A stretch of DNA of 64,000 nt, from the NCBI RefSeq assembly GCF_003570905.1, contig NZ_QXJM01000039.1:1240001-1304000 (forward strand), given 5' to 3'. A program made the position numbers and the translations under genes. The stretch comes from Cohnella faecalis (GTDB taxonomy: Bacteria; Bacillota; Bacilli; Paenibacillales; Paenibacillaceae). The notes beneath the pieces are model-generated. The model had not been told where the DNA came from. It worked only from the letters and a program-made list of their open reading frames with translations, and did not search any database. Shown one piece after another: positions 1-64,000 of this stretch (the stretch's first letter is position 1; each line of letters starts with the position of its first letter).

Positions 1-1
1 A

Positions 2-25
2 GATATTAAAATCCGAACCGTGTAA
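2..25 (+). CDS. C-terminal end of a LiaF-like gene (partial)
   Basis: The first bases read D-I-K-I-R-T-V followed by TAA, in a position immediately upstream of the liaS-like kinase gene. In Bacilli liaF precedes liaS and encodes the membrane inhibitor of the kinase, and this tail looks like the end of its soluble C-terminal domain. Only seven codons are in the window, so the assignment rests on synteny and a short tail. Confidence 0.4.
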   Translation, partial: DIKIRTV

Positions 26-54
26 CGGTCGGGACAAACGCAGGGAGGCGACCG

Positions 55-1104
55 ATGGAATCCCGTAAAGTGACCAACATGATATGGCGTCACATGGGAG
101 AAGGAATATTATTCTCTCTGTGCATCGGTGCGCTAGTCATTTATTTGCTTATTAGCAACGGGCTGGCGGGCGACTTTACCGAATGGTCGACCGTCATCTC
201 CTACATATTGACCGCAATAGGAGTACTCACCGCCGCGGGTGCGGCTTTCGGCTTCTGGCGGGGCTATCCGATCAGGCAACGGGTCGAGGCTCTGAGCGAA
301 GCGATGGCGCAGTTGGAAAAAGGAGCGCCGGTTGCTGCGCTTCCCGATCTCGGCAAGGATGAGATCGGTCGTCTCGGCGATCGGTTCGCCAAGCTGGGGC
401 GCAAATGGGAGGAGCAAGTGGCTTCGTTGCAGCGGTTGTCGACGAACAATGCGGAGCTGGAGACGAAAGCGCGTATGAGCGCAATCGTCGAGGAACGCCA
501 AAGACTGGCGAGAGAGCTTCATGATGCCGTCAGCCAGCAGCTGTTCGCCATCTCCATGACGGCGACGGCTGTCGGAAGGACGCTCGATCACGATTTCGAG
601 AGAGCACGCCGTCAGGTAGAGCTTATCGAGGAGATGGCGTCCGTCGCCCAGTCCGAGATGCGCGCGCTGCTGCTTCATTTGCGTCCGGTGCATCTTGAAG
701 GCAAGCGGCTCAGCCAGGCGATACCGGAGCTGATCGAGGAAATGAAAGCGAAGGTTCCCGTCGAAATCGGGCTCGACATGGACGATGATCTGCCTCTCAA
801 CAAAGGGATGGAAAACCACCTGTTCCGAATCGTGCAGGAGGCGCTCTCCAATACGCTGCGCCATTCGAAAGCGACCAGAATGGACATTGTCCTTCACCGC
901 AGGGGCGAGGTCGTCCGGCTAGGTATTAGGGACAATGGGATAGGCTTCGATCCGGAAGCGAAAAAGCATGCTTCCTACGGGCTTGTCAGCATGGAGGAGC
1001 GGGTGAACGAGCTTGGCGGCTCGTGGAATGTAGCCAGCGCTCCGGGCAAAGGAACGAGAATCGAAATCCGGGTGCCGATCATGGCGGAGGGAGAACTAAC
1101 GTGA
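55..1104 (+). CDS. liaS: LiaS/VraS-type sensor histidine kinase
   Basis: This 349-residue protein is a membrane sensor kinase of the HisKA_3 class that would phosphorylate the response regulator encoded next. Two hydrophobic segments lie near residues 17-37 and 46-67, followed by a HAMP-like linker at about 70-125. The phospho-acceptor motif ARELHD places the histidine at residue 156. The HATPase domain shows QEALSNTLRHS (about 261-271) and DNGIGFDP (293-300). A GGGAGG-type ribosome site precedes ATG 55. Its stop overlaps the GTG of the next gene, so the two are translationally coupled. By family knowledge LiaRS reports cell-envelope stress. The signal here is inferred. Confidence 0.88.
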   Translation: MESRKVTNMIWRHMGEGILFSLCIGALVIYLLISNGLAGDFTEWSTVISYILTAIGVLTAAGAAFGFWRGYPIRQRVEALSEAMAQLEKGAPVAALPDLGKDEIGRLGDRFAKLGRKWEEQVASLQRLSTNNAELETKARMSAIVEERQRLARELHDAVSQQLFAISMTATAVGRTLDHDFERARRQVELIEEMASVAQSEMRALLLHLRPVHLEGKRLSQAIPELIEEMKAKVPVEIGLDMDDDLPLNKGMENHLFRIVQEALSNTLRHSKATRMDIVLHRRGEVVRLGIRDNGIGFDPEAKKHASYGLVSMEERVNELGGSWNVASAPGKGTRIEIRVPIMAEGELT

Positions 1105-1754
1105 GAGAAGAAAATCCGGTCCGGGTGCTGCTCGTCGACGACCATGAAATGGTGCGTATCGGTCTGGCGGCCGTCCTGGGAACCGAAGAAGGAATCGAAG
1201 TGGTCGGGGAAGCGGGCAATGGATTGGACGGGCTGCGTCTCGCGCAGGACTATCGTCCCGACGTCGTTCTGATGGATTTGGTCATGGATGGGATGGACGG
1301 CATCGAGACGACGCGACGGCTGTTGGAAGTGATGCCGGATTGCCGCGTAATCGTGCTGACCAGCTTTCTTGACGACGAGAAAATGTATCCGGTTATCGAA
1401 GCGGGAGCGTTCAGCTATTTGCTCAAGACGTCCCGCGCATCGGAGATCGCCGACGCGATCCGCGCCGCGGCTCGCGGACAATCGGTGCTGGAGTCGCAAG
1501 TGGCGTCGAAGATGATGAACCGTTTCCGTCGTCCGGCGCAAACGGCAAGCCAGCCCCATGAAGAGCTGACCGACCGCGAGATGGAAGTGCTCAAGCTTAT
1601 CGCGGAAGGGAAGTCGAACCAGGAAATCGCCGACGATCTGTTCATTGGCATCAAAACGGTGAAATACCATTTGACCAATCTGTTCGGCAAGCTCGGAGTC
1701 GAGGATCGGACGCAAGCGGCTATTTATGCGCACCGCAACGGCTTGGCCGAATAG
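1101..1754 (+). CDS. liaR: LiaR/VraR-type response regulator (NarL/LuxR family)
   Basis: This 217-residue regulator has an N-terminal receiver domain with the acidic pair DD at 13-14, phospho-acceptor D59 in VVLMDL, and a conserved lysine in YLLKTS near residue 109. A C-terminal LuxR-type helix-turn-helix (about residues 150-212) contains LTDREMEVLKLIAEG and the recognition region NQEIADDLFIGIKTVKYH. The GTG start at 1101 overlaps the kinase TGA in a GTGA arrangement, as usual for lia operons. It would bind envelope-stress promoters, probably including its own. No target operator was identified in the window. Confidence 0.88.
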   Translation: MREENPVRVLLVDDHEMVRIGLAAVLGTEEGIEVVGEAGNGLDGLRLAQDYRPDVVLMDLVMDGMDGIETTRRLLEVMPDCRVIVLTSFLDDEKMYPVIEAGAFSYLLKTSRASEIADAIRAAARGQSVLESQVASKMMNRFRRPAQTASQPHEELTDREMEVLKLIAEGKSNQEIADDLFIGIKTVKYHLTNLFGKLGVEDRTQAAIYAHRNGLAE

Positions 1755-1762
1755 AGGGCGGC

Positions 1763-2289
1763 TTAAAATTTATATTCGAAGAGCAGCCCGACCTCCGAAG
1801 GGATGTTGAAGAGAGCGGCTACGGGAGTCGATGCGAGCTTGTCGGCGATCGGCAGCCAACGATCCGGATTCGGGTTCTCATTCGACATCGCTTCCTCGAA
1901 AAGGCTCTTCCATTCCGGCTTGAAGGAGACTCGCTCTCCGAGCGCTCCGAATTTTATCCGTTTCTCGATCGAATCGGTGCCAACGCCGTTGTTCGTTGGG
2001 TCATCTTCGACGCCTATCGAACCCGCCGCAAGGGAGCGAATGGCCATGAACGCCGTCACGATGTCGGCGGCTTCGCGGGCTGCCGCTCTCGTCCGATCGG
2101 GGAGCAGTCTCCGCGTTTGCTCCTTGCTCCCGTCCGCTTGCCGGCTCGGCCGGACGGTGATCGTTCCTCCCGCAGCGGATCGTTCTCGCGAAAAGGAAAC
2201 GCCGCATAAGGCCGAGCGCTTCGCTCCACGCTGCTTACACCGTAGACTCGCTGGTACTCGTACGCCGAAATGGCCGTTATTCGCATCAT
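1763..2289 (-). pseudogene. Hypothetical protein split by a frameshift
   Basis: ATG 2289 follows a purine-rich ribosome site (AAGGGGGGACC) and opens MMRITAISAYEYQ, which runs about 77 codons before a stop. A second minus-strand frame, continuous from well upstream, carries a helix-like REAADIVTAFMAIRSLA and ends LFEYKF at 1763. The simplest reading is one protein of about 175 residues with a one-base shift in a low-complexity middle segment near 2100-2180. I do not recognise the family. The window contains many one-base consensus errors, so the gene may be intact in reality. Confidence 0.45.
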
Positions 2290-2329
2290 CGGTCCCCCCT
2301 TAAACCTTCCTTATTTTTTATGGCTCAAT

Positions 2330-2335
2330 ATTATA
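2330..2335 (-). promoter_or_regulatory. Possible -10 element for the 2289 gene
   Basis: On the minus strand TATAAT lies about 40 bases before the ATG at 2289. No convincing -35 hexamer stands at the proper distance, so this is a weak call. Confidence 0.3.
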
Positions 2336-2385
2336 ATCAGTGATTGACAGACATTCTTGCCGCTTTCGACGAAGATGAGGATGGT

Positions 2386-2562
2386 TGTACGATTATTCAT
2401 ACAAAATGTCCGCTCGCGGAGTCAAGTCTGTCCCTTTTGTGCGATTTTTCATACAAACTAGCGTCGTGAAGCACGGAATTCCCCGATTTTGTATGATTTT
2501 TCGTACAAATGTGTTCGCACCATGCGATTACTGAGCAAATGGGTATGATTTTTCATACAAAC
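2386..2562. repeat. Four-unit palindromic array with exact 52-bp pitch
   Basis: Four degenerate copies of an inverted repeat with consensus TTTGTATGA, TTTT, TCATACAAA lie in the gap between two leftward genes. The same base of the motif (the G of GATT) falls at 2391, 2443, 2495 and 2547, a spacing of exactly 52 bp three times. The 30-bp sequences between copies are unrelated. The right arm TCATACAAA is better kept than the left arm, and several changes preserve pairing or give G-T pairs. No coding frame explains the unit. It could be a set of in-phase operators, a string of RNA hairpins, or a CRISPR-like element without cas genes. Confidence 0.75.
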
Positions 2563-2642
2563 GGGCAGCACACATCGTCGCGGCAGCAGGAGACTTCTCT
2601 ATATTTATTTATTCACCCTTATTCATCCATTTCCTCTCCGCC

Positions 2643-2680
2643 GAAAGAAAAAACGTTCCAAGCCCGCAAAGGGCAGGAAC
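2643..2680 (-). terminator. Rho-independent terminator of the Sm-like gene
   Basis: On the minus strand GTTCC...GCCC pairs with GGGC...GGAAC around a short loop (2655-2680), followed by a run of T residues (2643-2653). It sits just after the stop of the leftward gene ending at 2692. Confidence 0.75.
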
Positions 2681-2691
2681 GCCGCCATTCT

Positions 2692-3090
2692 CTATAATAC
2701 GATCACCGTGTCGATCGGCTCAAGCGGGATGACGACCTTCGAAGGGACATCGGGACCGGAAGCCCGAATGCCGTCCAATCCCATCGGTCCCCAGTAAGGT
2801 CTCTCGTTCGAACCGGAAGAGCTTTCGCTCGACTCGGAATGGTCTGCGGATGCGGTGCGCGTCCGGCGGGATATTCGTCTGGAGCGCTGCGCCGCTTTTC
2901 GTTTATCGAGCGCCGATATAGCCGCGAGCTCGGCGGCTTCTTCCTTGTCTCCGTTCAGTACGACGGCGGATTTGCCGCACGAGGTGAGAACGCCGAAGTG
3001 ACGAGTGCCGTCCTTCAAAATAATGACGATCTCGCGGCCGTACAGCTGACGGAGATTTTCCTCGCTCACGGGAACACTAGGCTCTAGCAT
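2692..3090 (-). CDS. Small Sm/Lsm-like protein of unknown role
   Basis: This 132-residue protein starts at ATG 3090 behind a clear AGGAGG. The first half (about residues 12-50) contains GREIVIILKDGTRHFGVLTS, which resembles the strand pattern of Sm/Lsm beta-barrel folds. The middle (about 60-100) is basic and Ser/Arg-rich, and the C-terminus is a hydrophobic strand rich in Val and Ile. I do not recognise a named family. An RNA-binding or adaptor role is only a guess from the fold-like pattern. It is transcribed alone and ends in its own terminator. Confidence 0.6.
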   Translation of the reverse strand: MLEPSVPVSEENLRQLYGREIVIILKDGTRHFGVLTSCGKSAVVLNGDKEEAAELAAISALDKRKAAQRSRRISRRTRTASADHSESSESSSGSNERPYWGPMGLDGIRASGPDVPSKVVIPLEPIDTVIVL

Positions 3091-3303
3091 TGCACTAACG
3101 CCTCCTGTATCGGATGTTGTCGCACCCAGTGTATGCGAATGAGGGCGAATGCGTATGGTCAAGAGCCTAATGTCGACAAATACGCTTGGAAAAAGACGTA
3201 AAAACGTGGCACTCTCTCTTCGAGTATGCTAAACTACACTTCATGAGAATGGATTTCAAAGCTATGCTCTACATATTAATGCAATAGCGGAAAGTTGAGG
3301 ACC

Positions 3304-4855
3304 ATGACGGACAAAAACAACTCAGTTGCCGCTCATGAAGCGGTCTATTTCATTTTTGGAGCTACGGGAGATTTGGCTCGTCGCAAGCTGTTCCCAGCCC
3401 TTTACAGCCTGTACAGGGAAGGCAAGCTCGGTGAGCGCTTTGCGATCGTCGGCCTTGCACGGCGCCCGCGCACGAATTTGCAATTCCGCGACGACGTCTA
3501 TGAATCGATTCAAGAATTTTGCCGGTATAAGCCGAGCGAGATCGAAGCGTGGCAGTCGTTCGCCGAGCATTTCTCTTACCAGCCTCTCGACATTGGCAAT
3601 ATCGATGCGTTCACCGGCCTGAAGGCTCATACGGAAGAGCTGGAAGCCAAATATTCCATCCCCGGCAACCGCTTGTTTTTACTTGGCGCTTGCTCCCGAG
3701 CTGTTCGGCACCGTATCGCGCAATTTGCGCGACGGTGGCATGCTGGAAAGCTCCGGCTGGCACCGTCTGGTCATCGAGAAGCCGTTCGGTTACGACTATC
3801 CGTCCGCCGAGCGCCTGAACGAAGAGATCCGTCTCGTATTCAAGGAAGAAGAAGTGTTCCGGATCGACCATTACCTCGGCAAGGAAATGGTGCAGAACAT
3901 CGAGGTTATCCGGTTCGCCAACGCGTTCTTCGAGCCTCTCTGGAACAAAAACCATATTGCGAACGTGCAAATTACGCTGGCCGAGACGGTCGGCGTCGAA
4001 GAGCGCGGAGCTTATTACAACAAGTCCGGAGCTTTGCGCGACATGGTTCAGAACCATATGCTGCAAATGCTGACGATGATCGCTATGGAGCCGCCAAGCC
4101 GTCTCGACGCCGAGCACATTCGCGACGAGAAGGTTAAAGCTCTTCGTTCGATCCGGCCGTTCGAGGCCGACGAGGGCGTGCGCTCGCGCATCGTTCGCGG
4201 CCAATACTCGGATGGCTCTGCACGAGGCAAAGCGCTGAAAGGCTACCGCAACGAGGATTCCGTCGATCCGACGTCGGTTACGGAGACGTTCTTCGCGGCT
4301 CGCGTACTCGTCGACAATTTCCGCTGGGCGGGAGTGCCGTTCTACGTTCGTACGGGCAAGCGGCTTCCGGTGAAGTCGACCGAAATCGTCATCGAATTCA
4401 AGAACGTTCCGAACAACGTGTTGTTCGCTAACAAGCAAGATTTGAATCCTAATCTGCTCGTTATTCGCGTCAACCCGATGGAAGGCATTTACATCAAGAT
4501 CAATGCCAAAAAGCCGGGCAACGACATGACGATCCAGCCGGTTGCAATGGAGTTTTGCCAAAGCTGCCAGATCGGCATCAATACTCCGGAAGCGTACGAG
4601 CGTCTTATTTTCGACGCGGCTCGCGGAGATCACACCTACTTCACGCGTTGGGACGAGCTGGCGGTCGCTTGGAAGCTGATCGATCCGATCGCTTCGGCTT
4701 GGCATGAGGACTCCTCGGATCTGACCTTCTATCCGGCGGGCTCCTGGGGTCCGGAGGAAGCGGACAAGCTGCTCGCCGCCGACGGCTTCCATTGGTGGCC
4801 GGTCAACGGGCAAGAGGAAGACAACGTCGTTTGGGTATCCAATTCCGGGAAATAA
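3304..4855 (+). CDS. zwf: Glucose-6-phosphate 1-dehydrogenase (one-base frameshift)
   Basis: The enzyme oxidises glucose 6-phosphate with NADP at entry to the pentose phosphate pathway. The N-terminal dinucleotide motif GATGDLARRKLFPAL, the EKPFG segment and the active-site FRIDHYLGKE are all present. The joined product would be about 516 residues, the family's usual size. The frame breaks at a run of five T at 3676-3680, where four would give the expected R-L-F-Y-L-A. This is one of the few apparent insertions in the window. ATG 3304 is preceded by GGAAAG and GAGG. The cyclase gene follows after 21 bases. Confidence 0.9.
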
Positions 4856-4876
4856 CCGCTAACGGAGGTGCGGGCG

Positions 4877-5497
4877 ATGAGCCGCATTATCGATATTAGC
4901 ATGACCATCGAAGAGAGCATGCAGGTGTGGAAAGGCTACGAGCACAAAAAGCCGAAAATTACGAACGTGCAAAATCACGACCAAGGCAAGCCGCACGAAA
5001 GCCGTCTAGATATGGACGTTCATTGCGGCACTCACGTCGATGCGCCGCTGCATATGCTAGCGGGCGGAGCGACGATTGAGACGGTAACTCTCGAGCAGCT
5101 CGTCGGTCCGGCGCGCGTTCTCGATCTGACCCACGTGGTCGATCATATTACGAAAGAGGACTTGCTGCCGTTCGCCATTCAGCGCGGAGAGCGGATTCTA
5201 TTCAAGACTTCGAGCTCGCTGCGCGAGGATTTCGATCTGAACTTCCCGTTCCTGCGGGAAGATGGCGCGGCGTATCTCGCCGAGATCGGTCCTATTCTCG
5301 TCGGAACGGATGCTCTTGGCATCGAACGCGCGCAAGCGGAGTACCCGACGCATCGATCGCTGATGCGCAAGGACATCATTATCGTCGAGGGGCTGCGTCT
5401 CAAGCATGTGGAGCCGGGCAACTACAACCTCGTTATCGCTCCGCTCAAGCTGACCGGAATCGATGCGGCTCCGGCGCGGGCTTTCTTGATGGACTGA
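4877..5497 (+). CDS. Cyclase / kynurenine formamidase-like protein
   Basis: This 206-residue protein belongs to the cyclase family (KynB-like metal-dependent hydrolases). The metal-binding signature HCGTHVDAPLHM lies near residues 47-58. A second conserved region includes RGERILFKTSS and the segment near GTDALGIE. ATG 4877 follows GGAGG at the right distance. It lies 21 bases after zwf and is probably co-transcribed. No other tryptophan-degradation gene is nearby, so formamidase activity is uncertain and a different amide or cyclic substrate is possible. Confidence 0.75.
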   Translation: MSRIIDISMTIEESMQVWKGYEHKKPKITNVQNHDQGKPHESRLDMDVHCGTHVDAPLHMLAGGATIETVTLEQLVGPARVLDLTHVVDHITKEDLLPFAIQRGERILFKTSSSLREDFDLNFPFLREDGAAYLAEIGPILVGTDALGIERAQAEYPTHRSLMRKDIIIVEGLRLKHVEPGNYNLVIAPLKLTGIDAAPARAFLMD

Positions 5498-5515
5498 ACC
5501 GAAGCAAGGGATAAG

Positions 5516-5550
5516 CAGGGCCGTGCGGCGACGCGCGGCTCTTTTTTTGT
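5516..5550 (+). terminator. Rho-independent terminator
   Basis: GCCGTGCG and CGCGCGGC pair around GCGA and are followed by seven T residues. It closes the zwf-cyclase unit. Confidence 0.75.
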
Positions 5551-5661
5551 CGTAAAATGGTCAAAGTGGACAATATTGAGTCGAAAGTCGCAGGAATTTA
5601 GACATGGAGGTGGAATGAATAACAATCGGATGTTATACGGAGCAGGGAGAGCGGCTATCTA

Positions 5662-8600
5662 ATGAAACAATGGTTATCGCGTTGGAATAGCGGGGAGTCG
5701 GGCAAGGTTGCTTTGTTGTTCGTATATTTGTTTTGCGTGGCATCGGCGTCGACGGTCGGAAGAACGGCTGCGGACGCGCTTTTTTTATCGCATTTCGATT
5801 CCGGGCTGTTGTCCAAAATGTATTTGCCCCAGTCGGCGGCGCTCATTCTTGTCGGGTACTTGTTCCAGAAGTTCAGCCATCGCATTCGGATAGACAAGCT
5901 TATTATCGGCTTGATTCCGATGGTGACGCTGCTTGTTCTCGCTTCGCGGATCGGCGTGGGGCTGGAATTTCGCTGGGTAATTCCGGTCATGTACGTAGCT
6001 TACGATGTGTTCAATTTTCTAATGATCGTCTGCTTCTGGCAACTGGCTTCGGCGGTGCTGGATCAGCGCAAAGCGAAAAAAACGATCGGTTTGGTCGGAA
6101 GCGGAGGCATTACGGGAGGCATCGTCAGCGGTTTCGGCTTGAAGCTGATCGTGCCGCTTGTCGGAACGGCGAATTTAATTTATTTTTATGCCGGTCTCCA
6201 AATATCGGCCTTGGTCATGGTACTGCTTCTTACGAGAATCAGCGATTTGTCGGCCGAAGGCGCGGCTTCCCCGGGAAAATCCGCGGAGCGTCCCCTGCCA
6301 AAGCAAGCAAGCGGAAGCCCGGAGCCGAATCGGGGCTATTCGCCAACGTTCCTCACCTGAAATATATGGCTATCATGTCCGCCACGCTCGTGCTGTCGCT
6401 GACTTTTATCGACTATCAATTCAAGGTTGTCTTGCGAGGGTCGCTGCAAAATGACGAGCTGGCCGGCTTCATGGGAAGCTTCTACGGTTTTGCGGGGCTG
6501 CTTGCGCTCGCCGTGCAAGTGTTCGCGGCAGGCAAGCTGCTCACCCGGTTCGGTGTCATGACGGCTATCCTCGTCTTCCCGGCCGCGCTGTTCATGGGGA
6601 GCGTCGCGATGATGTTCATGCCCGTGCTAGCCCTGGCAGTAGCGGTCAAAGGCAGCGACAAGGTGCTCGGCGATACGATCAATTCGTCGGTCAACCAATT
6701 GGTGATGCTTCCGATTCCCGCCGAGTGGCGGAACAGAGCCAAAGGCTTCCTCGACGGCGTCGTTCGGAACGGAGCCAAGGGGATCGCCGGAATTAGCTTG
6801 ATTGCGCTCTCTCCGTTGCTGTCGATCGAGCAGTTCAGTATCGTCGTCGCGATATTGCTTGTCGGCTGCATCGTGGCGGCAGTTAAAGTGAAGGGCGCTT
6901 ACTTGAAGACTCTGTTATCCACCTTGAAAACCCGCGGAAGCGGGGATATGGACGATGCCGAGCTGGATTTTATGGACCCCGCCAGTATCGATTTGCTTAC
7001 GGAAACGCTAAAAAGCACGGACAAGCAGCAGGTGATCTACTCGCTTCGAACTCTATGCGGCATGGAAAGCTTCGATCTGATGCCAAGCGTGGCGGCGCTT
7101 CTCCGCCATCCGGCGGAGGAGGTCGTCGTCGAGACGCTTATTCAGATGGAGAGAAGGAAGTTTCCGCGCATGGAGGAAGAGCTCCTCGCTTTTCTGCCGG
7201 CTACCGCCGGAGCGATCAAAGCTCAGGCGCTGATCACGCTGGCTGCTACGGCGGACGAACGGTTTTTGGACTTTCTGTCGGACAATCTCGAAGACGACGG
7301 CAGGGAAATTAAAGCGGGAGCGATAGCCGGACTGATTAAGTACTACGGAATCGAAGGGATGTTCCGCGCCGTCGGGACGCTGAAGGAGTTGCTTGAAAGC
7401 CGGGACGAGGAAGACAGGATGGCGATGGCGGCGTTGTTCGGCCAGATCGGCATCAAGCTCTTTTACAAGCCGCTTATTCCTCTGCTCAAGGACGGCTCGC
7501 CGCTCGTTCGCAAATTCGCCCTACAGTCCGCCGCTCGCCTCCAAGTGCCGGAGCTTGCGTCTTATGCGGTAGCTCTGCTGCGGAACAGCGATACGCGTCC
7601 TCACGCTCTGGAAGCTCTCGCTTCCTACGACGAGGCGCTGATCATTCCGTTGCTGGAGCCTTATTTTGCGGAAGCGGCAGAGGCTCCTTTGCATCTTCCG
7701 AAAGTGTACGAGCGAATCGGCACCCAAGGCGCGCTCGATAAGCTGCTTGCTCATTATTCGGCTTCTGGATTTGAGATGAAAGGGATGCTTCTGGAAGCGA
7801 TGACCCGTATGAAGAGCGGTCATGCGCAAGCGGACAAGGCGAAGGTGACGGAGCTAATCGTCAAGGAAGCGGAGCTGTATGAGCGGTTCTCGGAAAAGAT
7901 GGCTCGACTCGGAGAGAATGCCGCCTACGAACAAGTGCTGGAAGCGGCGAGCCAGCTTCGATCCACGATCGTCCGCCGCATTTTTCAATTGCTGGAGCTT
8001 ATTTACGAAGCGGGTACGATACAAGCGGTGTACTCGAGTTGGTCGGAAGGGGATGCCCGCCAGCAGGCCAATGCGATGGAAGTGATGGATCAGCTTCTGC
8101 AAGGCCAGGTACGAATCGAACTAGCCCGGATCATGACGGCGAGAGGGGCGGAGCCGGGCGTTCACTCGAAAGGGTCGGCGCAATCGTCCGAAATTAACGA
8201 CTCCTTTTCTTGGCTTCTTGAGCAGGGGGACGAATGGCTGGCCGATGTCATAAGGCACACTCTTGGAACCGGACTCCCGGAGGAACGAGCGGAGCTCGCC
8301 GAGAGGATGGAACGCGTGCGCGTTCTGGCCAAGTATCCGTTGTTCAGAGAGTTGACGGGCCGCGGCTTGTCCGCAGTGGCGGCTTCCTTACGAACGGTTC
8401 GCGTTGAGCGGGGAGACGTTATTTTTCGAGTGAACGATCCGGGCGATTCGTTGTACCTGTTACAGAGCGGAACGGTCGGCATTTATCGGAACGACGAGAA
8501 AATCGACGAGAGAAAACAAGGGGATTCGTTCGGTCAAACGGCTATTCTGGTCAACAGACCGCGAACCGCCACCGTTATCGCGGAAGAAAACGGCGTGCTT

Positions 8601-9248
8601 TGGCGGCTCGATTCGGCAGATTTTTACGACACGCTGTTCGACAAAACCGATATCGCAATGGCCATGATGAAGATGCTGTCCCGCAGGCTTCGCACGGTGC
8701 TCGCTCACCATCACGATCCGGCAGCGAACGAGCCGGAGGAAGCTGCCGAGCCGCCGGAAGGAGCCGAGCTTGCAGCCGCCGCCAAAGAAAATTTATCGGA
8801 GACGACGGCGGACGCGGCTTCGGAAGCGCAGGATGCGCAAGGCTTATTGCTGCGAAGGGTGCTCGTCCTTCAGAAGATCGGGCTGTTCGCTCATCTATCG
8901 CAGGAGGACATCGTTCAGTTGGCGCGGATCGTGGAAGAAGTTGCGTACGAGGCGGGGGAAACGGTTGTCCGGATGGACGAGTATGGAGACGCGTTATTCG
9001 GCATTATCGAGGGCAACGTCCGTGTTCATCGGGGCGGCGATACGGTCGCCATACTCGGCGAAGGAGATTGCTTCGGCGAGATGGCGGTCATCGACAGCGG
9101 TCCTCGGTCGGCGAGCTGTACCGCCGTCGTTCCGACGGTTCTGCTTCAGCTCCATCGGGAGCAAGTATTCTCGTTATGCGCCCAGAACATGGATGTGCTC
9201 AAGTGTTTGATGCGCGTGCTTTCCGACAGGCTGAAGGGATTGTTGTAG
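5662..9248 (+). CDS. Translocase-like (Npt/TLC) membrane protein fused to HEAT repeats and two cNMP-binding domains (one-base frameshift)
   Basis: The joined product is about 1,195 residues. Residues 1 to about 400 are strongly hydrophobic with about ten membrane segments and resemble the Npt1/Npt2-type nucleotide (ADP/ATP) transporter family. Residues about 430-790 are helical HEAT-like units, for example GSPLVRKFALQSAARLQ. Two cyclic-nucleotide-binding-like domains follow, near 900-1010 and 1075-1190; the second has GEGDCFGEMAVI and GPRSAS. The frame breaks in GGGG at 6332-6335, where one more G would give N-R-G-L-F-A-N. Transport of nucleotides is inferred from the family. The soluble part suggests ligand control or a scaffold role. 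Confidence 0.75.
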
Positions 9249-9271
9249 AGGCTTGAAATTTTACAACAGAG

Positions 9272-9312
9272 AAAAAGGTCGAGCGAGGATATAATCTTGC
9301 TCGACCTTTTGT
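9272..9312. terminator. Bidirectional hairpin terminator
   Basis: AAAAGGTCGAGC and GCTCGACCTTTT form a 12-bp stem around a 14-base loop just after the translocase-like gene. Confidence 0.8.
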
Positions 9313-9386
9313 GCGTACGGTATGGAGTCGCCAGTTTGATTTACAATAGAACAGTGTTATGTTACACTCCGAAGTATGGAGGAGAT

Positions 9387-10016
9387 ATGATGGATCAGGA
9401 GCTTATTTCCAAGAAAGATCTGCTCGATGCAATGGGAATCTCCTACGGTCAGCTGTACCGCTGGAAACGGAAACAGCTTATCCCGAGGAATGGTTCATTC
9501 GCAAATCGACGTTTACCGGGCAGGAGACTTTTTTTCCGAAGCGGCTTATTTTGGCCCGAATCGATAAGATCGTGAATATGAAGGACGATTTGTCGTTGGA
9601 CGAACTGGCCGATAAACTGTCGGATACGTCGGTTTTTCCCGACTTGCCGCTTTCCATTGAATCATTGAGAGAACGAAACATTGTTTCATCATCTGTATTG
9701 GATCGATATCATAAATCCGACGGCCCGATTCCGTCTATTCGTTCAGCGAGGCGCTCTGCCTGTTCGCGGTCGATAGGCTGCTTTCGACGGGCGAGATGAG
9801 CCTTGAAGAGGGAGATTTGCTCCACGAAACGCTCAAGGAGCAGCTCCCGCAGTTGGCGGGCAAACCGTGCGACGTCCTCTTTTTTCGCAAAATGGGTGTA
9901 TCCTCGTTCGCGATTGTCACCGTCCCGCCGACATTATCTTCGATGCAAGGGTAAAAGTGGCGGCTCGGCTTTCTGTAACGGAGCTGGCGGAGCAGTTGAA
10001 GGATAAATGGCTGTGA
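9387..10016 (+). CDS. yhbD: YhbD-family (DUF4004) protein, three apparent one-base losses
   Basis: The N-terminus MMDQELISKKDLLDAMG, followed by ISYGQLYRWKRKQLIP, is a MerR-like helix-turn-helix typical of the YhbD family. The following IRKSTFTGQETFFP is characteristic too. Joining three frames gives a protein of about 210 residues ending EQLKDKWL. Breaks lie near 9485, 9722 and 9927, and each is repaired by adding a single G or C beside an existing G/C run. The gene precedes two bactofilin genes as in the Bacillus subtilis yhbDEF order. A regulatory role is inferred from the HTH only. Confidence 0.75.
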
Positions 10017-10033
10017 GAGGGGGAGACGCTGGA

Positions 10034-10732
10034 ATGAGTGAAAATAACGACAATCAACTGACGGATTTGATTATTGACGGGGTTAGCAGCTCCGCCGGAG
10101 GGCAATACCGGAATGTGAAAATTAACGGCGTCGGCAAGGTGGGAGGAGAGCTTGTTTCCCGCACGTTCGCCGCGAATGGACACATTAGCGTTCAGGGCAG
10201 CTTGCGCACCGAAGAGCTGGATTGCGACGGCAAGCTGTCCGTTCGCGGAAGCGCGCAAGTAACGAAGGGAACGGTCGACGGCATGGCCGGTATCGAAGGA
10301 GCTTTTCGCGGCGAGCATCTTATTTTGAACGGGCTGCTGACGGTCAGAGGAGATTGCGAAATCGAGCGCTTCGAAGCCGAAGGAGGCTTTACCGTCGACG
10401 GGCTTCTCAGCGCCGGTACGCTTGACGTTCGGCTGCATGGTCGAGGAAAAGCGAGGGATGTCGGAGTCGAGTGGATTCGCGTAAGGCAAGCGTCCAAGAG
10501 CAGATGGAATTTATTATGGCGGTGGGCGTTTCCGAAATTTTCCCCGGAGCTGCTTGCGGGAACGATTGAAGGAGACGACATCGACCTGGAATATACGATT
10601 GCCGATATCGTCAGGGGCAATCGGGTCGTCGTCGGCAAAGGGTGCGTAATCGGACGCGTCGAGTACAAGGATCATCTTTCCGTACACCCGGATGCAAAAG
10701 TGGGAGAGGAGGCGAAGTCCGGTGGCCGATGA
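10034..10732 (+). CDS. bacE: Bactofilin (YhbE/BacE-like)
   Basis: This 232-residue polymer-forming protein consists mostly of short beta-strand turns with regularly spaced glycines (for example GKLSVRGSAQVTKGTV), typical of a bactofilin beta-helix. ATG 10034 follows a G-rich ribosome site and lies 17 bases after yhbD. In Bacillus subtilis the yhbE and yhbF bactofilins are needed for flagellar assembly and motility. The same role is an inference here. The C-terminal half holds a more hydrophobic insert (WNLLWRWAFPKFSPELL) shared with the next gene. Confidence 0.82.
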   Translation: MSENNDNQLTDLIIDGVSSSAGGQYRNVKINGVGKVGGELVSRTFAANGHISVQGSLRTEELDCDGKLSVRGSAQVTKGTVDGMAGIEGAFRGEHLILNGLLTVRGDCEIERFEAEGGFTVDGLLSAGTLDVRLHGRGKARDVGVEWIRVRQASKSRWNLLWRWAFPKFSPELLAGTIEGDDIDLEYTIADIVRGNRVVVGKGCVIGRVEYKDHLSVHPDAKVGEEAKSGGR

Positions 10733-11393
10733 GACAAGACAGGACTTAAAGATGGTCGGAACGACTTCCTCTGGGGGAGGCCGATTTCGCAGCGTAAAAA
10801 TAACGGGGGAGAGCGTGCTGAACGGCGCAGTCGATTGCGATAAGCTGGCTTGCACGGGCGAGCTCGTCGTCAAGGGCGAATTGCGGTCGGATGAAGTCAA
10901 GGTTATGGGAGAATGCCGGATAGAAGGGCCTCTGAACGCGGGCTCGGTTCGCGGGCAAGGAGAAATCGAAGTGAAAGCAAGCGCCCGCGTCGAAACGATG
11001 AAGATGACGGGGAACGTCGATGTGGGAGGCCACTTCGAATCCGGAGATTTGCGATTGTTCGGGGGCTTTCGGGTCGAGGGGCTTCTTAGCGCGGAGCGGC
11101 TGGAGCTGCGCATGTATGGTCCGTGCCGCGCGAAGGAGATCGGCGGAGGGACGCTGATTGTGAAGCGCAGCCGTGCCGCGGCTCTCGCCAAATGGATCAA
11201 GCCGCATTCCCAGGCCATGCTGAACGTCGATATCGTGGAAGGAGACAGCGTGGAGCTGGAGCATACGACGGCCGGAATCGTCCGAGGAAACCGCGTCGTT
11301 ATCGGGCCTGGGTGCGAAATCGGGCGGCTCGAGTACCGCGATTCGCTCGTGCTTCACAAAAACGCTATCGTCAAAGACCAAGTGAAGCTATAA
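10722..11393 (+). CDS. bacF: Bactofilin (YhbF/BacF-like)
   Basis: This 223-residue protein is a paralogue of the preceding bactofilin with the same beta-helical repeat pattern and the same C-terminal IVRGNRVVIGPGCEIGR signature. The GTG start at 10722 follows AGGAGG and overlaps the end of the upstream gene by 11 bases, indicating coupled translation. The two bactofilins probably co-polymerise or act at the same membrane site. Confidence 0.82.
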   Translation: MADETRQDLKMVGTTSSGGGRFRSVKITGESVLNGAVDCDKLACTGELVVKGELRSDEVKVMGECRIEGPLNAGSVRGQGEIEVKASARVETMKMTGNVDVGGHFESGDLRLFGGFRVEGLLSAERLELRMYGPCRAKEIGGGTLIVKRSRAAALAKWIKPHSQAMLNVDIVEGDSVELEHTTAGIVRGNRVVIGPGCEIGRLEYRDSLVLHKNAIVKDQVKL

Positions 11394-11455
11394 TAACGTC
11401 TTGGGTCAAAATGACTCTTGGGTAGAAACGTTAACAACAGGGAGTGCATTCGAAG

Positions 11456-13001
11456 TGAGTCAACCTCAAAAAGCAGCATCGGCATCGTAGTTGCGGGTTT
11501 GCTGCTAGGTATTCTGATGGCGTCGATGGACAATACGATAGTCGCCACGGCAATGGGCAACATCGTCGGCGAGCTGGGCGGGATGGATAAGTTCGTGTGG
11601 GTCACCTCGGCCTACATGGTCGCGGAAATGGCAGGTATGCCGATATTCGGCAAGCTGTCCGACATGTATGGCAGAAAAAGATTTTTCGTGTTCGGCATCA
11701 TCATGTTTATGATCGGATCGGCGCTTTGCGGAACTGCGCACTCCATTACGGAACTGGCCATATACCGCGCGATTCAGGGCATCGGCGGGGGAGCTCTCGT
11801 TCCGATCGCGTTCACGATCATGTTCGATGCGGTGCCGCCCGAAAACCGCGGCAAGCTGGGCGGGTTGTTCGGAGCCGTGTTCGGCATGTCCAGCATTTTC
11901 GGACCGCTGCTCGGCGCTTATATTACGGACCATATCGCCTGGGAATGGATTTTCTATATCAATCTTCCGCTTGGCGTGATCGCTTTTATTATGATTGCGT
12001 TCTTCTACAAGGAATCGCACGAGCATTCGAAGCAGCAAATCGACTGGTGGGGCGCTCTGTCGCTCATCGGGGCCGTCGTCTGCCTCATGTTCGCGCTAGA
12101 GCTTGGAGGAAAAGACAACTTCGCTTGGGATTCCTGGAAAATCATTTCCTTGTTCGCCGGCTTTGCGGTTCTCGCGATTTCGTTTCTGATCGCGGAGACG
12201 AAGGCGGCCGAGCCGATTATCTCCTTCAGCTTGTTCAAGCAGCGGCTCTACGCGACGAGCATTCTGGCTGCCCTGTTCAGCGGCGCGGCGTTCATCGTCG
12301 CCTCGGTGTACATTCCAATCTTTATTCAGGGCGTGCTCGGCGGAACGGCTACCAACTCCGGGCTCGTTCTGCTGCCAATGATGCTCGGTACCGTCGTAAC
12401 GGCGACGTTGGGCGGGTTTCTGTTGACGAAGCTGCCGTATCGCAACATCATGGTGCCGACCTTCGCGATTCTCGTGGCGGGGACGGCACTCGTCGCGACG
12501 CTCACTTCCGATTCAACGCGTCTGCTCGTCACGTTGTACATGGTGCTGATCGGCCTCGGAATCGGCGCTTCGTTCTCCGTTCTGAGCAACGCCGCGATTC
12601 ACGGCTTGGCGGCCAGGCAGCGCGGTTCGGCCAGCGCTACTCTGAATTTCCTGCGTTCGCTTGGGATGACGCTTGGCATTACCGTATTCGGCATTATTCA
12701 AAGCCATTCTTTCTTGAACAAGCTTGCCGGAGAGTTCGGCGGAGGAGAAGGCGGAGGTCAATTGGCGATGCCGGAAGGCCTTGATTTCCAAGATCCGCAT
12801 TCGCTGCTGGACCCGTTGACGCGGGCCCAAATTCCGCAAGACGCGCTGGATAAAATCACGGATATTCTCTCCTCGTCGATCGTCAACACGTTCGCCTGGG
12901 CGATTATTCCGGCGGTGCTCGCGCTGGTCGTGTCCTTGTTCATGGGACGATCGAAGCTGGATCCTGCGGCGGAGCAAGAGGCCTACAACGCCTCGCATTG
13001 A
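11456..13001 (+). CDS. DHA2-family MFS exporter (14 TM), frameshift near the start
   Basis: The protein of about 515 residues is a drug:H+ antiporter of the EmrB/QacA type. It shows the early MDNTIVATAM motif, the GKLSDMYGRKR loop 2-3 motif, and about 14 hydrophobic segments. GTG 11456 is preceded by AGGGAG, but the frame breaks after V-S-Q-P-Q-K at a run of A residues (11468-11472). One more A would join it to the long frame. A second exporter of the same family follows. Substrate cannot be told from sequence. Confidence 0.82.
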
Positions 13002-13083
13002 TTTTTCCATCGTTCATATTGAGTTCACACAATGGTCTTACTCTAGCTCCAGACTGTATTGAAGAGAGCAGAGAGGTGTAAAT

Positions 13084-14592
13084 ATGACAGCGAAAACTAA
13101 CAACAGAGCGCTCGTTCTAACGGGCTTGCTGATCGGATTGATTTTTGCGGAGCTGGACGAGACCGTCGTATCGACGGCGATGCCGACGATCATCCGCGAG
13201 CTGCACGGGCTGTCGCTCTACGGCTGGGTTGCCGGCGTCTACATGCTGGCGGTGACGATGTTCATGCCGATTATCGGCAAGCTGGCCGACCTGTACGGCC
13301 GCAAAAAAGTGTACTTAAGCTGTATGGCCTTGTTCATCACAGGCTCTATCGTGTGCGGACTTTCCTCCTCCATGACGATGCTGCTCGCCGGGCGGGGCAT
13401 CCAAGGCATCGGTGCCGGAGGGCTAATGCCGCTCGCGTTGGTCATCATAGGCGATACGTATCCGCTGGAGCAGAGGGCGAAGATCCAAAGTCTGTTCGGG
13501 CCGATGATGATTTTGCCGCAATTGCTCGGTCCGACGGTCGGAGGCTCCATCGTCGGCCATATGAATTGGCACTGGGTGTTCCTGATCAATATTCCGGTCG
13601 GCCTTCTGGCCGCCGCAGTGCTGTCCATGGGAATGCGGGAATCGAGAGGGGAAGAGAAACGCTCGATCGACTGGGCGGGGGCGGTGACTCTCGTACTGGC
13701 GCTGCTATCGCTATTGCTCGCGCCGGTGCTGATCGACAACCAGGGACTGGCGTGGTCGTCTCCCCTTATTATCGGCTTGCTCGTTCTGTCCGCCGCGCTG
13801 ATCGCGCTGCTCGTCAAGATCGAGTCCAAAGCGAAGGAACCGATCATTCCGCTGCACTTGTTCCGCAATCGGAACGTCGTCGTCCTCTCGCTGCTGGTGC
13901 TCATTCTTATGCTCGGCCTAATGGGCGGCATCGCAACGTTCCCGTTCTTCGCCCAGAACGTCATGGGGCTGACGCCGACCGCTGCCGGTTATCTCATGTT
14001 GGCTTTCATGGCGGGAGCGATTCCGTCCAGCATCGTGAACGGCTTCCTCATTACGAAGGTTCCTTATCGGAATTTGTTCATCGTCTGCTTCGCCCTTCCG
14101 ATCGCCGGCTTCATTCTGCTGTCCCAGATCGGCCTCGGCACGACGGTGCTCTATATCGTCATCACATTTTTCATTCTCGGCCTGGGACTCGGGGCGCTGT
14201 TCGGCGGCGACAACCTGATCGTACAAGAGTCGGTGGAGAAGCAGCATAGCGGCGTTGCGCTCAGCACCGTTCAGCTGTTCCAGTCGCTCGGCGCGACAAT
14301 CGGCTTGAGCGTCTTCGGAAGCTTGCTCGCCCGGCATATCAAAACCGGCGTATCCGACTTGGCGGACCAGCTTCCGGCCGGCACGGCCGACAACATTGCG
14401 ACCGGAGGCATTCCCGCCGGGATTGCTCCCGACCTGCTGACGAAGGTGCAGACGGTGTTCGCGGAAGCGTTCCAGAACATTTTCGTCATATCGCTCGGCT
14501 TCGTAATCGCGGCTTTTTTCATCGTATGGTTTTTGAAAAAAGAAGTGCTGACGCCAAAAGAGAAAACAGCCGAAGCCGTATCGCTTCATTAA
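13084..14592 (+). CDS. DHA2-family MFS exporter
   Basis: This intact 502-residue protein is a second EmrB/QacA-type drug:H+ antiporter. It has ELDETVVSTAMPT in TM1, GKLADLYGRKK in the loop 2-3 motif and about 14 membrane segments. GAGAGGTG precedes ATG 13084. It follows a similar exporter after 82 bases, so the two may have arisen by duplication. The substrate is unknown. Confidence 0.85.
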   Translation: MTAKTNNRALVLTGLLIGLIFAELDETVVSTAMPTIIRELHGLSLYGWVAGVYMLAVTMFMPIIGKLADLYGRKKVYLSCMALFITGSIVCGLSSSMTMLLAGRGIQGIGAGGLMPLALVIIGDTYPLEQRAKIQSLFGPMMILPQLLGPTVGGSIVGHMNWHWVFLINIPVGLLAAAVLSMGMRESRGEEKRSIDWAGAVTLVLALLSLLLAPVLIDNQGLAWSSPLIIGLLVLSAALIALLVKIESKAKEPIIPLHLFRNRNVVVLSLLVLILMLGLMGGIATFPFFAQNVMGLTPTAAGYLMLAFMAGAIPSSIVNGFLITKVPYRNLFIVCFALPIAGFILLSQIGLGTTVLYIVITFFILGLGLGALFGGDNLIVQESVEKQHSGVALSTVQLFQSLGATIGLSVFGSLLARHIKTGVSDLADQLPAGTADNIATGGIPAGIAPDLLTKVQTVFAEAFQNIFVISLGFVIAAFFIVWFLKKEVLTPKEKTAEAVSLH

Positions 14593-14602
14593 GGCTTTGA
14601 AG

Positions 14603-14633
14603 AGCTCCGCTTTCCGCGAGGATGGGCGGAGCT
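14603..14633 (+). terminator. Possible terminator hairpin
   Basis: AGCTCCGC pairs with GCGGAGCT around a 15-base loop. Only a short T stretch follows, so termination is uncertain. Confidence 0.4.
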
Positions 14634-14682
14634 TTCCTAATGAAGGGCGCAGAGAACGAAGACGTTATTCGCCGGGTTATGC

Positions 14683-14688
14683 TATAAT
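14683..14688 (+). promoter_or_regulatory. -10 element of prfC
   Basis: TATAAT lies 40 bases before the prfC ATG. The matching -35 region is poor. Confidence 0.45.
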
Positions 14689-14727
14689 GGAAGCTGTCAT
14701 TTTCAAAAACGGAAGGAAATTCAAAAG

Positions 14728-16313
14728 ATGAGTTCAACGAAACCGGGCGAGCTGCGGCAAGAAGTCGAGAAGCGCCGCACGTTCGCGATTATTTCTCACC
14801 CGATGCGGGGAAAACGACGCTGACCGAGAAGCTGCTGCTCTTCGGGGGAGCGATTCATACGGCCGGTTCGGTCAAAGCGCGCAAAGCGGCGCGTCATGCA
14901 ACGAGCGACTGGATGGAAATCGAGAAGCAGCGGGGCATTTCCGTTACTTCCTCGGTAATGCAGTTTCAATATGCCGGCAAGCAGGTCAATATTCTGGATA
15001 CGCCGGGTCACCAAGACTTCTCCGAGGATACGTACCGGACGCTGACGGCCGCCGACAGCGCGGTCATGCTTATCGACGTCGCCAAGGGCGTCGAGGCGCA
15101 GACGATCAAGCTGTTCCAGGTGTGCAGCAAGCGCGGCATCCCGATCTTCACGTTCATTAACAAGCTGGACCGCGAAGGGCAAAACCCGTTCGACCTGCTT
15201 GAGGAAATCGAGCGCGTGCTCGGCATTCGTTCGGTTCCGATGAACTGGCCGATCGGCATGGGGCGGGAGCTGCACGGCGTCTACGACCGGATGAAAAATC
15301 AGGTTGAGCTGTTTAACGGCAAAGACCATTCGACGATCGAGGTCCGCAAGACGTCCGGCTATGACGATCCGATTATCCGCGAAATGGCCGGGGACTACCA
15401 CGCCGACCAATTGGCGCAGGATCTTGAGCTGCTGGATGTGGCCGGAGATGCGTTCGACTACGAGCGGGTGAAGCGGGGAGAGCTGACGCCTGTCTTCTTC
15501 GGCAGCGCCGTCAACAATTTCGGCGTGCAGACGTTCCTTGAGAACTTCCTTCAGCTCGCTCCGGCGCCGACGCCTCGCAAAAGCACGGACGGCTTGATCG
15601 ATCCGGAGAACGAGAAGTTTTCGGGCTACGTGTTCAAAATCCAGGCGAACATGAACCCGGCGCACCGCGACCGGCTGGCGTTCCTGCGTATTTGCTCGGG
15701 CAAGTTCGAGCGCGGGATGGCCGTGAAGCATGTTCGCGTAGGCAAAGAGATCAAGCTTTCGCAGCCGCAGCAGTTCTTGGCCCAAGACAGGGAAATCGTC
15801 GATACCGCCTATCCGGGCGACATTATCGGGTTGTTCGATCCGGGCATCTTCCGCATCGGAGACTCCTTAAGCGAAGGAAGCAGCATTACGTTCGACGAGC
15901 TTCCTACGTTTTCGCCGGAAATTTTCGCCAAAGTATCGGTCAAGAACGCCTTGAAGCAGAAGCAATACCTCAAGGGACTCGATCAGCTGACGGAGGAAGG
16001 CATGGTGCAGGTGTTCCGCTCGGTCGGTGTGTTCGAGGATACGTACCTCGGCGTTGTCGGGAACCTTCAATTCGAAGTGTTCCAATACCGGATGAAGAAC
16101 GAATACGGCGTGGAAATTCAGTTGAATCGCACCTCGTTCCAATTTGCGCGCTGGCTCGTCGCCGACAAGCTTGATCCGACGAAATTCCGAATCAACTCCA
16201 CGCTCGTCAAGGACAAGAACGATAACGATGTCGCCCTGTTCGAGAACGAGTACGCGATGCGCACCGCCATGGAGCGGATGCCGGATGTGAAGTTTTTGGA
16301 GACGGCTCCTTAA
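14728..16313 (+). CDS. prfC: Peptide chain release factor 3 (one-base frameshift)
   Basis: RF3 is a translational GTPase that releases RF1/RF2 from the ribosome. The joined protein is about 528 residues. The P-loop region reads ISHP then, after a one-base loss near 14802, AGKTTLTEK, where an extra G gives the expected HPDAGKTT. Downstream, DTPGHQDFSEDTYR (G3) and NKLDREG (G4) are intact. AAGGAA precedes ATG 14728. The break removes the P-loop from the long frame, so without correction no functional product would be made. That makes sequencing error the likely cause. Confidence 0.88.
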
Positions 16314-16329
16314 TATTGGTTGGTATAGA

Positions 16330-16362
16330 CCGCTTCCCTTCATAGGGGAGGCGGTTTTTTTT
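16330..16362 (+). terminator. Rho-independent terminator of prfC
   Basis: CCGCTTCCC pairs with GGGGAGGCGG across a short loop and is followed by eight T residues. Confidence 0.85.
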
Positions 16363-16410
16363 GATATATCCTCCGAAAAAGAAAGGGCATATTGAGGAGG
16401 ACAGTCGATT

Positions 16411-16439
16411 ATGATACTATTTGATACAAATTGTATCAT
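16411..16439. promoter_or_regulatory. Nested palindrome upstream of the surface-protein gene
   Basis: TGATACAA-A-TTGTATCA is a perfect 17-base inverted repeat at 16422-16438. An upstream ATGATAC (16411-16417) can pair with GTATCAT at 16433-16439 instead. It ends 19 bases before the ATG, a position suitable for a repressor site or a leader hairpin that hides the ribosome site. Confidence 0.5.
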
Positions 16440-16457
16440 TCGACAGGGGGCTCGATA

Positions 16458-19400
16458 ATGAAGAAGAGCGGCACGTTCGGCTTGGTGAGACGTGTTTTTT
16501 CGTTATGCGTCATTTTCGCTTTGGCTGCGCCATCGCTTGCAACGAATCGCGGCGTGGTGCCCGCGGCATTCGCTTCCAGTGTTCCGGCGGAGCCGAAGAT
16601 TGCGATTGCTGCGGGAGGGAGCCACTCGCTTGCTCTGAAAGAGGACGGAACGGTATGGACATGGGGCGAGAACGAATTCGGCCAGCTCGGGGCGGAAGGG
16701 TCGGGCGACAGACTTACGCCGGGTCAAGTGGATGGATTAAGCGGAATTGTCGACATTGCCGGCGGCTATGCCATTCCGTTGCTCTGGACGGGGAAGGGAA
16801 CGTATGGACATGGGGGCGCAACGACTTCGGTCAGCTCGGGGACGGCACGAAGACGAACCGTTTCGTTCCTGCGAAGGTGGCGGGCATCGGGGGGTGACGG
16901 CTATCGCCAGCGGCGATTATCGTACATTGGCTTTGACAAGCGACGGATCGGTATGGAACTGGGGAAGCAACGAAGCCGGTCAGCTTGGGGACGGCACGGC
17001 TGTGCAGAGCTCCGCCGTACCGGTTAAGGTGAGCGGTTTCGGGTCCGGTCGGAAGGCAATCGCAATCGCGGGAGGCAACGGCCCATTCGTCGCGCTTGCT
17101 TCTGACGGAACGGTATGGACGTGGGGCTACAATGCGTTCGGTCAGTTGGGAGACGGGACGAAGGATAATCGTTCCCAGCCGGTTCAAGCGATCTTGCCCG
17201 GCTCGGGCAAGGCAATCGCGGTTGCGGCGGGCACTGGCCATACCGCCATTCTCGAAGATGACGGGACGGTATGGGCATGGGGAAGCAACTCGGTCGGCCA
17301 GCTTGGCGACGATTCGGCAGCCGAGAGGCTGTCACCCGCGAAGGTAGCGGGGATCAGCGAGGTCGGCTCTATATCGGCGGGTTACTACCATACGCTTGCT
17401 TGAAAGAGGACGGAACGGTATGGACATGGGGGCAGAACAATGCCGGCCAGCTTGGGAACGGCGATAAGACGATGGCGAGCGCGCGGCGCCCGTGCAAACG
17501 TCGATTTTGACCGATGTCGTCGCCATTGCCAAAGGCAGCCGCCACAATATCGCTCTTAGAAGCGATGGAACGGTATGGACTTGGGGCTTCAATCTTAGCG
17601 GTCAGCTCGGAGACGGCAAGCGAGTCGATCAATATGTACCGACGCAAGTTACGGGTTTGAGTCTGAAGGTTCCCGTCCTGACGCTGGACTCCATGATTTT
17701 GCGTTGGCAAAAGAAAGCGAGAAACAGCTGACGGTAACGGCGAATTATACGGACGGAACAACGAAGGACGTAACGTTGCTCGCAGCCTACGAGTCTTCCG
17801 ATTCGGCAGTCGCTTCGGTAAGCGAAGAGGGCCTCGTCAAGGGGCTGACTGCCGGACAGACGGCCGCCATTACCGCGACATTCGAAGGTCGGAAGGTGTC
17901 CGCTACAGTTACGGTTACGGCGGAGCTTCCCGTTTTGACGCTGGATTCGTATGATTTTACATTGGCAAAAGGAAGCACGAAGCAATTGGCGGTAACGGCA
18001 AGCTATGCGGACGGAAGCACGAAGGAAGTCACAGCGTTTGCGACATATCTGTCTTCCGATCCGGCGGTTGCTTCGGTGAGCGCAGCGGGTCTCGTCAAGG
18101 GACTGACCGCTGGACAGACGACTGTCGTTACCGCGACATACGAGAAGCAGAAGGTATCCTCAACGGTCAGAGTCGCGAGCCCGCCGGAAACTCCGGTTAT
18201 TTCTTTGAATGCGTATGATTTCATCGTCGTTCAAGGAAACACGAGGCAATTAGTAGTGACGGCGAACTATTCGGATGGGAGAACCGAAGACGTGACCTCG
18301 CTATCCGTTTTTCAGTCATCCGCTCCGGAGTCGGTCTCTGTCAGCGCGGCGGGCCTGGTGACTGGATTAAGCTCGGGACAGCAGGCGACTATTACCGTCA
18401 CTTATCGAGGTCAGTCGTTATCTGCCTCCGTAAGAGTGGTTAGTTCGCCGGAAGCTCCGGTTATCGTTTTGAACAGCTACGATTTTACGTTGGTTGCAGG
18501 CAGCGTGAAGCAGCTGCTCGTGACGGCGAGCGACGGGGATGGAGGCACGGAGGACGTTACGGCTTTAACGGCGTTCCGATCGTCCGACCCGGCAGTCGCC
18601 ACGGCGAGCGCCGAAGGGCTCGTGACGGCGATAACCGCCGGGCAAGCGGTCGTAACCGCAACATACTTGGGGCAATCGGTATCGGCAACGGTTCATGTTA
18701 CGAATAAGACCGTAACGAGTCCGGGCTCGGGAGGAGCGGGTATGCCTCCTTTGATATGGACTTTCGATCCGCCGGACTGGATGACGGGGCTGTCGCCGTC
18801 CTCTTCGTGGAATACAGCCGTAGGGAGAGAAGAAGCTTCGGGCGAGGCGATCTATCGCTTGAACGGAGAGTCCGCGATGCGGCTTGCGAAGACGGCGTCC
18901 GCGAATACGAAAGTATGGACGATCGGCGTCAAACAATCCGGGAGCTCGGTCTTAGTCGTCCCCTTCCCGGCTGCGAAAGCGGCGTTTGACATATCCGGAG
19001 GCTCCGGAACGATCCTTTTTGCGACGGAGGCGGGCTCATTTTCGTTGCCGCTGTCTGTCCTTGTCCTGAAAGCGAACGGAGCTTTGGAAGGGAATGAAGG
19101 GGAAATTCGTATTGAGATTTCTCCGTCCGAAGGGCCGGGGGCAGCTTGAAAACGGCATGGCAGGCCAGCGGGATCACCCTTCTCGGTGCACTGGCCGTTA
19201 CGTTCGAGCTTACGATAACTAGCGGCGGGACGAGTCGAACGATCGACGACTTCGGAGATTCATTTGTCGTCCGTTCGTTCCCGGTCGGCAACGGCCCGAT
19301 CGATTCGGAGCGGACATCCGTGTTTTACGGCAAGGAAGGAGAGGGGGAGCCCGGCTTTGCTCCGGCCCGCTTTTTCAAGGACCCGGTCGGCGTCTACCAT

Positions 19401-20009
19401 GCGATAGTTAGCCGGACGGGGAACAGCACTTATGCGGCGGGCTATAAGAAAGCGGTCTTTCTTGACTTGGGCAGCCATTGGGCGGAGCGGGTCGTCGATA
19501 AGCTGGCTGCGAAAGGACTTCTCAGCGGCAAAACCGAATCAGCCTTCGCACCCGACGAGCGGATTACCCGGGCGGAATTCGCTTCATTGCTCGTCAAGGG
19601 ACTCGGCTTACAGGATGAACAGGGTGCGAGCGCATTCCGGGACGTCAAAGAGCCTTCATGGTATGCAAAGGACGTATCTATCGCCACAGGGAAGGGGCTG
19701 TTGACTGGCGATCCCGGAGGAAGCTTCCGTCCGAATGCTCCGCTTACTAGGCAAGAGCTGGCGGTCATCATCGCGAATGCCCTTCGCTACGCAAAGCCGC
19801 AGGAAAAGCTCGCTGAAGCGAGTCTCGCTTCGTTCACCGATGCGTATCGCGTGCCGGGATGGGCCGAGGGAGCGATGCGAACCGTTGTTGCCGCGGGCAT
19901 TCTAAGCGGTGACGGATCGGGCCGATTGAATCCGGGGGGATATGCGACGCGCGCTCAAGCGGCCGTCGCAGTAGAGAGATTGCTGCAAAAACTCGGATTT
20001 ATGGATTAA
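16458..20009 (+). CDS. RCC1-repeat / Ig-like / SLH-domain surface protein (six one-base frameshifts)
   Basis: The joined product is about 1,185 residues. A signal peptide occupies roughly residues 1-45. Then follow RCC1-type blades recognisable by repeated DGTVWTWG and GQLGDG, four Big_2-like Ig domains each with an SSDPAVAS-type segment, a spacer after an SGGAG linker, and three C-terminal SLH motifs (for example WAERVVDKLAAKGLL and ITRAEFASLL). SLH motifs tether proteins to pyruvylated wall polymer. Frames change near 16771, 16891, 17400, 17483, 17692 and 19145, always in the direction of one lost base. The inverted copy at 31.1 kb has the missing T of the last break. A cell-surface adhesive or structural role is inferred. 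Confidence 0.75.
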
Positions 20010-20014
20010 GCGAA

Positions 20015-20049
20015 GCAAGTTCTGCTCGACTAGGGCAGAACTTTTTTTG
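20015..20049 (+). terminator. Rho-independent terminator after the surface protein
   Basis: AAGTTCTGC pairs with GCAGAACTT around TCGACTAGG and is followed by a T run. The same hairpin recurs near 30,186-30,222 (inverted) and 32,205-32,238. Confidence 0.85.
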
Positions 20050-20149
20050 GTGCCTTTAAAGCGCTGTTATTTCTAAAGTGCCGGACTGTCTTAAACGCGT
20101 CGCAAAGTGTAAAATAAGGTCACAATGATTTGGGAAGCGGGCGAGGCAA

Positions 20150-21352
20150 TTGAACGGGAAACGGTTGGTAGTTAGAGGCGGAAACGTGGTGCTGCCGGAC
20201 GGTGTCGTCAAGGCTGACGTCGTGGCGGAGAACGGCATCATTCAATCGGTGGATTACGCAGGGAGCAAATCGTCCGCTGTCGAAACGATTGACGAGTCGA
20301 AAGATCGGATCATAGAGGCCGAGGGGGCATGGGTGCTTCCCGGACTCGTCGATATTCATTGCGACACTATCGAGAAGGAGGTCGAGCCTCGGCCGGGGAC
20401 GCTGTTCCCGATGGAGATGGCTTTTCTTCAATACGAGAGAAAGCTCGCCGGACACGGCATTACGACGATGATGCATTCCTTGTCTTTTGGCGTCGGATTA
20501 AGTCTTAGGGGAGAGCATCTCGTATCGCAGCTGATCGATCTCATTCGTTCCTGCAGCCGGGAGCGGGCGATGATTCGCCATGGCGTCCATCTTCGCTACG
20601 AGGTGTCCCAGCCTACGGGAATTCCGCTCGCAAGAAGGCTGATCGAGGAAGGCGCTATCGATTATTTGTCGCTGATGGACCATGCTCCGGGAATAGGACA
20701 ATATGCTCGGCCCGGAGCTTTCCAACGTTACGTGATGAAAAATCAGGGTGTAAGCTTGGATGAAGTCGAAAAAATCGTGGAGGAGCTTCAGGAGAGACGG
20801 GCGAAGGTGGACTGGAACGCGCTTAGGGAGCTCACTGCATTCGCTCGGAGCAGAGGAATTGCGGTAGCTTCCCATGACGACGATTCCGAGGAAGCGGTGA
20901 ATCGGTCGCTGGCTTTCGGAGCCGACATTTCCGAGTTCCCGCTCAACGGAGCGACTGCTGCCTATGCCAAGAAGCAGGGAATGGGAGTGTGCGTAGGCGC
21001 GCCCAATATCGTACGCGGAGGCTCCCACGACGGCAACCTAAAAGCCGCCGAAGCGATTGTTGCCGGCGATGCCAACTTGCTCTGCTCGGACTATCATCCG
21101 GCTTCGCTGCTTCATGCGGTGTTCGCTTTGGCGAAAGAAGGAGTAGCGTTGGAGAGAGCGGTGCGCATGGCGACGCTGGAACCCGCGATTGCGATGGGGC
21201 GGGGGGCCGAAATCGGATCGCTGGAGCCCGGCAAACGGGCCGATCTCATCGTCGTGGATACGGTGAGGGAATGCCCGCTTGTCCGGTGTACAGTAGTCGA
21301 CGGAGTCACGGTTTACGAAACGAGAGACTTTTCGGGCGCTAAGTCGTTCTAG
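20150..21352 (+). CDS. phnM: PhnM-type ribosyl-phosphonate diphosphatase
   Basis: This 400-residue amidohydrolase matches PhnM, which removes diphosphate from alpha-D-ribose 1-methylphosphonate 5-triphosphate in the C-P lyase pathway. Metal and substrate motifs are visible in DIHCDTIEKEVEPRPG and SHDDDSEE, with LCSDYHPAS and the C-terminal PGKRADLIVVD typical of the superfamily. TTG 20150 follows GCGAGG. No other phn genes are in the window, so it is either an orphan or serves another phosphonate or amidohydrolase reaction. Its stop overlaps the stop region of sspI on the other strand. Confidence 0.82.
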   Translation: MNGKRLVVRGGNVVLPDGVVKADVVAENGIIQSVDYAGSKSSAVETIDESKDRIIEAEGAWVLPGLVDIHCDTIEKEVEPRPGTLFPMEMAFLQYERKLAGHGITTMMHSLSFGVGLSLRGEHLVSQLIDLIRSCSRERAMIRHGVHLRYEVSQPTGIPLARRLIEEGAIDYLSLMDHAPGIGQYARPGAFQRYVMKNQGVSLDEVEKIVEELQERRAKVDWNALRELTAFARSRGIAVASHDDDSEEAVNRSLAFGADISEFPLNGATAAYAKKQGMGVCVGAPNIVRGGSHDGNLKAAEAIVAGDANLLCSDYHPASLLHAVFALAKEGVALERAVRMATLEPAIAMGRGAEIGSLEPGKRADLIVVDTVRECPLVRCTVVDGVTVYETRDFSGAKSF

Positions 21353-21591
21353 GAAGGCGAGCTTACGGCGGGCGCTTCCGTCGACTCGTTATGGAGATGG
21401 TCATGCAGCGTGCCGATCATCTTGAGCCGTTCCTCCTCCGTACTGCCCGTCCAGATGATTTCGAACAAGACGCCGAGCCCGGGCAGCGTCACTTCGGCAT
21501 TTCCTACGGAATCGTCGACGACGTCCCTAAGCTCTTCGTTCGTCTTGTCGTGAACGCGTTGAATAATCGCTTGTCGTAAATTAAGTTGCAA
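21349..21591 (-). CDS. sspI: Small acid-soluble spore protein SspI
   Basis: This 80-residue protein has the SspI signature: QLNLRQAIIQRV at the start and LPGLGVLFEIIW in the middle. It is a minor small acid-soluble protein made in the forespore. TTG 21591 follows GGGGGAGG. The gene converges on phnM and their ends overlap by four bases. Confidence 0.9.
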   Translation of the reverse strand: MQLNLRQAIIQRVHDKTNEELRDVVDDSVGNAEVTLPGLGVLFEIIWTGSTEEERLKMIGTLHDHLHNESTEAPAVSSPS

Positions 21592-21668
21592 GCCGGGAAC
21601 CTCCCCCTTGGAGAACTTCCCGTGTAGATTGCCCGCAATGACCTTCCGTTATGCCGCTTCAAGCATGG

Positions 21669-21674
21669 TATAAT
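21669..21674 (+). promoter_or_regulatory. -10 element upstream of the KtrA-type gene
   Basis: TATAAT occurs about 65 bases before GTG 21739. The -35 position (TTCCGT) matches poorly. Confidence 0.4.
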
Positions 21675-21738
21675 GGTGGCTATTGGAACAGAAAACGTTG
21701 GCTTAAGGCGTTATTGAGGAACAGGAGGATCACCCGAC

Positions 21739-22404
21739 GTGTTGAAAAAACAATATGCCGTCATCGGTCTGGGCCGGTTCGGTTCAAGCGTGGCCGCTTA
21801 CTTGACGGGTATGGGATATGAAGTATTGGCGGTGGACGACAACGAGGAGCGCGTTCAGGATATCGTTCATCAGGTCACTCACGCGGTATCGGCGGACTCT
21901 ACCGACGAGGAGGCGATGAAGGCGCTTGGGATTCGCAATTTCGACGTGGTGGTCGTCGCGATCGGACAAGATATTCAAGCGAGCATTATGACGACTCTAA
22001 TCGTCAAGGAGCTTGGCGTTCCCCATATCGTTGTCAAAGCCCAGAACGACATGCACGGGAAGGTGCTTAGCAAAATTGGAGCCGATAAAGTCGTGTTCCC
22101 GGAGCGGGATATGGGACTGCGAGTTGCGCACCATCTTATTTCGCCGAACATTTTGGAGCATATCGAGCTGTCTGGCGATTTTAGTATCGTCGAGATGAAG
22201 GCTCCTCCCGCTTTTGTGAACAAAAATTTGAAGCAGCTCGATTTTCGCGCCAAGTTCGGCTGCAATGTGCTTGCCGTCAAGAGGGGCGAGGACATGGACA
22301 TCGCTCCGCGAGCCGACGCTCCGCTTCTGCAAGGGGACGTGCTCGTCATCGTCGGAAAAAACGAACGCTTGATGAAGCTGGAGCAAACGTATGCCGAAGG
22401 TTGA
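21739..22404 (+). CDS. KtrA/KtrC-type potassium channel regulator (RCK)
   Basis: This 221-residue cytosolic protein gates a Ktr-type K+ transporter. The N-terminal RCK domain has the nucleotide-binding GLGRFGSS near residues 10-17 and the acidic VLAVDDNEERV. The C-terminal RCK_C domain runs from about 140. GTG 21739 follows AGGAGGATC. No KtrB-like membrane partner is adjacent. The rRNA-methyltransferase-like gene overlaps its 3' end by 14 bases. An intact copy lies at 33,922-34,587 and a damaged inverted copy at 27,836-28,499. Confidence 0.88.
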   Translation: MLKKQYAVIGLGRFGSSVAAYLTGMGYEVLAVDDNEERVQDIVHQVTHAVSADSTDEEAMKALGIRNFDVVVVAIGQDIQASIMTTLIVKELGVPHIVVKAQNDMHGKVLSKIGADKVVFPERDMGLRVAHHLISPNILEHIELSGDFSIVEMKAPPAFVNKNLKQLDFRAKFGCNVLAVKRGEDMDIAPRADAPLLQGDVLVIVGKNERLMKLEQTYAEG

Positions 22405-23236
22405 AGCGTACATCGAATCGGTCGCGAATCCGCGCGTCAAAGGCTGGGTTAAGCTGACAGAGCGCAAATACCGGGAGCGGGAAGGACGTTTTTTGCTGGA
22501 AGGCGTTCATCTGGTGGCGGAAGCTTTGCAAGCCGGGTGGCCGCTTGAGCATGTCGTCTATGATGCGGGCGCGGATTTGCCGGAAGAGCTGCTGAGATAC
22601 AAGGAGTCGGATGAGGAGTACGATTCCTTGGAAAACGTGCCGTCATGGATTCCGGTTTCTCCGGAAATCATCTCCAAGTGCAGCGCAACCGACACCCCGC
22701 AGCCGGTGTTTGCCGTCGCGCGCAAACGGATCGTCGACACGGATCGATTGTTCTCGGAGGAACGGTCTCTCGTCGCGGTGCTTGACGGGGTGCAGGACCC
22801 GGGCAACGTCGGTACCATCGTTCGCGGCGCGGCCGCGTGCGGCGCAACGGCCGTCGTGCTTGGCCGCGGTACGGCGGACTTGTACAACTCTAAGACGCTG
22901 CGAGCCACGATGGGCGCTCTTTTTCACGTTTCGGTAGTGGAAGGCGATTTGAAGGAATTGCTTCCGGAAGCAAAGTCGCGCGGAATAGCGGTTGCAGGCA
23001 CAAGCCTCCAAGCGGCACGCTCTTGCTACGAATACGATTTTAGCGGTCCGACATGGCTCGTTTTCGGCAACGAAGGGAGCGGGTTGTCGACGGCCGTATC
23101 CGACCTGGTCGACTCCAATCTCATTATCCCAATGACCGGCCGTGCGGAATCGCTGAACGTAGCGATGGCGGCGACGGTGCTCCTGTTCGAGGCTCAGCGG
23201 CAGCGGTTGTTTAACGCCGACAATAACCAGTCGTGA
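22391..23236 (+). CDS. TrmH/SpoU-family RNA 2'-O-methyltransferase
   Basis: This 281-residue SPOUT enzyme has an N-terminal substrate-binding region (SVANPRVKGWVKL) and the three SPOUT motifs: LDGVQDPGNVGTIVR, FGNEGSGL, and IPMTGRAESLNVAMA. It would methylate a ribose in rRNA or tRNA using S-adenosylmethionine. Which nucleotide cannot be told from sequence. ATG 22391 lies inside the end of the KtrA-type gene, so translation is probably coupled. Confidence 0.88.
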   Translation: MPKVEAYIESVANPRVKGWVKLTERKYREREGRFLLEGVHLVAEALQAGWPLEHVVYDAGADLPEELLRYKESDEEYDSLENVPSWIPVSPEIISKCSATDTPQPVFAVARKRIVDTDRLFSEERSLVAVLDGVQDPGNVGTIVRGAAACGATAVVLGRGTADLYNSKTLRATMGALFHVSVVEGDLKELLPEAKSRGIAVAGTSLQAARSCYEYDFSGPTWLVFGNEGSGLSTAVSDLVDSNLIIPMTGRAESLNVAMAATVLLFEAQRQRLFNADNNQS

Positions 23237-23237
23237 T

Positions 23238-23546
23238 CTCAAGTTCGGCCGTTTTGTCGACGAATGGCAGAAGCTTCCTAGTCAGCAATTGAAGAATGGA
23301 GAAGTCAGCGATGCAATTGTTGTCAAAAATTGGGTGTACGGACAAAAAGTTATAATCGTTCAAAACGGCTAATCTGTCTTGGAGAAAACGGTGGAAGAAG
23401 GAGCTGCGGAAGCCGTTCTTTCGGTAGGCTCGGAAAAACAGTTTTACGGTGTACAGATTGCCATTACGGCTCCAGATGGGAAAACGGCAGTCTTTGAATC
23501 ACCGAAATACGAAAAAATTCAAGCAGGAGATCAATTTTTTTACTAA
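23238..23546 (+). pseudogene. Small ORF interrupted by an in-frame TAA
   Basis: One frame reads LKFGRFVDEWQKLPSQQ and on to VIIVQNG, meets TAA at 23370-23372, and then continues in the same frame as LEKTVEEGAAEAVLS to QAGDQFFY. The stop is present in all three copies of the region, unlike the indels, so it is likely real. Either a short gene starts at TTG 23379 or GTG 23391, or this is a decayed gene of about 100 codons. I do not recognise the family. Confidence 0.45.
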
Positions 23547-23560
23547 CATCGGTGTATGAG

Positions 23561-23602
23561 AACACAGTGCCATCCGTTGAACGGGCGGTACTGTGTTTTA
23601 TT
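23561..23602 (+). terminator. Hairpin terminator
   Basis: AACACAGT pairs with ACTGTGTT and is followed by T-rich sequence. It separates the methyltransferase unit from the germination genes and recurs in the other two copies. Confidence 0.75.
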
Positions 23603-23700
23603 TTAAACCGTTATGGTAAAACGAACGAAGGGCTGGAAATGGCACCGGAAAGAATCCGGCCCATATCCGGCCCTTTTGCATTCCCCTGCCATTCAGCCAA

Positions 23701-23730
23701 GCATGAAAGAAAATCCGGTTGGGGATAATG
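23701..23730 (+). promoter_or_regulatory. Possible forespore (sigma-F/G type) promoter of the ger operon
   Basis: GCATG at 23701-23705 and GGGGATAATG at 23721-23730, 15 bases apart, resemble the forespore promoter pattern known for germinant-receptor operons. It lies 32 bases before the TTG start. The same site is at 35,884-35,913. Confidence 0.4.
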
Positions 23731-23761
23731 GATATAATATCCACCCATTCCTTGTTCGGAG

Positions 23762-24893
23762 TTGAGAAGCGACTTGGCGCACACGAAACCCTCTAACGCC
23801 GCTGAACGGAGCGCTAAAAGCGAGATCGCGCTTACGAATAGCTTGGAAGCCAATATGTCCGAACTGCGGAACGTATTTGTGGATTGCTCCGACATCGTGT
23901 TCCACTCTTTCTCGATGAAGGACGGAACGGAATGCGGAGTCGTTTCCGTCAAGGGGCTTTCCGACACGCAGGCGTTGGAAAGACAAGTGATAGCTCCATT
24001 ATTGGTCATGGAGTGGGAAGGCAACGACAAATCGGCTCGGCGGCTATTTTCCCGACTGCCAGCTTCTTCTTGTCAGGAATACGAAAAAATAGGCGAGCTG
24101 GCGGACCGTCTGTGCGTCGGATATCCGGTCGTTCTCGTCGATGGGCGTCCACGGCGTACTCTTTCGATATGATCGGTCCCGAGCAGCGTTCCGTCGAGGA
24201 GCCGGTTGCGGAATCGACCGTCAGAGGGCCCCGCGACGGCTTTACCGAAAGCTTGGGCGTCAATTTGCCGCTCATTCGCAAGAGATTGAAGACGCCGGAT
24301 CTGAAGGTAGCAGGAATGACCGTCGGAAGCTACAGCAGGACGGAAGTCGCTGTCGTCTACATTAAAGGAATTGCCGATCCGGCATTGGCGGGCGAAATCA
24401 AGAGGCGGATCGAGGGAATGCGAATCGAGGGGCTGCTGGAAAGCGAATCGATCGAGGAATGGATTTCGGATAATCCGGTCTCTCCCTTTCCTCAATTGCT
24501 GTCGACGGAGCGCCCGGATGTCGTCTGCGCCAATCTTCTGGAGGGCCGCATCGCCATCCTGATCGACGGAACGCCGTTTGCCCTCGTAGCTCCGGTCAGC
24601 TTATTCTCGATGCTCCAGTCTCCGGAGGATTATTATCAGAACATACTCTCCAGCTCGTTCATTGCTGGCTTCGCTATGTTTTTTTCGTCATGTCGCTGCT
24701 GCTTTCGTCGGCTTACGTAGCGATTACAACCTACCATCAGAAATGATCCGACCGTACTCTTGCTCAATATCGCCAAATCGCGCGAGAGATCCCTTTTCCC
24801 GCCTTGTTGAAGCGTTGATTATGGAAATCACGTTCGAAGCGCTAAGGGAAGCCGGCGTTCGGCTGGCCCAGCAAGTCGCGCGGCACGTCAGCA
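23762..24893 (+). pseudogene. Copy A of the GerA-type A subunit gene, truncated at the fold-back joint
   Basis: The sequence matches the intact gene at 35,945-37,486 up to 24,140. It then loses single bases (first a G at about 24,141) and stops matching after about 24,893, where the inverted copy begins. It cannot give a full product. It most likely does not exist as a separate gene. Confidence 0.8.
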
Positions 24894-24963
24894 CCAGTCG
24901 CCAAATAAGAGGATACATAAGCACGGCTAATTGCAGAGACGATATCTTGCCTTTATCGATCAT
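24888..24963 (-). pseudogene. Inverted fragment of the GerAB-like gene start
   Basis: The ATG is at 24963 and about 25 codons follow before the fold-back joint. It matches the start of the gene at 37,476. Confidence 0.7.
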
Positions 24964-26481
24964 CGCGAATACCTTTTGTCTGAGAAGTTGTCCGAGAGTT
25001 AAACGACTGCCGGAGAGCGCGGGCTTCGTATCGGTAGTCCAAATCGGCGAACGAAGAAAAACGTCCTTCAGTTCCCGAACCTCGTCGGGTTACAGCGACA
25101 GATAGCAGCCCGAACGAACGAAGCTTGCTCAAATGGACGACGATGAGAATAAAACCGAGCATCACCCCGACCAGCCCGAGCGTCCCGCAAGAATCATAAT
25201 AGGAAAGCGAAGAATTCGCGGCGGAATTCCAAGAGAATACCGCGAATCATGAACGAGGAGATTCCTGTAATGGCGACGACGATGACCATAGGCGCGGAGA
25301 CAATTCGGCGGAAGTAGCCGCTTGTCCGATTACCAAGGCACCTACAATGCTGACGGCCGCGCCGACTTGCTTGGGCAGCCGAACGCCGGCTTCCCTTAGC
25401 GCTTCGAACTGATTTCCATAATCAACGCTTCAACCAAGCGGGAAAAGGGATCTCCTCGCGCGATTGGCGATATTGAGCAAGAGTACGGTCGGGATCATTT
25501 CCTGATGGTAGGTTGTAATCGCTACGTAAGCCACGGAAGCAGCAGCGACATGACGAAAAAAACATAGCGAAGCCAGCGAATGAACGAGCTGGAGAGTATG
25601 TTCTGATAATAATCCTCCGGAGACTGGAGCATCGAGAATAAGCTGACCGGAGCTACGAGGGCAAACGGCGTTCCGTCGATCAGGATGGCGATGCGGCCCT
25701 CCAGAAGATTGGCGCAGACGACATCCGGCGCTCCGTCGACAGCAATTGAGGAAAGGGAGAGACCGGATTATCCGAAATCCATTCCTCGATCGATTCGCTT
25801 TCCAGCAGCCCCTCGATTCGCATTCCCTCGATCCGCCTCTTGATTTCGCCCGCCAATGCCGGATCGGCAATTCCTTTAATGTAGACGACAGCGACTTCCG
25901 TCCTGCTGTAGCTTCCGACGGTCATTCCTGCTACCTTCAGATCCGGCGTCTTCAATCTCTTGCGAATGAGCGGCAAATTGACGCCCAAGCTTCGGTAAAG
26001 CCGTCGCGGGGCCCTCTGACGGTCGATTCCGCAACCGGCTCCTCGACGGAACGCTGCTCGGACCGATCATATCGAAAGAGTACGCCGTGGACGCCCCATC
26101 GACGAGAACGACCGGATATCCGACGCACAGACGGTCCGCCAGCTCGCCTATTTTTTCGTATTCCTGACAAGAAGAAGCTGGCAGTCGGGAAAATAGCCGC
26201 CGAGCCGATTTGTCGTTGCCTTCCCACTCCATGACCAATAATGGAGCTATCACTTGTCTTTCCAACGCCTGCGTGTCGGAAAGCCCCTTGACGGAAACGA
26301 CTCCGCATTCCGTTCCGTCCTTCATCGAGAAAAGTGGAACACGATGTCGGAGCAATCCACAAATACGTTCGCAGTTCGCTTCGGACATATTGGCTTCCAA
26401 GCTATTCGTAAGCGCGATCTCGCTTTTAGCGCTCCGTTCAGCGGCGTTAGAGGGTTTCGTGTGCGCCAAGTCGCTTCTCAA
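24953..26481 (-). pseudogene. Inverted, indel-damaged copy of the GerA-type A subunit gene
   Basis: TTG 26481 to TAA 24953 corresponds to the whole gene at 35,945-37,486. The frame is broken by several one-base changes, for example near 26,330 and 26,090, and in the membrane part near 25,230-25,450. Confidence 0.8.
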
Positions 26482-26694
26482 CTCCGAACAAGGAATGGGT
26501 GGATTATATCCATTATCCCCAACCGGATTTTCTTTCATGCTTGGCTGAATGGCAGGGGAATGCAAAAGGGCCGGATATGGGCCGGATTCTTTCCGGTGCC
26601 ATTTCCAGCCCTTCGTTCGTTTTACCATAACGGTTTAAAATAAAACACAGTACCGCCCGTTCAACGGATGGCACTGTGTTCTCATACACCGATG

Positions 26695-26990
26695 TTAGTA
26701 AAAAAATTGATCTCCTGCTTGAATTTTTTCGTATTTCGGTGATTCAAAGACTGCCGTTTTCCCATCTGGAGCCGTAATGGCAATCTGTACACCGTAAAAC
26801 TGTTTTTCCGAGCCTACCGAAAGAACGGCTTCCGCAGCTCCTTCTTCCACCGTTTTCTCCAAGACAGATTAGCCGTTTTGAACGATTATAACTTTTTGTC
26901 CGTACACCCAATTTTTGACAACAATTGCATCGCTGACTTCTCCATTCTTCAATTGCTGACTAGGAAGCTTCTGCCATTCGTCGACAAAAC
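26695..26990 (-). pseudogene. Inverted copy of the ORF with in-frame stop
   Basis: The sequence matches 23,238-23,546 in reverse, and the internal TAA is retained. Confidence 0.5.
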
Positions 26991-27004
26991 GGCCGAACTT
27001 GAGA

Positions 27005-27849
27005 TCACGACTGGTTATTGTCGGCGTTAAACAACCGCTGCCGCTGAGCCTCGAACAGGAGCACCGTCGCCGCCATCGCTACGTTCAGCGATTCCGCACG
27101 GCCGGTCATTGGGATAATGAGATTGGAGTCGACCAGGTCGGATACGGCCGTCGACAACCCGCTCCCTTCGTTGCCGAAAACGAGCCATGTCGGACCGCTA
27201 AAATCGTATTCGTAGCAAGAGCGTGCCGCTTGGAGGCTTGTGCCTGCAACCGCTATTCCGCGCGACTTTGCTTCCGGAAGCAATTCCTTCAAATCGCCTT
27301 CCACTACCGAAACGTGAAAAAGAGCGCCCATCGTGGCTCGCAGCGTCTTAGAGTTGTACAAGTCCGCCGTACCGCGGCCAAGCACGACGGCCGTTGCGCC
27401 GCACGCGGCCGCGCCGCGAACGATGGTACCGACGTTGCCCGGGTCCTGCACCCCGTCAAGCACCGCGACGAGAGACCGTTCCTCCGAGAACAATCGATCC
27501 GTGTCGACGATCCGTTTGCGCGCGACGGCAAACACCGGCTGCGGGGTGTCGGTTGCGCTGCACTTGGAGATGATTTCCGGAGAAACCGGAATCCATGACG
27601 GCACGTTTTCCAAGGAATCGTACTCCTCATCCGACTCCTTGTATCTCAGCAGCTCTTCCGGCAAATCCGCGCCCGCATCATAGACGACATGCTCAAGCGG
27701 CCACCCGGCTTGCAAAGCTTCCGCCACCAGATGAACGCCTTCCAGCAAAAAACGTCCTTCCCGCTCCCGTATTTGCGCTCTGTCAGCTTAACCCAGCCTT
27801 TGACGCGCGGATTCGCGACCGATTCGATGTACGCTTCAACCTTCGGCAT
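27005..27849 (-). pseudogene. Inverted copy of the TrmH-type gene, one base short
   Basis: Codons for all but the first 30 or so residues match the direct copies exactly. A C is missing near 27,770, in the region corresponding to the Y-R-E-R codons. Confidence 0.8.
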
Positions 27850-28499
27850 ACGTTTGCTCCAGCTTCATCAAGCGTTCGTTTTTTCCGACGATGACGAGCA
27901 CGTCCCCTTGCAGAAGCGGAGCGTCGGCTCGCGGAGCGATGTCCATGTCCTCGCCCCTCTTGACGGCAAGCACATTGCAGCCGAACTTGGCGCGAAAATC
28001 GAGCTGCTTCAAATTTTTGTTCACAAAAGCGGGAGGAGCCTTCATCTCGACGATACTAAAATCGCCAGACAGCTCGATATGCTCCAAAATGTTCGGCGAA
28101 ATAAGATGGTGCGCAACTCGCAGTCCCATATCCCGCTCCGGAACACGACTTTATCGGCTCCAATTTTGCTAAGCACCTTCCCGTGCATGTCGTTCTGGGC
28201 TTTGACAACGATATGGGAACGCCAAGCTCCTTGACGATTAGAGTCGTCATAATGCTCGCTTGAATATCTTGTCCGATCGCGACGACCACCACGTCGAAAT
28301 TGCGAATCCCAAGCGCCTTCATCGCCTCCTCGTCGGTAGAGTCCGCCGATACCGCGTGAGTGACCTGATGAACGATATCCTGAACGCGCTCCTCGTTGTC
28401 GTCCACCGCCAATACTTCATATCCCATACCCGTCAAGTAAGCGGCCACGCTTGAACCGAACCGGCCCAGACCGATGACGGCATATTGTTTTTTCAACAC
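27836..28499 (-). pseudogene. Inverted copy of the KtrA-type gene, two bases short
   Basis: The start is GTG 28499. Losses near 28,140 and 28,220 break the frame relative to the two intact direct copies. Confidence 0.8.
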
Positions 28500-28645
28500 G
28501 TCGGGTGATCCTCCTGTTCCTCAATAACGCCTTAAGCCAACGTTTTCTGTTCCAATAGCCACCATTATACCATGCTTGAAGCGGCATAACGGAAGGTCAT
28601 TGCGGGCAATCTACACGGGAAGTTCTCCAAGGGGGAGGTTCCGGC

Positions 28646-28887
28646 TTGCAACTTAATTTACGACAAGCGATTATTCAACGCGTTCACGACAAGACGAACG
28701 AAGAGCTTAGGGACGTCGTCGACGATTCCGTAGGAAATGCCGAAGTGACGCTGCCGGGCTCGGCGTCTTGTTCGAAATCATCTGGACGGGCAGTACGGAG
28801 GAGGAACGGCTCAAGATGATCGGCACGCTGCATGACCATCTCCATAACGAGTCGACGGAAGCGCCCGCCGTAAGCTCGCCTTCCTAG
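28646..28887 (+). pseudogene. Inverted copy of sspI, one base short
   Basis: A single base of a CCC run is missing near 28,755 (LPGLG codons). The direct copies are intact. Confidence 0.8.
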
Positions 28888-30084
28888 AACGACTTAGCGC
28901 CCGAAAAGTCTCTCGTTTCGTAAACCGTGACTCCGTCGACTACTGTACACCGGACAAGCGGGCATTCCCTCACCGTATCCACGACGATGAGATCGGCCCG
29001 TTTGCCGGGCTCCAGCGATCCGATTTCGGCCCCCGCCCCATCGCAATCGCGGGTTCCAGCGTCGCCATGCGCACCGCTCTCTCCAACGCTACTCCTTCTT
29101 TCGCCAAAGCGAACACCGCATGAAGCAGCGAAGCCGGATGATAGTCCGAGCAGAGCAAGTTGGCATCGCCGGCAACAATCGCTTCGGCGGCTTTTAGGTT
29201 GCCGTCGTGGGAGCCTCCGCGTACGATATTGGGCGCGCCTACGCACACTCCCATTCCCTGCTTCTTGGCATAGGCAGCAGTCGCTCCGTTGAGCGGGAAC
29301 TCGGAAATGTCGGCTCCGAAAGCCAGCGACCGATTCACCGCTTCCTCGGAATCGTCGTCATGGGAAGCTACCGCAATTCCTCTGCTCGAGCGAATGCAGT
29401 GAGCTCCCTAAGCGCGTTCCAGTCCACCTTCGCCCGTCTCTCCTGAAGCTCCTCCACGATTTTTTCGACTTCATCCAAGCTTACACCCTGATTTTTCATC
29501 ACGTAACGTTGGAAAGCTCCGGGCCGAGCATATTGTCCTATTCCGCGAGCATGGTCCATCAGCGACAAATAATCGATAGCGCCTTCCTCGATCAGCCTTC
29601 TTGCGAGCGGAATTCCCGTAGGCTGGGACACCTCGTAGCGAAGATGGACGCCATGGCGAATCATCGCCCGCTCCGGCTTGCAGGAACGAATGAGATCGAT
29701 CAGCTGCGATACGAGATGCTCTCCCCTAAGACTTAATCCGACGCCAAAAGACAAGGAATGCATCATCGTCGTAATGCCGTGTCCGGCGAGCTTTCTCTCG
29801 TATTGAAGAAAAGCCATCTCCATCGGGAACAGCGTCCCGGCCGAGGCTCGACCTCCTTCTCGATAGTGTCGCCAGTGAATATCGACGAGTCCGGGAAGCA
29901 CCCATGCCCCCTCGGCCTCTATGATCCGATCTTTCGACTCGTCAATCGTTTCGACAGCGGACGATTTGCTCCCTGCGTAATCCACCGATTGAATGATGCC
30001 GTTCTCGCCACGACGTCAGCCTTGACGACACCGTCCGGCAGCACCACGTTTCCGCCTCTAACTACCAAACCGTTTCCCGTTCAA
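28884..30084 (-). pseudogene. Inverted copy of phnM with several indels
   Basis: TTG 30084 to TAG 28884. Several one- to two-base changes relative to 20,150-21,352, for example near 29,033, 29,390, 29,540 and 29,870, break the frame. Confidence 0.8.
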
Positions 30085-30227
30085 TTGCCTCGCCCGCTTC
30101 CCAAATCATTGTGACCTTATTTTACACTTTGCGACGCGTTTAAGACAGTCCGGCACTTTAGAAATAACAGCGCTTTAAAGGCAAGCACCAAAAAAGTTCT
30201 GCCCTAGTCGAGCAGAACTTGCTTCGC

Positions 30228-31275
30228 TTAATCCATAAATCCGAGTTTTTGCAGCAATCTCTCTACTGCGATGCGCGGCGCTTGAGCGCGCGTCGCATAT
30301 CCCCCCGGATTCAATCGGCCCGATCCGTCCCACGCTTGAATGCCCGCGGCAACAACGGTTTCGCATCGCTCCCTCGGCCCATCCCCGGCACGCGATACGG
30401 CATCGGTGAACGAAGCGAGACTCGCTTCAGCGAGCTTTTCCTGCGGCTTTTGCGTAGCGAAGGGCATTCGCGATGATGACCGCCAGCTCTTGCCTAGTAA
30501 GCGGAGCATTTCGGACGGAAGCTTCCTCCGGATCGCCAGTCAACAGCCCCTTCCCTGTGGCGATAGATACGTCTTTGCATACCATGAAGGCTCTTTGACG
30601 TCCCGGAATGCGCTCGCACCCTGTTCATCCTGTAAGCCGAGTCCCTTGACGAGCAATGAAGCGAATTCCGCCCGGGTATACGCCTCGTCGGGTGCGAAGG
30701 CTGATTCGGTTTTGCCGCTGAGAAGTCCATTTCGCAGCCAGCTTATCGACGACCCGCTCGCCCAATGGCTGCCCAGTCAAGAAGAGACCGCTTTCTTATA
30801 GCCCGCCGCATAAGTGCTGTTCCCCGTCCGGCTAACTATCGCATGGTAGACGCCGACCGGGTCCTTGAAAAAGCGGCCGGAGCAAAGCCGGGCTCCCCCT
30901 CTCCTTCCTTGCCGTAAAACACGGTGTCCGCTCCGGAATCGATCGGGGCCGGCCCGTTGCCGACCGGCGCAACGAACGGACGACAAATGAATCTCCGAAG
31001 TCGTCGACTCGTTCGACTCGTCCGCCGCTAGTTACGTATATCTAGTTATGTAGCTCGAACGTAAGCGGCCAGTGCCCGAGAAGGGTGATTCCGCTGGCCT
31101 GCCATGCCGTTTTCAAAGCTGCCCCCGGCCCTTCGGACGGAGGAAGATATCAATACGAATTTCCCCTTCACTTCCGCTTCCAAAGCTCCGTTCGCTTTCA
31201 GGACAAGGGAAGACACAGCGAGACAACGAAAATGAGCCGCTCCCGTGCAAAAGGATCGTTCCGGGCCTCCGGATA
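30228..31275 (-). pseudogene. Inverted copy of the surface-protein 3' end
   Basis: The copy covers the three SLH motifs and ends at the second fold-back joint. It has many small indels. At the position equal to 19,145 it carries GCTTTG, which restores the reading frame lost in copies A and C. Confidence 0.8.
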
Positions 31276-32199
31276 GAGGGAATTCGTATTGAGAATTTCG
31301 TCCTCCGTGGTCCGTGGGAGGGCCGGGGGCAGCTTGAAAACGGCATGGCAGGCCAGCGGATCACCCTTCTCGGTGCACTGGCCGTTACGTTCGAGCTTAC
31401 GATAACTAGCGGCGGGACGAGTCGAACGATCGACGACTTCGGAGATTCATTTGTCGTCCGTTCGTTCCCGGTCGGCAACGGGCCCGTCCCCGATTCGATT
31501 GGAGCGGACATCCGTGTTTTACGGCAAGGAAGGAGAGGGGGAGCCCGGCTTTGCTCCGGCCCGCTTTTTCAAGGACCGGTCGGCGTCTACCATGCGATAG
31601 TTAGCCGGACGGGGAACAGCACTTATGCGGCGGCTATAAGAAAGCGGTCTTTCTTGACTTGGGCAGCCATTGGCGGAGCGGGTCGTCGATAAGCTGGCTG
31701 CGAAAGGACTTCTCAGCGGCAAAACCGAATCAGCCTTCGCACCCGACGAGCGGATTACCCGGCGGAATTTCGCTTCATTGCTCGTCAAGGGACTCGGGCT
31801 TACAGGATGAACAGGGTGCGAGCGCATTCCGGGACGTCAAAGAGCCTTCATGGTATGCAAAGGACGTATCTATCGCCACAGGGAAGGGGCTGTTGACTGG
31901 CGATCCCGGAGGAAGCTTCCGTCCGAATGCTCCGCTTACTAGGCAAGAGCTGGCGGTCATCATCGCGAATGCCCTTCGCTACGCAAAGCCGCAGGAAAAG
32001 CTCGCTGAAGCGAGTCTCGCTTCGTTCACCGATGCGTATCGCGTGCCGGATGGGCCGAGGGAGCGATGCGAACCGTTGTTGCCGCGGGCATTCTAAGCGG
32101 TGACGGATCGGCCGATTGAATCCGGGGGGATATGCGACGCGCGCTCAAGCGGCCGTCGCAGTAGAGAGATTGCTGCAAAAACTCGGATTTATGGATTAA
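31276..32199 (+). pseudogene. Direct second copy of the surface-protein 3' end
   Basis: The SLH-coding part is interrupted by many one-base indels (for example near 31,370, 31,575, 31,635, 31,670, 31,760 and 31,800). The stop is at 32,197. Confidence 0.8.
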
Positions 32200-32339
32200 G
32201 CGAAGCAAGTTCTGCTCGACTAGGGCAGAACTTTTTTTGGTGCTTTAAAGCGCTGTTATTTCTAAAGTGCCGGACTGTCTTAAACGCGTCGCAAAGTGTA
32301 AAATAAGGTCACAATGATTTGGGGAAGCGGGCGAGGCAA

Positions 32340-33535
32340 TTGAACGGGAAACGGTTGGTAGTTAGAGGCGGAAACGTGGTGCTGCCGGACGGTGTCGTCA
32401 AGGCTGACGTCGTGGCGGAGAACGGCATCATTCAATCGGTGGATTACGCAGGGAGCAAATCGTCCGCTGTCGAAACGATTGACGAGTCGAAAGATCGGAT
32501 CATAGAGGCGAGGGGGCATGGGTGCTTCCCGGACTCGTCGATATTCATTGCGACACTATCGAGAAGGAGGTCGAGCCTCGGCCGGGGACGCTGTTCCCGA
32601 TGGAGATGGCTTTTCTTCAATACGAGAGAAAGCTCGCCGGACACGGCATTACGACGATGATGCATTCCTTGTCTTTTGGCGTCGGATTAAGTCTTAGGGG
32701 AGAGCATCTCGTATCGCAGCTGATCGATCTCATTCGTTCCTGCAGCCGGGAGCGGCGATGATTCGCCATGGCGTCCATCTTCGCTACGAGGTGTCCCAGC
32801 CTACGGGAATTCCGCTCGCAAGAAGGCTGATCGAGGAAGGCGCTATCGATTATTTGTCGCTGATGGACCATGCTCCGGGAATAGGAATATGCTCGGCCGG
32901 AGCTTTCCAACGTTACGTGATGAAAAATCAGGGTGTAAGCTTGGATGAAGTCGAAAAAATCGTGGAGGAGCTTCAGGAGAGACGGGCGAAGGTGGACTGG
33001 AACGCGCTTAGGGAGCTCACTGCATTCGCTCGGAGCAGAGGATTGCGGTAGCTTCCCATGACGACGATTCCGAGGAAGCGGTGAATCGGTCGCTGGCTTT
33101 CGGAGCCGACATTTCCGAGTTCCCGCTCAACGGAGCGACTGCTGCCTATGCCAAGAAGCAGGGAATGGGAGTGTGCGTAGGCGCGCCCAATATCGTACGC
33201 GGAGGCTCCCACGACGGCAACCTAAAAGCCGCCGAAGCGATTGTTGCCGGCGATGCCAACTTGCTCTGCTCGGACTATCATCCGGCTTCGCTGCTTCATG
33301 CGGTGTTCGCTTTGGCGAAAGAAGGAGTAGCGTTGGAGAGAGCGGTGCGCATGGCGACGCTGGAACCCGCGATTGCGATGGGGCGGGGGCCGAAATCGGA
33401 TCGCTGGAGCCCGGCAAACGGGCCGATCTCATCGTCGTGGATACGGTGAGGGAATGCCCGCTTGTCCGGTGTACAGTAGTCGACGGAGTCACGGTTTACG
33501 AAACGAGAGACTTTTCGGGCGCTAAGTCGTTCTAG
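32340..33535 (+). pseudogene. Direct second copy of phnM, seven bases short
   Basis: Losses near 32,510, 32,753, 32,886, 32,900, 33,043 and 33,390 break the frame that is intact at 20,150-21,352. Confidence 0.8.
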
Positions 33536-33774
33536 GAAGGCGAGCTTACGGCGGGCGCTTCCGTCGACTCGTTATGGAGATGGTCATGCAGCGTGCCGAT
33601 CATCTTGAGCCGTTCCTCCTCCGTACTGCCCGTCCAGATGATTTCGAACAAGACGCCGAGCCCGGGCAGCGTCACTTCGGCATTTCCTACGGAATCGTCG
33701 ACGACGTCCCTAAGCTCTTCGTTCGTCTTGTCGTGAACGCGTTGAATAATCGCTTGTCGTAAATTAAGTTGCAA
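33532..33774 (-). CDS. sspI: SspI, second direct copy
   Basis: The sequence is identical to the gene at 21,349-21,591. It is probably the same locus assembled twice. Confidence 0.8.
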   Translation of the reverse strand: MQLNLRQAIIQRVHDKTNEELRDVVDDSVGNAEVTLPGLGVLFEIIWTGSTEEERLKMIGTLHDHLHNESTEAPAVSSPS

Positions 33775-33921
33775 GCCGGGAACCTCCCCCTTGGAGAACT
33801 TCCCGTGTAGATTGCCCGCAATGACCTTCCGTTATGCCGCTTCAAGCATGGTATAATGGTGGCTATTGGAACAGAAAACGTTGGCTTAAGGCGTTATTGA
33901 GGAACAGGAGGATCACCCGAC

Positions 33922-34587
33922 GTGTTGAAAAAACAATATGCCGTCATCGGTCTGGGCCGGTTCGGTTCAAGCGTGGCCGCTTACTTGACGGGTATGGGAT
34001 ATGAAGTATTGGCGGTGGACGACAACGAGGAGCGCGTTCAGGATATCGTTCATCAGGTCACTCACGCGGTATCGGCGGACTCTACCGACGAGGAGGCGAT
34101 GAAGGCGCTTGGGATTCGCAATTTCGACGTGGTGGTCGTCGCGATCGGACAAGATATTCAAGCGAGCATTATGACGACTCTAATCGTCAAGGAGCTTGGC
34201 GTTCCCCATATCGTTGTCAAAGCCCAGAACGACATGCACGGGAAGGTGCTTAGCAAAATTGGAGCCGATAAAGTCGTGTTCCCGGAGCGGGATATGGGAC
34301 TGCGAGTTGCGCACCATCTTATTTCGCCGAACATTTTGGAGCATATCGAGCTGTCTGGCGATTTTAGTATCGTCGAGATGAAGGCTCCTCCCGCTTTTGT
34401 GAACAAAAATTTGAAGCAGCTCGATTTTCGCGCCAAGTTCGGCTGCAATGTGCTTGCCGTCAAGAGGGGCGAGGACATGGACATCGCTCCGCGAGCCGAC
34501 GCTCCGCTTCTGCAAGGGGACGTGCTCGTCATCGTCGGAAAAAACGAACGCTTGATGAAGCTGGAGCAAACGTATGCCGAAGGTTGA
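33922..34587 (+). CDS. KtrA/KtrC-type regulator, second direct copy
   Basis: The sequence is identical to 21,739-22,404, including the AGGAGG site and upstream TATAAT. It is probably the same locus assembled twice. Confidence 0.8.
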   Translation: MLKKQYAVIGLGRFGSSVAAYLTGMGYEVLAVDDNEERVQDIVHQVTHAVSADSTDEEAMKALGIRNFDVVVVAIGQDIQASIMTTLIVKELGVPHIVVKAQNDMHGKVLSKIGADKVVFPERDMGLRVAHHLISPNILEHIELSGDFSIVEMKAPPAFVNKNLKQLDFRAKFGCNVLAVKRGEDMDIAPRADAPLLQGDVLVIVGKNERLMKLEQTYAEG

Positions 34588-35419
34588 AGCGTACATCGAA
34601 TCGGTCGCGAATCCGCGCGTCAAAGGCTGGGTTAAGCTGACAGAGCGCAAATACCGGGAGCGGGAAGGACGTTTTTTGCTGGAAGGCGTTCATCTGGTGG
34701 CGGAAGCTTTGCAAGCCGGGTGGCCGCTTGAGCATGTCGTCTATGATGCGGGCGCGGATTTGCCGGAAGAGCTGCTGAGATACAAGGAGTCGGATGAGGA
34801 GTACGATTCCTTGGAAAACGTGCCGTCATGGATTCCGGTTTCTCCGGAAATCATCTCCAAGTGCAGCGCAACCGACACCCCGCAGCCGGTGTTTGCCGTC
34901 GCGCGCAAACGGATCGTCGACACGGATCGATTGTTCTCGGAGGAACGGTCTCTCGTCGCGGTGCTTGACGGGGTGCAGGACCCGGGCAACGTCGGTACCA
35001 TCGTTCGCGGCGCGGCCGCGTGCGGCGCAACGGCCGTCGTGCTTGGCCGCGGTACGGCGGACTTGTACAACTCTAAGACGCTGCGAGCCACGATGGGCGC
35101 TCTTTTTCACGTTTCGGTAGTGGAAGGCGATTTGAAGGAATTGCTTCCGGAAGCAAAGTCGCGCGGAATAGCGGTTGCAGGCACAAGCCTCCAAGCGGCA
35201 CGCTCTTGCTACGAATACGATTTTAGCGGTCCGACATGGCTCGTTTTCGGCAACGAAGGGAGCGGGTTGTCGACGGCCGTATCCGACCTGGTCGACTCCA
35301 ATCTCATTATCCCAATGACCGGCCGTGCGGAATCGCTGAACGTAGCGATGGCGGCGACGGTGCTCCTGTTCGAGGCTCAGCGGCAGCGGTTGTTTAACGC
35401 CGACAATAACCAGTCGTGA
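34574..35419 (+). CDS. TrmH/SpoU-family methyltransferase, second direct copy
   Basis: The sequence is identical to 22,391-23,236, with the same 14-base overlap with the gene before it. Confidence 0.8.
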   Translation: MPKVEAYIESVANPRVKGWVKLTERKYREREGRFLLEGVHLVAEALQAGWPLEHVVYDAGADLPEELLRYKESDEEYDSLENVPSWIPVSPEIISKCSATDTPQPVFAVARKRIVDTDRLFSEERSLVAVLDGVQDPGNVGTIVRGAAACGATAVVLGRGTADLYNSKTLRATMGALFHVSVVEGDLKELLPEAKSRGIAVAGTSLQAARSCYEYDFSGPTWLVFGNEGSGLSTAVSDLVDSNLIIPMTGRAESLNVAMAATVLLFEAQRQRLFNADNNQS

Positions 35420-35420
35420 T

Positions 35421-35729
35421 CTCAAGTTCGGCCGTTTTGTCGACGAATGGCAGAAGCTTCCTAGTCAGCAATTGAAGAATGGAGAAGTCAGCGATGCAAT
35501 TGTTGTCAAAAATTGGGTGTACGGACAAAAAGTTATAATCGTTCAAAACGGCTAATCTGTCTTGGAGAAAACGGTGGAAGAAGGAGCTGCGGAAGCCGTT
35601 CTTTCGGTAGGCTCGGAAAAACAGTTTTACGGTGTACAGATTGCCATTACGGCTCCAGATGGGAAAACGGCAGTCTTTGAATCACCGAAATACGAAAAAA
35701 TTCAAGCAGGAGATCAATTTTTTTACTAA
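35421..35729 (+). pseudogene. Second direct copy of the ORF with in-frame stop
   Basis: The sequence is identical to 23,238-23,546, including the internal TAA (at 35,553-35,555). Confidence 0.5.
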
Positions 35730-35944
35730 CATCGGTGTATGAGAACACAGTGCCATCCGTTGAACGGGCGGTACTGTGTTTTATTTTAAACCGTTATGGT
35801 AAAACGAACGAAGGGCTGGAAATGGCACCGGAAAGAATCCGGCCCATATCCGGCCCTTTTGCATTCCCCTGCCATTCAGCCAAGCATGAAAGAAAATCCG
35901 GTTGGGGATAATGGATATAATATCCACCCATTCCTTGTTCGGAG

Positions 35945-37486
35945 TTGAGAAGCGACTTGGCGCACACGAAACCCTCTAACGCCGCTGAACGGAGCGCTAA
36001 AAGCGAGATCGCGCTTACGAATAGCTTGGAAGCCAATATGTCCGAACTGCGGAACGTATTTGTGGATTGCTCCGACATCGTGTTCCACTCTTTCTCGATG
36101 AAGGACGGAACGGAATGCGGAGTCGTTTCCGTCAAGGGGCTTTCCGACACGCAGGCGTTGGAAAGACAAGTGATAGCTCCATTATTGGTCATGGAGTGGG
36201 AAGGCAACGACAAATCGGCTCGGCGGCTATTTTCCCGACTGCCAGCTTCTTCTTGTCAGGAATACGAAAAAATAGGCGAGCTGGCGGACCGTCTGTGCGT
36301 CGGATATCCGGTCGTTCTCGTCGATGGGGCGTCCACGGCGTACTCTTTCGATATGATCGGTCCCGAGCAGCGTTCCGTCGAGGAGCCGGTTGCGGAATCG
36401 ACCGTCAGAGGGCCCCGCGACGGCTTTACCGAAAGCTTGGGCGTCAATTTGCCGCTCATTCGCAAGAGATTGAAGACGCCGGATCTGAAGGTAGCAGGAA
36501 TGACCGTCGGAAGCTACAGCAGGACGGAAGTCGCTGTCGTCTACATTAAAGGAATTGCCGATCCGGCATTGGCGGGCGAAATCAAGAGGCGGATCGAGGG
36601 AATGCGAATCGAGGGGCTGCTGGAAAGCGAATCGATCGAGGAATGGATTTCGGATAATCCGGTCTCTCCCTTTCCTCAATTGCTGTCGACGGAGCGCCCG
36701 GATGTCGTCTGCGCCAATCTTCTGGAGGGCCGCATCGCCATCCTGATCGACGGAACGCCGTTTGCCCTCGTAGCTCCGGTCAGCTTATTCTCGATGCTCC
36801 AGTCTCCGGAGGATTATTATCAGAACATACTCTCCAGCTCGTTCATTCGCTGGCTTCGCTATGTTTTTTTCGTCATGTCGCTGCTGCTTCCGTCGGCTTA
36901 CGTAGCGATTACAACCTACCATCAGGAAATGATCCCGACCGTACTCTTGCTCAATATCGCCAAATCGCGCGAGGAGATCCCTTTTCCCGCCTTGGTTGAA
37001 GCGTTGATTATGGAAATCACGTTCGAAGCGCTAAGGGAAGCCGGCGTTCGGCTGCCCAAGCAAGTCGGCGCGGCCGTCAGCATTGTAGGTGCCTTGGTAA
37101 TCGGACAAGCGGCTACTTCCGCCGGAATTGTCTCCGCGCCTATGGTCATCGTCGTCGCCATTACAGGAATCTCCTCGTTCATGATTCCGCGGTATTCTCT
37201 TGGAATTCCGCCGCGAATTCTTCGCTTTCCTATTATGATTCTTGCGGGAACGCTCGGGCTGGTCGGGGTGATGCTCGGTTTTATTCTCATCGTCGTCCAT
37301 TTGAGCAAGCTTCGTTCGTTCGGGCTGCCTTATCTGTCGCCTGTAACCCCGACGAGGTTCCGGGAACTGAAGGACGTTTTTCTTCGTTCGCCGATTTGGA
37401 CTACCGATACGAAGCCCGCGCTCTCCGGCAGTCGTTTGAACTCTCGGACAACTTCTCAGACAAAAGGTATTCGCGATGATCGATAA
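35945..37486 (+). CDS. GerA-family spore germination receptor, A subunit
   Basis: This intact 513-residue protein is the A subunit of a nutrient germinant receptor in the spore inner membrane. A soluble N-terminal region (about residues 1-300) precedes several hydrophobic segments (about 305-465) that include the conserved ITTYHQEMIPT region. A basic tail follows. The TTG 35945 start is chosen because the family's conserved SLEANMSELRNVF lies about 25 residues downstream. The ribosome site is weak, so the start may be wrong. The B subunit gene overlaps the 3' end by 11 bases. Confidence 0.85.
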   Translation: MRSDLAHTKPSNAAERSAKSEIALTNSLEANMSELRNVFVDCSDIVFHSFSMKDGTECGVVSVKGLSDTQALERQVIAPLLVMEWEGNDKSARRLFSRLPASSCQEYEKIGELADRLCVGYPVVLVDGASTAYSFDMIGPEQRSVEEPVAESTVRGPRDGFTESLGVNLPLIRKRLKTPDLKVAGMTVGSYSRTEVAVVYIKGIADPALAGEIKRRIEGMRIEGLLESESIEEWISDNPVSPFPQLLSTERPDVVCANLLEGRIAILIDGTPFALVAPVSLFSMLQSPEDYYQNILSSSFIRWLRYVFFVMSLLLPSAYVAITTYHQEMIPTVLLLNIAKSREEIPFPALVEALIMEITFEALREAGVRLPKQVGAAVSIVGALVIGQAATSAGIVSAPMVIVVAITGISSFMIPRYSLGIPPRILRFPIMILAGTLGLVGVMLGFILIVVHLSKLRSFGLPYLSPVTPTRFRELKDVFLRSPIWTTDTKPALSGSRLNSRTTSQTKGIRDDR

Positions 37487-38587
37487 AGGCAAGATATCGT
37501 CTCTGCAATTAGCCGTGCTTATGTATCCTCTTATTTTGGCGACATCGGTGCTGAGCGTGCCAAGCGTAACGATGAGATTTGCCGGCCATGACATGTGGAT
37601 GTCGCCCTTGTGGGCTATTTTCATCGGCTTGCTGGCCATCTACATCGCTTATCGCCTGAACGTACGTTACCCTAGCTTGTCTCCGATCCAATCCAGCGTC
37701 CTCATTGCGGGAAAAATACCCGGCAAGCTGTGCGGACTTTATTTTCTGTTGTATATGCCGCATTTGAATGGAGTAGTCGTGAGGGAGTACGGGGAGTTCG
37801 TTCTGAGCACGATTCTGCCCGGCACGCCTCTGTATGTCGTTATGGGCAGTCTTCTGTTCGTATGCGCGATCAATGCCCGCAGCGGTATCGAGGTAATTGG
37901 CCGGAGCGGCATTATCCTCGTTGCACTAACGGTGATTTTCCTTTTCGTGATCTTGCTGCTGCTCATTCCCGAGCTTTATCCGGACGAGCTGCTTCCCATC
38001 GCGGAAAAAGGGTTGAAGCCCAGCCTTCTGGGAGCGATCGCCCCGGCAAGCTGGCTAAGCGAATTCGCTTTTCTTGCCTTTCTGCTTCCATTCGTCTCGG
38101 ACCGGTCGCGGGCTTTGAAGGCGTCAGTCTATTCTCTTATTGCAATTACGATCACGATGCTGGCCGTTAATATCGTCTGTCTGTTCCTCTTCGGGATATG
38201 ACCGATAGCTTCGTGTTTCCGGTTATGATCGCGGCGAGGTATATCAGCTTTGCGGATTTTCTGCAGCATATAGAAGCGTTGATCGTGGCGATTTGGATCG
38301 CGGGCATCTTCGTCAAAGTGTCGGTGTTCCTCTATGTTCAAGCAATTTCGTTGGCTCAGTGGCTGAATCTCAACGACTTCAGGCCGCTTGTTTTCCCGTT
38401 GGCTTTTCTGGATCTGGTCTATTCGTTCTGGGTCATTTCCAACCAGAGCGAGATCGCCACCCTTCTGGGCTCGTCCGGCAATCTGTATACGTTGTTCGTC
38501 CTGATCGTTCTTCCGGGCTTGCTGCTCGCTGTCGCCAGAATAAGAAACGGCCGGGTGCATCGCACCGTCGGAAACGGCCAATCATGA
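37476..38587 (+). CDS. GerB-type germinant receptor permease-like subunit (one-base frameshift)
   Basis: The joined protein is about 370 residues with about ten membrane segments and belongs to the spore germination subset of the APC transporter superfamily. The N-terminus KGKISSLQLAVLMYPLI is typical. The frame breaks near 38,195 after LFLFG, and one added base would continue into MTDSFVFPVMIAARYI. The start lies inside the A-subunit gene and the end overlaps the C-subunit ATG. The B subunit is thought to bind the germinant. Confidence 0.85.
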
Positions 38588-39805
38588 GGACGCGGCGGGT
38601 TGGGCGAAGCTTCGCGCGATCTGTGGGTATGTTAACGATATCGATCCTGCTTCTGTTGTCGACCGGATGCTGGGACAGAAGAGAGATCAACGATCTGGCC
38701 ATCGTTCTGGCGACGGGGGTCGATCTTTCCGAGGAAGGGGATGTCTTGCTGTCCGCGCAAATCTTCATTCCGAGAGCGGCGGGAGGCGGCCCCCAAGGAA
38801 ATACGGGAGGAAGCGGCGGAAATACGACAGGGGATACTTTCGTTAGAAAAGCGACCGGGAAGACGATCGCTGAAGCGATGGCCAAGCTGCAGCGCAAATT
38901 GTCCCGTCATTTGTTCTGGGGCACAGCGAGGTCATCGTCTTCGGCCATGCAGCCGCTAGCAACGGAATAAGGGCGTACATGGATTTTTTTCTGCGGTATC
39001 TCCAATTCCGCGAGCATGCCTATGCTTATGTCAGCGAAGGCGAGGCCGAAACCGTATTGGGACTGGAGCCGCTGCTTGAGCGCAGCTCGTCGGAGGAATT
39101 GAGAGAGATGGGCAACATGAAGATCGGGATGCTGGTCACGCTCAAAAATTTGGCCCGGATGGTGGATGGCGATAGTCGCTCGGCTGTTCTATCGAACATA
39201 TCCCCGGTTGTATCGAAGAACGGAAATCGGCCCGCTGCCAAGACTACCGCGCTCAACCATTTGGCTCTATTCGAGGAGGATAAGATGATCGCTTCCTTGC
39301 AGGAACCCGAATCGAGAGGGCTGCTGCTCATCCGGAACGAAATGGAGACGATAAATTTCTCTTTTCCGTTGAAAGGAACGGAAGGGGAAGTCTCCATTAA
39401 CCTGCTGGATGCCAGCGCAAAGCTAATTCCTCGCATCGGGAGCGACGGGAATGGCGGATGCGCATCGACGTGCGCGTATCCGGAGATTTGATCTTGAATA
39501 CGACGAATATATCCAGTATGTCTCTACCGTTCATGGAAAAGGTAAAGACTGCGTGGGCATCCCAATTGAAGGAAGACACCGATGCGGCGATCGAGCGTAT
39601 TCAAAAAGAGTTAGCGGTCGACGCTTTCGGATTCGCCGAGCAATTCAGACGTCATTTTCCCCACCAATGGGCGAAATCAAAGGCGGATTGGAAGGAAATA
39701 TTCAAGCGGATGCCGGTCGATGTGCGAATCTATACCCGAGTGGTGAGAATAGGCAAGTCGGATATTCCGCAGGGAATTCCCGAAGATCAGGTTCGCAAAA
39801 AGTAG
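38584..39805 (+). CDS. GerC-type germinant receptor lipoprotein (two one-base frameshifts)
   Basis: The joined protein is about 407 residues. The signal peptide ends in the lipobox LSTGC, followed by WDRREINDLAIV, which is diagnostic for GerC proteins. The frame breaks in GGGG at 38,918-38,921 (expected FWGHSEVIVFG) and again at 39,450 (expected DGKWRMRIDV). Both are single-base losses in short runs. ATG 38584 overlaps the preceding TGA. Confidence 0.85.
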
Positions 39806-39815
39806 GGGGACAATT

Positions 39816-40040
39816 ATGCACGGATTTGCAGCAGCCGGAATTGTCGTAACGGGCGCGATTATTGTTCTGTGGGAGAATTTGCTGGCGAAAGAGAGAGCGG
39901 CGAAAGCGGCCGTCGTAACGATAACCGCATGCGCGTGCATCCTTTCGATAGCACTGTTGTTCATGCCGGAGCTGACGGGTCCGACCGACTGGGTTATGCC
40001 CTTGTTTCGCCCGATTGCCAAATGGATCGGACTGGAATAA
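39816..40040 (+). CDS. Small two-TM protein of the ger operon
   Basis: This 74-residue protein has hydrophobic segments at about 5-20 and 30-50 and starts at ATG 39816 behind AGTAGGGGG, ten bases after the C-subunit gene. Small two-helix D proteins are encoded with some ger operons in bacilli and modulate receptor function. Identity with that group is an inference from size, topology and place. Confidence 0.6.
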   Translation: MHGFAAAGIVVTGAIIVLWENLLAKERAAKAAVVTITACACILSIALLFMPELTGPTDWVMPLFRPIAKWIGLE

Positions 40041-40077
40041 GAGCTTGAATGGCCTGGGGGAGAATCGTACAAATGAA

Positions 40078-40112
40078 GCGCCAAAGACAAGCGATGTCTT
40101 TGGCGCTTTTCT
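40078..40112 (+). terminator. Rho-independent terminator of the ger operon
   Basis: GCGCCAAAGACA and TGTCTTTGGCGC form a perfect 12-bp stem followed by TTTT. It also faces the leftward gene at 40,119 and may serve both strands. Confidence 0.9.
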
Positions 40113-40118
40113 GTTTTA

Positions 40119-40763
40119 CTAGTCGCATTGATAGTGGAATTCAGGTCCCGTTTGAATAAAGTAACCGCTCCTTACTTGTCCGGCCCAGTTCTGCAAGGCT
40201 TCCTTCCATTGAACGCTGTCAAAAAATTCATCTACGGTTGTTGTATTAGAGAACCAGATTAAAGGCGTGAATGGCGCGAGCGGCCCTGCATCCCCCCATA
40301 CGCCGCCCGCCAGAATCGTACTCTCCTTGACCAGCAGCAGCGGCAGTCCGTATTGATAAGCCATCGAGGGCTCGATTTGCAAGAAAGGAGAATAAGGTTC
40401 TCCTAGAGCAGTAGGCCCTGTCGGTTTCAAAAGGGCAGCCGTCATTCCATAGCTGGATTTAATGATCCGACGAATATTTTCCAGGGTAGTATTCGGATAC
40501 TGGTCCGTATTTGGTATTGTTCTCGGGAATAGCAATACTTTCTTAATTTCCTTGAACATCCTAATGATAAACCGTTGCTGCTCGGATAATGGGGGCTGCG
40601 GCGGACCGAGAGTGAACAGGTTTTGGTGGCTGAAAAAGATGGGAATTCTAAAGAGCGCGCTTGCGGCATCATTCAAGTCGTTGATATCTTTGTGGGTCTG
40701 ATTGATTTCGTCGATGATCATTTGTTCTTCATATTGTTTTTTTATGTCACTCACCTCCCTCAT
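40119..40763 (-). CDS. Orphan protein with a possible nucleoside-deoxyribosyltransferase/TIR-like segment
   Basis: This protein of about 214 residues is richer in A+T than its neighbours. A predicted helical N-terminus (about 1-55) precedes an alpha/beta region. There, KKVLLFPRTIP, IRRIIKSSYGMTAALLKP and EPSMAYQYGLPLLLVKE follow the strand-helix pattern of nucleotide-processing Rossmann-like folds (TIR or deoxyribosyltransferase type). In that class a conserved Glu precedes a small-x-Ala helix. I do not recognise a named family. The start is unsure: ATG 40763 has no ribosome site, and a strong GGGAGGTGA overlaps the next codons. Confidence 0.55.
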   Translation of the reverse strand: MREVSDIKKQYEEQMIIDEINQTHKDINDLNDAASALFRIPIFFSHQNLFTLGPPQPPLSEQQRFIIRMFKEIKKVLLFPRTIPNTDQYPNTTLENIRRIIKSSYGMTAALLKPTGPTALGEPYSPFLQIEPSMAYQYGLPLLLVKESTILAGGVWGDAGPLAPFTPLIWFSNTTTVDEFFDSVQWKEALQNWAGQVRSGYFIQTGPEFHYQCD

Positions 40764-41163
40764 GCACAACTTATTCAGGAGAAAAGGGGGAGCTTGTGTC
40801 AATCTACCGAAAGGCAAGGAAAATGTTAAGAGAACTGCTAGAACGATTGCGAGTTGTCTCTCGAAGAACGCCGCCCGGTTGAAGCAGATTGCAGCGATAA
40901 TTCATCGTTAATGAAATAGTTTCAGAAAATTATATGAAAATAATAACAGAAAAAACGCTTATAAAGACTGTAATTTTAGCTTAAACCTCCTATTATTCGG
41001 TTGATTTTTTCATTATACAAATAAATAATGCAAAAAATCATCGGAAAATGCCCTTTTGATACTTCACACTTTATGAAAGTTGTGGTTTAATGATTGTGAA
41101 ACGTAATTGAAATTTCATGAAACACGTTTCACGAATGAACGAAAAGGAGGTGAATCTTTCAAT
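40764..41163. other. AT-rich intergenic stretch
   Basis: This gap of about 400 bases is markedly richer in A and T than the rest of the window. I see no gene. Its right end holds the TGAAAC-type palindrome and the AGGAGGTGA ribosome site of the next gene. A promoter must lie here, but no hexamer pair with good spacing stands out. Confidence 0.5.
41118..41131. promoter_or_regulatory. LacI-family type operator palindrome
   Basis: TGAAAC-AC-GTTTCA is a perfect inverted repeat with a two-base centre. A related half, GTGAAACG, lies about 25 bases upstream. The form matches operators of LacI/MalR regulators, and a LacI-family gene lies at 47.1 kb after the sugar importer genes. Confidence 0.5.
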
Positions 41164-41786
41164 TGCATCTGTACGTTATTCGACACGGGCAGTCAACCAT
41201 GAATATTGGACAAGGCGGGGGAGCGAACTGCGACCTATCTGAGATAGGATATTGGCAAGCCGAGCAAATCCCTTCCTTTTTCCAAAACATCAGGATCAAG
41301 GCCATCTATTCCAGCCCGCTTCGCAGAGCGATTCATTCGGCGTTGCCTCTAAGCCGGTTCTGCGGCTTGCCGGTTATTCTCGTTCCGGAAATGTCGGAGA
41401 TGTTTCTGGAGCAGTGGACGGATTATCGGGATTATGAATGGAAAAGCTGCAGCGAAATTGTAAGCGATTACTCCGATGTGCGGTTCTTGCATACGCACGA
41501 TGCAAACAAGCCATGGTGGCCGGTTTGGCCGGAGATTCCGAGCGGGGTCAGAGCCCGAGTTCGATCGTTCTACGATGCTCATATTGCTCCCGATCTCGAT
41601 ACGGACGAGCATATTGTCGTCTTCGGCCATGGTCAATCCACTGCGGATTTGAAGCAGATAGCCAATCCGGGCGATACGATTCCGGTTTACAATGCGGGGA
41701 TCGTGGAATTCATTATGAATTCCGCCGGAAAATGCGAGTCTGCCGTCGTTCATACCGATCATCTGGGGGCTCATGTATCGGATTAG
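41163..41786 (+). CDS. Histidine phosphatase family protein
   Basis: This 207-residue phosphoglycerate-mutase-like phosphatase has the catalytic YVIRHGQS near residues 4-11 and the second histidine in VVFGHGQS. TTG 41163 follows a strong AGGAGGTGA. It is the first gene of a run that continues with a sugar ABC importer, 41 bases before the binding protein. A sugar-phosphate or nucleotide substrate is possible, and none can be assigned. Confidence 0.75.
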   Translation: MHLYVIRHGQSTMNIGQGGGANCDLSEIGYWQAEQIPSFFQNIRIKAIYSSPLRRAIHSALPLSRFCGLPVILVPEMSEMFLEQWTDYRDYEWKSCSEIVSDYSDVRFLHTHDANKPWWPVWPEIPSGVRARVRSFYDAHIAPDLDTDEHIVVFGHGQSTADLKQIANPGDTIPVYNAGIVEFIMNSAGKCESAVVHTDHLGAHVSD

Positions 41787-41827
41787 CTTGTTGATTAAGC
41801 GATCAAACAATCGAGAGGGGTTCAGCA

Positions 41828-43141
41828 ATGAAAATCAAAAAAACAGCGCTGCTATCGGCAGCTCTTATTACGGCTTTATCTTTGAGTGCATGTTCATCGA
41901 ACAAAACCAATAACCAGGCTCCGAGCGCAATCACTCCGACGGCAGACGCTGCGCAAACGGCAGGAAATGCGGAGGAAGAGGGACTGATTCCGGAACCGGG
42001 CGCCAAATTGATCATTTGGGAAGGCAAGGACGAGAAGCCTTTCATCGATGCGATTGCGCAAGAGTTTACGGCCAAATACAAGATCCCCGTCGAGTTTCAG
42101 GAAGTTCCGGCGACCGATCAACGTAAAAAGCTGAAAACCGACGGGCCGGCCGGCCTGGGCGCGGACGTACTGGTTATGCCTCACAATACGCTTGGCGATG
42201 CCGTTGCCTCCGGAATTTTACTGCCTAACGATATATTCGCGGAAGATACGAAGGCGAACTATCCCAAGGAGCTGGTTGACGCCGTATCGTTGGACGGGGT
42301 TATCTACGGCTATCCGCGCAACGTGGAAACTTACCTTCTCTACTACAATAAGGAGCTTGTGAAGGAAGAAGATCTTGCGTCATGGGATAGCATCATTAAA
42401 TTTGCCAAGGGATATAACGATGTCGGCAATAACAAATTCGGATTTATGTGGCAGGTAGGCGACTTTTATTACAACTATTCATGGATTGCCGGCAACGGCG
42501 GTTATGTGTTCGGGCAAACGGCACGGATCCTACGGATATCGGGTTGAACAACGACGGGGCCGTCGAGGGCATGAAGTTTTATCAAAGCTTGCGCGAAGCG
42601 CTGCCAATCAAAGCTGCGGACGCAACCGCGGACGTAAAAACGAATCTCTTCCAAACCGGCAAGCTGCCGATCAATATGGACGGGGTTTCCCAGCTCGGTA
42701 ATTTCACGAAAGAAAAGCTCGGCTTCGAAGTGGGCGCCGTTCCGCTTCCTCCGATGTCCAACGGCAAAAAACCGGTCAGCTTTGCAGGGGTTAAAGCCTA
42801 TTACGTAAGCTCCTTCAGCAAATATCCGAATGCCGCCAAGCTGTTCATTCAGTTCGCGACCACGCAGGAAGCGGCGGTGAAAAATTTCGAATTAACCGGA
42901 ATCATTCCGGCGCGCAACGGGATGGATTCCGATCCGGCCATCGCAAATAACGAAATTGTAAAAGCGTTTACGGAACAAATTAAAAACTCGCAGCCGATGC
43001 CTAACATTTTGCCTGCAACCCAAATCTGGGCCCTTCGACCGCTTCGCTGGAATTGATCTGGAACGGCGGGAACGTGAAGGAAATATTGGACAAGTCCGTT
43101 GCGGATATTAAATCCGGAATCGAGCAACAGAGCAAGAAATA
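41828..43141 (+). CDS. Maltodextrin-type ABC importer binding lipoprotein (two one-base frameshifts)
   Basis: The joined product is about 438 residues. A signal peptide ends in the lipobox SLSAC, and the mature part resembles MalE/MdxE solute-binding proteins (LIIWEGKDEKPFIDAIAQEF, YPRNVETYLLYYNKELV). Frames break at GGG 42,512-42,514 (expected YVFGANGTDPTD) and CCC 43,031-43,033 (expected QIWAPSTASLELIW). The C-terminus ends SGIEQQSKK. Two permease genes follow, but no ATPase gene is nearby, as usual when a shared MsmX-like ATPase is used. Confidence 0.85.
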
Positions 43142-43232
43142 AGCCTTCGATAATGGAATATAAACAACGATTGGGCGATTGCCCGCCGACAAGCGGGCGA
43201 TCGCTTAATTCGAAGGAGTGCATTCCCGACTT

Positions 43233-44543
43233 ATGAACTCATATAGGAAAACCGCGGCGGTTCTCTCTGTCATAGCGATGGGATTAGGGCAGATCTTTAA
43301 TCGTCAATATACTAAGGGGATTTTATTGCTCTTTCTATACGCTGGCGGGCTCTATTACTTCGTTAACAATCTGGGACATGCGCTATGGGGAATTACTACC
43401 CTTGGCGAGAAGAGCCAGCATTTGGAGCTCGTAGGCAAAGTCTACAAGATGGTACCGGGCGATCATTCGATTTTTCTAATCGTTCAGGCGTTAATCGTGT
43501 TATTTGCGCTTCTCTTATTTATCATTGCTTACATCGCGAACGTTAAGGATGCCTATCGCGTCGGAAAGTCCCGCGAGCAAGGAATTTTACCGCGTAATTT
43601 CATAGGTACCTTGCAATATACGAACCAACAAAAGTTTCCTCAGCTCATCATTGCTCTGCCGCTCATATTTGTGTTTTTCTTCACCGTATTGCCGTTAGTG
43701 TTTTCGATCTTGATCGCTTTCACAAATTACTCTTCTCCGAAGCATCTGCCGCCCGCCAATTTAATAGATTGGATCGGCTTCGATGCGTTTAAGGAACTGT
43801 TCACTTTAAGCAAATGGGCAAAAACGTTCTATGGCGTATTCACCTGGAATATCATATGGGCGGTTTTAGCGACAATTACGACGTTTTTCGGTGGGTTCGG
43901 CGTAGCGCTGCTCGTTCAGCATTCAAGCACGCGATTCAAGCCGCTTTGGCGGACGATCTATATTCTCCCATTCGCTATTCCCAGCTTCGTCTCGTATTTG
44001 ATCATGCGCAATATGTTTAATTCCCAGTTCGGACCTGTCAATCAGTACTTGAAATGGCTTGGCATCCAGGGGCCTTCATGGCTCTCCGATCCGATCTGGG
44101 CTAAAGCGACGGTGTTATTGGTCAATCTCTGGCATGGCTATCCAATCTCCATGCTGCTCATTATCGGGATTCTGACCACGATTCCCAAAGAGCTTTATCA
44201 GGCGGCGGAAGTCGACGGAGCTTCGGCGGCTCAGAAGTTCAGAATGATCACGTTCCCAAGCGTTATGTTCTCGCTGTCGCCGATCCTTATCGGCATGTTC
44301 GCCGGGAACGTCAACAGCTTCAGCGCTATTTTCCTGTTGACTAACGGCAATCCGGCCAACAGCGAATACCAATTCGCAGGGAGCACGGATATTCTGATCA
44401 CATGGCTTTATAACCTGACAATAAATCAAGGCAATTACAATTTCGCTTCCGTCATCGGCATCATTATATTTATTATTCTAGCAACGTTGTCCATTTGGAA
44501 TTTCCGTCGTACACGGTCGTTCAGAGAGGAGGATGTTCATTGA
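43233..44543 (+). CDS. Sugar ABC importer permease (MalF/MdxF-like)
   Basis: This 436-residue membrane protein has a long N-terminal extension with early TM segments and the permease loop EVDGASAAQKFRMITFP (EAA motif) near the C-terminal third. AAGGAG precedes ATG 43233. Its stop overlaps the start of the next permease. It would form the channel together with that protein for the sugar delivered by the upstream lipoprotein. Confidence 0.87.
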   Translation: MNSYRKTAAVLSVIAMGLGQIFNRQYTKGILLLFLYAGGLYYFVNNLGHALWGITTLGEKSQHLELVGKVYKMVPGDHSIFLIVQALIVLFALLLFIIAYIANVKDAYRVGKSREQGILPRNFIGTLQYTNQQKFPQLIIALPLIFVFFFTVLPLVFSILIAFTNYSSPKHLPPANLIDWIGFDAFKELFTLSKWAKTFYGVFTWNIIWAVLATITTFFGGFGVALLVQHSSTRFKPLWRTIYILPFAIPSFVSYLIMRNMFNSQFGPVNQYLKWLGIQGPSWLSDPIWAKATVLLVNLWHGYPISMLLIIGILTTIPKELYQAAEVDGASAAQKFRMITFPSVMFSLSPILIGMFAGNVNSFSAIFLLTNGNPANSEYQFAGSTDILITWLYNLTINQGNYNFASVIGIIIFIILATLSIWNFRRTRSFREEDVH

Positions 44544-45382
44544 TGGCCACATCTGGAAAGCTGAAGAAAATGGCGGGCTCTATCGTCATCCATCTGCTTT
44601 TGTTTATTATTGCCGTCGTAACCATCTACCCGGCTTTATGGGTCGTATTGGCCTCTTTCCGGCCGGGGACGGCGCTCTATAGCGAGCATCTTATTCCTGA
44701 ACGGCTCACGCTGGGGCATTATCGCGAATTGTTCGAGATGTTCCCTTTTGCGCAATGGTATGTCAATACTTTGAAAATTGCGGTCGTTTCTATGGTATGC
44801 AGCACCTTTTTCGTGTTGCTGACGGGATACGCCTTCTCCCGGTTCCGTTTTTACGGACGCAAAGGTTTGATGACGGGTTTGTTCGTTCTCGGCATGTTTC
44901 CGTCATTCATGAGCATGGTCGCGGTTTATATATTGCTGCTGAATATGAACTTGCTGAATACGCACTCCGCATTGATATTCGTTTACTCGGCAGGAGCGGC
45001 TATGGGGTACTTGCTCGTTAAGGGGTATTTCGACACGATTCCGAGAAGCTTGGAGGAAGCGGCCAGAATAGACGGAGCTAACCATTGGATCGTCTTTTTC
45101 AAAATTTTCGTGCCGTTGTCCAGACCTCTGATCGTATACTTGTCGGTAACCTCGTTTGCCGGAGCGTTCAACGATTTTATTTTTGCGCAAATGGTATTGC
45201 GAACAAAAGAGAATCAGACGCTTGCAGTCGGATTGTATAATATGGTAAGCAGCCAATTTTCTACACAATTTACGATTTTTGCTGCGGGCTGCGTATTGGT
45301 TGCCCTTCCGATTACGCTAGTATTCATGTTCTTCCAACGTTTCTTGGTGGAAGGTTTGACTGCCGGAGCGGAAAAAGGATAG
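44543..45382 (+). CDS. Sugar ABC importer permease (MalG/MdxG-like)
   Basis: This 279-residue permease has six hydrophobic segments and the EAA loop EEAARIDGANHWIVFFKIFVP. GAGAGGAGG precedes ATG 44543, which overlaps the previous stop (TGATG). It ends LTAGAEKG, as in MalG-type proteins. Confidence 0.87.
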   Translation: MATSGKLKKMAGSIVIHLLLFIIAVVTIYPALWVVLASFRPGTALYSEHLIPERLTLGHYRELFEMFPFAQWYVNTLKIAVVSMVCSTFFVLLTGYAFSRFRFYGRKGLMTGLFVLGMFPSFMSMVAVYILLLNMNLLNTHSALIFVYSAGAAMGYLLVKGYFDTIPRSLEEAARIDGANHWIVFFKIFVPLSRPLIVYLSVTSFAGAFNDFIFAQMVLRTKENQTLAVGLYNMVSSQFSTQFTIFAAGCVLVALPITLVFMFFQRFLVEGLTAGAEKG

Positions 45383-45411
45383 TCGGAGTTGGGAAGAGCG
45401 GAGGAGAAATC

Positions 45412-46215
45412 ATGTTTGATTTGCACACGCATCACGAACGATGCGGCCATGCTGTAGGCTCATTGGAGGATTATATAGAGAGTGCAATCGCCAATGGGTT
45501 ACGAGTTCTCGGCATCACGGACCATTCGCCTTATTTTTTTGCAAAGGAAGACCATCCTTATCCAAGATTAGCGATGGCCAAAAGCGAATTTCCTAAATAT
45601 GTGGAAGAAATCATGTTATTAAAGAAGAAATACGAAGGCCGAATCGAGCTGCTTGTAGGCATAGAATCGGACGTTTTCAAGGAATACGCCGATTTATACG
45701 GCGAGGTATACACCCGGTTTCCTCTTGATTACGTGATCGGCTCGATCCACTTCACTTCCCCGTTCGCCATCATGAGGGGCTTGAATTGGAAAGCCGCCTC
45801 CGATGAGGAACGGCGGTCGGAAATCGAGCGAGTTGCCGAACTGCTGCACCTCTCCGTTCGCTGCGGATGGGTCAACATTATCGGTCATATGGACAGGTTC
45901 AACAGAGGGTACCCTTCTTTTAGGCAATCTATTGCGCCGTACTTGGACTCAACGCTCAAAATGTTGGCCGAAAGCGGCGTAGCTATGGAAGTGAACACAG
46001 GCGGGTTCCGGAAAGGCTCCGAAGACTACTATCCTTCCCTGGATGTGGTCGAGCGCGCCCATTATTACGGCGTGGACATTACGTTCGGGTCAGACGCGCA
46101 CCACCCGGATCGAGTAGGGGACGGCGGGGAGACGGTTCGCGCGATGTTGAAGAATATTGGCTATAAACAATGGGTTATTTTCAAACAGCGAAAGCCTGTT
46201 TATTTGGATCTTTAG
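45412..46215 (+). CDS. PHP-domain phosphatase (histidinol-phosphatase-like)
   Basis: This 267-residue PHP protein has the metal-binding DLHTHHERCGHA, TDHSPYF, IGSIHF and FGSDAHHPDRVGDG motifs. The family includes HisK/HisJ histidinol-phosphatases. No other his gene is nearby, and its place behind a sugar importer leaves the substrate open. ATG 45412 follows GGAGGAG, 30 bases after the permease gene. Confidence 0.75.
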   Translation: MFDLHTHHERCGHAVGSLEDYIESAIANGLRVLGITDHSPYFFAKEDHPYPRLAMAKSEFPKYVEEIMLLKKKYEGRIELLVGIESDVFKEYADLYGEVYTRFPLDYVIGSIHFTSPFAIMRGLNWKAASDEERRSEIERVAELLHLSVRCGWVNIIGHMDRFNRGYPSFRQSIAPYLDSTLKMLAESGVAMEVNTGGFRKGSEDYYPSLDVVERAHYYGVDITFGSDAHHPDRVGDGGETVRAMLKNIGYKQWVIFKQRKPVYLDL

Positions 46216-46258
46216 ATCGGTGTTCAAATCCTTCAAGGGAGGGAGGAAGGGAGCCTTC

Positions 46259-47002
46259 ATGAGCATGGCAAGTTCCGGGATATGGCATATCACTTATTTG
46301 GACATGACCATTCGTATTCTGGTCGCCTTGCTGCTGGGCGGACTGATCGGTTTCGAGCGGGAAGTTAACAACCATGCGGCCGGATTTCGTACGCATATTC
46401 TCGTTTGTATCGGTTCCGCGACGATCATGCTGCTGTCCATCTACGGCTTTGGCGATTTTGCGAAGGAGCTGAACGTCCGAATGGATCCTGCCCGGCTGGC
46501 CGCCCAGGTCATCACGGGTATCGGATTTCTAGGGGCGGGAGCGATCATTCGCACGGGCTCGTACGTATCCGGGTTGACGACAGCGGCTTCGATCTGGGTC
46601 GTCGCGGCCATCGGACTTTGCGTCGGAGCGGGGTTTTATTACGGGGCGGCTCTAGTTACGTTTCTCGTGCTAGTCAGCTTGTTCATATTCAATAAGTGGG
46701 AGAAGTATTTGCTGCGTAAATTCAGAAAGCACGAGATGAGTATCGAAATATACGATCGCCCGGGCTTGTTGGGAGAGCTCGTCGAGAAATTAAGCGAGCA
46801 AGGCATTCAAATTTCAAAAATGTCGGTTCAACCGAACGATGAGAAAGAAGAGCGCAAGCGGACGGTGCTTGTTCGTTTCAACGTTAAGGTGCCGCAGGCG
46901 GACAGGATGGTGCGGGCAATCGATTACATTACGGCCTTCGAGGAAGTGCTGTCTATCGAACTGCCTGCTTTCTCCGGCTACTCGAAAGCGGCAAGCAGTT
47001 GA
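46259..47002 (+). CDS. MgtC/SapB-family membrane protein
   Basis: This 247-residue protein has four to five membrane segments, the MgtC signature GGLIGFEREVNNHAAGFRTH and the GIGFLGAGAI segment, and a C-terminal ACT-like domain (about residues 160-240). GGGAGGAAGGG precedes ATG 46259. MgtC proteins are linked to survival under Mg2+ limitation in other bacteria. The role here is unknown. It probably belongs to the sugar-importer transcript. Confidence 0.82.
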   Translation: MSMASSGIWHITYLDMTIRILVALLLGGLIGFEREVNNHAAGFRTHILVCIGSATIMLLSIYGFGDFAKELNVRMDPARLAAQVITGIGFLGAGAIIRTGSYVSGLTTAASIWVVAAIGLCVGAGFYYGAALVTFLVLVSLFIFNKWEKYLLRKFRKHEMSIEIYDRPGLLGELVEKLSEQGIQISKMSVQPNDEKEERKRTVLVRFNVKVPQADRMVRAIDYITAFEEVLSIELPAFSGYSKAASS

Positions 47003-47098
47003 ATCGGGCAAACCGGAGCATCGGCGGCTGGATTAAACCAATTGATCATAGTAAGATAAGTAAATATGGTAAGTTTATGAAAACTTTTGCGTTTCGGG

Positions 47099-48124
47099 GT
47101 GATTCAAATCTCTACGATCAAAGATGTTGCTCTCCTTGCCGGCGTTTCGCCTGCGACCGTATCCCGGGTGATCACTAATAAAGGCAACATCGCCAGCGAT
47201 ACAAGGGCAAAAGTTTACTCCGCCATGGAGCAAATCAACTACGTGCCGATACAATCCTTAGCGCAGAGTAAATCCGGAACGATCGGCTTTTCGATTGCGA
47301 GAGATCCTAAAGATATGCTCGGCAACCCCTTTTTCAACGATGTGCTGTGCGGAATAGCGGAAGAAGCCAAGAAATTCGAATACCATGTGCAATTTTCATT
47401 ATATTCGAGCATAGAAGAGCAAATCGAAAATACGATTAAGCTGTTCAAGCTGAAGCAGGTGAACGGATTTATTTTTACGAGCGTCCTGTCGTCGGATAAG
47501 GATCTGCTGCTCAAGAGCATGCAGGAAAAGGATGTTCCGTTCGTGATGATCGGTAGCAGCTTGAATCATAACGTCTTCTCCGTTCACAATGACAATATTC
47601 GCGATAGTTATACGGCGACCAAGTTTCTATTGGGGAAAGGGTACCGAGACATTCTCTTCCTGACGCCGAATTTGAAGCAGGACGTTATGTACGACCGCTT
47701 GCACGGTTATAAGAGAGCTATTGAAGAGAGCGGCGAAGAGGCTTCGGCTCATGTCGTGTACAGCAGCAATGAAGAGGTCGATATTACGAAAGCTTTGGAC
47801 AAGGTCATGGAGGAAGGCGTTCGGTTTGACGCAATTCTGACGATGGAGAGCATCATGTCTCTAATTGCGATGAAATATTGTCAAAGAAAAAATTTGAGAG
47901 TGCCGGAAGACGTTGGCATACTCTCTTTCAATAATGCGACTTATTTGGATAAAGTATCGCCCTCGATTACGGGATTGAACTTGAATCCATCGATGCTGGG
48001 GGCGGAAGCATTCCGGATCGTGTACGATCTGATCGAGACGAAGCCGCAAAGCTTGGTGCAGAAGAGCGTAACGCTCCCTTCGGAAATCATCGAGCGGCAA
48101 TCGACGCAGCGCACTCCTTCTTAG
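47099..48124 (+). CDS. LacI-family transcriptional regulator
   Basis: This regulator of about 341 residues begins with a LacI helix-turn-helix (STIKDVALLAGVSPATVSRVI) and continues into a periplasmic-binding-protein-like ligand domain (about 60-330). GTG 47099 is chosen because the HTH normally starts within a few residues of the N-terminus. The ribosome site is weak. Its place after the sugar importer and the palindrome at 41,118 suggest it controls that operon. This is an inference. Confidence 0.82.
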   Translation: MIQISTIKDVALLAGVSPATVSRVITNKGNIASDTRAKVYSAMEQINYVPIQSLAQSKSGTIGFSIARDPKDMLGNPFFNDVLCGIAEEAKKFEYHVQFSLYSSIEEQIENTIKLFKLKQVNGFIFTSVLSSDKDLLLKSMQEKDVPFVMIGSSLNHNVFSVHNDNIRDSYTATKFLLGKGYRDILFLTPNLKQDVMYDRLHGYKRAIEESGEEASAHVVYSSNEEVDITKALDKVMEEGVRFDAILTMESIMSLIAMKYCQRKNLRVPEDVGILSFNNATYLDKVSPSITGLNLNPSMLGAEAFRIVYDLIETKPQSLVQKSVTLPSEIIERQSTQRTPS

Positions 48125-48210
48125 ACGCGTGGGCTAGGACTTGCGAGGCATAAGAGAACGGGCCTAAGAAAGTGAGTTTTTCGACGCTTCTCAAGAAGGG
48201 GGCTTTTGCT

Positions 48211-49113
48211 ATGGACTACATTACGTACGGCGACGCCATGTATACAGGTCATCCGCACCCGATGAAATACGTACCCGAAACGTCGGCATTGGAGGACGGA
48301 CAGCCTTCGTTCTGCTACCGGTTAATTTTCGTTCAGGCGGGCAACGGCCTGCTGTCCATCAACGATAAGCTGTACCCGATTACCGCTCCGGCCTTATACG
48401 GCTTGAACGAGAAGGAAGCGGCAAAGTTTCATGCCGCCGGAGCTCCCGTCGCCGCCGTCTCGCTGCGCTTCCATCCGAGCGTCGTGAACGATAAGCTCAC
48501 GCTCGATCTGGAAGCGGGGCCGGGCGCGGATTACATCGTGACCGACGTGCAGGACCGCTGGCTGCTCAAGCCTTTTTTCGAACGGCTGGACGGCTACTAC
48601 GGCTGTATTCCCGTCGATCCGTCGATGATAAAGCTAATAACGCAAATTATGGACGATATCCGGGAAACGCTAACGGTGCAGCCGGTCAGCTGGCCGTGCA
48701 AAAGCCGCTCTTTGTTGATGGAGTTATTGCTGCTCATGAAGAGGATGAATCCGCTGACGAGCGACGCTCCCGATACGATAGCCGGCATGGCGGAAGATCC
48801 CGTGCTGCCGATCGTCGAATATCTCCATTCATTCTATGAGCAGAAGCTGAATATAGAGGAACTGGCCAAGACGTTCCACACGAACAAAACGACGCTGAAC
48901 AAGCGTTTTCGAGTCTATACGGGCCATTCCGTCATGTCGTATTTGAACGCGATTCGCATGAGGAAGGCGAGCGACTACTTGCGGACGACGACGGATCCCG
49001 TCCAAGTCATATTGGAGAGGACGGGCTTCAAGGACGCGACTCATTTCGCCCGGAATTTCCGCGCTTATTCGGGATATACTCCATCCGAATACAGAAACCG
49101 TTCGCGAGGTTAA
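48211..49113 (+). CDS. AraC-family transcriptional regulator
   Basis: This 300-residue protein has an N-terminal cupin-like sensing region and a C-terminal double helix-turn-helix (about residues 200-295). Typical motifs are NIEELAKTFHTNKTTLNKRF and GFKDATHFARNFRAYSGYTPSEYR. AAGGGGG precedes ATG 48211. The target is unknown, and the neighbours suggest carbohydrate metabolism. Confidence 0.82.
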   Translation: MDYITYGDAMYTGHPHPMKYVPETSALEDGQPSFCYRLIFVQAGNGLLSINDKLYPITAPALYGLNEKEAAKFHAAGAPVAAVSLRFHPSVVNDKLTLDLEAGPGADYIVTDVQDRWLLKPFFERLDGYYGCIPVDPSMIKLITQIMDDIRETLTVQPVSWPCKSRSLLMELLLLMKRMNPLTSDAPDTIAGMAEDPVLPIVEYLHSFYEQKLNIEELAKTFHTNKTTLNKRFRVYTGHSVMSYLNAIRMRKASDYLRTTTDPVQVILERTGFKDATHFARNFRAYSGYTPSEYRNRSRG

Positions 49114-49226
49114 TCCGCCGCGTTCTTCGCCTTTGTTGTCGATTAGCCGATTATGGTTGTCGATTAGCTGTGTCGTCCAGCTCTCCCTCTCGGTAAAATG
49201 AGAAAAAAAGGGGGAGGGTTTTACAA

Positions 49227-49781
49227 ATGATGAAAAAAGGGTTCGGAGTTTTGCTCGCTGGACTGTTGTTGCTGATTGCTGCGGCCTGTTCGAATAACGA
49301 AGGCTCGGACAAAAAGGGAAAATTCGAGCTGACGTCTTCCGCGTTCAAAAACGGCGGTCGTATCGACGAAAAGTACACGGGCGCGAACACGAATTTCCCG
49401 CTCGCATGGAATGGCGCGCCGAAAGGAACGAAATCGTTCGCGGTATTCACGGTCGATCTTCATCCTGTTGCCGACGAATGGGTTCATTGGGTCGTCATCG
49501 ATTTGCCGGCTGACACGAAAGAGCTCGGAGAGAACGTCTCCGGGACGGACCAGCTTCCTCAGGGAAGCAAGGAGCTTGGAAATTCATTCGGGCCAAAAGG
49601 CTACGGGGGTCCGACTCCTCCGGCAGGCTCGGGAGATCACGAATACAAGACGATTTTGTACGCGCTCGACGTGGAAAAATTGGACATTCCCGATTCGGTC
49701 AGCTATGCAGGGTTCAGCAAGCTTGTCGAGTCTCATGTGATCGAGAAGACGGAGCTTAGCGGGTTTTACGAAAACAAATAA
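49227..49781 (+). CDS. PEBP (YbhB/YbcL-type) lipoprotein
   Basis: This 184-residue protein has a lipoprotein signal ending IAAAC and a phosphatidylethanolamine-binding-protein fold. The fold shows as FELTSSAF, SFAVFTVDLHP, HWVVIDLP and the GPKGYGGPTPPAG segment. AGGGGGAGG precedes ATG 49227. Bacterial PEBP proteins have no firmly known substrate. Confidence 0.82.
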   Translation: MMKKGFGVLLAGLLLLIAAACSNNEGSDKKGKFELTSSAFKNGGRIDEKYTGANTNFPLAWNGAPKGTKSFAVFTVDLHPVADEWVHWVVIDLPADTKELGENVSGTDQLPQGSKELGNSFGPKGYGGPTPPAGSGDHEYKTILYALDVEKLDIPDSVSYAGFSKLVESHVIEKTELSGFYENK

Positions 49782-49788
49782 GAATATA

Positions 49789-49842
49789 GAAGGGCCGTCT
49801 ATGGGGATCCGAATTCGGATTCCAGTGGCGGCCCTTTTTCTT
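49789..49842 (+). terminator. Large hairpin terminator
   Basis: GGGCCG pairs with CGGCCC at the outer ends and GGGATCCGAATTC pairs imperfectly inside. A run of T follows. Confidence 0.65.
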
Positions 49843-49844
49843 AG

Positions 49845-50552
49845 CCCCGCTGATTGGTCGGAATGGCGGAGACGGCGGGTAACAATGGTACGCGGTCCCA
49901 CTGATTAGGCGGATCGGCGGCGATGGCGGGTAACAATGGTACGCGGTCCCACTGATTGGTCGGAATGGCGGCGGTGGCGAGGTAACAATGGTACGTCGTC
50001 CCACTGATTGGTCGGAATGGCGGCGTTGACGGGTAACAATGGTACGTCGTCCCACTGATTGAGCGGAATGGCGGCGATGGCGGGGTAACTATGGTACGTC
50101 GTCCCACTGATTGGTCGGAATGGCGGTGGTGGCGGGGTAACAATGGTACGTCGTCCCACTGATTGGTCGGAATGGCGGCGGTGGAGTAACAATGGTACGT
50201 CGTCCCACTGATTGAGCGGAATGGCAGCGATGGCGGGGTACAATGGTACGTCGTCCCACTTATTGGGCGGAATGGCGGCGGCGGTGGAGTAACAATGGTA
50301 CGTCGTCCCAGTGATTGGGAGGAATGGCGACGGTGGTGGAGTAACAATGGTACGTCGTCCCAGTGATTGAGCGGAATGGCGGCGATGGCGGGGGAACAAT
50401 GGTACGTAGTCCCACTTATTGGGCGGAATGGCGGCGCTGTTGGAGTAACAATGGTACGCGGTCCCGCTGATTGGGCGGAATGGCGGCGTTGACGGGTAAC
50501 AATGGTACGTCGTCACAGTGATTGGGAGGAATGGCGACAGTGGTGGTGGGGA
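49845..50552. repeat. Array of 13 degenerate units with 49-52 bp pitch
   Basis: The core AACAATGGTACGTCGTCCCA recurs with (A)ATGGTAC beginning at 49884, 49935, 49987, 50038, 50090, 50142, 50191, 50242, 50294, 50346, 50398, 50450 and 50501. Each unit continues with CTGATTGG and GGAATGGCGG and a short variable G-rich stretch. Part-units flank both ends. The pitch is usually 51 or 52, not a multiple of three, and the plus strand has stops in each unit, so it is not coding. It ends 26 bases before the promoter of the serC transcript. Confidence 0.9.
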
Positions 50553-50578
50553 CGATGACGTCTGAACTGTATAGCCTG

Positions 50579-50606
50579 TTGACAACCAGCGTTAAAGCTC
50601 TATAAT
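50579..50606 (+). promoter_or_regulatory. Sigma-A type promoter of serC-serS
   Basis: TTGACA at 50579-50584 and TATAAT at 50601-50606 are 16 bases apart, immediately downstream of the repeat array and upstream of the T-box leader. Confidence 0.75.
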
Positions 50607-50611
50607 GATAC

Positions 50612-50836
50612 CAAAGCTGTACATTCGGATCATGCCGATGATGAGAATCCAACTCGGAGGCGTTTTCGTCAAGAGCTTCCCGTTCGCGGGAAGCTTCCTA
50701 AGTTAACCGGCCCCGCCCGTTATCGCGGAACCAAGAGGACCTTGGCGCGCTTCGTTGCGCGGCTCGGTCAAGTTGGGTGGCACCGCGAGCAGAACGCTCC
50801 TCGTCCCAATCATAGGACGAGGAGCGTTCTTTGTTG
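50612..50836 (+). ncRNA. T-box leader, probably serine-specific
   Basis: The T-box sequence GGGTGGCACCGCG is at 50775-50787. A terminator stem follows, AGAACGCTCCTCGTC with its complement at 50791-50830. A GAATCCAAC near 50645-50655 offers TCC as a specifier codon followed by A, fitting serine. The downstream genes are serC and serS. Uncharged tRNA would bind the leader and prevent termination. The specifier choice is an inference. Confidence 0.85.
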
Positions 50837-50860
50837 TTTAAATTAGCGGAAAAGGACGGG

Positions 50861-51973
50861 ATGGAAATGAGCATGATCGAAGGAACGAAGAGGGCGTACA
50901 ATTTTAATCCGGGTCCGGCGGCTCTGCCGTTGGAAGTGCTGGAGCAAGCGCAAAAGGAGTTCGTCTCTTACGCCGGGCAGGGGATGTCGCTGTTGGAAAT
51001 GTCGCACCGGAGCAAGACAGTTGAGCGGCTGAACGAAGAGACTCAGGAGCTGCTGCTGGAGCTGCTCGGCATTCGAGCCGGGTATCGCGTTTTGTTCATG
51101 GGTGGAGGGGCGAGCATGCAGTTCGCCCTCGTGCCGACGAATTTGCTGGCGGAAAACAAGGTTGGCCGTTATGTCTTATCGGGCAGCTTTTCCGAGAAGG
51201 CGCTTGCCGAGGCGAAAGCCGTTGGAGCTGCGGAAGCGTTGGCGAGCGGCAAGGACTCGGGCTGGAGCCGGCTTCCCGATTTGGCGGGTATCGCGCCTAA
51301 GTCCGATACCGCATACGTCCATATAACGACGAACAACACAATCGAAGGCTCGCGGTTCAGCACGTTTCCCGATCTGGGGACGATCCCGCTCGTGGCCGAT
51401 ATGACGAGCGACATTTTGAGCAGGGAGCTGGATATGAAGAGATTCGCGCTGATTTACGCGGGCGCGCAGAAAAATCTCGGTCCGGCGGGCGTGACTGCCG
51501 TTATCTTGCGGGACGACCTGCTTGCCCAATGCTCCGCACGCAGCATTCCGACGATTTTTAATTACGCTGCGTATGCGCAGCATCGGTCGCTGTACAATAC
51601 GCCGCCGGTGCATGCTATCTATATGATGAAGCTCATGCTGGAATGGGCGAAAAATCAAGGCGGCGTCACTGCATTGGAAAAGCGTAACGCGTACAAGGCG
51701 GCTCTCCTCTACGAGGTCATCGACTCAAGCGGCGGCTTTTACGAGGGCATCGTGGAGAAGCTCTTTCGATCGGATATGAACGTCACGTGGCGGATGAAGG
51801 ACGAGGAGATGGAGAAAAGATTCGTTCGGGAATCGGAACGGAACGGCTTCGAAGGATTGGCCGGACATCGAAGCGTCGGAGGTTTGCGGGCATCGGCGTA
51901 TAACGCTGTAACCGTCGAGGCGTGCAAGGCTCTCGCCGACTTCATGCTGGATTTCGAAAAGCGGAACGGCTAG
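50861..51973 (+). CDS. serC: Phosphoserine aminotransferase
   Basis: This enzyme of about 370 residues makes phosphoserine from phosphohydroxypyruvate and glutamate, using pyridoxal phosphate. It shows YNFNPGPAALP at the start, LFMGGGASMQFA, and the cofactor lysine in YAGAQKNLGPAG. ATG 50861 is one of three close starts (50861, 50867, 50873). AAAAGGA fits the first two. It lies behind the T-box leader and 15 bases before serS. Confidence 0.92.
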   Translation: MEMSMIEGTKRAYNFNPGPAALPLEVLEQAQKEFVSYAGQGMSLLEMSHRSKTVERLNEETQELLLELLGIRAGYRVLFMGGGASMQFALVPTNLLAENKVGRYVLSGSFSEKALAEAKAVGAAEALASGKDSGWSRLPDLAGIAPKSDTAYVHITTNNTIEGSRFSTFPDLGTIPLVADMTSDILSRELDMKRFALIYAGAQKNLGPAGVTAVILRDDLLAQCSARSIPTIFNYAAYAQHRSLYNTPPVHAIYMMKLMLEWAKNQGGVTALEKRNAYKAALLYEVIDSSGGFYEGIVEKLFRSDMNVTWRMKDEEMEKRFVRESERNGFEGLAGHRSVGGLRASAYNAVTVEACKALADFMLDFEKRNG

Positions 51974-51988
51974 AGGAGAGACAAAAAA

Positions 51989-53275
51989 ATGTTGGATATT
52001 CGATATATTCGCGATAATGGCGAGCTGCTGCAGCGCACCGCCGACAAGAAGGGAATCGATGTCTCCATTCGGGAGCTTCTGGAGTTGGACGTTCGCCGCA
52101 GGCGGCTGCGGCAAGAAGCCGACGAGCTTCGCCGGGAGAGGAACCGTTTGTCCGAGGAAATCGGCCGATGGCTTCGCAGCGGCGAGCACAATCGGGGAGA
52201 AGAGGCGAAGCGGACGGTTAACGGAATGAATGAGCGGCTGGACGTCTGCGAAAAGGAATTGGAGGAGGTCGAGGCGCCGTATGAGCGTCTAATGCAGCTT
52301 GTGCCGAATCCCGTGTCGGAACAAACGCCTGACGGTCGTTCGGATGAGGACAATGTAGAAATCAAGCGGGTCGGGGAGCTGCCGGCGTTTGATTTCGAGC
52401 CGAAAGACCATGTGCAGCTAGGGGAAGAGCTCGGCATTCTCGATATTCCGAGAGCCGTCAAGCTGGCGGGAACGCGGAATTATGCGTTGAAGGGCGTCGG
52501 CTTTCATCTTCACCGAGCTGTGCAGCAGCTTGCTCTCGACGTGCTCGACAAGCGCGGGTACGTTCCGATGGATGTCCCGATGCTCGCTCGGGGAGAGGCG
52601 TTCAAGCATACCGGCTTTTTCCCGCTTGGTCGGGACCAGACGTTCGCGATCGAGGGCGAGGATCGCTACTTGATCGGAACCTCGGAGGTGAGCCTCGTGT
52701 CCTACTACGCGAACGAAATTATCGACCTGACCGAGCCCGTCCGACTGGCGGCCGCCTCGTCCTGCTTCCGCAGCGAAATCGGCTCCGCCGGGAGGGATGT
52801 GAGAGGATTGTATCGCGTCCACCAATTCGCGAAGGTCGAGCAGGTCGTCTTTTGCGCGAACGACCCCGAGCTGTCGGAGCGGATGCTGCAGGAGATGACC
52901 GCGAATGCGGAGGAGGTGCTGCGGCTGCTGGAGCTGCCCTACCGCGTCGTCTCCGTTTGCATCGGCGATATGTCGCAGAAGACGCACAAGCAATATGATA
53001 TCGAAACGTGGATGCCGAGTCGGCAAGCTTACGGCGAGACGCATTCGTCGTCGAACCTGCATGATTTTCAGGCGCGCCGGGCGAATATCCGTTATCGCGA
53101 TAACAACGGCAAGCTGCAATACTGTCATACGCTGAACAATACTGCCGTTGCGACGCCTCGCATCTTAATCCCGCTGCTGGAGAATCATCAGCGGGAGGAC
53201 GGTTCGGTCTATGTGCCGAAGGCGCTTCGTCCGTATATGGGGGGACTTGAGGAGATCCGCGCCCCCCGTTCTTAG
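51989..53275 (+). CDS. serS: Seryl-tRNA synthetase
   Basis: This 428-residue class II synthetase has an N-terminal coiled-coil arm (about residues 25-105). Motif 2 lies around FRSEIGSAGRDVRGLYRVHQF, and motif 3 is near the C-terminus with SSNLHDFQARR. GAGGAGAG precedes ATG 51989. Pairing serine synthesis with serine charging under one T-box gives a shared response to uncharged tRNA-Ser. Confidence 0.93.
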   Translation: MLDIRYIRDNGELLQRTADKKGIDVSIRELLELDVRRRRLRQEADELRRERNRLSEEIGRWLRSGEHNRGEEAKRTVNGMNERLDVCEKELEEVEAPYERLMQLVPNPVSEQTPDGRSDEDNVEIKRVGELPAFDFEPKDHVQLGEELGILDIPRAVKLAGTRNYALKGVGFHLHRAVQQLALDVLDKRGYVPMDVPMLARGEAFKHTGFFPLGRDQTFAIEGEDRYLIGTSEVSLVSYYANEIIDLTEPVRLAAASSCFRSEIGSAGRDVRGLYRVHQFAKVEQVVFCANDPELSERMLQEMTANAEEVLRLLELPYRVVSVCIGDMSQKTHKQYDIETWMPSRQAYGETHSSSNLHDFQARRANIRYRDNNGKLQYCHTLNNTAVATPRILIPLLENHQREDGSVYVPKALRPYMGGLEEIRAPRS

Positions 53276-53433
53276 GAAGGTTAGGCTGCCAACACGGCGT
53301 ATCGCTAATCGTTCGAATAAACTTGGATGGATGCTGAGAGTTTTCTTGCGCCTCGCTTGTTCCGCCAAGCGAATCGGATTATGATACTTTCATTACGGTC
53401 TGGCGCAGGCAGACATTCATCGAGGTGACGCGT

Positions 53434-53991
53434 ATGCAAGTCAATTACTGTTCATCGTGCGGAGCGGCAATGGAAGACAAGAATGTGGACGGAACCGTCC
53501 GCCGGGCGTGCACTCGTTGCGAATTCGTGCATTGGGGTAACTATAGCATCGGAGTCGGAGCGCTCGTCGTCAAGGAAGGCAAGCTGCTGCTCGTCCGACG
53601 CGCGCAGGAGCCGGGCAAAGGGTATTGGACGAATCCAGGCGGCTATATCGAGCAGCTCGAACCGATTCAAGCGACGGTCGAGCGCGAGGTTCTGGAGGAA
53701 TCCGGCGTGAGGGCAGCCGTGAAAGCCGTTCTGGCGCTTCGCGATCAGCCGAGATCGATTCATAACGTTTATATCGCTTTCGGAATGGAATACGAAGACG
53801 GGGAGCCGACTCCCGATGGCATAGAGGTCGACGGAGCCGGCTTTTTCAGCCCGGAGGAGATGGAAACGATGAACGTGGCGCCCTTCACCCGCTGGCTTGT
53901 CGACGTTGCCGTGAACGGTCGCTCCGAAGGGTTGACGCAGGACGCGGAGCCGATCGTTCCGCTTGGCGGGTACGGACTGTTCCGAGCGTAA
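53434..53991 (+). CDS. Nudix hydrolase with N-terminal zinc ribbon
   Basis: This 185-residue protein starts with a CxxC...CxxC ribbon (YCSSCG and CTRCEF). Next comes a Nudix domain whose box runs from GGYIEQLE through VEREVLEESG at about residues 70-92. GAGGTGA precedes ATG 53434. The ribbon-Nudix layout resembles NudC-like or ADP-ribose-type hydrolases. The substrate cannot be fixed. Confidence 0.82.
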   Translation: MQVNYCSSCGAAMEDKNVDGTVRRACTRCEFVHWGNYSIGVGALVVKEGKLLLVRRAQEPGKGYWTNPGGYIEQLEPIQATVEREVLEESGVRAAVKAVLALRDQPRSIHNVYIAFGMEYEDGEPTPDGIEVDGAGFFSPEEMETMNVAPFTRWLVDVAVNGRSEGLTQDAEPIVPLGGYGLFRA

Positions 53992-54013
53992 CATCCCGGG
54001 AGGCGAATGAAGC

Positions 54014-54688
54014 ATGAGCGATAAGGAAGCGATCAAGCAGGCGATACTGGCGGCGCATCATTTCAGACATTCGACGAAGGCGTTCGATCCGGATAGACGC
54101 GTATCCGAGGACGATTTTCGGTTCATTCTGGAGACGGCCCGGATGTCTCCAAGCTCGGCCGGGTTCGAGCCGTGGAAGTTCGTCGTCGTTCAGAATGCGG
54201 TGCTGCGGGAGAGGCTGCGGCTAGTGTCGTGGGGCGCACAAAAGCAGCTCCCGACCGCCAGTCACTTCGTCATTATTCTTGCCAGGAGAAACGTTCGTTA
54301 CGACTCGCCGTATATCGAGGATTTGTTCAACAACGTCAAAAAAACGCCGCCCGACATTTTCGCCAAGATCCCGCAAATCTACAAGGATTTTCAGCAGTCG
54401 GACTTTCATCTGCTGGAAAGCGACAGAGCGCTGTTCGACTGGTCGTGCAAGCAGACGTATATCGCGCTTGCGAACATGATGACCGCAGCCGCTCAGATCG
54501 GTGTCGATTCATGCCCGATCGAAGGCTTCAGCTTTGACAAGGTTCACGCTATTCTAGAGGAAGAGGGGCTGCTCGAAGGCGGAAACCTGGACGTGTCTGT
54601 CATGGTCGCTTTCGGCTACCGGGCGCATGATCCGAAGCGTCCGAAGACGAGGCAAGAGCTGGAACGGATCGTAACGTGGATTCCATAA
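54014..54688 (+). CDS. NAD(P)H-dependent nitroreductase-family oxidoreductase
   Basis: This 224-residue flavoprotein has the FMN-binding RHSTKAFDP, SPSSAGFEPWKFVV, and a C-terminal GYRAHDPKRPKTR. It resembles NfsB/YfkO-type enzymes that reduce nitro compounds or quinones. GGGAGGCGA precedes ATG 54014. It lies 22 bases after the Nudix gene and is probably co-transcribed. Confidence 0.85.
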   Translation: MSDKEAIKQAILAAHHFRHSTKAFDPDRRVSEDDFRFILETARMSPSSAGFEPWKFVVVQNAVLRERLRLVSWGAQKQLPTASHFVIILARRNVRYDSPYIEDLFNNVKKTPPDIFAKIPQIYKDFQQSDFHLLESDRALFDWSCKQTYIALANMMTAAAQIGVDSCPIEGFSFDKVHAILEEEGLLEGGNLDVSVMVAFGYRAHDPKRPKTRQELERIVTWIP

Positions 54689-54704
54689 ATGTCGGAAAAA
54701 CAAA

Positions 54705-54745
54705 CAGAACTCCATTCCCGCCGCTAAGGGGGATGGAGTTCTGTT
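54705..54745. terminator. Bidirectional terminator
   Basis: CAGAACTCCAT and ATGGAGTTCTG form an 11-bp stem between two convergent genes. Confidence 0.8.
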
Positions 54746-54771
54746 CGTTTCTATGGGATGGATGCCGCGTC

Positions 54772-56244
54772 TTAAGCTGCTTTTTCCTTCTGCGGCTCTT
54801 CTTGCGGTTTCGTTTTCTTAATGAAGAACGCAAGCACTAGTGCGCCCACCGTCATCCACGTTGCGACTACGAAAGCGTGGTTGATGCCGTAGACGGTCGC
54901 TTGCTGGGCGATTTCCGCCATTTTGGCTTTGTCCGCCGGATCTACTTGTCCGGCGATAGCGAGCTCTTTGCCATGCGAAGCGGCTTTGTTCGTCATGAGA
55001 GTGACGAGAAGAGCCGTTCCGAGCGCGCCCGCGACGTTACGGAGCGTCTGCGACATCGCCGAGCCGTGCGCATTCAGTCGTTGCGGCAATTGATTCAAGC
55101 CGGCGGTCTGGATCGGCATCATTAGCAACGACATGCCGAACATCCGCAGCGTGTACATTACGATGAGAAACGAATAAGTCGTGTCGACGGTCAGCCTGCT
55201 GAACTCAAACGTCGTTACCGTCGTGATAATCAAACCGACGACGGATAGCCAACGAGCGCCGATTTTATCGAAAATGATGCCGGTGATCGGGGACATGATC
55301 CCCATAAGGATGGCACCGGGGAGCAGCAGCAGCCCGGATTCCACCGGCGTGAAGCCGCGAATGTTCTGCAAGTAAATCGGCAGCAGGATCATCCCCGAGA
55401 ACATCGCCATCGTAATAATGGCGTTGATTCCCGTCGTCAACGAGAACATGCTGTATTTGAACACGCGGAATTCCAACAGCGGCTTATCGGCTACAAGCTC
55501 GCGCCAGATGAACAGGACGAGCGAAAGCGTTCCGACGACTAAGCAAGTAATGACGACGGGGCTGTCCCAACCGGCGCTGCCGGCGTCGCTGAAGCCGTAC
55601 AACAATCCGCCGAATCCGATTGTGGAGAAGATAACGCCCAGCGTATCCAGCTTCGGCGAAGAAGTCTTGGTGACATTCTTCATGGAGAACGCGCCGAAGA
55701 TCAAGGAGATGATCGCTAACGGCAATACGATGTAGAAAAGGACGCGCCAAGAGTGATGCTCGACGACCCAGCCGGACAGCGTCGGACCGACGGCCGGTGC
55801 GAAAATCATGGCTATTCCCATGAGACCCATTGCTTTTCCTCGTTCGGATACGGGGAAAATCGTCAGCGTGACGATGGACATGAGCGGCATAAGAATGCCG
55901 GCTCCGGCAGCTTGAACGAGACGGCCGGTCATCAGGAAGCCAAAATTATAGGAAAGGGCGCAGATGATCGTGCCGATGGCGAACAGGCTCGTAGCGACCA
56001 GAAACAATTTTCGGGTCGTAAACCGGGCGATCAAGAAGGCGCTGACCGGAACGAGGACGCCGTTCACGAGCATGTACCCGTTGGACAGCCATTGAATCGT
56101 ATTTTCGTTGACGTTCAGATCTTTCATCATGACCGGGAGGGCGACGTTGAGCAAGGTTTGGCTAAGCAGGGCTACGAATGCCGCTATCATTAGCGCAGCC
56201 ATGATCGGTCCTCTTCGCAAGGCGGTTGTTGTCGGATTACTCAT
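54772..56244 (-). CDS. DHA2-family MFS drug exporter (EmrB/LmrB-like)
   Basis: This 490-residue antiporter has about 14 membrane segments, the SQTLLNVALP segment in TM1 and RLVQAAGAGILMPL in TM4. GAGAGGAAG precedes ATG 56244. It overlaps the MarR-type gene by eight bases and is surely controlled by it. The substrate is unknown. Confidence 0.87.
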   Translation of the reverse strand: MSNPTTTALRRGPIMAALMIAAFVALLSQTLLNVALPVMMKDLNVNENTIQWLSNGYMLVNGVLVPVSAFLIARFTTRKLFLVATSLFAIGTIICALSYNFGFLMTGRLVQAAGAGILMPLMSIVTLTIFPVSERGKAMGLMGIAMIFAPAVGPTLSGWVVEHHSWRVLFYIVLPLAIISLIFGAFSMKNVTKTSSPKLDTLGVIFSTIGFGGLLYGFSDAGSAGWDSPVVITCLVVGTLSLVLFIWRELVADKPLLEFRVFKYSMFSLTTGINAIITMAMFSGMILLPIYLQNIRGFTPVESGLLLLPGAILMGIMSPITGIIFDKIGARWLSVVGLIITTVTTFEFSRLTVDTTYSFLIVMYTLRMFGMSLLMMPIQTAGLNQLPQRLNAHGSAMSQTLRNVAGALGTALLVTLMTNKAASHGKELAIAGQVDPADKAKMAEIAQQATVYGINHAFVVATWMTVGALVLAFFIKKTKPQEEPQKEKAA

Positions 56245-56725
56245 GATTCGTTTCTTCCTCTCTGACTCGGTGCAAAATTTGAACGATCTGGTTATGAATG
56301 CGTTGCAAGTGAGCCTGGTCTTCCTCGGCCAGCTCCAGAAGGGGGGCAAGTCGTTCCAAACGGGTTTGGTGAGTTTGCTTCCACATATCATTGCCTTTGT
56401 CCGTTAACTTCAATATAACGTTGCGCCGATCGGTATCCGATCGTTCTCGCGATACCAAGTCCGCTTTAACCATCCGGTCGATGATTCCGCTGGTCGTGCT
56501 ATTCCCGAGATGAAGCTGCTCGGCCAATTCGGACAACCGGATTTCGGGGCAATTGTTCAAGATTCGGAGCACCATGAACTGAAGCGGCGTTACCCCGTGG
56601 TGTTGAGCGGCTTTTTGCATGCCCTGAAAAAAGGCTTGATTGACCTCGCGAAACGATTTGAAGATATCCAATACGCGCTGCTGGTCATCCACGGCGTTCC
56701 CAACTCCCTCTATTTTGTTTCTCAT
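56237..56725 (-). CDS. MarR-family repressor of the exporter
   Basis: This 162-residue winged-helix regulator contains LRILNNCPEIRLSELAEQL, STTSGIIDRMVKADLV and the wing RSDTDRRNVILKLTDKG. ATG 56725 overlaps a palindrome and has no ribosome site. GTG 56692, behind GAGGGAG, is an alternative start. It is expected to repress its own promoter and the exporter until a toxic ligand binds. Confidence 0.85.
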   Translation of the reverse strand: MRNKIEGVGNAVDDQQRVLDIFKSFREVNQAFFQGMQKAAQHHGVTPLQFMVLRILNNCPEIRLSELAEQLHLGNSTTSGIIDRMVKADLVSRERSDTDRRNVILKLTDKGNDMWKQTHQTRLERLAPLLELAEEDQAHLQRIHNQIVQILHRVREEETNHE

Positions 56726-56777
56726 ACAAATATTTCGTATGCGAAGTATTATAGATCGGTTGTTTTAGGAAAGTCAA
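56723..56777 (-). promoter_or_regulatory. MarR-exporter promoter with overlapping operator palindrome
   Basis: On the minus strand TTGACT (56777-56772) and TATAAT (56753-56748) are 18 bases apart. An inverted repeat CATAC...GTATG spans 56723-56741, covering the transcription start region and the ATG 56725. That is the expected place for an autorepressor site. Confidence 0.65.
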
Positions 56778-57054
56778 TCGATTCCTTTTATTCCAAAAGC
56801 ATTCTTTTGCGCATTGGACGAATATCCGTCACCTGCATCCGCATAGCATGGAACAAGAAATCCATGCGGCCGATCCGTCTAAAGGCGGTCGTTCGAGCGG
56901 AGAGGCGGGAAAAGCCGTGCGGCGAAGGTGGGGAAGGGGATTCGATCTGTCTCGTCGTATGCCGGCGCCGAGGGCCGCGCCCCGAAAATGGGGAGGAAGA
57001 CGCGGATTACCGTCCTCATTTCCTTCCGGGGGCGGGCAGGCGCCAAAGCGGTGG

Positions 57055-57821
57055 ATGGCGAGGAAGCCGCGCAGACGGTTCCGGAGGAAGCACGTACTTA
57101 TCGCGTTTCTGTTTTTTATTATGTTTGCTATCGTTCAAACGTTTGTTTTTTTCGATAGGGAGCTGCGCGAGCCGCTCCTGTTTTTGGCCAAAATCCGCAT
57201 TAATCAAATGGCGACGGAAGCGATTAACAAGGCGATTACGGAGGAAGTGGCTCAGGGAGCCGATGCCGGAAAGCTCATTCAATGGAAAATGAAGGACGAC
57301 GGAAAAATTTCGGGCTTTCTCATCGATTACCGCGAGCAGATGAAGGTTATCGCGCGTACGGTGGAGGTCGTGGATCGGGTGCTAAAAGAACAAGCAAGCG
57401 TACCGGAGCACATACCGATCGGTCACGCGTTGAACAGCCCTTTGTTATCGTCCTTCGGCCAAGCGTCTCCGTCAAATTCCATCCCGCAACGGCTGTCAAG
57501 GTAGACGTCGGAACCCGCCAGCAGAACGCGGGCATCAATATGCTGCTCGTCGAAGTGTACGTCCGTATCCGTACGGAGATTGCGGTCGTTATCCCGTTCG
57601 ATCAGGCGCCGGAAAGTATACAGACGGACATTCCGCTCTCCTACGCGCTAATTGTCGGCGATGTTCCCGCCTACTATTACGACAGCAGCGGCAATCCGGT
57701 CGGCAGCGATGCGGCGCGCGCGCCCGCGATTACTCTTCCTTCCAAGCCGGAAGGGGGCTCGTTCCCGTCGGCCGAAACGCCGACGCCGAAATCGGCCGAA
57801 GCGGGAACGAGCGGCCACTGA
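57055..57821 (+). CDS. yunB: Sporulation protein YunB (one-base frameshift)
   Basis: The joined 255-residue protein matches YunB in length and layout: a basic N-terminus (ARKPRRRFRRKH), one TM (about 15-35), then MATEAINKAITEEVAQG and a conserved VKVDVGTRQQNAGINMLLVEVYVRI. It is a mother-cell sporulation protein of unknown biochemical role. The frame breaks at GG 57,457 (expected FGPSVSVKFHP). ATG 57055 is preferred because it gives the family length; an in-frame ATG at 56848 would add 69 basic, Pro-rich residues. Confidence 0.8.
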
Positions 57822-57822
57822 T

Positions 57823-58886
57823 TTATTTTTGCCTGTCAACCTTGAGAGCTTTTTTCTCCGCGCTTTCCCACCGGTGAAGCATCGGGTACGGATCGAAAGC
57901 CCATTCCACGAGGCCCCTGTCGCGATAGACGCCATAATGGAGATGGGGCGGGAATTTTCCTTGCGTACCCGGCCGGCCGTAGCCCGAGCTGCCGACCCAT
58001 CCGATTACCTGGCCCGGACGAACGACATCTCCGGGCTTGATCGATTTCTCGTAGCCGGACAAATGAGCGTAGTAATGATACAGATTGTCCAAATCACGAA
58101 TGCCGATCCGCCAGCCCCGAAAGGATTCCAGCCCTTTACTTCGACGATGCCGAAGCAGGTGCTTCGGACCGGAACGCCATATCCGGCGAAAATGTCGGTT
58201 CCTTCGTGAATGCGGTATCCGCCCCAGCTTCGCCGATTTCCCCATGTGCTGCGATACGAGTAGACGCTGCTGACGGGAAGGGGAAACGCATGCTGCGTCA
58301 GTTCCAGCTTGCCGTAGGTTTGGTATATTTTTCTGAACTGTTCGACCCGCTGAACGGAGCGGGTATTCTGGTAATATTCCCACAGCCCGATTGCGAAATC
58401 GTCCTTGCCGTTCCCGTACTTAGCGATCTGCGAAGCGACCGAAAAAAGCAAGTCCGCGTCGTTGTCCCTGTCCGCGATTCCGTCCCCGGAGCCGTCGCGG
58501 CCGATCCCGTGAAAAAATCGGATTGATCCGGGCTTGGAGTCATCCGAATCGGGGTTCAACTCGCCGCTCCATCGCTCCTTCGGAATGAAAATTCCGGAAA
58601 TGGCGTCTTTTCGGATGGGTCTGGTGCGCGGATGAGCGCGGGCCATCGTTCTTTCGTATTGATCGATAGCGGCTAGCGTGCGCCAGTCCATACGGGTGGC
58701 AGAGCTTATACGGGCATACAGCTTCATTCGTTCGGCGAACGCGTCCGGCGGTTTTGGCGCGGCGGCGTGCGACGACGGAGCGGGACTCGATGCGACGGCA
58801 GCCAATGCGACAGCCGAGGCCGTTAAAATCGTTCGAATAAGCAAACCCGGCTGTCGGGCGAGATTCATCCACCATCGGATCAGCAA
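57823..58886 (-). CDS. lytH: LytH-like M23 peptidase (one-base frameshift)
   Basis: The joined protein is about 354 residues. A signal/TM region lies at the start, and an M23 (LytM) domain lies at the end with HEGTDIFA and HLHYGVYRD metal motifs. In Bacillus subtilis LytH (YunA) trims cortex or wall peptides in sporulation and sits beside yunB. The frame breaks near 58,120, where one extra A on the plus strand restores NPFRGWRIGIRDLDN. TTG 58886 follows AAGGAGG. It converges on yunB with a one-base gap. Confidence 0.82.
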
Positions 58887-58924
58887 GTTGGATCGCCTCC
58901 TTGCACCGTAGGTTTCGCAATAGA

Positions 58925-58952
58925 TTGGTTTTTATCCGAATCGTGCTATAAT
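58925..58952 (+). promoter_or_regulatory. Promoter of lipA
   Basis: TTGGTT and TATAAT are separated by 16 bases, 27 bases before the lipA ATG. Confidence 0.6.
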
Positions 58953-58979
58953 AAGGGAACGTGAAAGCGAGGGATATCG

Positions 58980-59873
58980 ATGGGGACTCGGACGAAGGAA
59001 CCTAAGCCGGACTGGCTGCGCATCAAGCTGACGACCGGCGATTCCTACAAGGAAATCAAGGACATGATGCGGACAAAGACTCTTCATACGGTTTGCGAAG
59101 AAGCTCGTTGTCCGAATATATACGAATGCTGGGCGAACCGAACGGCCACGTTCATGATTTTGGGCGATATTTGTACGCGGGCTTGCCGTTTTTGCGCCGT
59201 TAAGACGGGCTTGCCGACGGAGCTTGATCTCCAGGAGCCCGAGAGGGTGGCGGAAGCCGCGGAGCAGATGGGACTGCGGCATTGCGTCGTCACCTCCGTA
59301 GCGCGCGACGATCTGAAGGACGGAGGAGCTTCCATCTTCGCCGCTACGATTCATGCGATTCGCGCGAGAATGCCGTTGTGCAGCGTGGAAGTGCTCATTC
59401 CCGATTTTCTGGGGGACGAGGCGTCGCTCCGAATCGTAATGGACGCCAAGCCGGACATTTTGAATCATAATATCGAGACGGTCGAAAGGCTGTCGGATCG
59501 CGTTCGCGCGAAAGCGAAATACAGCCGTTCCCTGGAGCTTCTTCGCAGAGCCAAGGAAATGCAGCCGCAGATTCCGACAAAATCGAGCATTATGCTCGGA
59601 GTAGGCGAGACGATCGAGGAGGTTCATCAGGCGATGGACGATTTGCGAGCCGTCGATGTGGACATCCTTACGCTCGGTCAATATTTGCAGCCGTCGTCCA
59701 CGCATTTGAACGTGGAGCGATACGTGCATCCGGATGAGTTCGCAGAGCTCAAAATCGTAGGCAAGTCCAAAGGCTTTTCCAGCGTGGAATCGGCGCCGTT
59801 GGTGCGCAGCTCGTATCACGCGCATGAGCAAGTCAAGACCGCCGCGGCTGCAGCGGCCGGCGCCAAAGGCTGA
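58980..59873 (+). CDS. lipA: Lipoyl synthase
   Basis: This 297-residue radical SAM enzyme inserts sulfur into octanoyl groups. It has the auxiliary cluster cysteines in [12 protein letters not shown], the radical [11 protein letters not shown], and the conserved C-terminal [15 protein letters not shown] precedes ATG 58980. It lies between lytH and yutD as in related Bacilli. The C-terminus ends in an alanine-rich tail. Confidence 0.93.
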
Positions 59874-59898
59874 TCGAACACGGACCGCGATAGCTTCG

Positions 59899-59946
59899 GC
59901 AACCCGCCTTCCCGGCCTTCAGGCTGGCGACGGCGGGTTGCTTTCG
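59899..59946 (+). terminator. Terminator hairpin after lipA
   Basis: CAACCCGCC pairs with GGCGGGTTG, with a nested GCC/GGC hairpin inside, followed by CTTTC. The T tract is short. Confidence 0.6.
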
Positions 59947-59966
59947 TTTCCGGCGGAGGTTTTTCG

Positions 59967-59994
59967 TTGAATTTTACCGGAAATCGGGTATATT
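59967..59994 (+). promoter_or_regulatory. Promoter upstream of yutD
   Basis: TTGAAT and TATATT lie 16 bases apart, about 100 bases before the GTG start. Confidence 0.5.
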
Positions 59995-60097
59995 GGAAAC
60001 AGGGTCAGACATTCAGTGCCGACACGGGCAGACGAACGAAACGAACGGATCGGAAAGGTCAATCGTTCCGGCGGTCGTTTGGGAGGAGAACCGAATC

Positions 60098-61099
60098 GTG
60101 ATATTCATGGCTGGAGGAAATGCATACGAGCTCGTTCATGAACATAAAACCGCCTGGAATCCGGAAGCGTTCCGCGAACGGTTCAGCGAGGTGCTGGAGC
60201 GCTACGACTATATCGTGGGAGATTGGGGTTACAACCAACTCAGGCTCAAAGGCTTCTTTAAGGAAGGACACTCACGCTCGACCAAAGATTCGACGATCGC
60301 GAGTCTGGTTGATTACATTAACGAATATTGCAATTTCGGATGCGCTTACTTCGTGCTGACCAAGCTGGATGCGACGGCTCTGCCGCCCGGAACGGAATTG
60401 ACCGATCTGGAATCGGCCGCCGCTTCGGCCGCGGCTAGCGAAGGCGCGGAGCCGCAGGCGGCGGAAGCCGCCGTCGCTCCAACGACGGGAGGCATCCTGA
60501 TGCGTTGGCCGCTCAAGGAGCGTCCGGGCGGCCCGGTTCGCACGCCGAGCATGTCTGCCGTCGCCAGAGCGGTTGCGGAGAGCGCCGAACGGAGAAACGC
60601 GAACGCGGGATCCCAGTCGGGCGGACGGTCGTCTTCCGACGGCCGACAGTCCGGTTATGGCGGCGGGAACCGTCAGGATGGCGGCAATCGTCAAGGCGGA
60701 CGCTCGAACGGCAGCTACTACCAAGGGCAAGGGGATCGCAGGCAAGGCGGCGGAGGTGGAGGCGGAGGCCAAACGTCCGGCGGTGCGGGAGAAGGGCGGG
60801 GAGGCAAGCCCTCTTACCAGCAGCAACAGCGCGAGCGCGGTCCTCGCCAGCAGGGCGGCGACAGGAACGTCTCTTCCGGCGGTCAGCCTCGCCCGCAGCA
60901 GCAGGAGCGCGCAGTTGTCGAGCCGCCGCGCGCTGGAGAAGCGGCCGTCGGCGCACCGCGCGGAGACGCCGCGAAGAGCGGCGGTGGCGGCCGTTGGGGG
61001 CCAAGCGGCAAAAATCGCCGCAGGCAGCGTTACGGCGGCAAGCCGAATCACCAGGAAAGCTCGCACAGTCCCGAACCCGGCAAGCCGGGCGGCGAATAA
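60098..61099 (+). CDS. yutD: YutD-family protein with long Gly/Arg/Gln-rich tail
   Basis: The first 90 or so residues match the YutD family (YDYIVGDWGYNQLRLKGFF and YINEYCNFGCAYFVL). GTG 60098 follows GGGAGGAG and gives 333 residues, about three times the family's usual length. The extra part is an Ala-rich linker followed by about 170 residues rich in Gly, Arg, Gln and Ser with RQGG, RGG-like and poly-Gly runs, and a basic end. It is likely disordered and nucleic-acid binding in character. Function of YutD is not known. Confidence 0.82.
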   Translation: MIFMAGGNAYELVHEHKTAWNPEAFRERFSEVLERYDYIVGDWGYNQLRLKGFFKEGHSRSTKDSTIASLVDYINEYCNFGCAYFVLTKLDATALPPGTELTDLESAAASAAASEGAEPQAAEAAVAPTTGGILMRWPLKERPGGPVRTPSMSAVARAVAESAERRNANAGSQSGGRSSSDGRQSGYGGGNRQDGGNRQGGRSNGSYYQGQGDRRQGGGGGGGGQTSGGAGEGRGGKPSYQQQQRERGPRQQGGDRNVSSGGQPRPQQQERAVVEPPRAGEAAVGAPRGDAAKSGGGGRWGPSGKNRRRQRYGGKPNHQESSHSPEPGKPGGE

Positions 61100-61111
61100 G
61101 AAGATTCATAT

Positions 61112-61147
61112 GTCCGATCGGTCGCTTAGACCGGTCGGGATTTTTTT
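61112..61147 (+). terminator. Rho-independent terminator of yutD
   Basis: CCGATCGGTC pairs with GACCGGTCGGG across a short loop, followed by seven T residues. Confidence 0.8.
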
Positions 61148-61148
61148 G

Positions 61149-61630
61149 TTTGGAATACCTTCGTCTAAACGATACCGAAGGCGTTTTGCTCGCAGATGCG
61201 TAACCGACTTCCGAGAAGGAACCCAAAGCCGAGCGTGTCGTCGAGCCAAATCGAGCCGAGCTCGACTCTCGTGCCGGACTAACGCGGAGTGGGCTAAATC
61301 GCACCGATGATGCCACATAAGCCGTGGGGGGAGGGGGACGAACCGGATTCGATTTTGGAGTCGATCCCAACGCCGAATGATCCACGTTCCACGCCTGACC
61401 CGAATACGCACCGAGCCCCACGATCAACTGTAAAACATACCTTTATTTTTGATGATAGATCGGATTCAAACGATATTACCTGTAAATGTTACATTTGTTT
61501 GGGGCGTTTCTAGCGTCAAGCTCCGAAATGACAAAAAATAAATGCTCTTTTTGCAGTTCCATCCCAGCGGCGCATCTCAACAGGATGAATTGATGTATCT
61601 AATACAGTTATTCCGCTCACCTGTCAGACG
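61149..61630. other. Intergenic stretch without a recognisable gene
   Basis: About 480 bases contain no frame that I can support. The second half is AT-richer and leads into a fragment of a secretion-protein-like frame. Confidence 0.4.
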
Positions 61631-61639
61631 AACTCCAAT

Positions 61640-61780
61640 GAGGAAATCTGTTTACATTGTAGACATTGACCTCACTTCCGGGCTTTCAGGGAATGTGGAG
61701 ATTATCACGGGCAAGCGGACGGTCATGCAGTATTTCCTTGAACCGATTACCAAGGGACTCGGGGAAAGTTTGGCGCAATG
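61640..61780 (+). pseudogene. Fragment resembling the C-terminus of an HlyD-family membrane fusion protein
   Basis: SVYIVDIDLTSGLSGNVEIITG leads into KRTVMQYFLEPITKGLGESL, which follows the pattern at the end of HlyD-type adaptor proteins (a GM-SG-EI-TGRR segment and a Y-L-PL-KGL-ES tail). No N-terminal part precedes it, and the frame continues past the normal end. It looks like a decayed remnant. Confidence 0.4.
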
Positions 61781-61885
61781 TCAATACTTCGACAAGATTG
61801 AAGCCGCGCAAGCCGAGATTTCGCTGCCGACCGTTCGATATAATCGAATATATAGCTGGAAAATACAAGAGTGGAGGTCGTTCCG

Positions 61886-62971
61886 ATGGTCATCAAGCAA
61901 CCGCTGACGCGCTTAGTTCCGGCCTTTTGGGCTATAGCTCTGACAATTGTTTTCGCGGATTTAATTTTAGCCCGCGTCGTACCCGGCGCACCGGAAGACA
62001 GGACGTTCGTTTACGCGGTTTTGTTCGACTTCATGCTGGTCGTTCCTGCATTATATTGGTTTCTTATGGTCAAAAAAAGCGGCAAAAAACGGTCCCGCGT
62101 TCTTCTGATCCCCGGGATCGGAGCGATTGTCGCCTGGTTGGCGCTTCCGGCAGCCGCACGCGCAGCCGTCTGGCAGGCCGCCGCTCCCATGGAGGCTTTC
62201 ATTATCGCCTTTGAAGCGGCCATTATCGGATACGAGATCCGCCTTGTATACCGGGCCATACGACAGTTCCGCACGGAAAAAAGAAAGACGGCCGACACGG
62301 CGGAAGCGCTTCGCACCAGTATTGTCCACGCAGCCGGAACGGGGAAAATAGCTTCTGTGATGCTGCACGACATATCTATGGTCTACTTTCTGATTTTCTC
62401 TTGGAGAAGGAAGCGCCCGGCCAGCCAAACGGCGGAAGCCGGATTTTTCACTTACCATCGCGGCAATCAATGGATTTACCCGGCGGTGATAACCAAAATT
62501 GTGCTGTTCGAGACTGTTGGTCTCCATTTGCTCGTGCAGATGTGGTCGCCCGTTGCCGCATGGATCGTAACGGCTTTGGACGCGTGGCTGATTGCGCTGC
62601 TATGGGCGGATTACCGGGCTTCGGCGCTTCAACCCGTAAAAGTGGAGGAGGACGTTCTGAAGCTTCGATACGGACTGCGCATACAGGCGGACGTGCCGTT
62701 AGCGTCGATTGCTTCCATCGCGAAACGGGGAGAAGCGGCTATGGACGAAAAAAAGAGCAAGGACGAAATCGGCCCGCTCTATGGATCGGGCAACGTGAGA
62801 ATCGAATTGAAGGCTCCGATTCGAGTCGAAGGACTGCTGTTTTTGCCGCGCGAAGCGACAATCATTGATCTGACGCTGGACGAGCCGGATGCTTTCGTGA
62901 GGACGATGAACGGCAGACTTCATGCGGAAGACGGCCTGCCTGCTTCTCCTATCTCGAATCCGAGCCGATGA
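61886..62971 (+). CDS. Multi-TM protein of unknown function
   Basis: This protein of about 361 residues has roughly six membrane segments (for example near 10-30, 42-62, 75-100, 105-125, 200-225 and 235-255). A C-terminal soluble part of about 100 residues has alternating strands (VEEDVLKLRYGLRIQADVPL), reminiscent of a small PH-like module. TGGAGGT precedes ATG 61886. The family is not recognised. It converges on the NAD kinase gene with a 23-base overlap. Confidence 0.6.
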   Translation: MVIKQPLTRLVPAFWAIALTIVFADLILARVVPGAPEDRTFVYAVLFDFMLVVPALYWFLMVKKSGKKRSRVLLIPGIGAIVAWLALPAAARAAVWQAAAPMEAFIIAFEAAIIGYEIRLVYRAIRQFRTEKRKTADTAEALRTSIVHAAGTGKIASVMLHDISMVYFLIFSWRRKRPASQTAEAGFFTYHRGNQWIYPAVITKIVLFETVGLHLLVQMWSPVAAWIVTALDAWLIALLWADYRASALQPVKVEEDVLKLRYGLRIQADVPLASIASIAKRGEAAMDEKKSKDEIGPLYGSGNVRIELKAPIRVEGLLFLPREATIIDLTLDEPDAFVRTMNGRLHAEDGLPASPISNPSR

Positions 62972-63746
62972 ACGCCTCGCGGACACGGTGCCAGAACGGG
63001 AACGGCCGGTACCTGGCGAACGTGATTTTGTCGTCGGCGACGCTGCAGCGGATCGACAGCACGCCTTCCATTTGCAGGATCAGATGGTCGATGCCGATAT
63101 ACAGAGGTTCCTCCGGGTCCGGAACGATGTCGCAATGGTGATGTTTGGGCAGGATGACGGAAGAGCCGAGCGTCCGGTACACGCGATTGTTGATGGAGGC
63201 GATCTCTGCGATTTGGAGCGCTTCAAGGGACGGATGAATAACCGCTCCGCCCAGACTCTTGTTGTAGCCGGTGCTTCCGGAAGGAGTTGAAATGACAATG
63301 CCGTCGCCGCGGAACATCTCGAACGGCTCGTCGTTAATGTCGATACCGGCTACGAGTGTTCCGTCCACGCATTTGAGCGTGAACTCGTTCAATGCGAGAT
63401 AAGCCGAGGTTCCGCCTCGGGTCGTAATTTCAACGCGTATAAGAGGATATCTGACTTTGTTGGGCTCGGAAGTAGCGATCATTTCGACCAATTCGGGCAA
63501 CTCGTCCTTTTGCCAGTCGGCATAGAAGCCCAAGTGGCCGGTATGAACGCCAATGAACGCTATGTCGTCTACGCGGGCGCGAAAACGGTGAAAGGCGTGC
63601 AGGAGAGTTCCGTCCCCGCCGATCGACAAGACGATATCGGGAGTCCCTTCGCTTCGTTCGAGACCGTGTTCGGATGCGAGAGCGTGGAACTTTTCCGCCA
63701 ATTCGCGCGATAGCGGGTCTCCCCGGTCAAGCAATGCATATTTCAA
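62949..63746 (-). CDS. nadK: NAD kinase
   Basis: This 265-residue enzyme phosphorylates NAD to NADP. It has the phosphate-binding SIGGDGTLL near residue 42, the NEFTLK segment, and STPSGSTGYNKSLGG. The size and layout match the second (short) NadK type of Bacilli. GGAGCC lies a few bases before ATG 63746. It overlaps the convergent membrane-protein gene. Confidence 0.92.
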   Translation of the reverse strand: MKYALLDRGDPLSRELAEKFHALASEHGLERSEGTPDIVLSIGGDGTLLHAFHRFRARVDDIAFIGVHTGHLGFYADWQKDELPELVEMIATSEPNKVRYPLIRVEITTRGGTSAYLALNEFTLKCVDGTLVAGIDINDEPFEMFRGDGIVISTPSGSTGYNKSLGGAVIHPSLEALQIAEIASINNRVYRTLGSSVILPKHHHCDIVPDPEEPLYIGIDHLILQMEGVLSIRCSVADDKITFARYRPFPFWHRVREAFIGSDSR

Positions 63747-63829
63747 CGGATTGGCTCCTTTGCTTCGTGGCGATCCATAAATCTGATTCGATCATAAACA
63801 ATAACGACGGGGAAAACAATCCCGTGACC

Positions 63830-64000
63830 TTAGTCCCTTTTCCTCCCAGAAAGCTTGTCGACCGCTAACGCGACGGCGCCTGCCGCCGCCAGAAGAGCGA
63901 GCGTTCCCGCCGCCGCGGCAAGCGTCCAGACGAAAGCATCCGGCGCGGAGCGAGTCGCCGTCGCCCACGTGGGGTAGCTTGCGCTGCCGGCCGCCGAGAA
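63830..64000 (-). CDS. C-terminal end of an unidentified membrane protein (partial)
   Basis: Read leftward from the window edge, the frame runs FSAAGSASYPTWATATRS into an Ala/Leu-rich membrane segment (VWTLAAAAGTLALLAAAGAV) and a basic tail KLSGRKRD before TAA at 63830. A single C-terminal anchor after a Ser/Thr/Ala-rich stretch is visible. No family can be named. Confidence 0.5.
   Translation of the reverse strand, partial: FSAAGSASYPTWATATRSAPDAFVWTLAAAAGTLALLAAAGAVALAVDKLSGRKRD

Follow-up and report, generated by a model that had tools for sequence, protein, structure and literature searches.

An Apparently Decayed Array in Cohnella faecalis Probably Belongs to a Dispersed, Regularly Pitched Repeat Family of a Dedicated Nuclease-like DNA-binding Protein

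The window, by which we mean the whole 64,000-nucleotide stretch of Cohnella faecalis DNA that was analyzed, contains four copies of a 22-bp dyad, TTTGTAYGA-N4-TCRTACAAA, which a pattern search placed on the plus strand at 2384..2405 (GTTGTACGATTATTCATACAAA), 2436..2457 (TTTGTGCGATTTTTCATACAAA), 2488..2509 (TTTGTATGATTTTTCGTACAAA), and 2540..2561 (TGGGTATGATTTTTCATACAAA), the last of these having an altered outer half-site. The start-to-start distances are 52, 52, and 52 bp, and the pattern TTTGTATGATTTTTCATACAAA, allowing up to three mismatches, finds these four matches in the window and none in 100 dinucleotide shuffles, which bears out the four copies at an exact 52-bp pitch described in the first-pass annotation. 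Within 2406..2539 the three 30-bp intervals (2406-2435, 2458-2487, and 2510-2539) are mutually unrelated, with pairwise identities of 7-30%. The array is preceded by a leader at 2348..2383 that blastn between loci also found in a two-unit array, G000:C52; this match runs from 2348 to 2458 in the window at 94.6% identity over 112 bp and takes in the leader, the first dyad, and the first interval, and by eye the leader resembles the A-type interval in the arrays of a relative.

The array lies upstream of a leftward ORF that starts at 2289, as the first-pass annotation had it; by eye, the ORFs 2056-2289 and 1763-2059 may be one leftward frame that has been split. The accompanying claim that the array follows a terminator fared less well, in that a consensus scan of 2200-2800 gave no terminator; an inverted repeat with a run of T after it can be made out by eye only, on the minus strand at ~2644-2690. 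Two other frames in the window also appear by eye to be split by a frameshift, one being glucose-6-phosphate dehydrogenase-like (ORFs 3295-4137 and 3683-4855) and the other transporter-like (ORFs 5662-6360 and 5733-9248), and all three cases (1763-2289, 3295-4855, and 5662-9248) are possibly sequencing errors. A second array, of another family, was located by TRF at 49846..50543, where ~13.6 units with a period of 51-52 bp carry the weakly palindromic motif AATGGTACGTCGTCCCACTG (arm score 3-4 of 9).

The dyad of the first array belongs to a repeat that is dispersed through relatives of the window's genome. Matches with up to three mismatches occur in 13 of 37 genomes of the genus, and with up to two mismatches in 43 of 394 genomes of the family, at 1 to 242 per genome and with none for the reversed-pattern control. 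In a collection of 84,980 species the exact degenerate dyad was found in 67 stretches, 65 of which are from Paenibacillus or Cohnella, while the other two hold single matches with no neighbor at 50-53 bp. A viral or plasmid origin was considered and rejected, as the exact dyad is found 0 times in viral contigs, a plasmid search with one array as query gave no match, and the protein described below scarcely occurs in viral contigs (none with a single-sequence query, and one relative of 28% with a profile).

The 193 loci fetched gave 126 non-redundant arrays, in which, counting units with at most four mismatches, 716 neighbors lie 30-75 bp apart, of which 610 are at 52 bp, 70 at 51, and 16 at 53, the opposite of the scattered repeat with no preference for 52-bp spacing that the first-pass annotation had named as its refutation. 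The arrays reach 31 units in length and are mostly intergenic (63 of 76 have no spanning ORF of 90 amino acids). They have no clear preference for gene orientation, with flanking pairs of ++ in 24, +- in 21, -+ in 16, and -- in 15 of these 76 arrays, and so lend no support to a function linked to the leftward promoter.

Array anatomy was viewed at 15 loci of the relative G002, at 20 of Cohnella xylanilytica (G035), and at 14 of 20 of Paenibacillus sp. J5C2022 (G367). In G367, whose 18 arrays have 163 intervals, the intervals of one array are on average 0.77 identical and those of different arrays 0.34, against a random value of 0.27, with 8.5% of the between-array interval pairs exceeding 0.6 identity, and the dyads themselves are 0.89 identical between arrays. 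The earlier statement that the intervals share no sequence is thus correct for the window's array and fails for homogeneous arrays such as these; similarly, the suggestion of selection on spacing rather than on sequence is right insofar as the pitch is kept and the intervals are free, but the dyad sequence is kept as well. Alternate intervals in G367 are more alike than adjacent ones (0.81 compared with 0.69), suggesting that the arrays grow partly as dimers, and in G002 two interval types can be seen by eye to alternate in many arrays. Many Cohnella xylanilytica arrays draw their intervals from one common family and have conserved left and right ends around a variable number of middle units. 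On four contigs of that genome (C24, C71, C132, and C164) array units lie within ~50 bp of the contig start, so arrays probably break assemblies.

When array flanks were compared with the arrays masked, one gene recurred, among the matches listed, beside the arrays of several genomes, and in P. nanensis (DSM 22867, L141:2532-3212) it is an intact ORF of 227 amino acids adjoining a long array. The proteins of this linked family (~226 amino acids) appear, from weak similarity and motif, to have an N-terminal PD-(D/E)XK (DUF559-like) domain and a C-terminal winged helix. Pfam searches of 46 homologues gave weak DUF559 matches in 20 of them (best E 0.0048), along with the REase family MTES_1575 and HTH, and no Y1 transposase among the best 25 of the 37 families matched. 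The DUF559 score of the first member is 15.9 bits, which is below the cut-off of 20.6, and four further homologues also fall below cut-offs. NCBIfam gave no match for the first member and weak matches for others, the PDB gave weak matches only, mostly to winged helices (best E 0.011), the matches in a PADLOC scan were likewise all weak, and an AlphaFold model from two sequences reached a pLDDT of 36, too low for use. In the alignment of the 46 homologues, D69 and H89 are invariant, as are other residues, and E82 is nearly so (it is D in L241). Two clades differ at residue 84: in the clade-2 sequences listed it is K and the D..(E/D)xK motif is kept, and in the clade-1 sequences listed it is M, with E-[IV]-M-D in place of E-V-K, so that clade 1, the clade of the window dyad, is without the usual catalytic lysine. 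Some paralogues have by eye an E..D..H-like motif.

Homologues were found in 299 of 394 genomes of the family at E<=0.001 and, at E<=1e-15, in 284 of 392 genomes of the order and 44 of 378 of the class; a single genome often has several. Judged from dN/dS values of 0.04-0.26 in 15 pairs, with saturated dS in two pairs, the linked family is under purifying selection. The share of pairs that retain their gene neighbors falls with identity, from 314 of 409 (70-80%) through 239 of 655 (60-70%) to 14 of 1457 (40-50%), and because neighbors are often kept among close relatives, the gene looks mainly vertically inherited.

Of the 30 clade-1 loci fetched for the best homologues, 25 have flanks with three or more dyads spaced 50-53 bp, and 8 of 20 clade-2 loci have arrays. 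For all 79 loci, which include some places fetched twice, arrays were detected at 49 with a strict and at 60 with a relaxed detector, whereas neither the 5x79 shuffles nor the 16 control stretches of the window gave any. When pitches of 20-111 bp were scanned, matches fell only in the bins 48-55 and their doubles, 100-107. Counting one array per locus at 61 loci, again with some places fetched twice, the array is upstream of the gene at 15 and downstream at 46. Both detectors require a dyad and miss short or weak ones, and indeed the second array of the window, which lies within the 16 control stretches, went unseen by them. In a palindrome-blind test of 99 deduplicated loci (L198, L201, L277, L279, and L300 were set aside, as were places fetched more than once), the dominant flank lag was 50-53 or 101-106 bp in 62, compared with 3 of 48 controls, with another dominant lag in 25 and no signal in 12. 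By group, the figures were 15 of 28, 36 of 44, 4 of 6 for the window's own genome, and 3 of 17 for distant loci; of the three positive controls, two are consistent with the second array of the window and one with an isolated 102-bp pair at 18514. Among loci from the class-level search, 3 of 22 pass the strict detector, and repeat finding at six chosen ones gave a spacing of 50-53 bp at L303, L305, and L297 and of 48-49 bp at L272. At L303 and L305, which are from other families of Bacilli, the homologues are distant and shorter palindromes (approximately CGGA-N-TCCG), spaced 50-53 and 61 bp, lie just downstream of the gene.

The half-sites of different families differ greatly (TTTGTACGA, TCTATATGA, TGTATTCGG, TGAGAGGTA, GTAGGTGCA, TCAAGTAGC, TGTGGTGCA, and more), and they do so in step with the protein. 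In a Mantel test of 51 loci, from which ten loci at at least 95% identity had been left out, half-site similarity and protein identity were correlated with r 0.79 (p about 0.0002), and the correlation held within clade 1 (r 0.41, n=25) and within clade 2 (r 0.62, n=26; p about 0.0002 each). Copy number follows the protein type as well. For example, six genomes that have a close gene give 293, 276, 192, 73, 48, and 43 strand matches to the clade-2 site of the GAGAGGTA type, a symmetric site being counted up to twice; two whose gene is related give 81 and 14, and four relatives give 0-3. Reversed controls are 2-6 in the six and the four and 2-8 over all twelve, so that the four relatives are not above control. 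In the order-level search, three of the four site-poor relatives had only distant homologues (E 1e-58 to 1e-65), compared with E 1e-130 to 1e-155 in five of the six site-rich genomes, the fourth site-poor relative being covered by the family-level homologue search only. Similarly, a clade-1 gene, defined by an E of about 1e-90 or better, is present in 14 of 22 genomes with at least five TTTGTAYGA-type matches and in 48 of 372 others (Fisher p 1.7e-7). The other 8 of the 22, including Cohnella xylanilytica and the window's own genome, are site-rich without a close intact gene, suggesting that arrays may outlive the gene. At the level of sequence, these comparisons show a putative nuclease-like family that often adjoins arrays pitched at 51-52 bp, in which different proteins go with different motifs and the two similarities are correlated, and whose host genomes carry many copies of the motif that goes with the given protein type.

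The window's own genome (6.43 Mb in 65 contigs, with an estimated completeness of ~92% and contamination of 6.9%) contains both a broken and an intact form of this pairing. A clade-1 gene is broken in two at C33:1541168-1541353 and 1541415-1541630, beside a two-unit relic array, and few arrays of the window dyad type were found in this genome, among them two near-identical four-unit arrays at C16 and at C33:1.43 Mb. Since its clade-1 gene is broken, the window array looks like a relic, and we consider it probable, to a degree comfortably above an even chance, that it is one decayed representative of a repeat family that is dispersed and belongs to a dedicated DNA-binding, nuclease-like protein. 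The 5.2-kb stretch that carries one four-unit array is present twice at 99.5% identity, at C16:1-5197, which is a contig end, and at C33:1425153-1430358, and this doubling is either a duplication or an assembly artefact. No homologue of the linked protein was found within the window by tblastn. Of six other homologue loci in the genome, four (C33:1041805, 378070, 1309001, and 1337354) adjoin a 51-52-bp array and two have lags of 48 and 38; C33:1309001 and C33:1337354 lie 5 and 33 kb past the end of the window, each with its own 51- or 52-bp array. The paralogue at C33:1041805 is intact, and the motif of its adjoining array has 875 matches in the genome at up to three mismatches (control 0), the places listed running largely in 51-bp steps, with one run beside the gene. 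The second array of the window, at 49846..50543, is one of these. Two members of one class thus seem to lie in the window, the first dying and the second flourishing.

Whether the dyad acts as a double-stranded site or as a hairpin can be addressed from its variation, since selection for a hairpin should give compensated changes in the two arms. Across 124 array consensuses, Watson-Crick counts fit independence at seven of the nine dyad pairs, three of these being almost invariant. At pair 7/16 there are 74 Watson-Crick combinations compared with 60.2 expected (Fisher p 0.015), with 47 arrays being C.A or T.G, and at pair 2/21 there are 111 compared with 105.0. Such near-independent variation of the half-sites is better fitted by a protein dimer on double-stranded DNA than by a hairpin, and we read the dyad as two half-sites for such a dimer, with perhaps a weak contribution of arm pairing. 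Of the two ideas offered by the first-pass annotation, a protein binding on one helix face is accordingly the better one, the half-sites, the pitch of 51-52 bp (approximately five turns), and a co-varying protein with a putative winged helix all pointing that way, if indirectly, and regularly spaced hairpins of RNA or single-stranded DNA are the less favored.

The rival readings that keep to RNA, CRISPR, or ordinary gene regulation are the least probable. A 22-bp repeat with a 30-bp interval does resemble the repeat and spacer of a CRISPR, and a row of structured RNA hairpins is suggested by single copies that can fold at about -2 to -8 kcal/mol and by the small Watson-Crick excess at two of nine dyad positions. 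Against both stand the intervals, which are homogenized within arrays rather than unique and led us to reject CRISPR, the dozens of arrays in some genomes, the remaining variable dyad positions, which have no compensatory change, and Rfam, in which five loci with arrays (L072, L085, L079, L011, and L012) gave as sole match an unrelated FMN riboswitch; we regard this reading as the least probable of all, to the point of being negligible. Operator sites of a conventional transcription factor placed before its target genes would explain a palindrome that keeps to one face of the helix and precedes a leftward ORF, but would hardly explain arrays of up to 31 units, the lack of a clear orientation preference, the 21 of 76 arrays that lie between convergent ORFs, or copy numbers in the hundreds, and they seem very improbable.

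Two further readings accept the protein and differ as to its purpose. The arrays might be chromosomal binding platforms, serving nucleoid organization, condensation, or segregation, for a domesticated and catalytically dead relative of a nuclease, with the five-turn pitch supporting a regular filament and no cutting taking place. The missing catalytic lysine of clade 1 would be explained in this way, as would arrays that are dispersed, mostly intergenic, and free of a clear bias in orientation, and genes that often keep their neighbors and are under purifying selection. A housekeeping chromosome system would not be expected to be so patchy, however, with the window dyad in 43 of 394 genomes and copies ranging from none to hundreds, nor would one expect the proteins to have changed their motif or clade 2 to have retained D..(E/D)xK, and we think this reading unlikely. 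A little less likely again is a restriction-like defense, in which incoming DNA would be attacked by the nuclease, and the arrays would serve as a titrating sink or self-marker and, lying beside the gene, would also control its expression. The domains weakly matched are those of restriction-type nucleases, a genome can have several homologues, and the arrays do adjoin the gene (upstream at 15 and downstream at 46 of 61 loci), but PADLOC matches are weak and hundreds of dispersed copies exceed what autoregulation would need.

The most far-reaching reading, on which we are evenly balanced, is that of a separate class of nuclease and repeat that is independent of RAYT-REP. In it, PD-(D/E)XK-winged-helix proteins of Bacilli would have changed the code of their site, which is a 9-4-9 dyad in most of the families seen, and given rise to dispersed copies of it, tens to hundreds in number. 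Only the site and the five-turn pitch would be kept, because the protein assembles side by side on one face of the helix and drives the copying of arrays, and several such systems would coexist in a genome, some active and some dead, the window having one of each. In the explanation that we favor, that of a decayed array of a dispersed family with its own protein, the winged helices of a protein dimer would read the two 9-bp half-sites of the dyad, the pitch would set neighboring sites on the same face so that proteins could bind side by side, and cutting or nicking at the sites would lead to recombination that expands and homogenizes the arrays and sometimes copies them. Such recombination would keep the dyad and the pitch and leave the intervals free to drift, and the repeats would endure as a population, whether selfish or domesticated, in the way proposed for REPINs and RAYT. 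Binding, cleavage, and mobility of the system are in this account inferred from sequence comparison.

One specific mechanism, an offset-nick duplication in which nicks 26 bp either side of a dyad are followed by a 52-bp fill-in, was rejected: it predicts array ends 15 bp outside the outer dyads, and neither averaged end profiles of 111 arrays nor 37 homogeneous arrays show a boundary at 15 bp, with several arrays ending at the edge of a dyad. A collinear pair of loci from two species, L175 with an array and L184 without one, differs in array presence and is too diverged to reveal a target-site duplication, so that this contrast shows apparent array gain or loss rather than mechanism.

The nearest known system is that of the RAYT proteins and their repeats. 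The RAYT gene is mainly vertically inherited, and the gene described here looks to be so too. REP/REPIN sequences are reported to be high-copy, short extragenic palindromes in regularly spaced clusters, with the dedicated RAYT (TnpA-REP) endonuclease gene lying among them and co-varying with them (PMC2817692, PMC3116915). The present repeats resemble these as high-copy extragenic palindromes that co-vary with a putative enzyme, although the motif of the window's second family is only weakly palindromic. The linked protein is PD-(D/E)XK-like with a winged helix rather than a Y1 HUH transposase, and the dyads look like double-stranded dimer sites that mostly do not have the complementary arm mutations described for REPs. 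The copies here are also mostly direct, at a fixed 51-52-bp pitch and with free intervals, in contrast to inverted pairs, and in four loci with arrays on both sides (L202, L205, L207, and L210) the units were mostly in the same orientation and did not form inverted flanking pairs.

Three other known kinds invite comparison. With the EDxHD, or Vsr-like (DUF559-related), family of homing endonucleases the linked protein shares a weak DUF559 similarity, the E..D..H-like motif of some paralogues, and the position of a nuclease-like gene beside putative recognition sites, but there was no sign here of an intron, an intein, or a split gene, the protein has a C-terminal winged helix, and many tandem sites across the genome take the place of one conserved target. 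BOX elements of Streptococcus pneumoniae have the layout boxA-boxB(n)-boxC, which is similar to the Cohnella xylanilytica arrays with their conserved ends and variable number of middle units, except that here it is the dyad and the pitch that define the middle unit, and the arrays have a linked protein family. CRISPR arrays are alike in the size of repeat and interval (22 and 30 bp) and in having a constant period, but the intervals here are not unique acquisitions, the repeats are degenerate, and some genomes have dozens of arrays. The system would thus work like RAYT-REP and be a member of none of the kinds compared, and with caution we rate it as categorically new. No description of such repeats was recognized in the open-access papers searched or in Rfam, Pfam, NCBIfam, or PADLOC, and we know of no other such system that conserves a pitch while the sequence between sites stays free.

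If this reading is true, it would represent a second, independently evolved way for a bacterial nuclease to maintain a population of short repeats. With its dozens of natural pairs of protein and site, whose relatedness is known, one could test directly by what code the winged helix recognizes its site and why the pitch is five turns. The reading may also account for certain Paenibacillus and Cohnella contigs whose ends lie in arrays of this kind. The dyad also appears to have been exploited by another element, in that at four loci of Paenibacillus sp. J5C2022 (L110, L111, L117, and L124) a MITE-like insert (TACTACTTAG...CTAAGTAGTA) occurs at the same point inside a dyad, flanked on both sides by ~12 bp of dyad (ACGATTTTTCGT or close to it). 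It seems to be a mobile element that targets the dyad, much as certain IS elements do with REPs.
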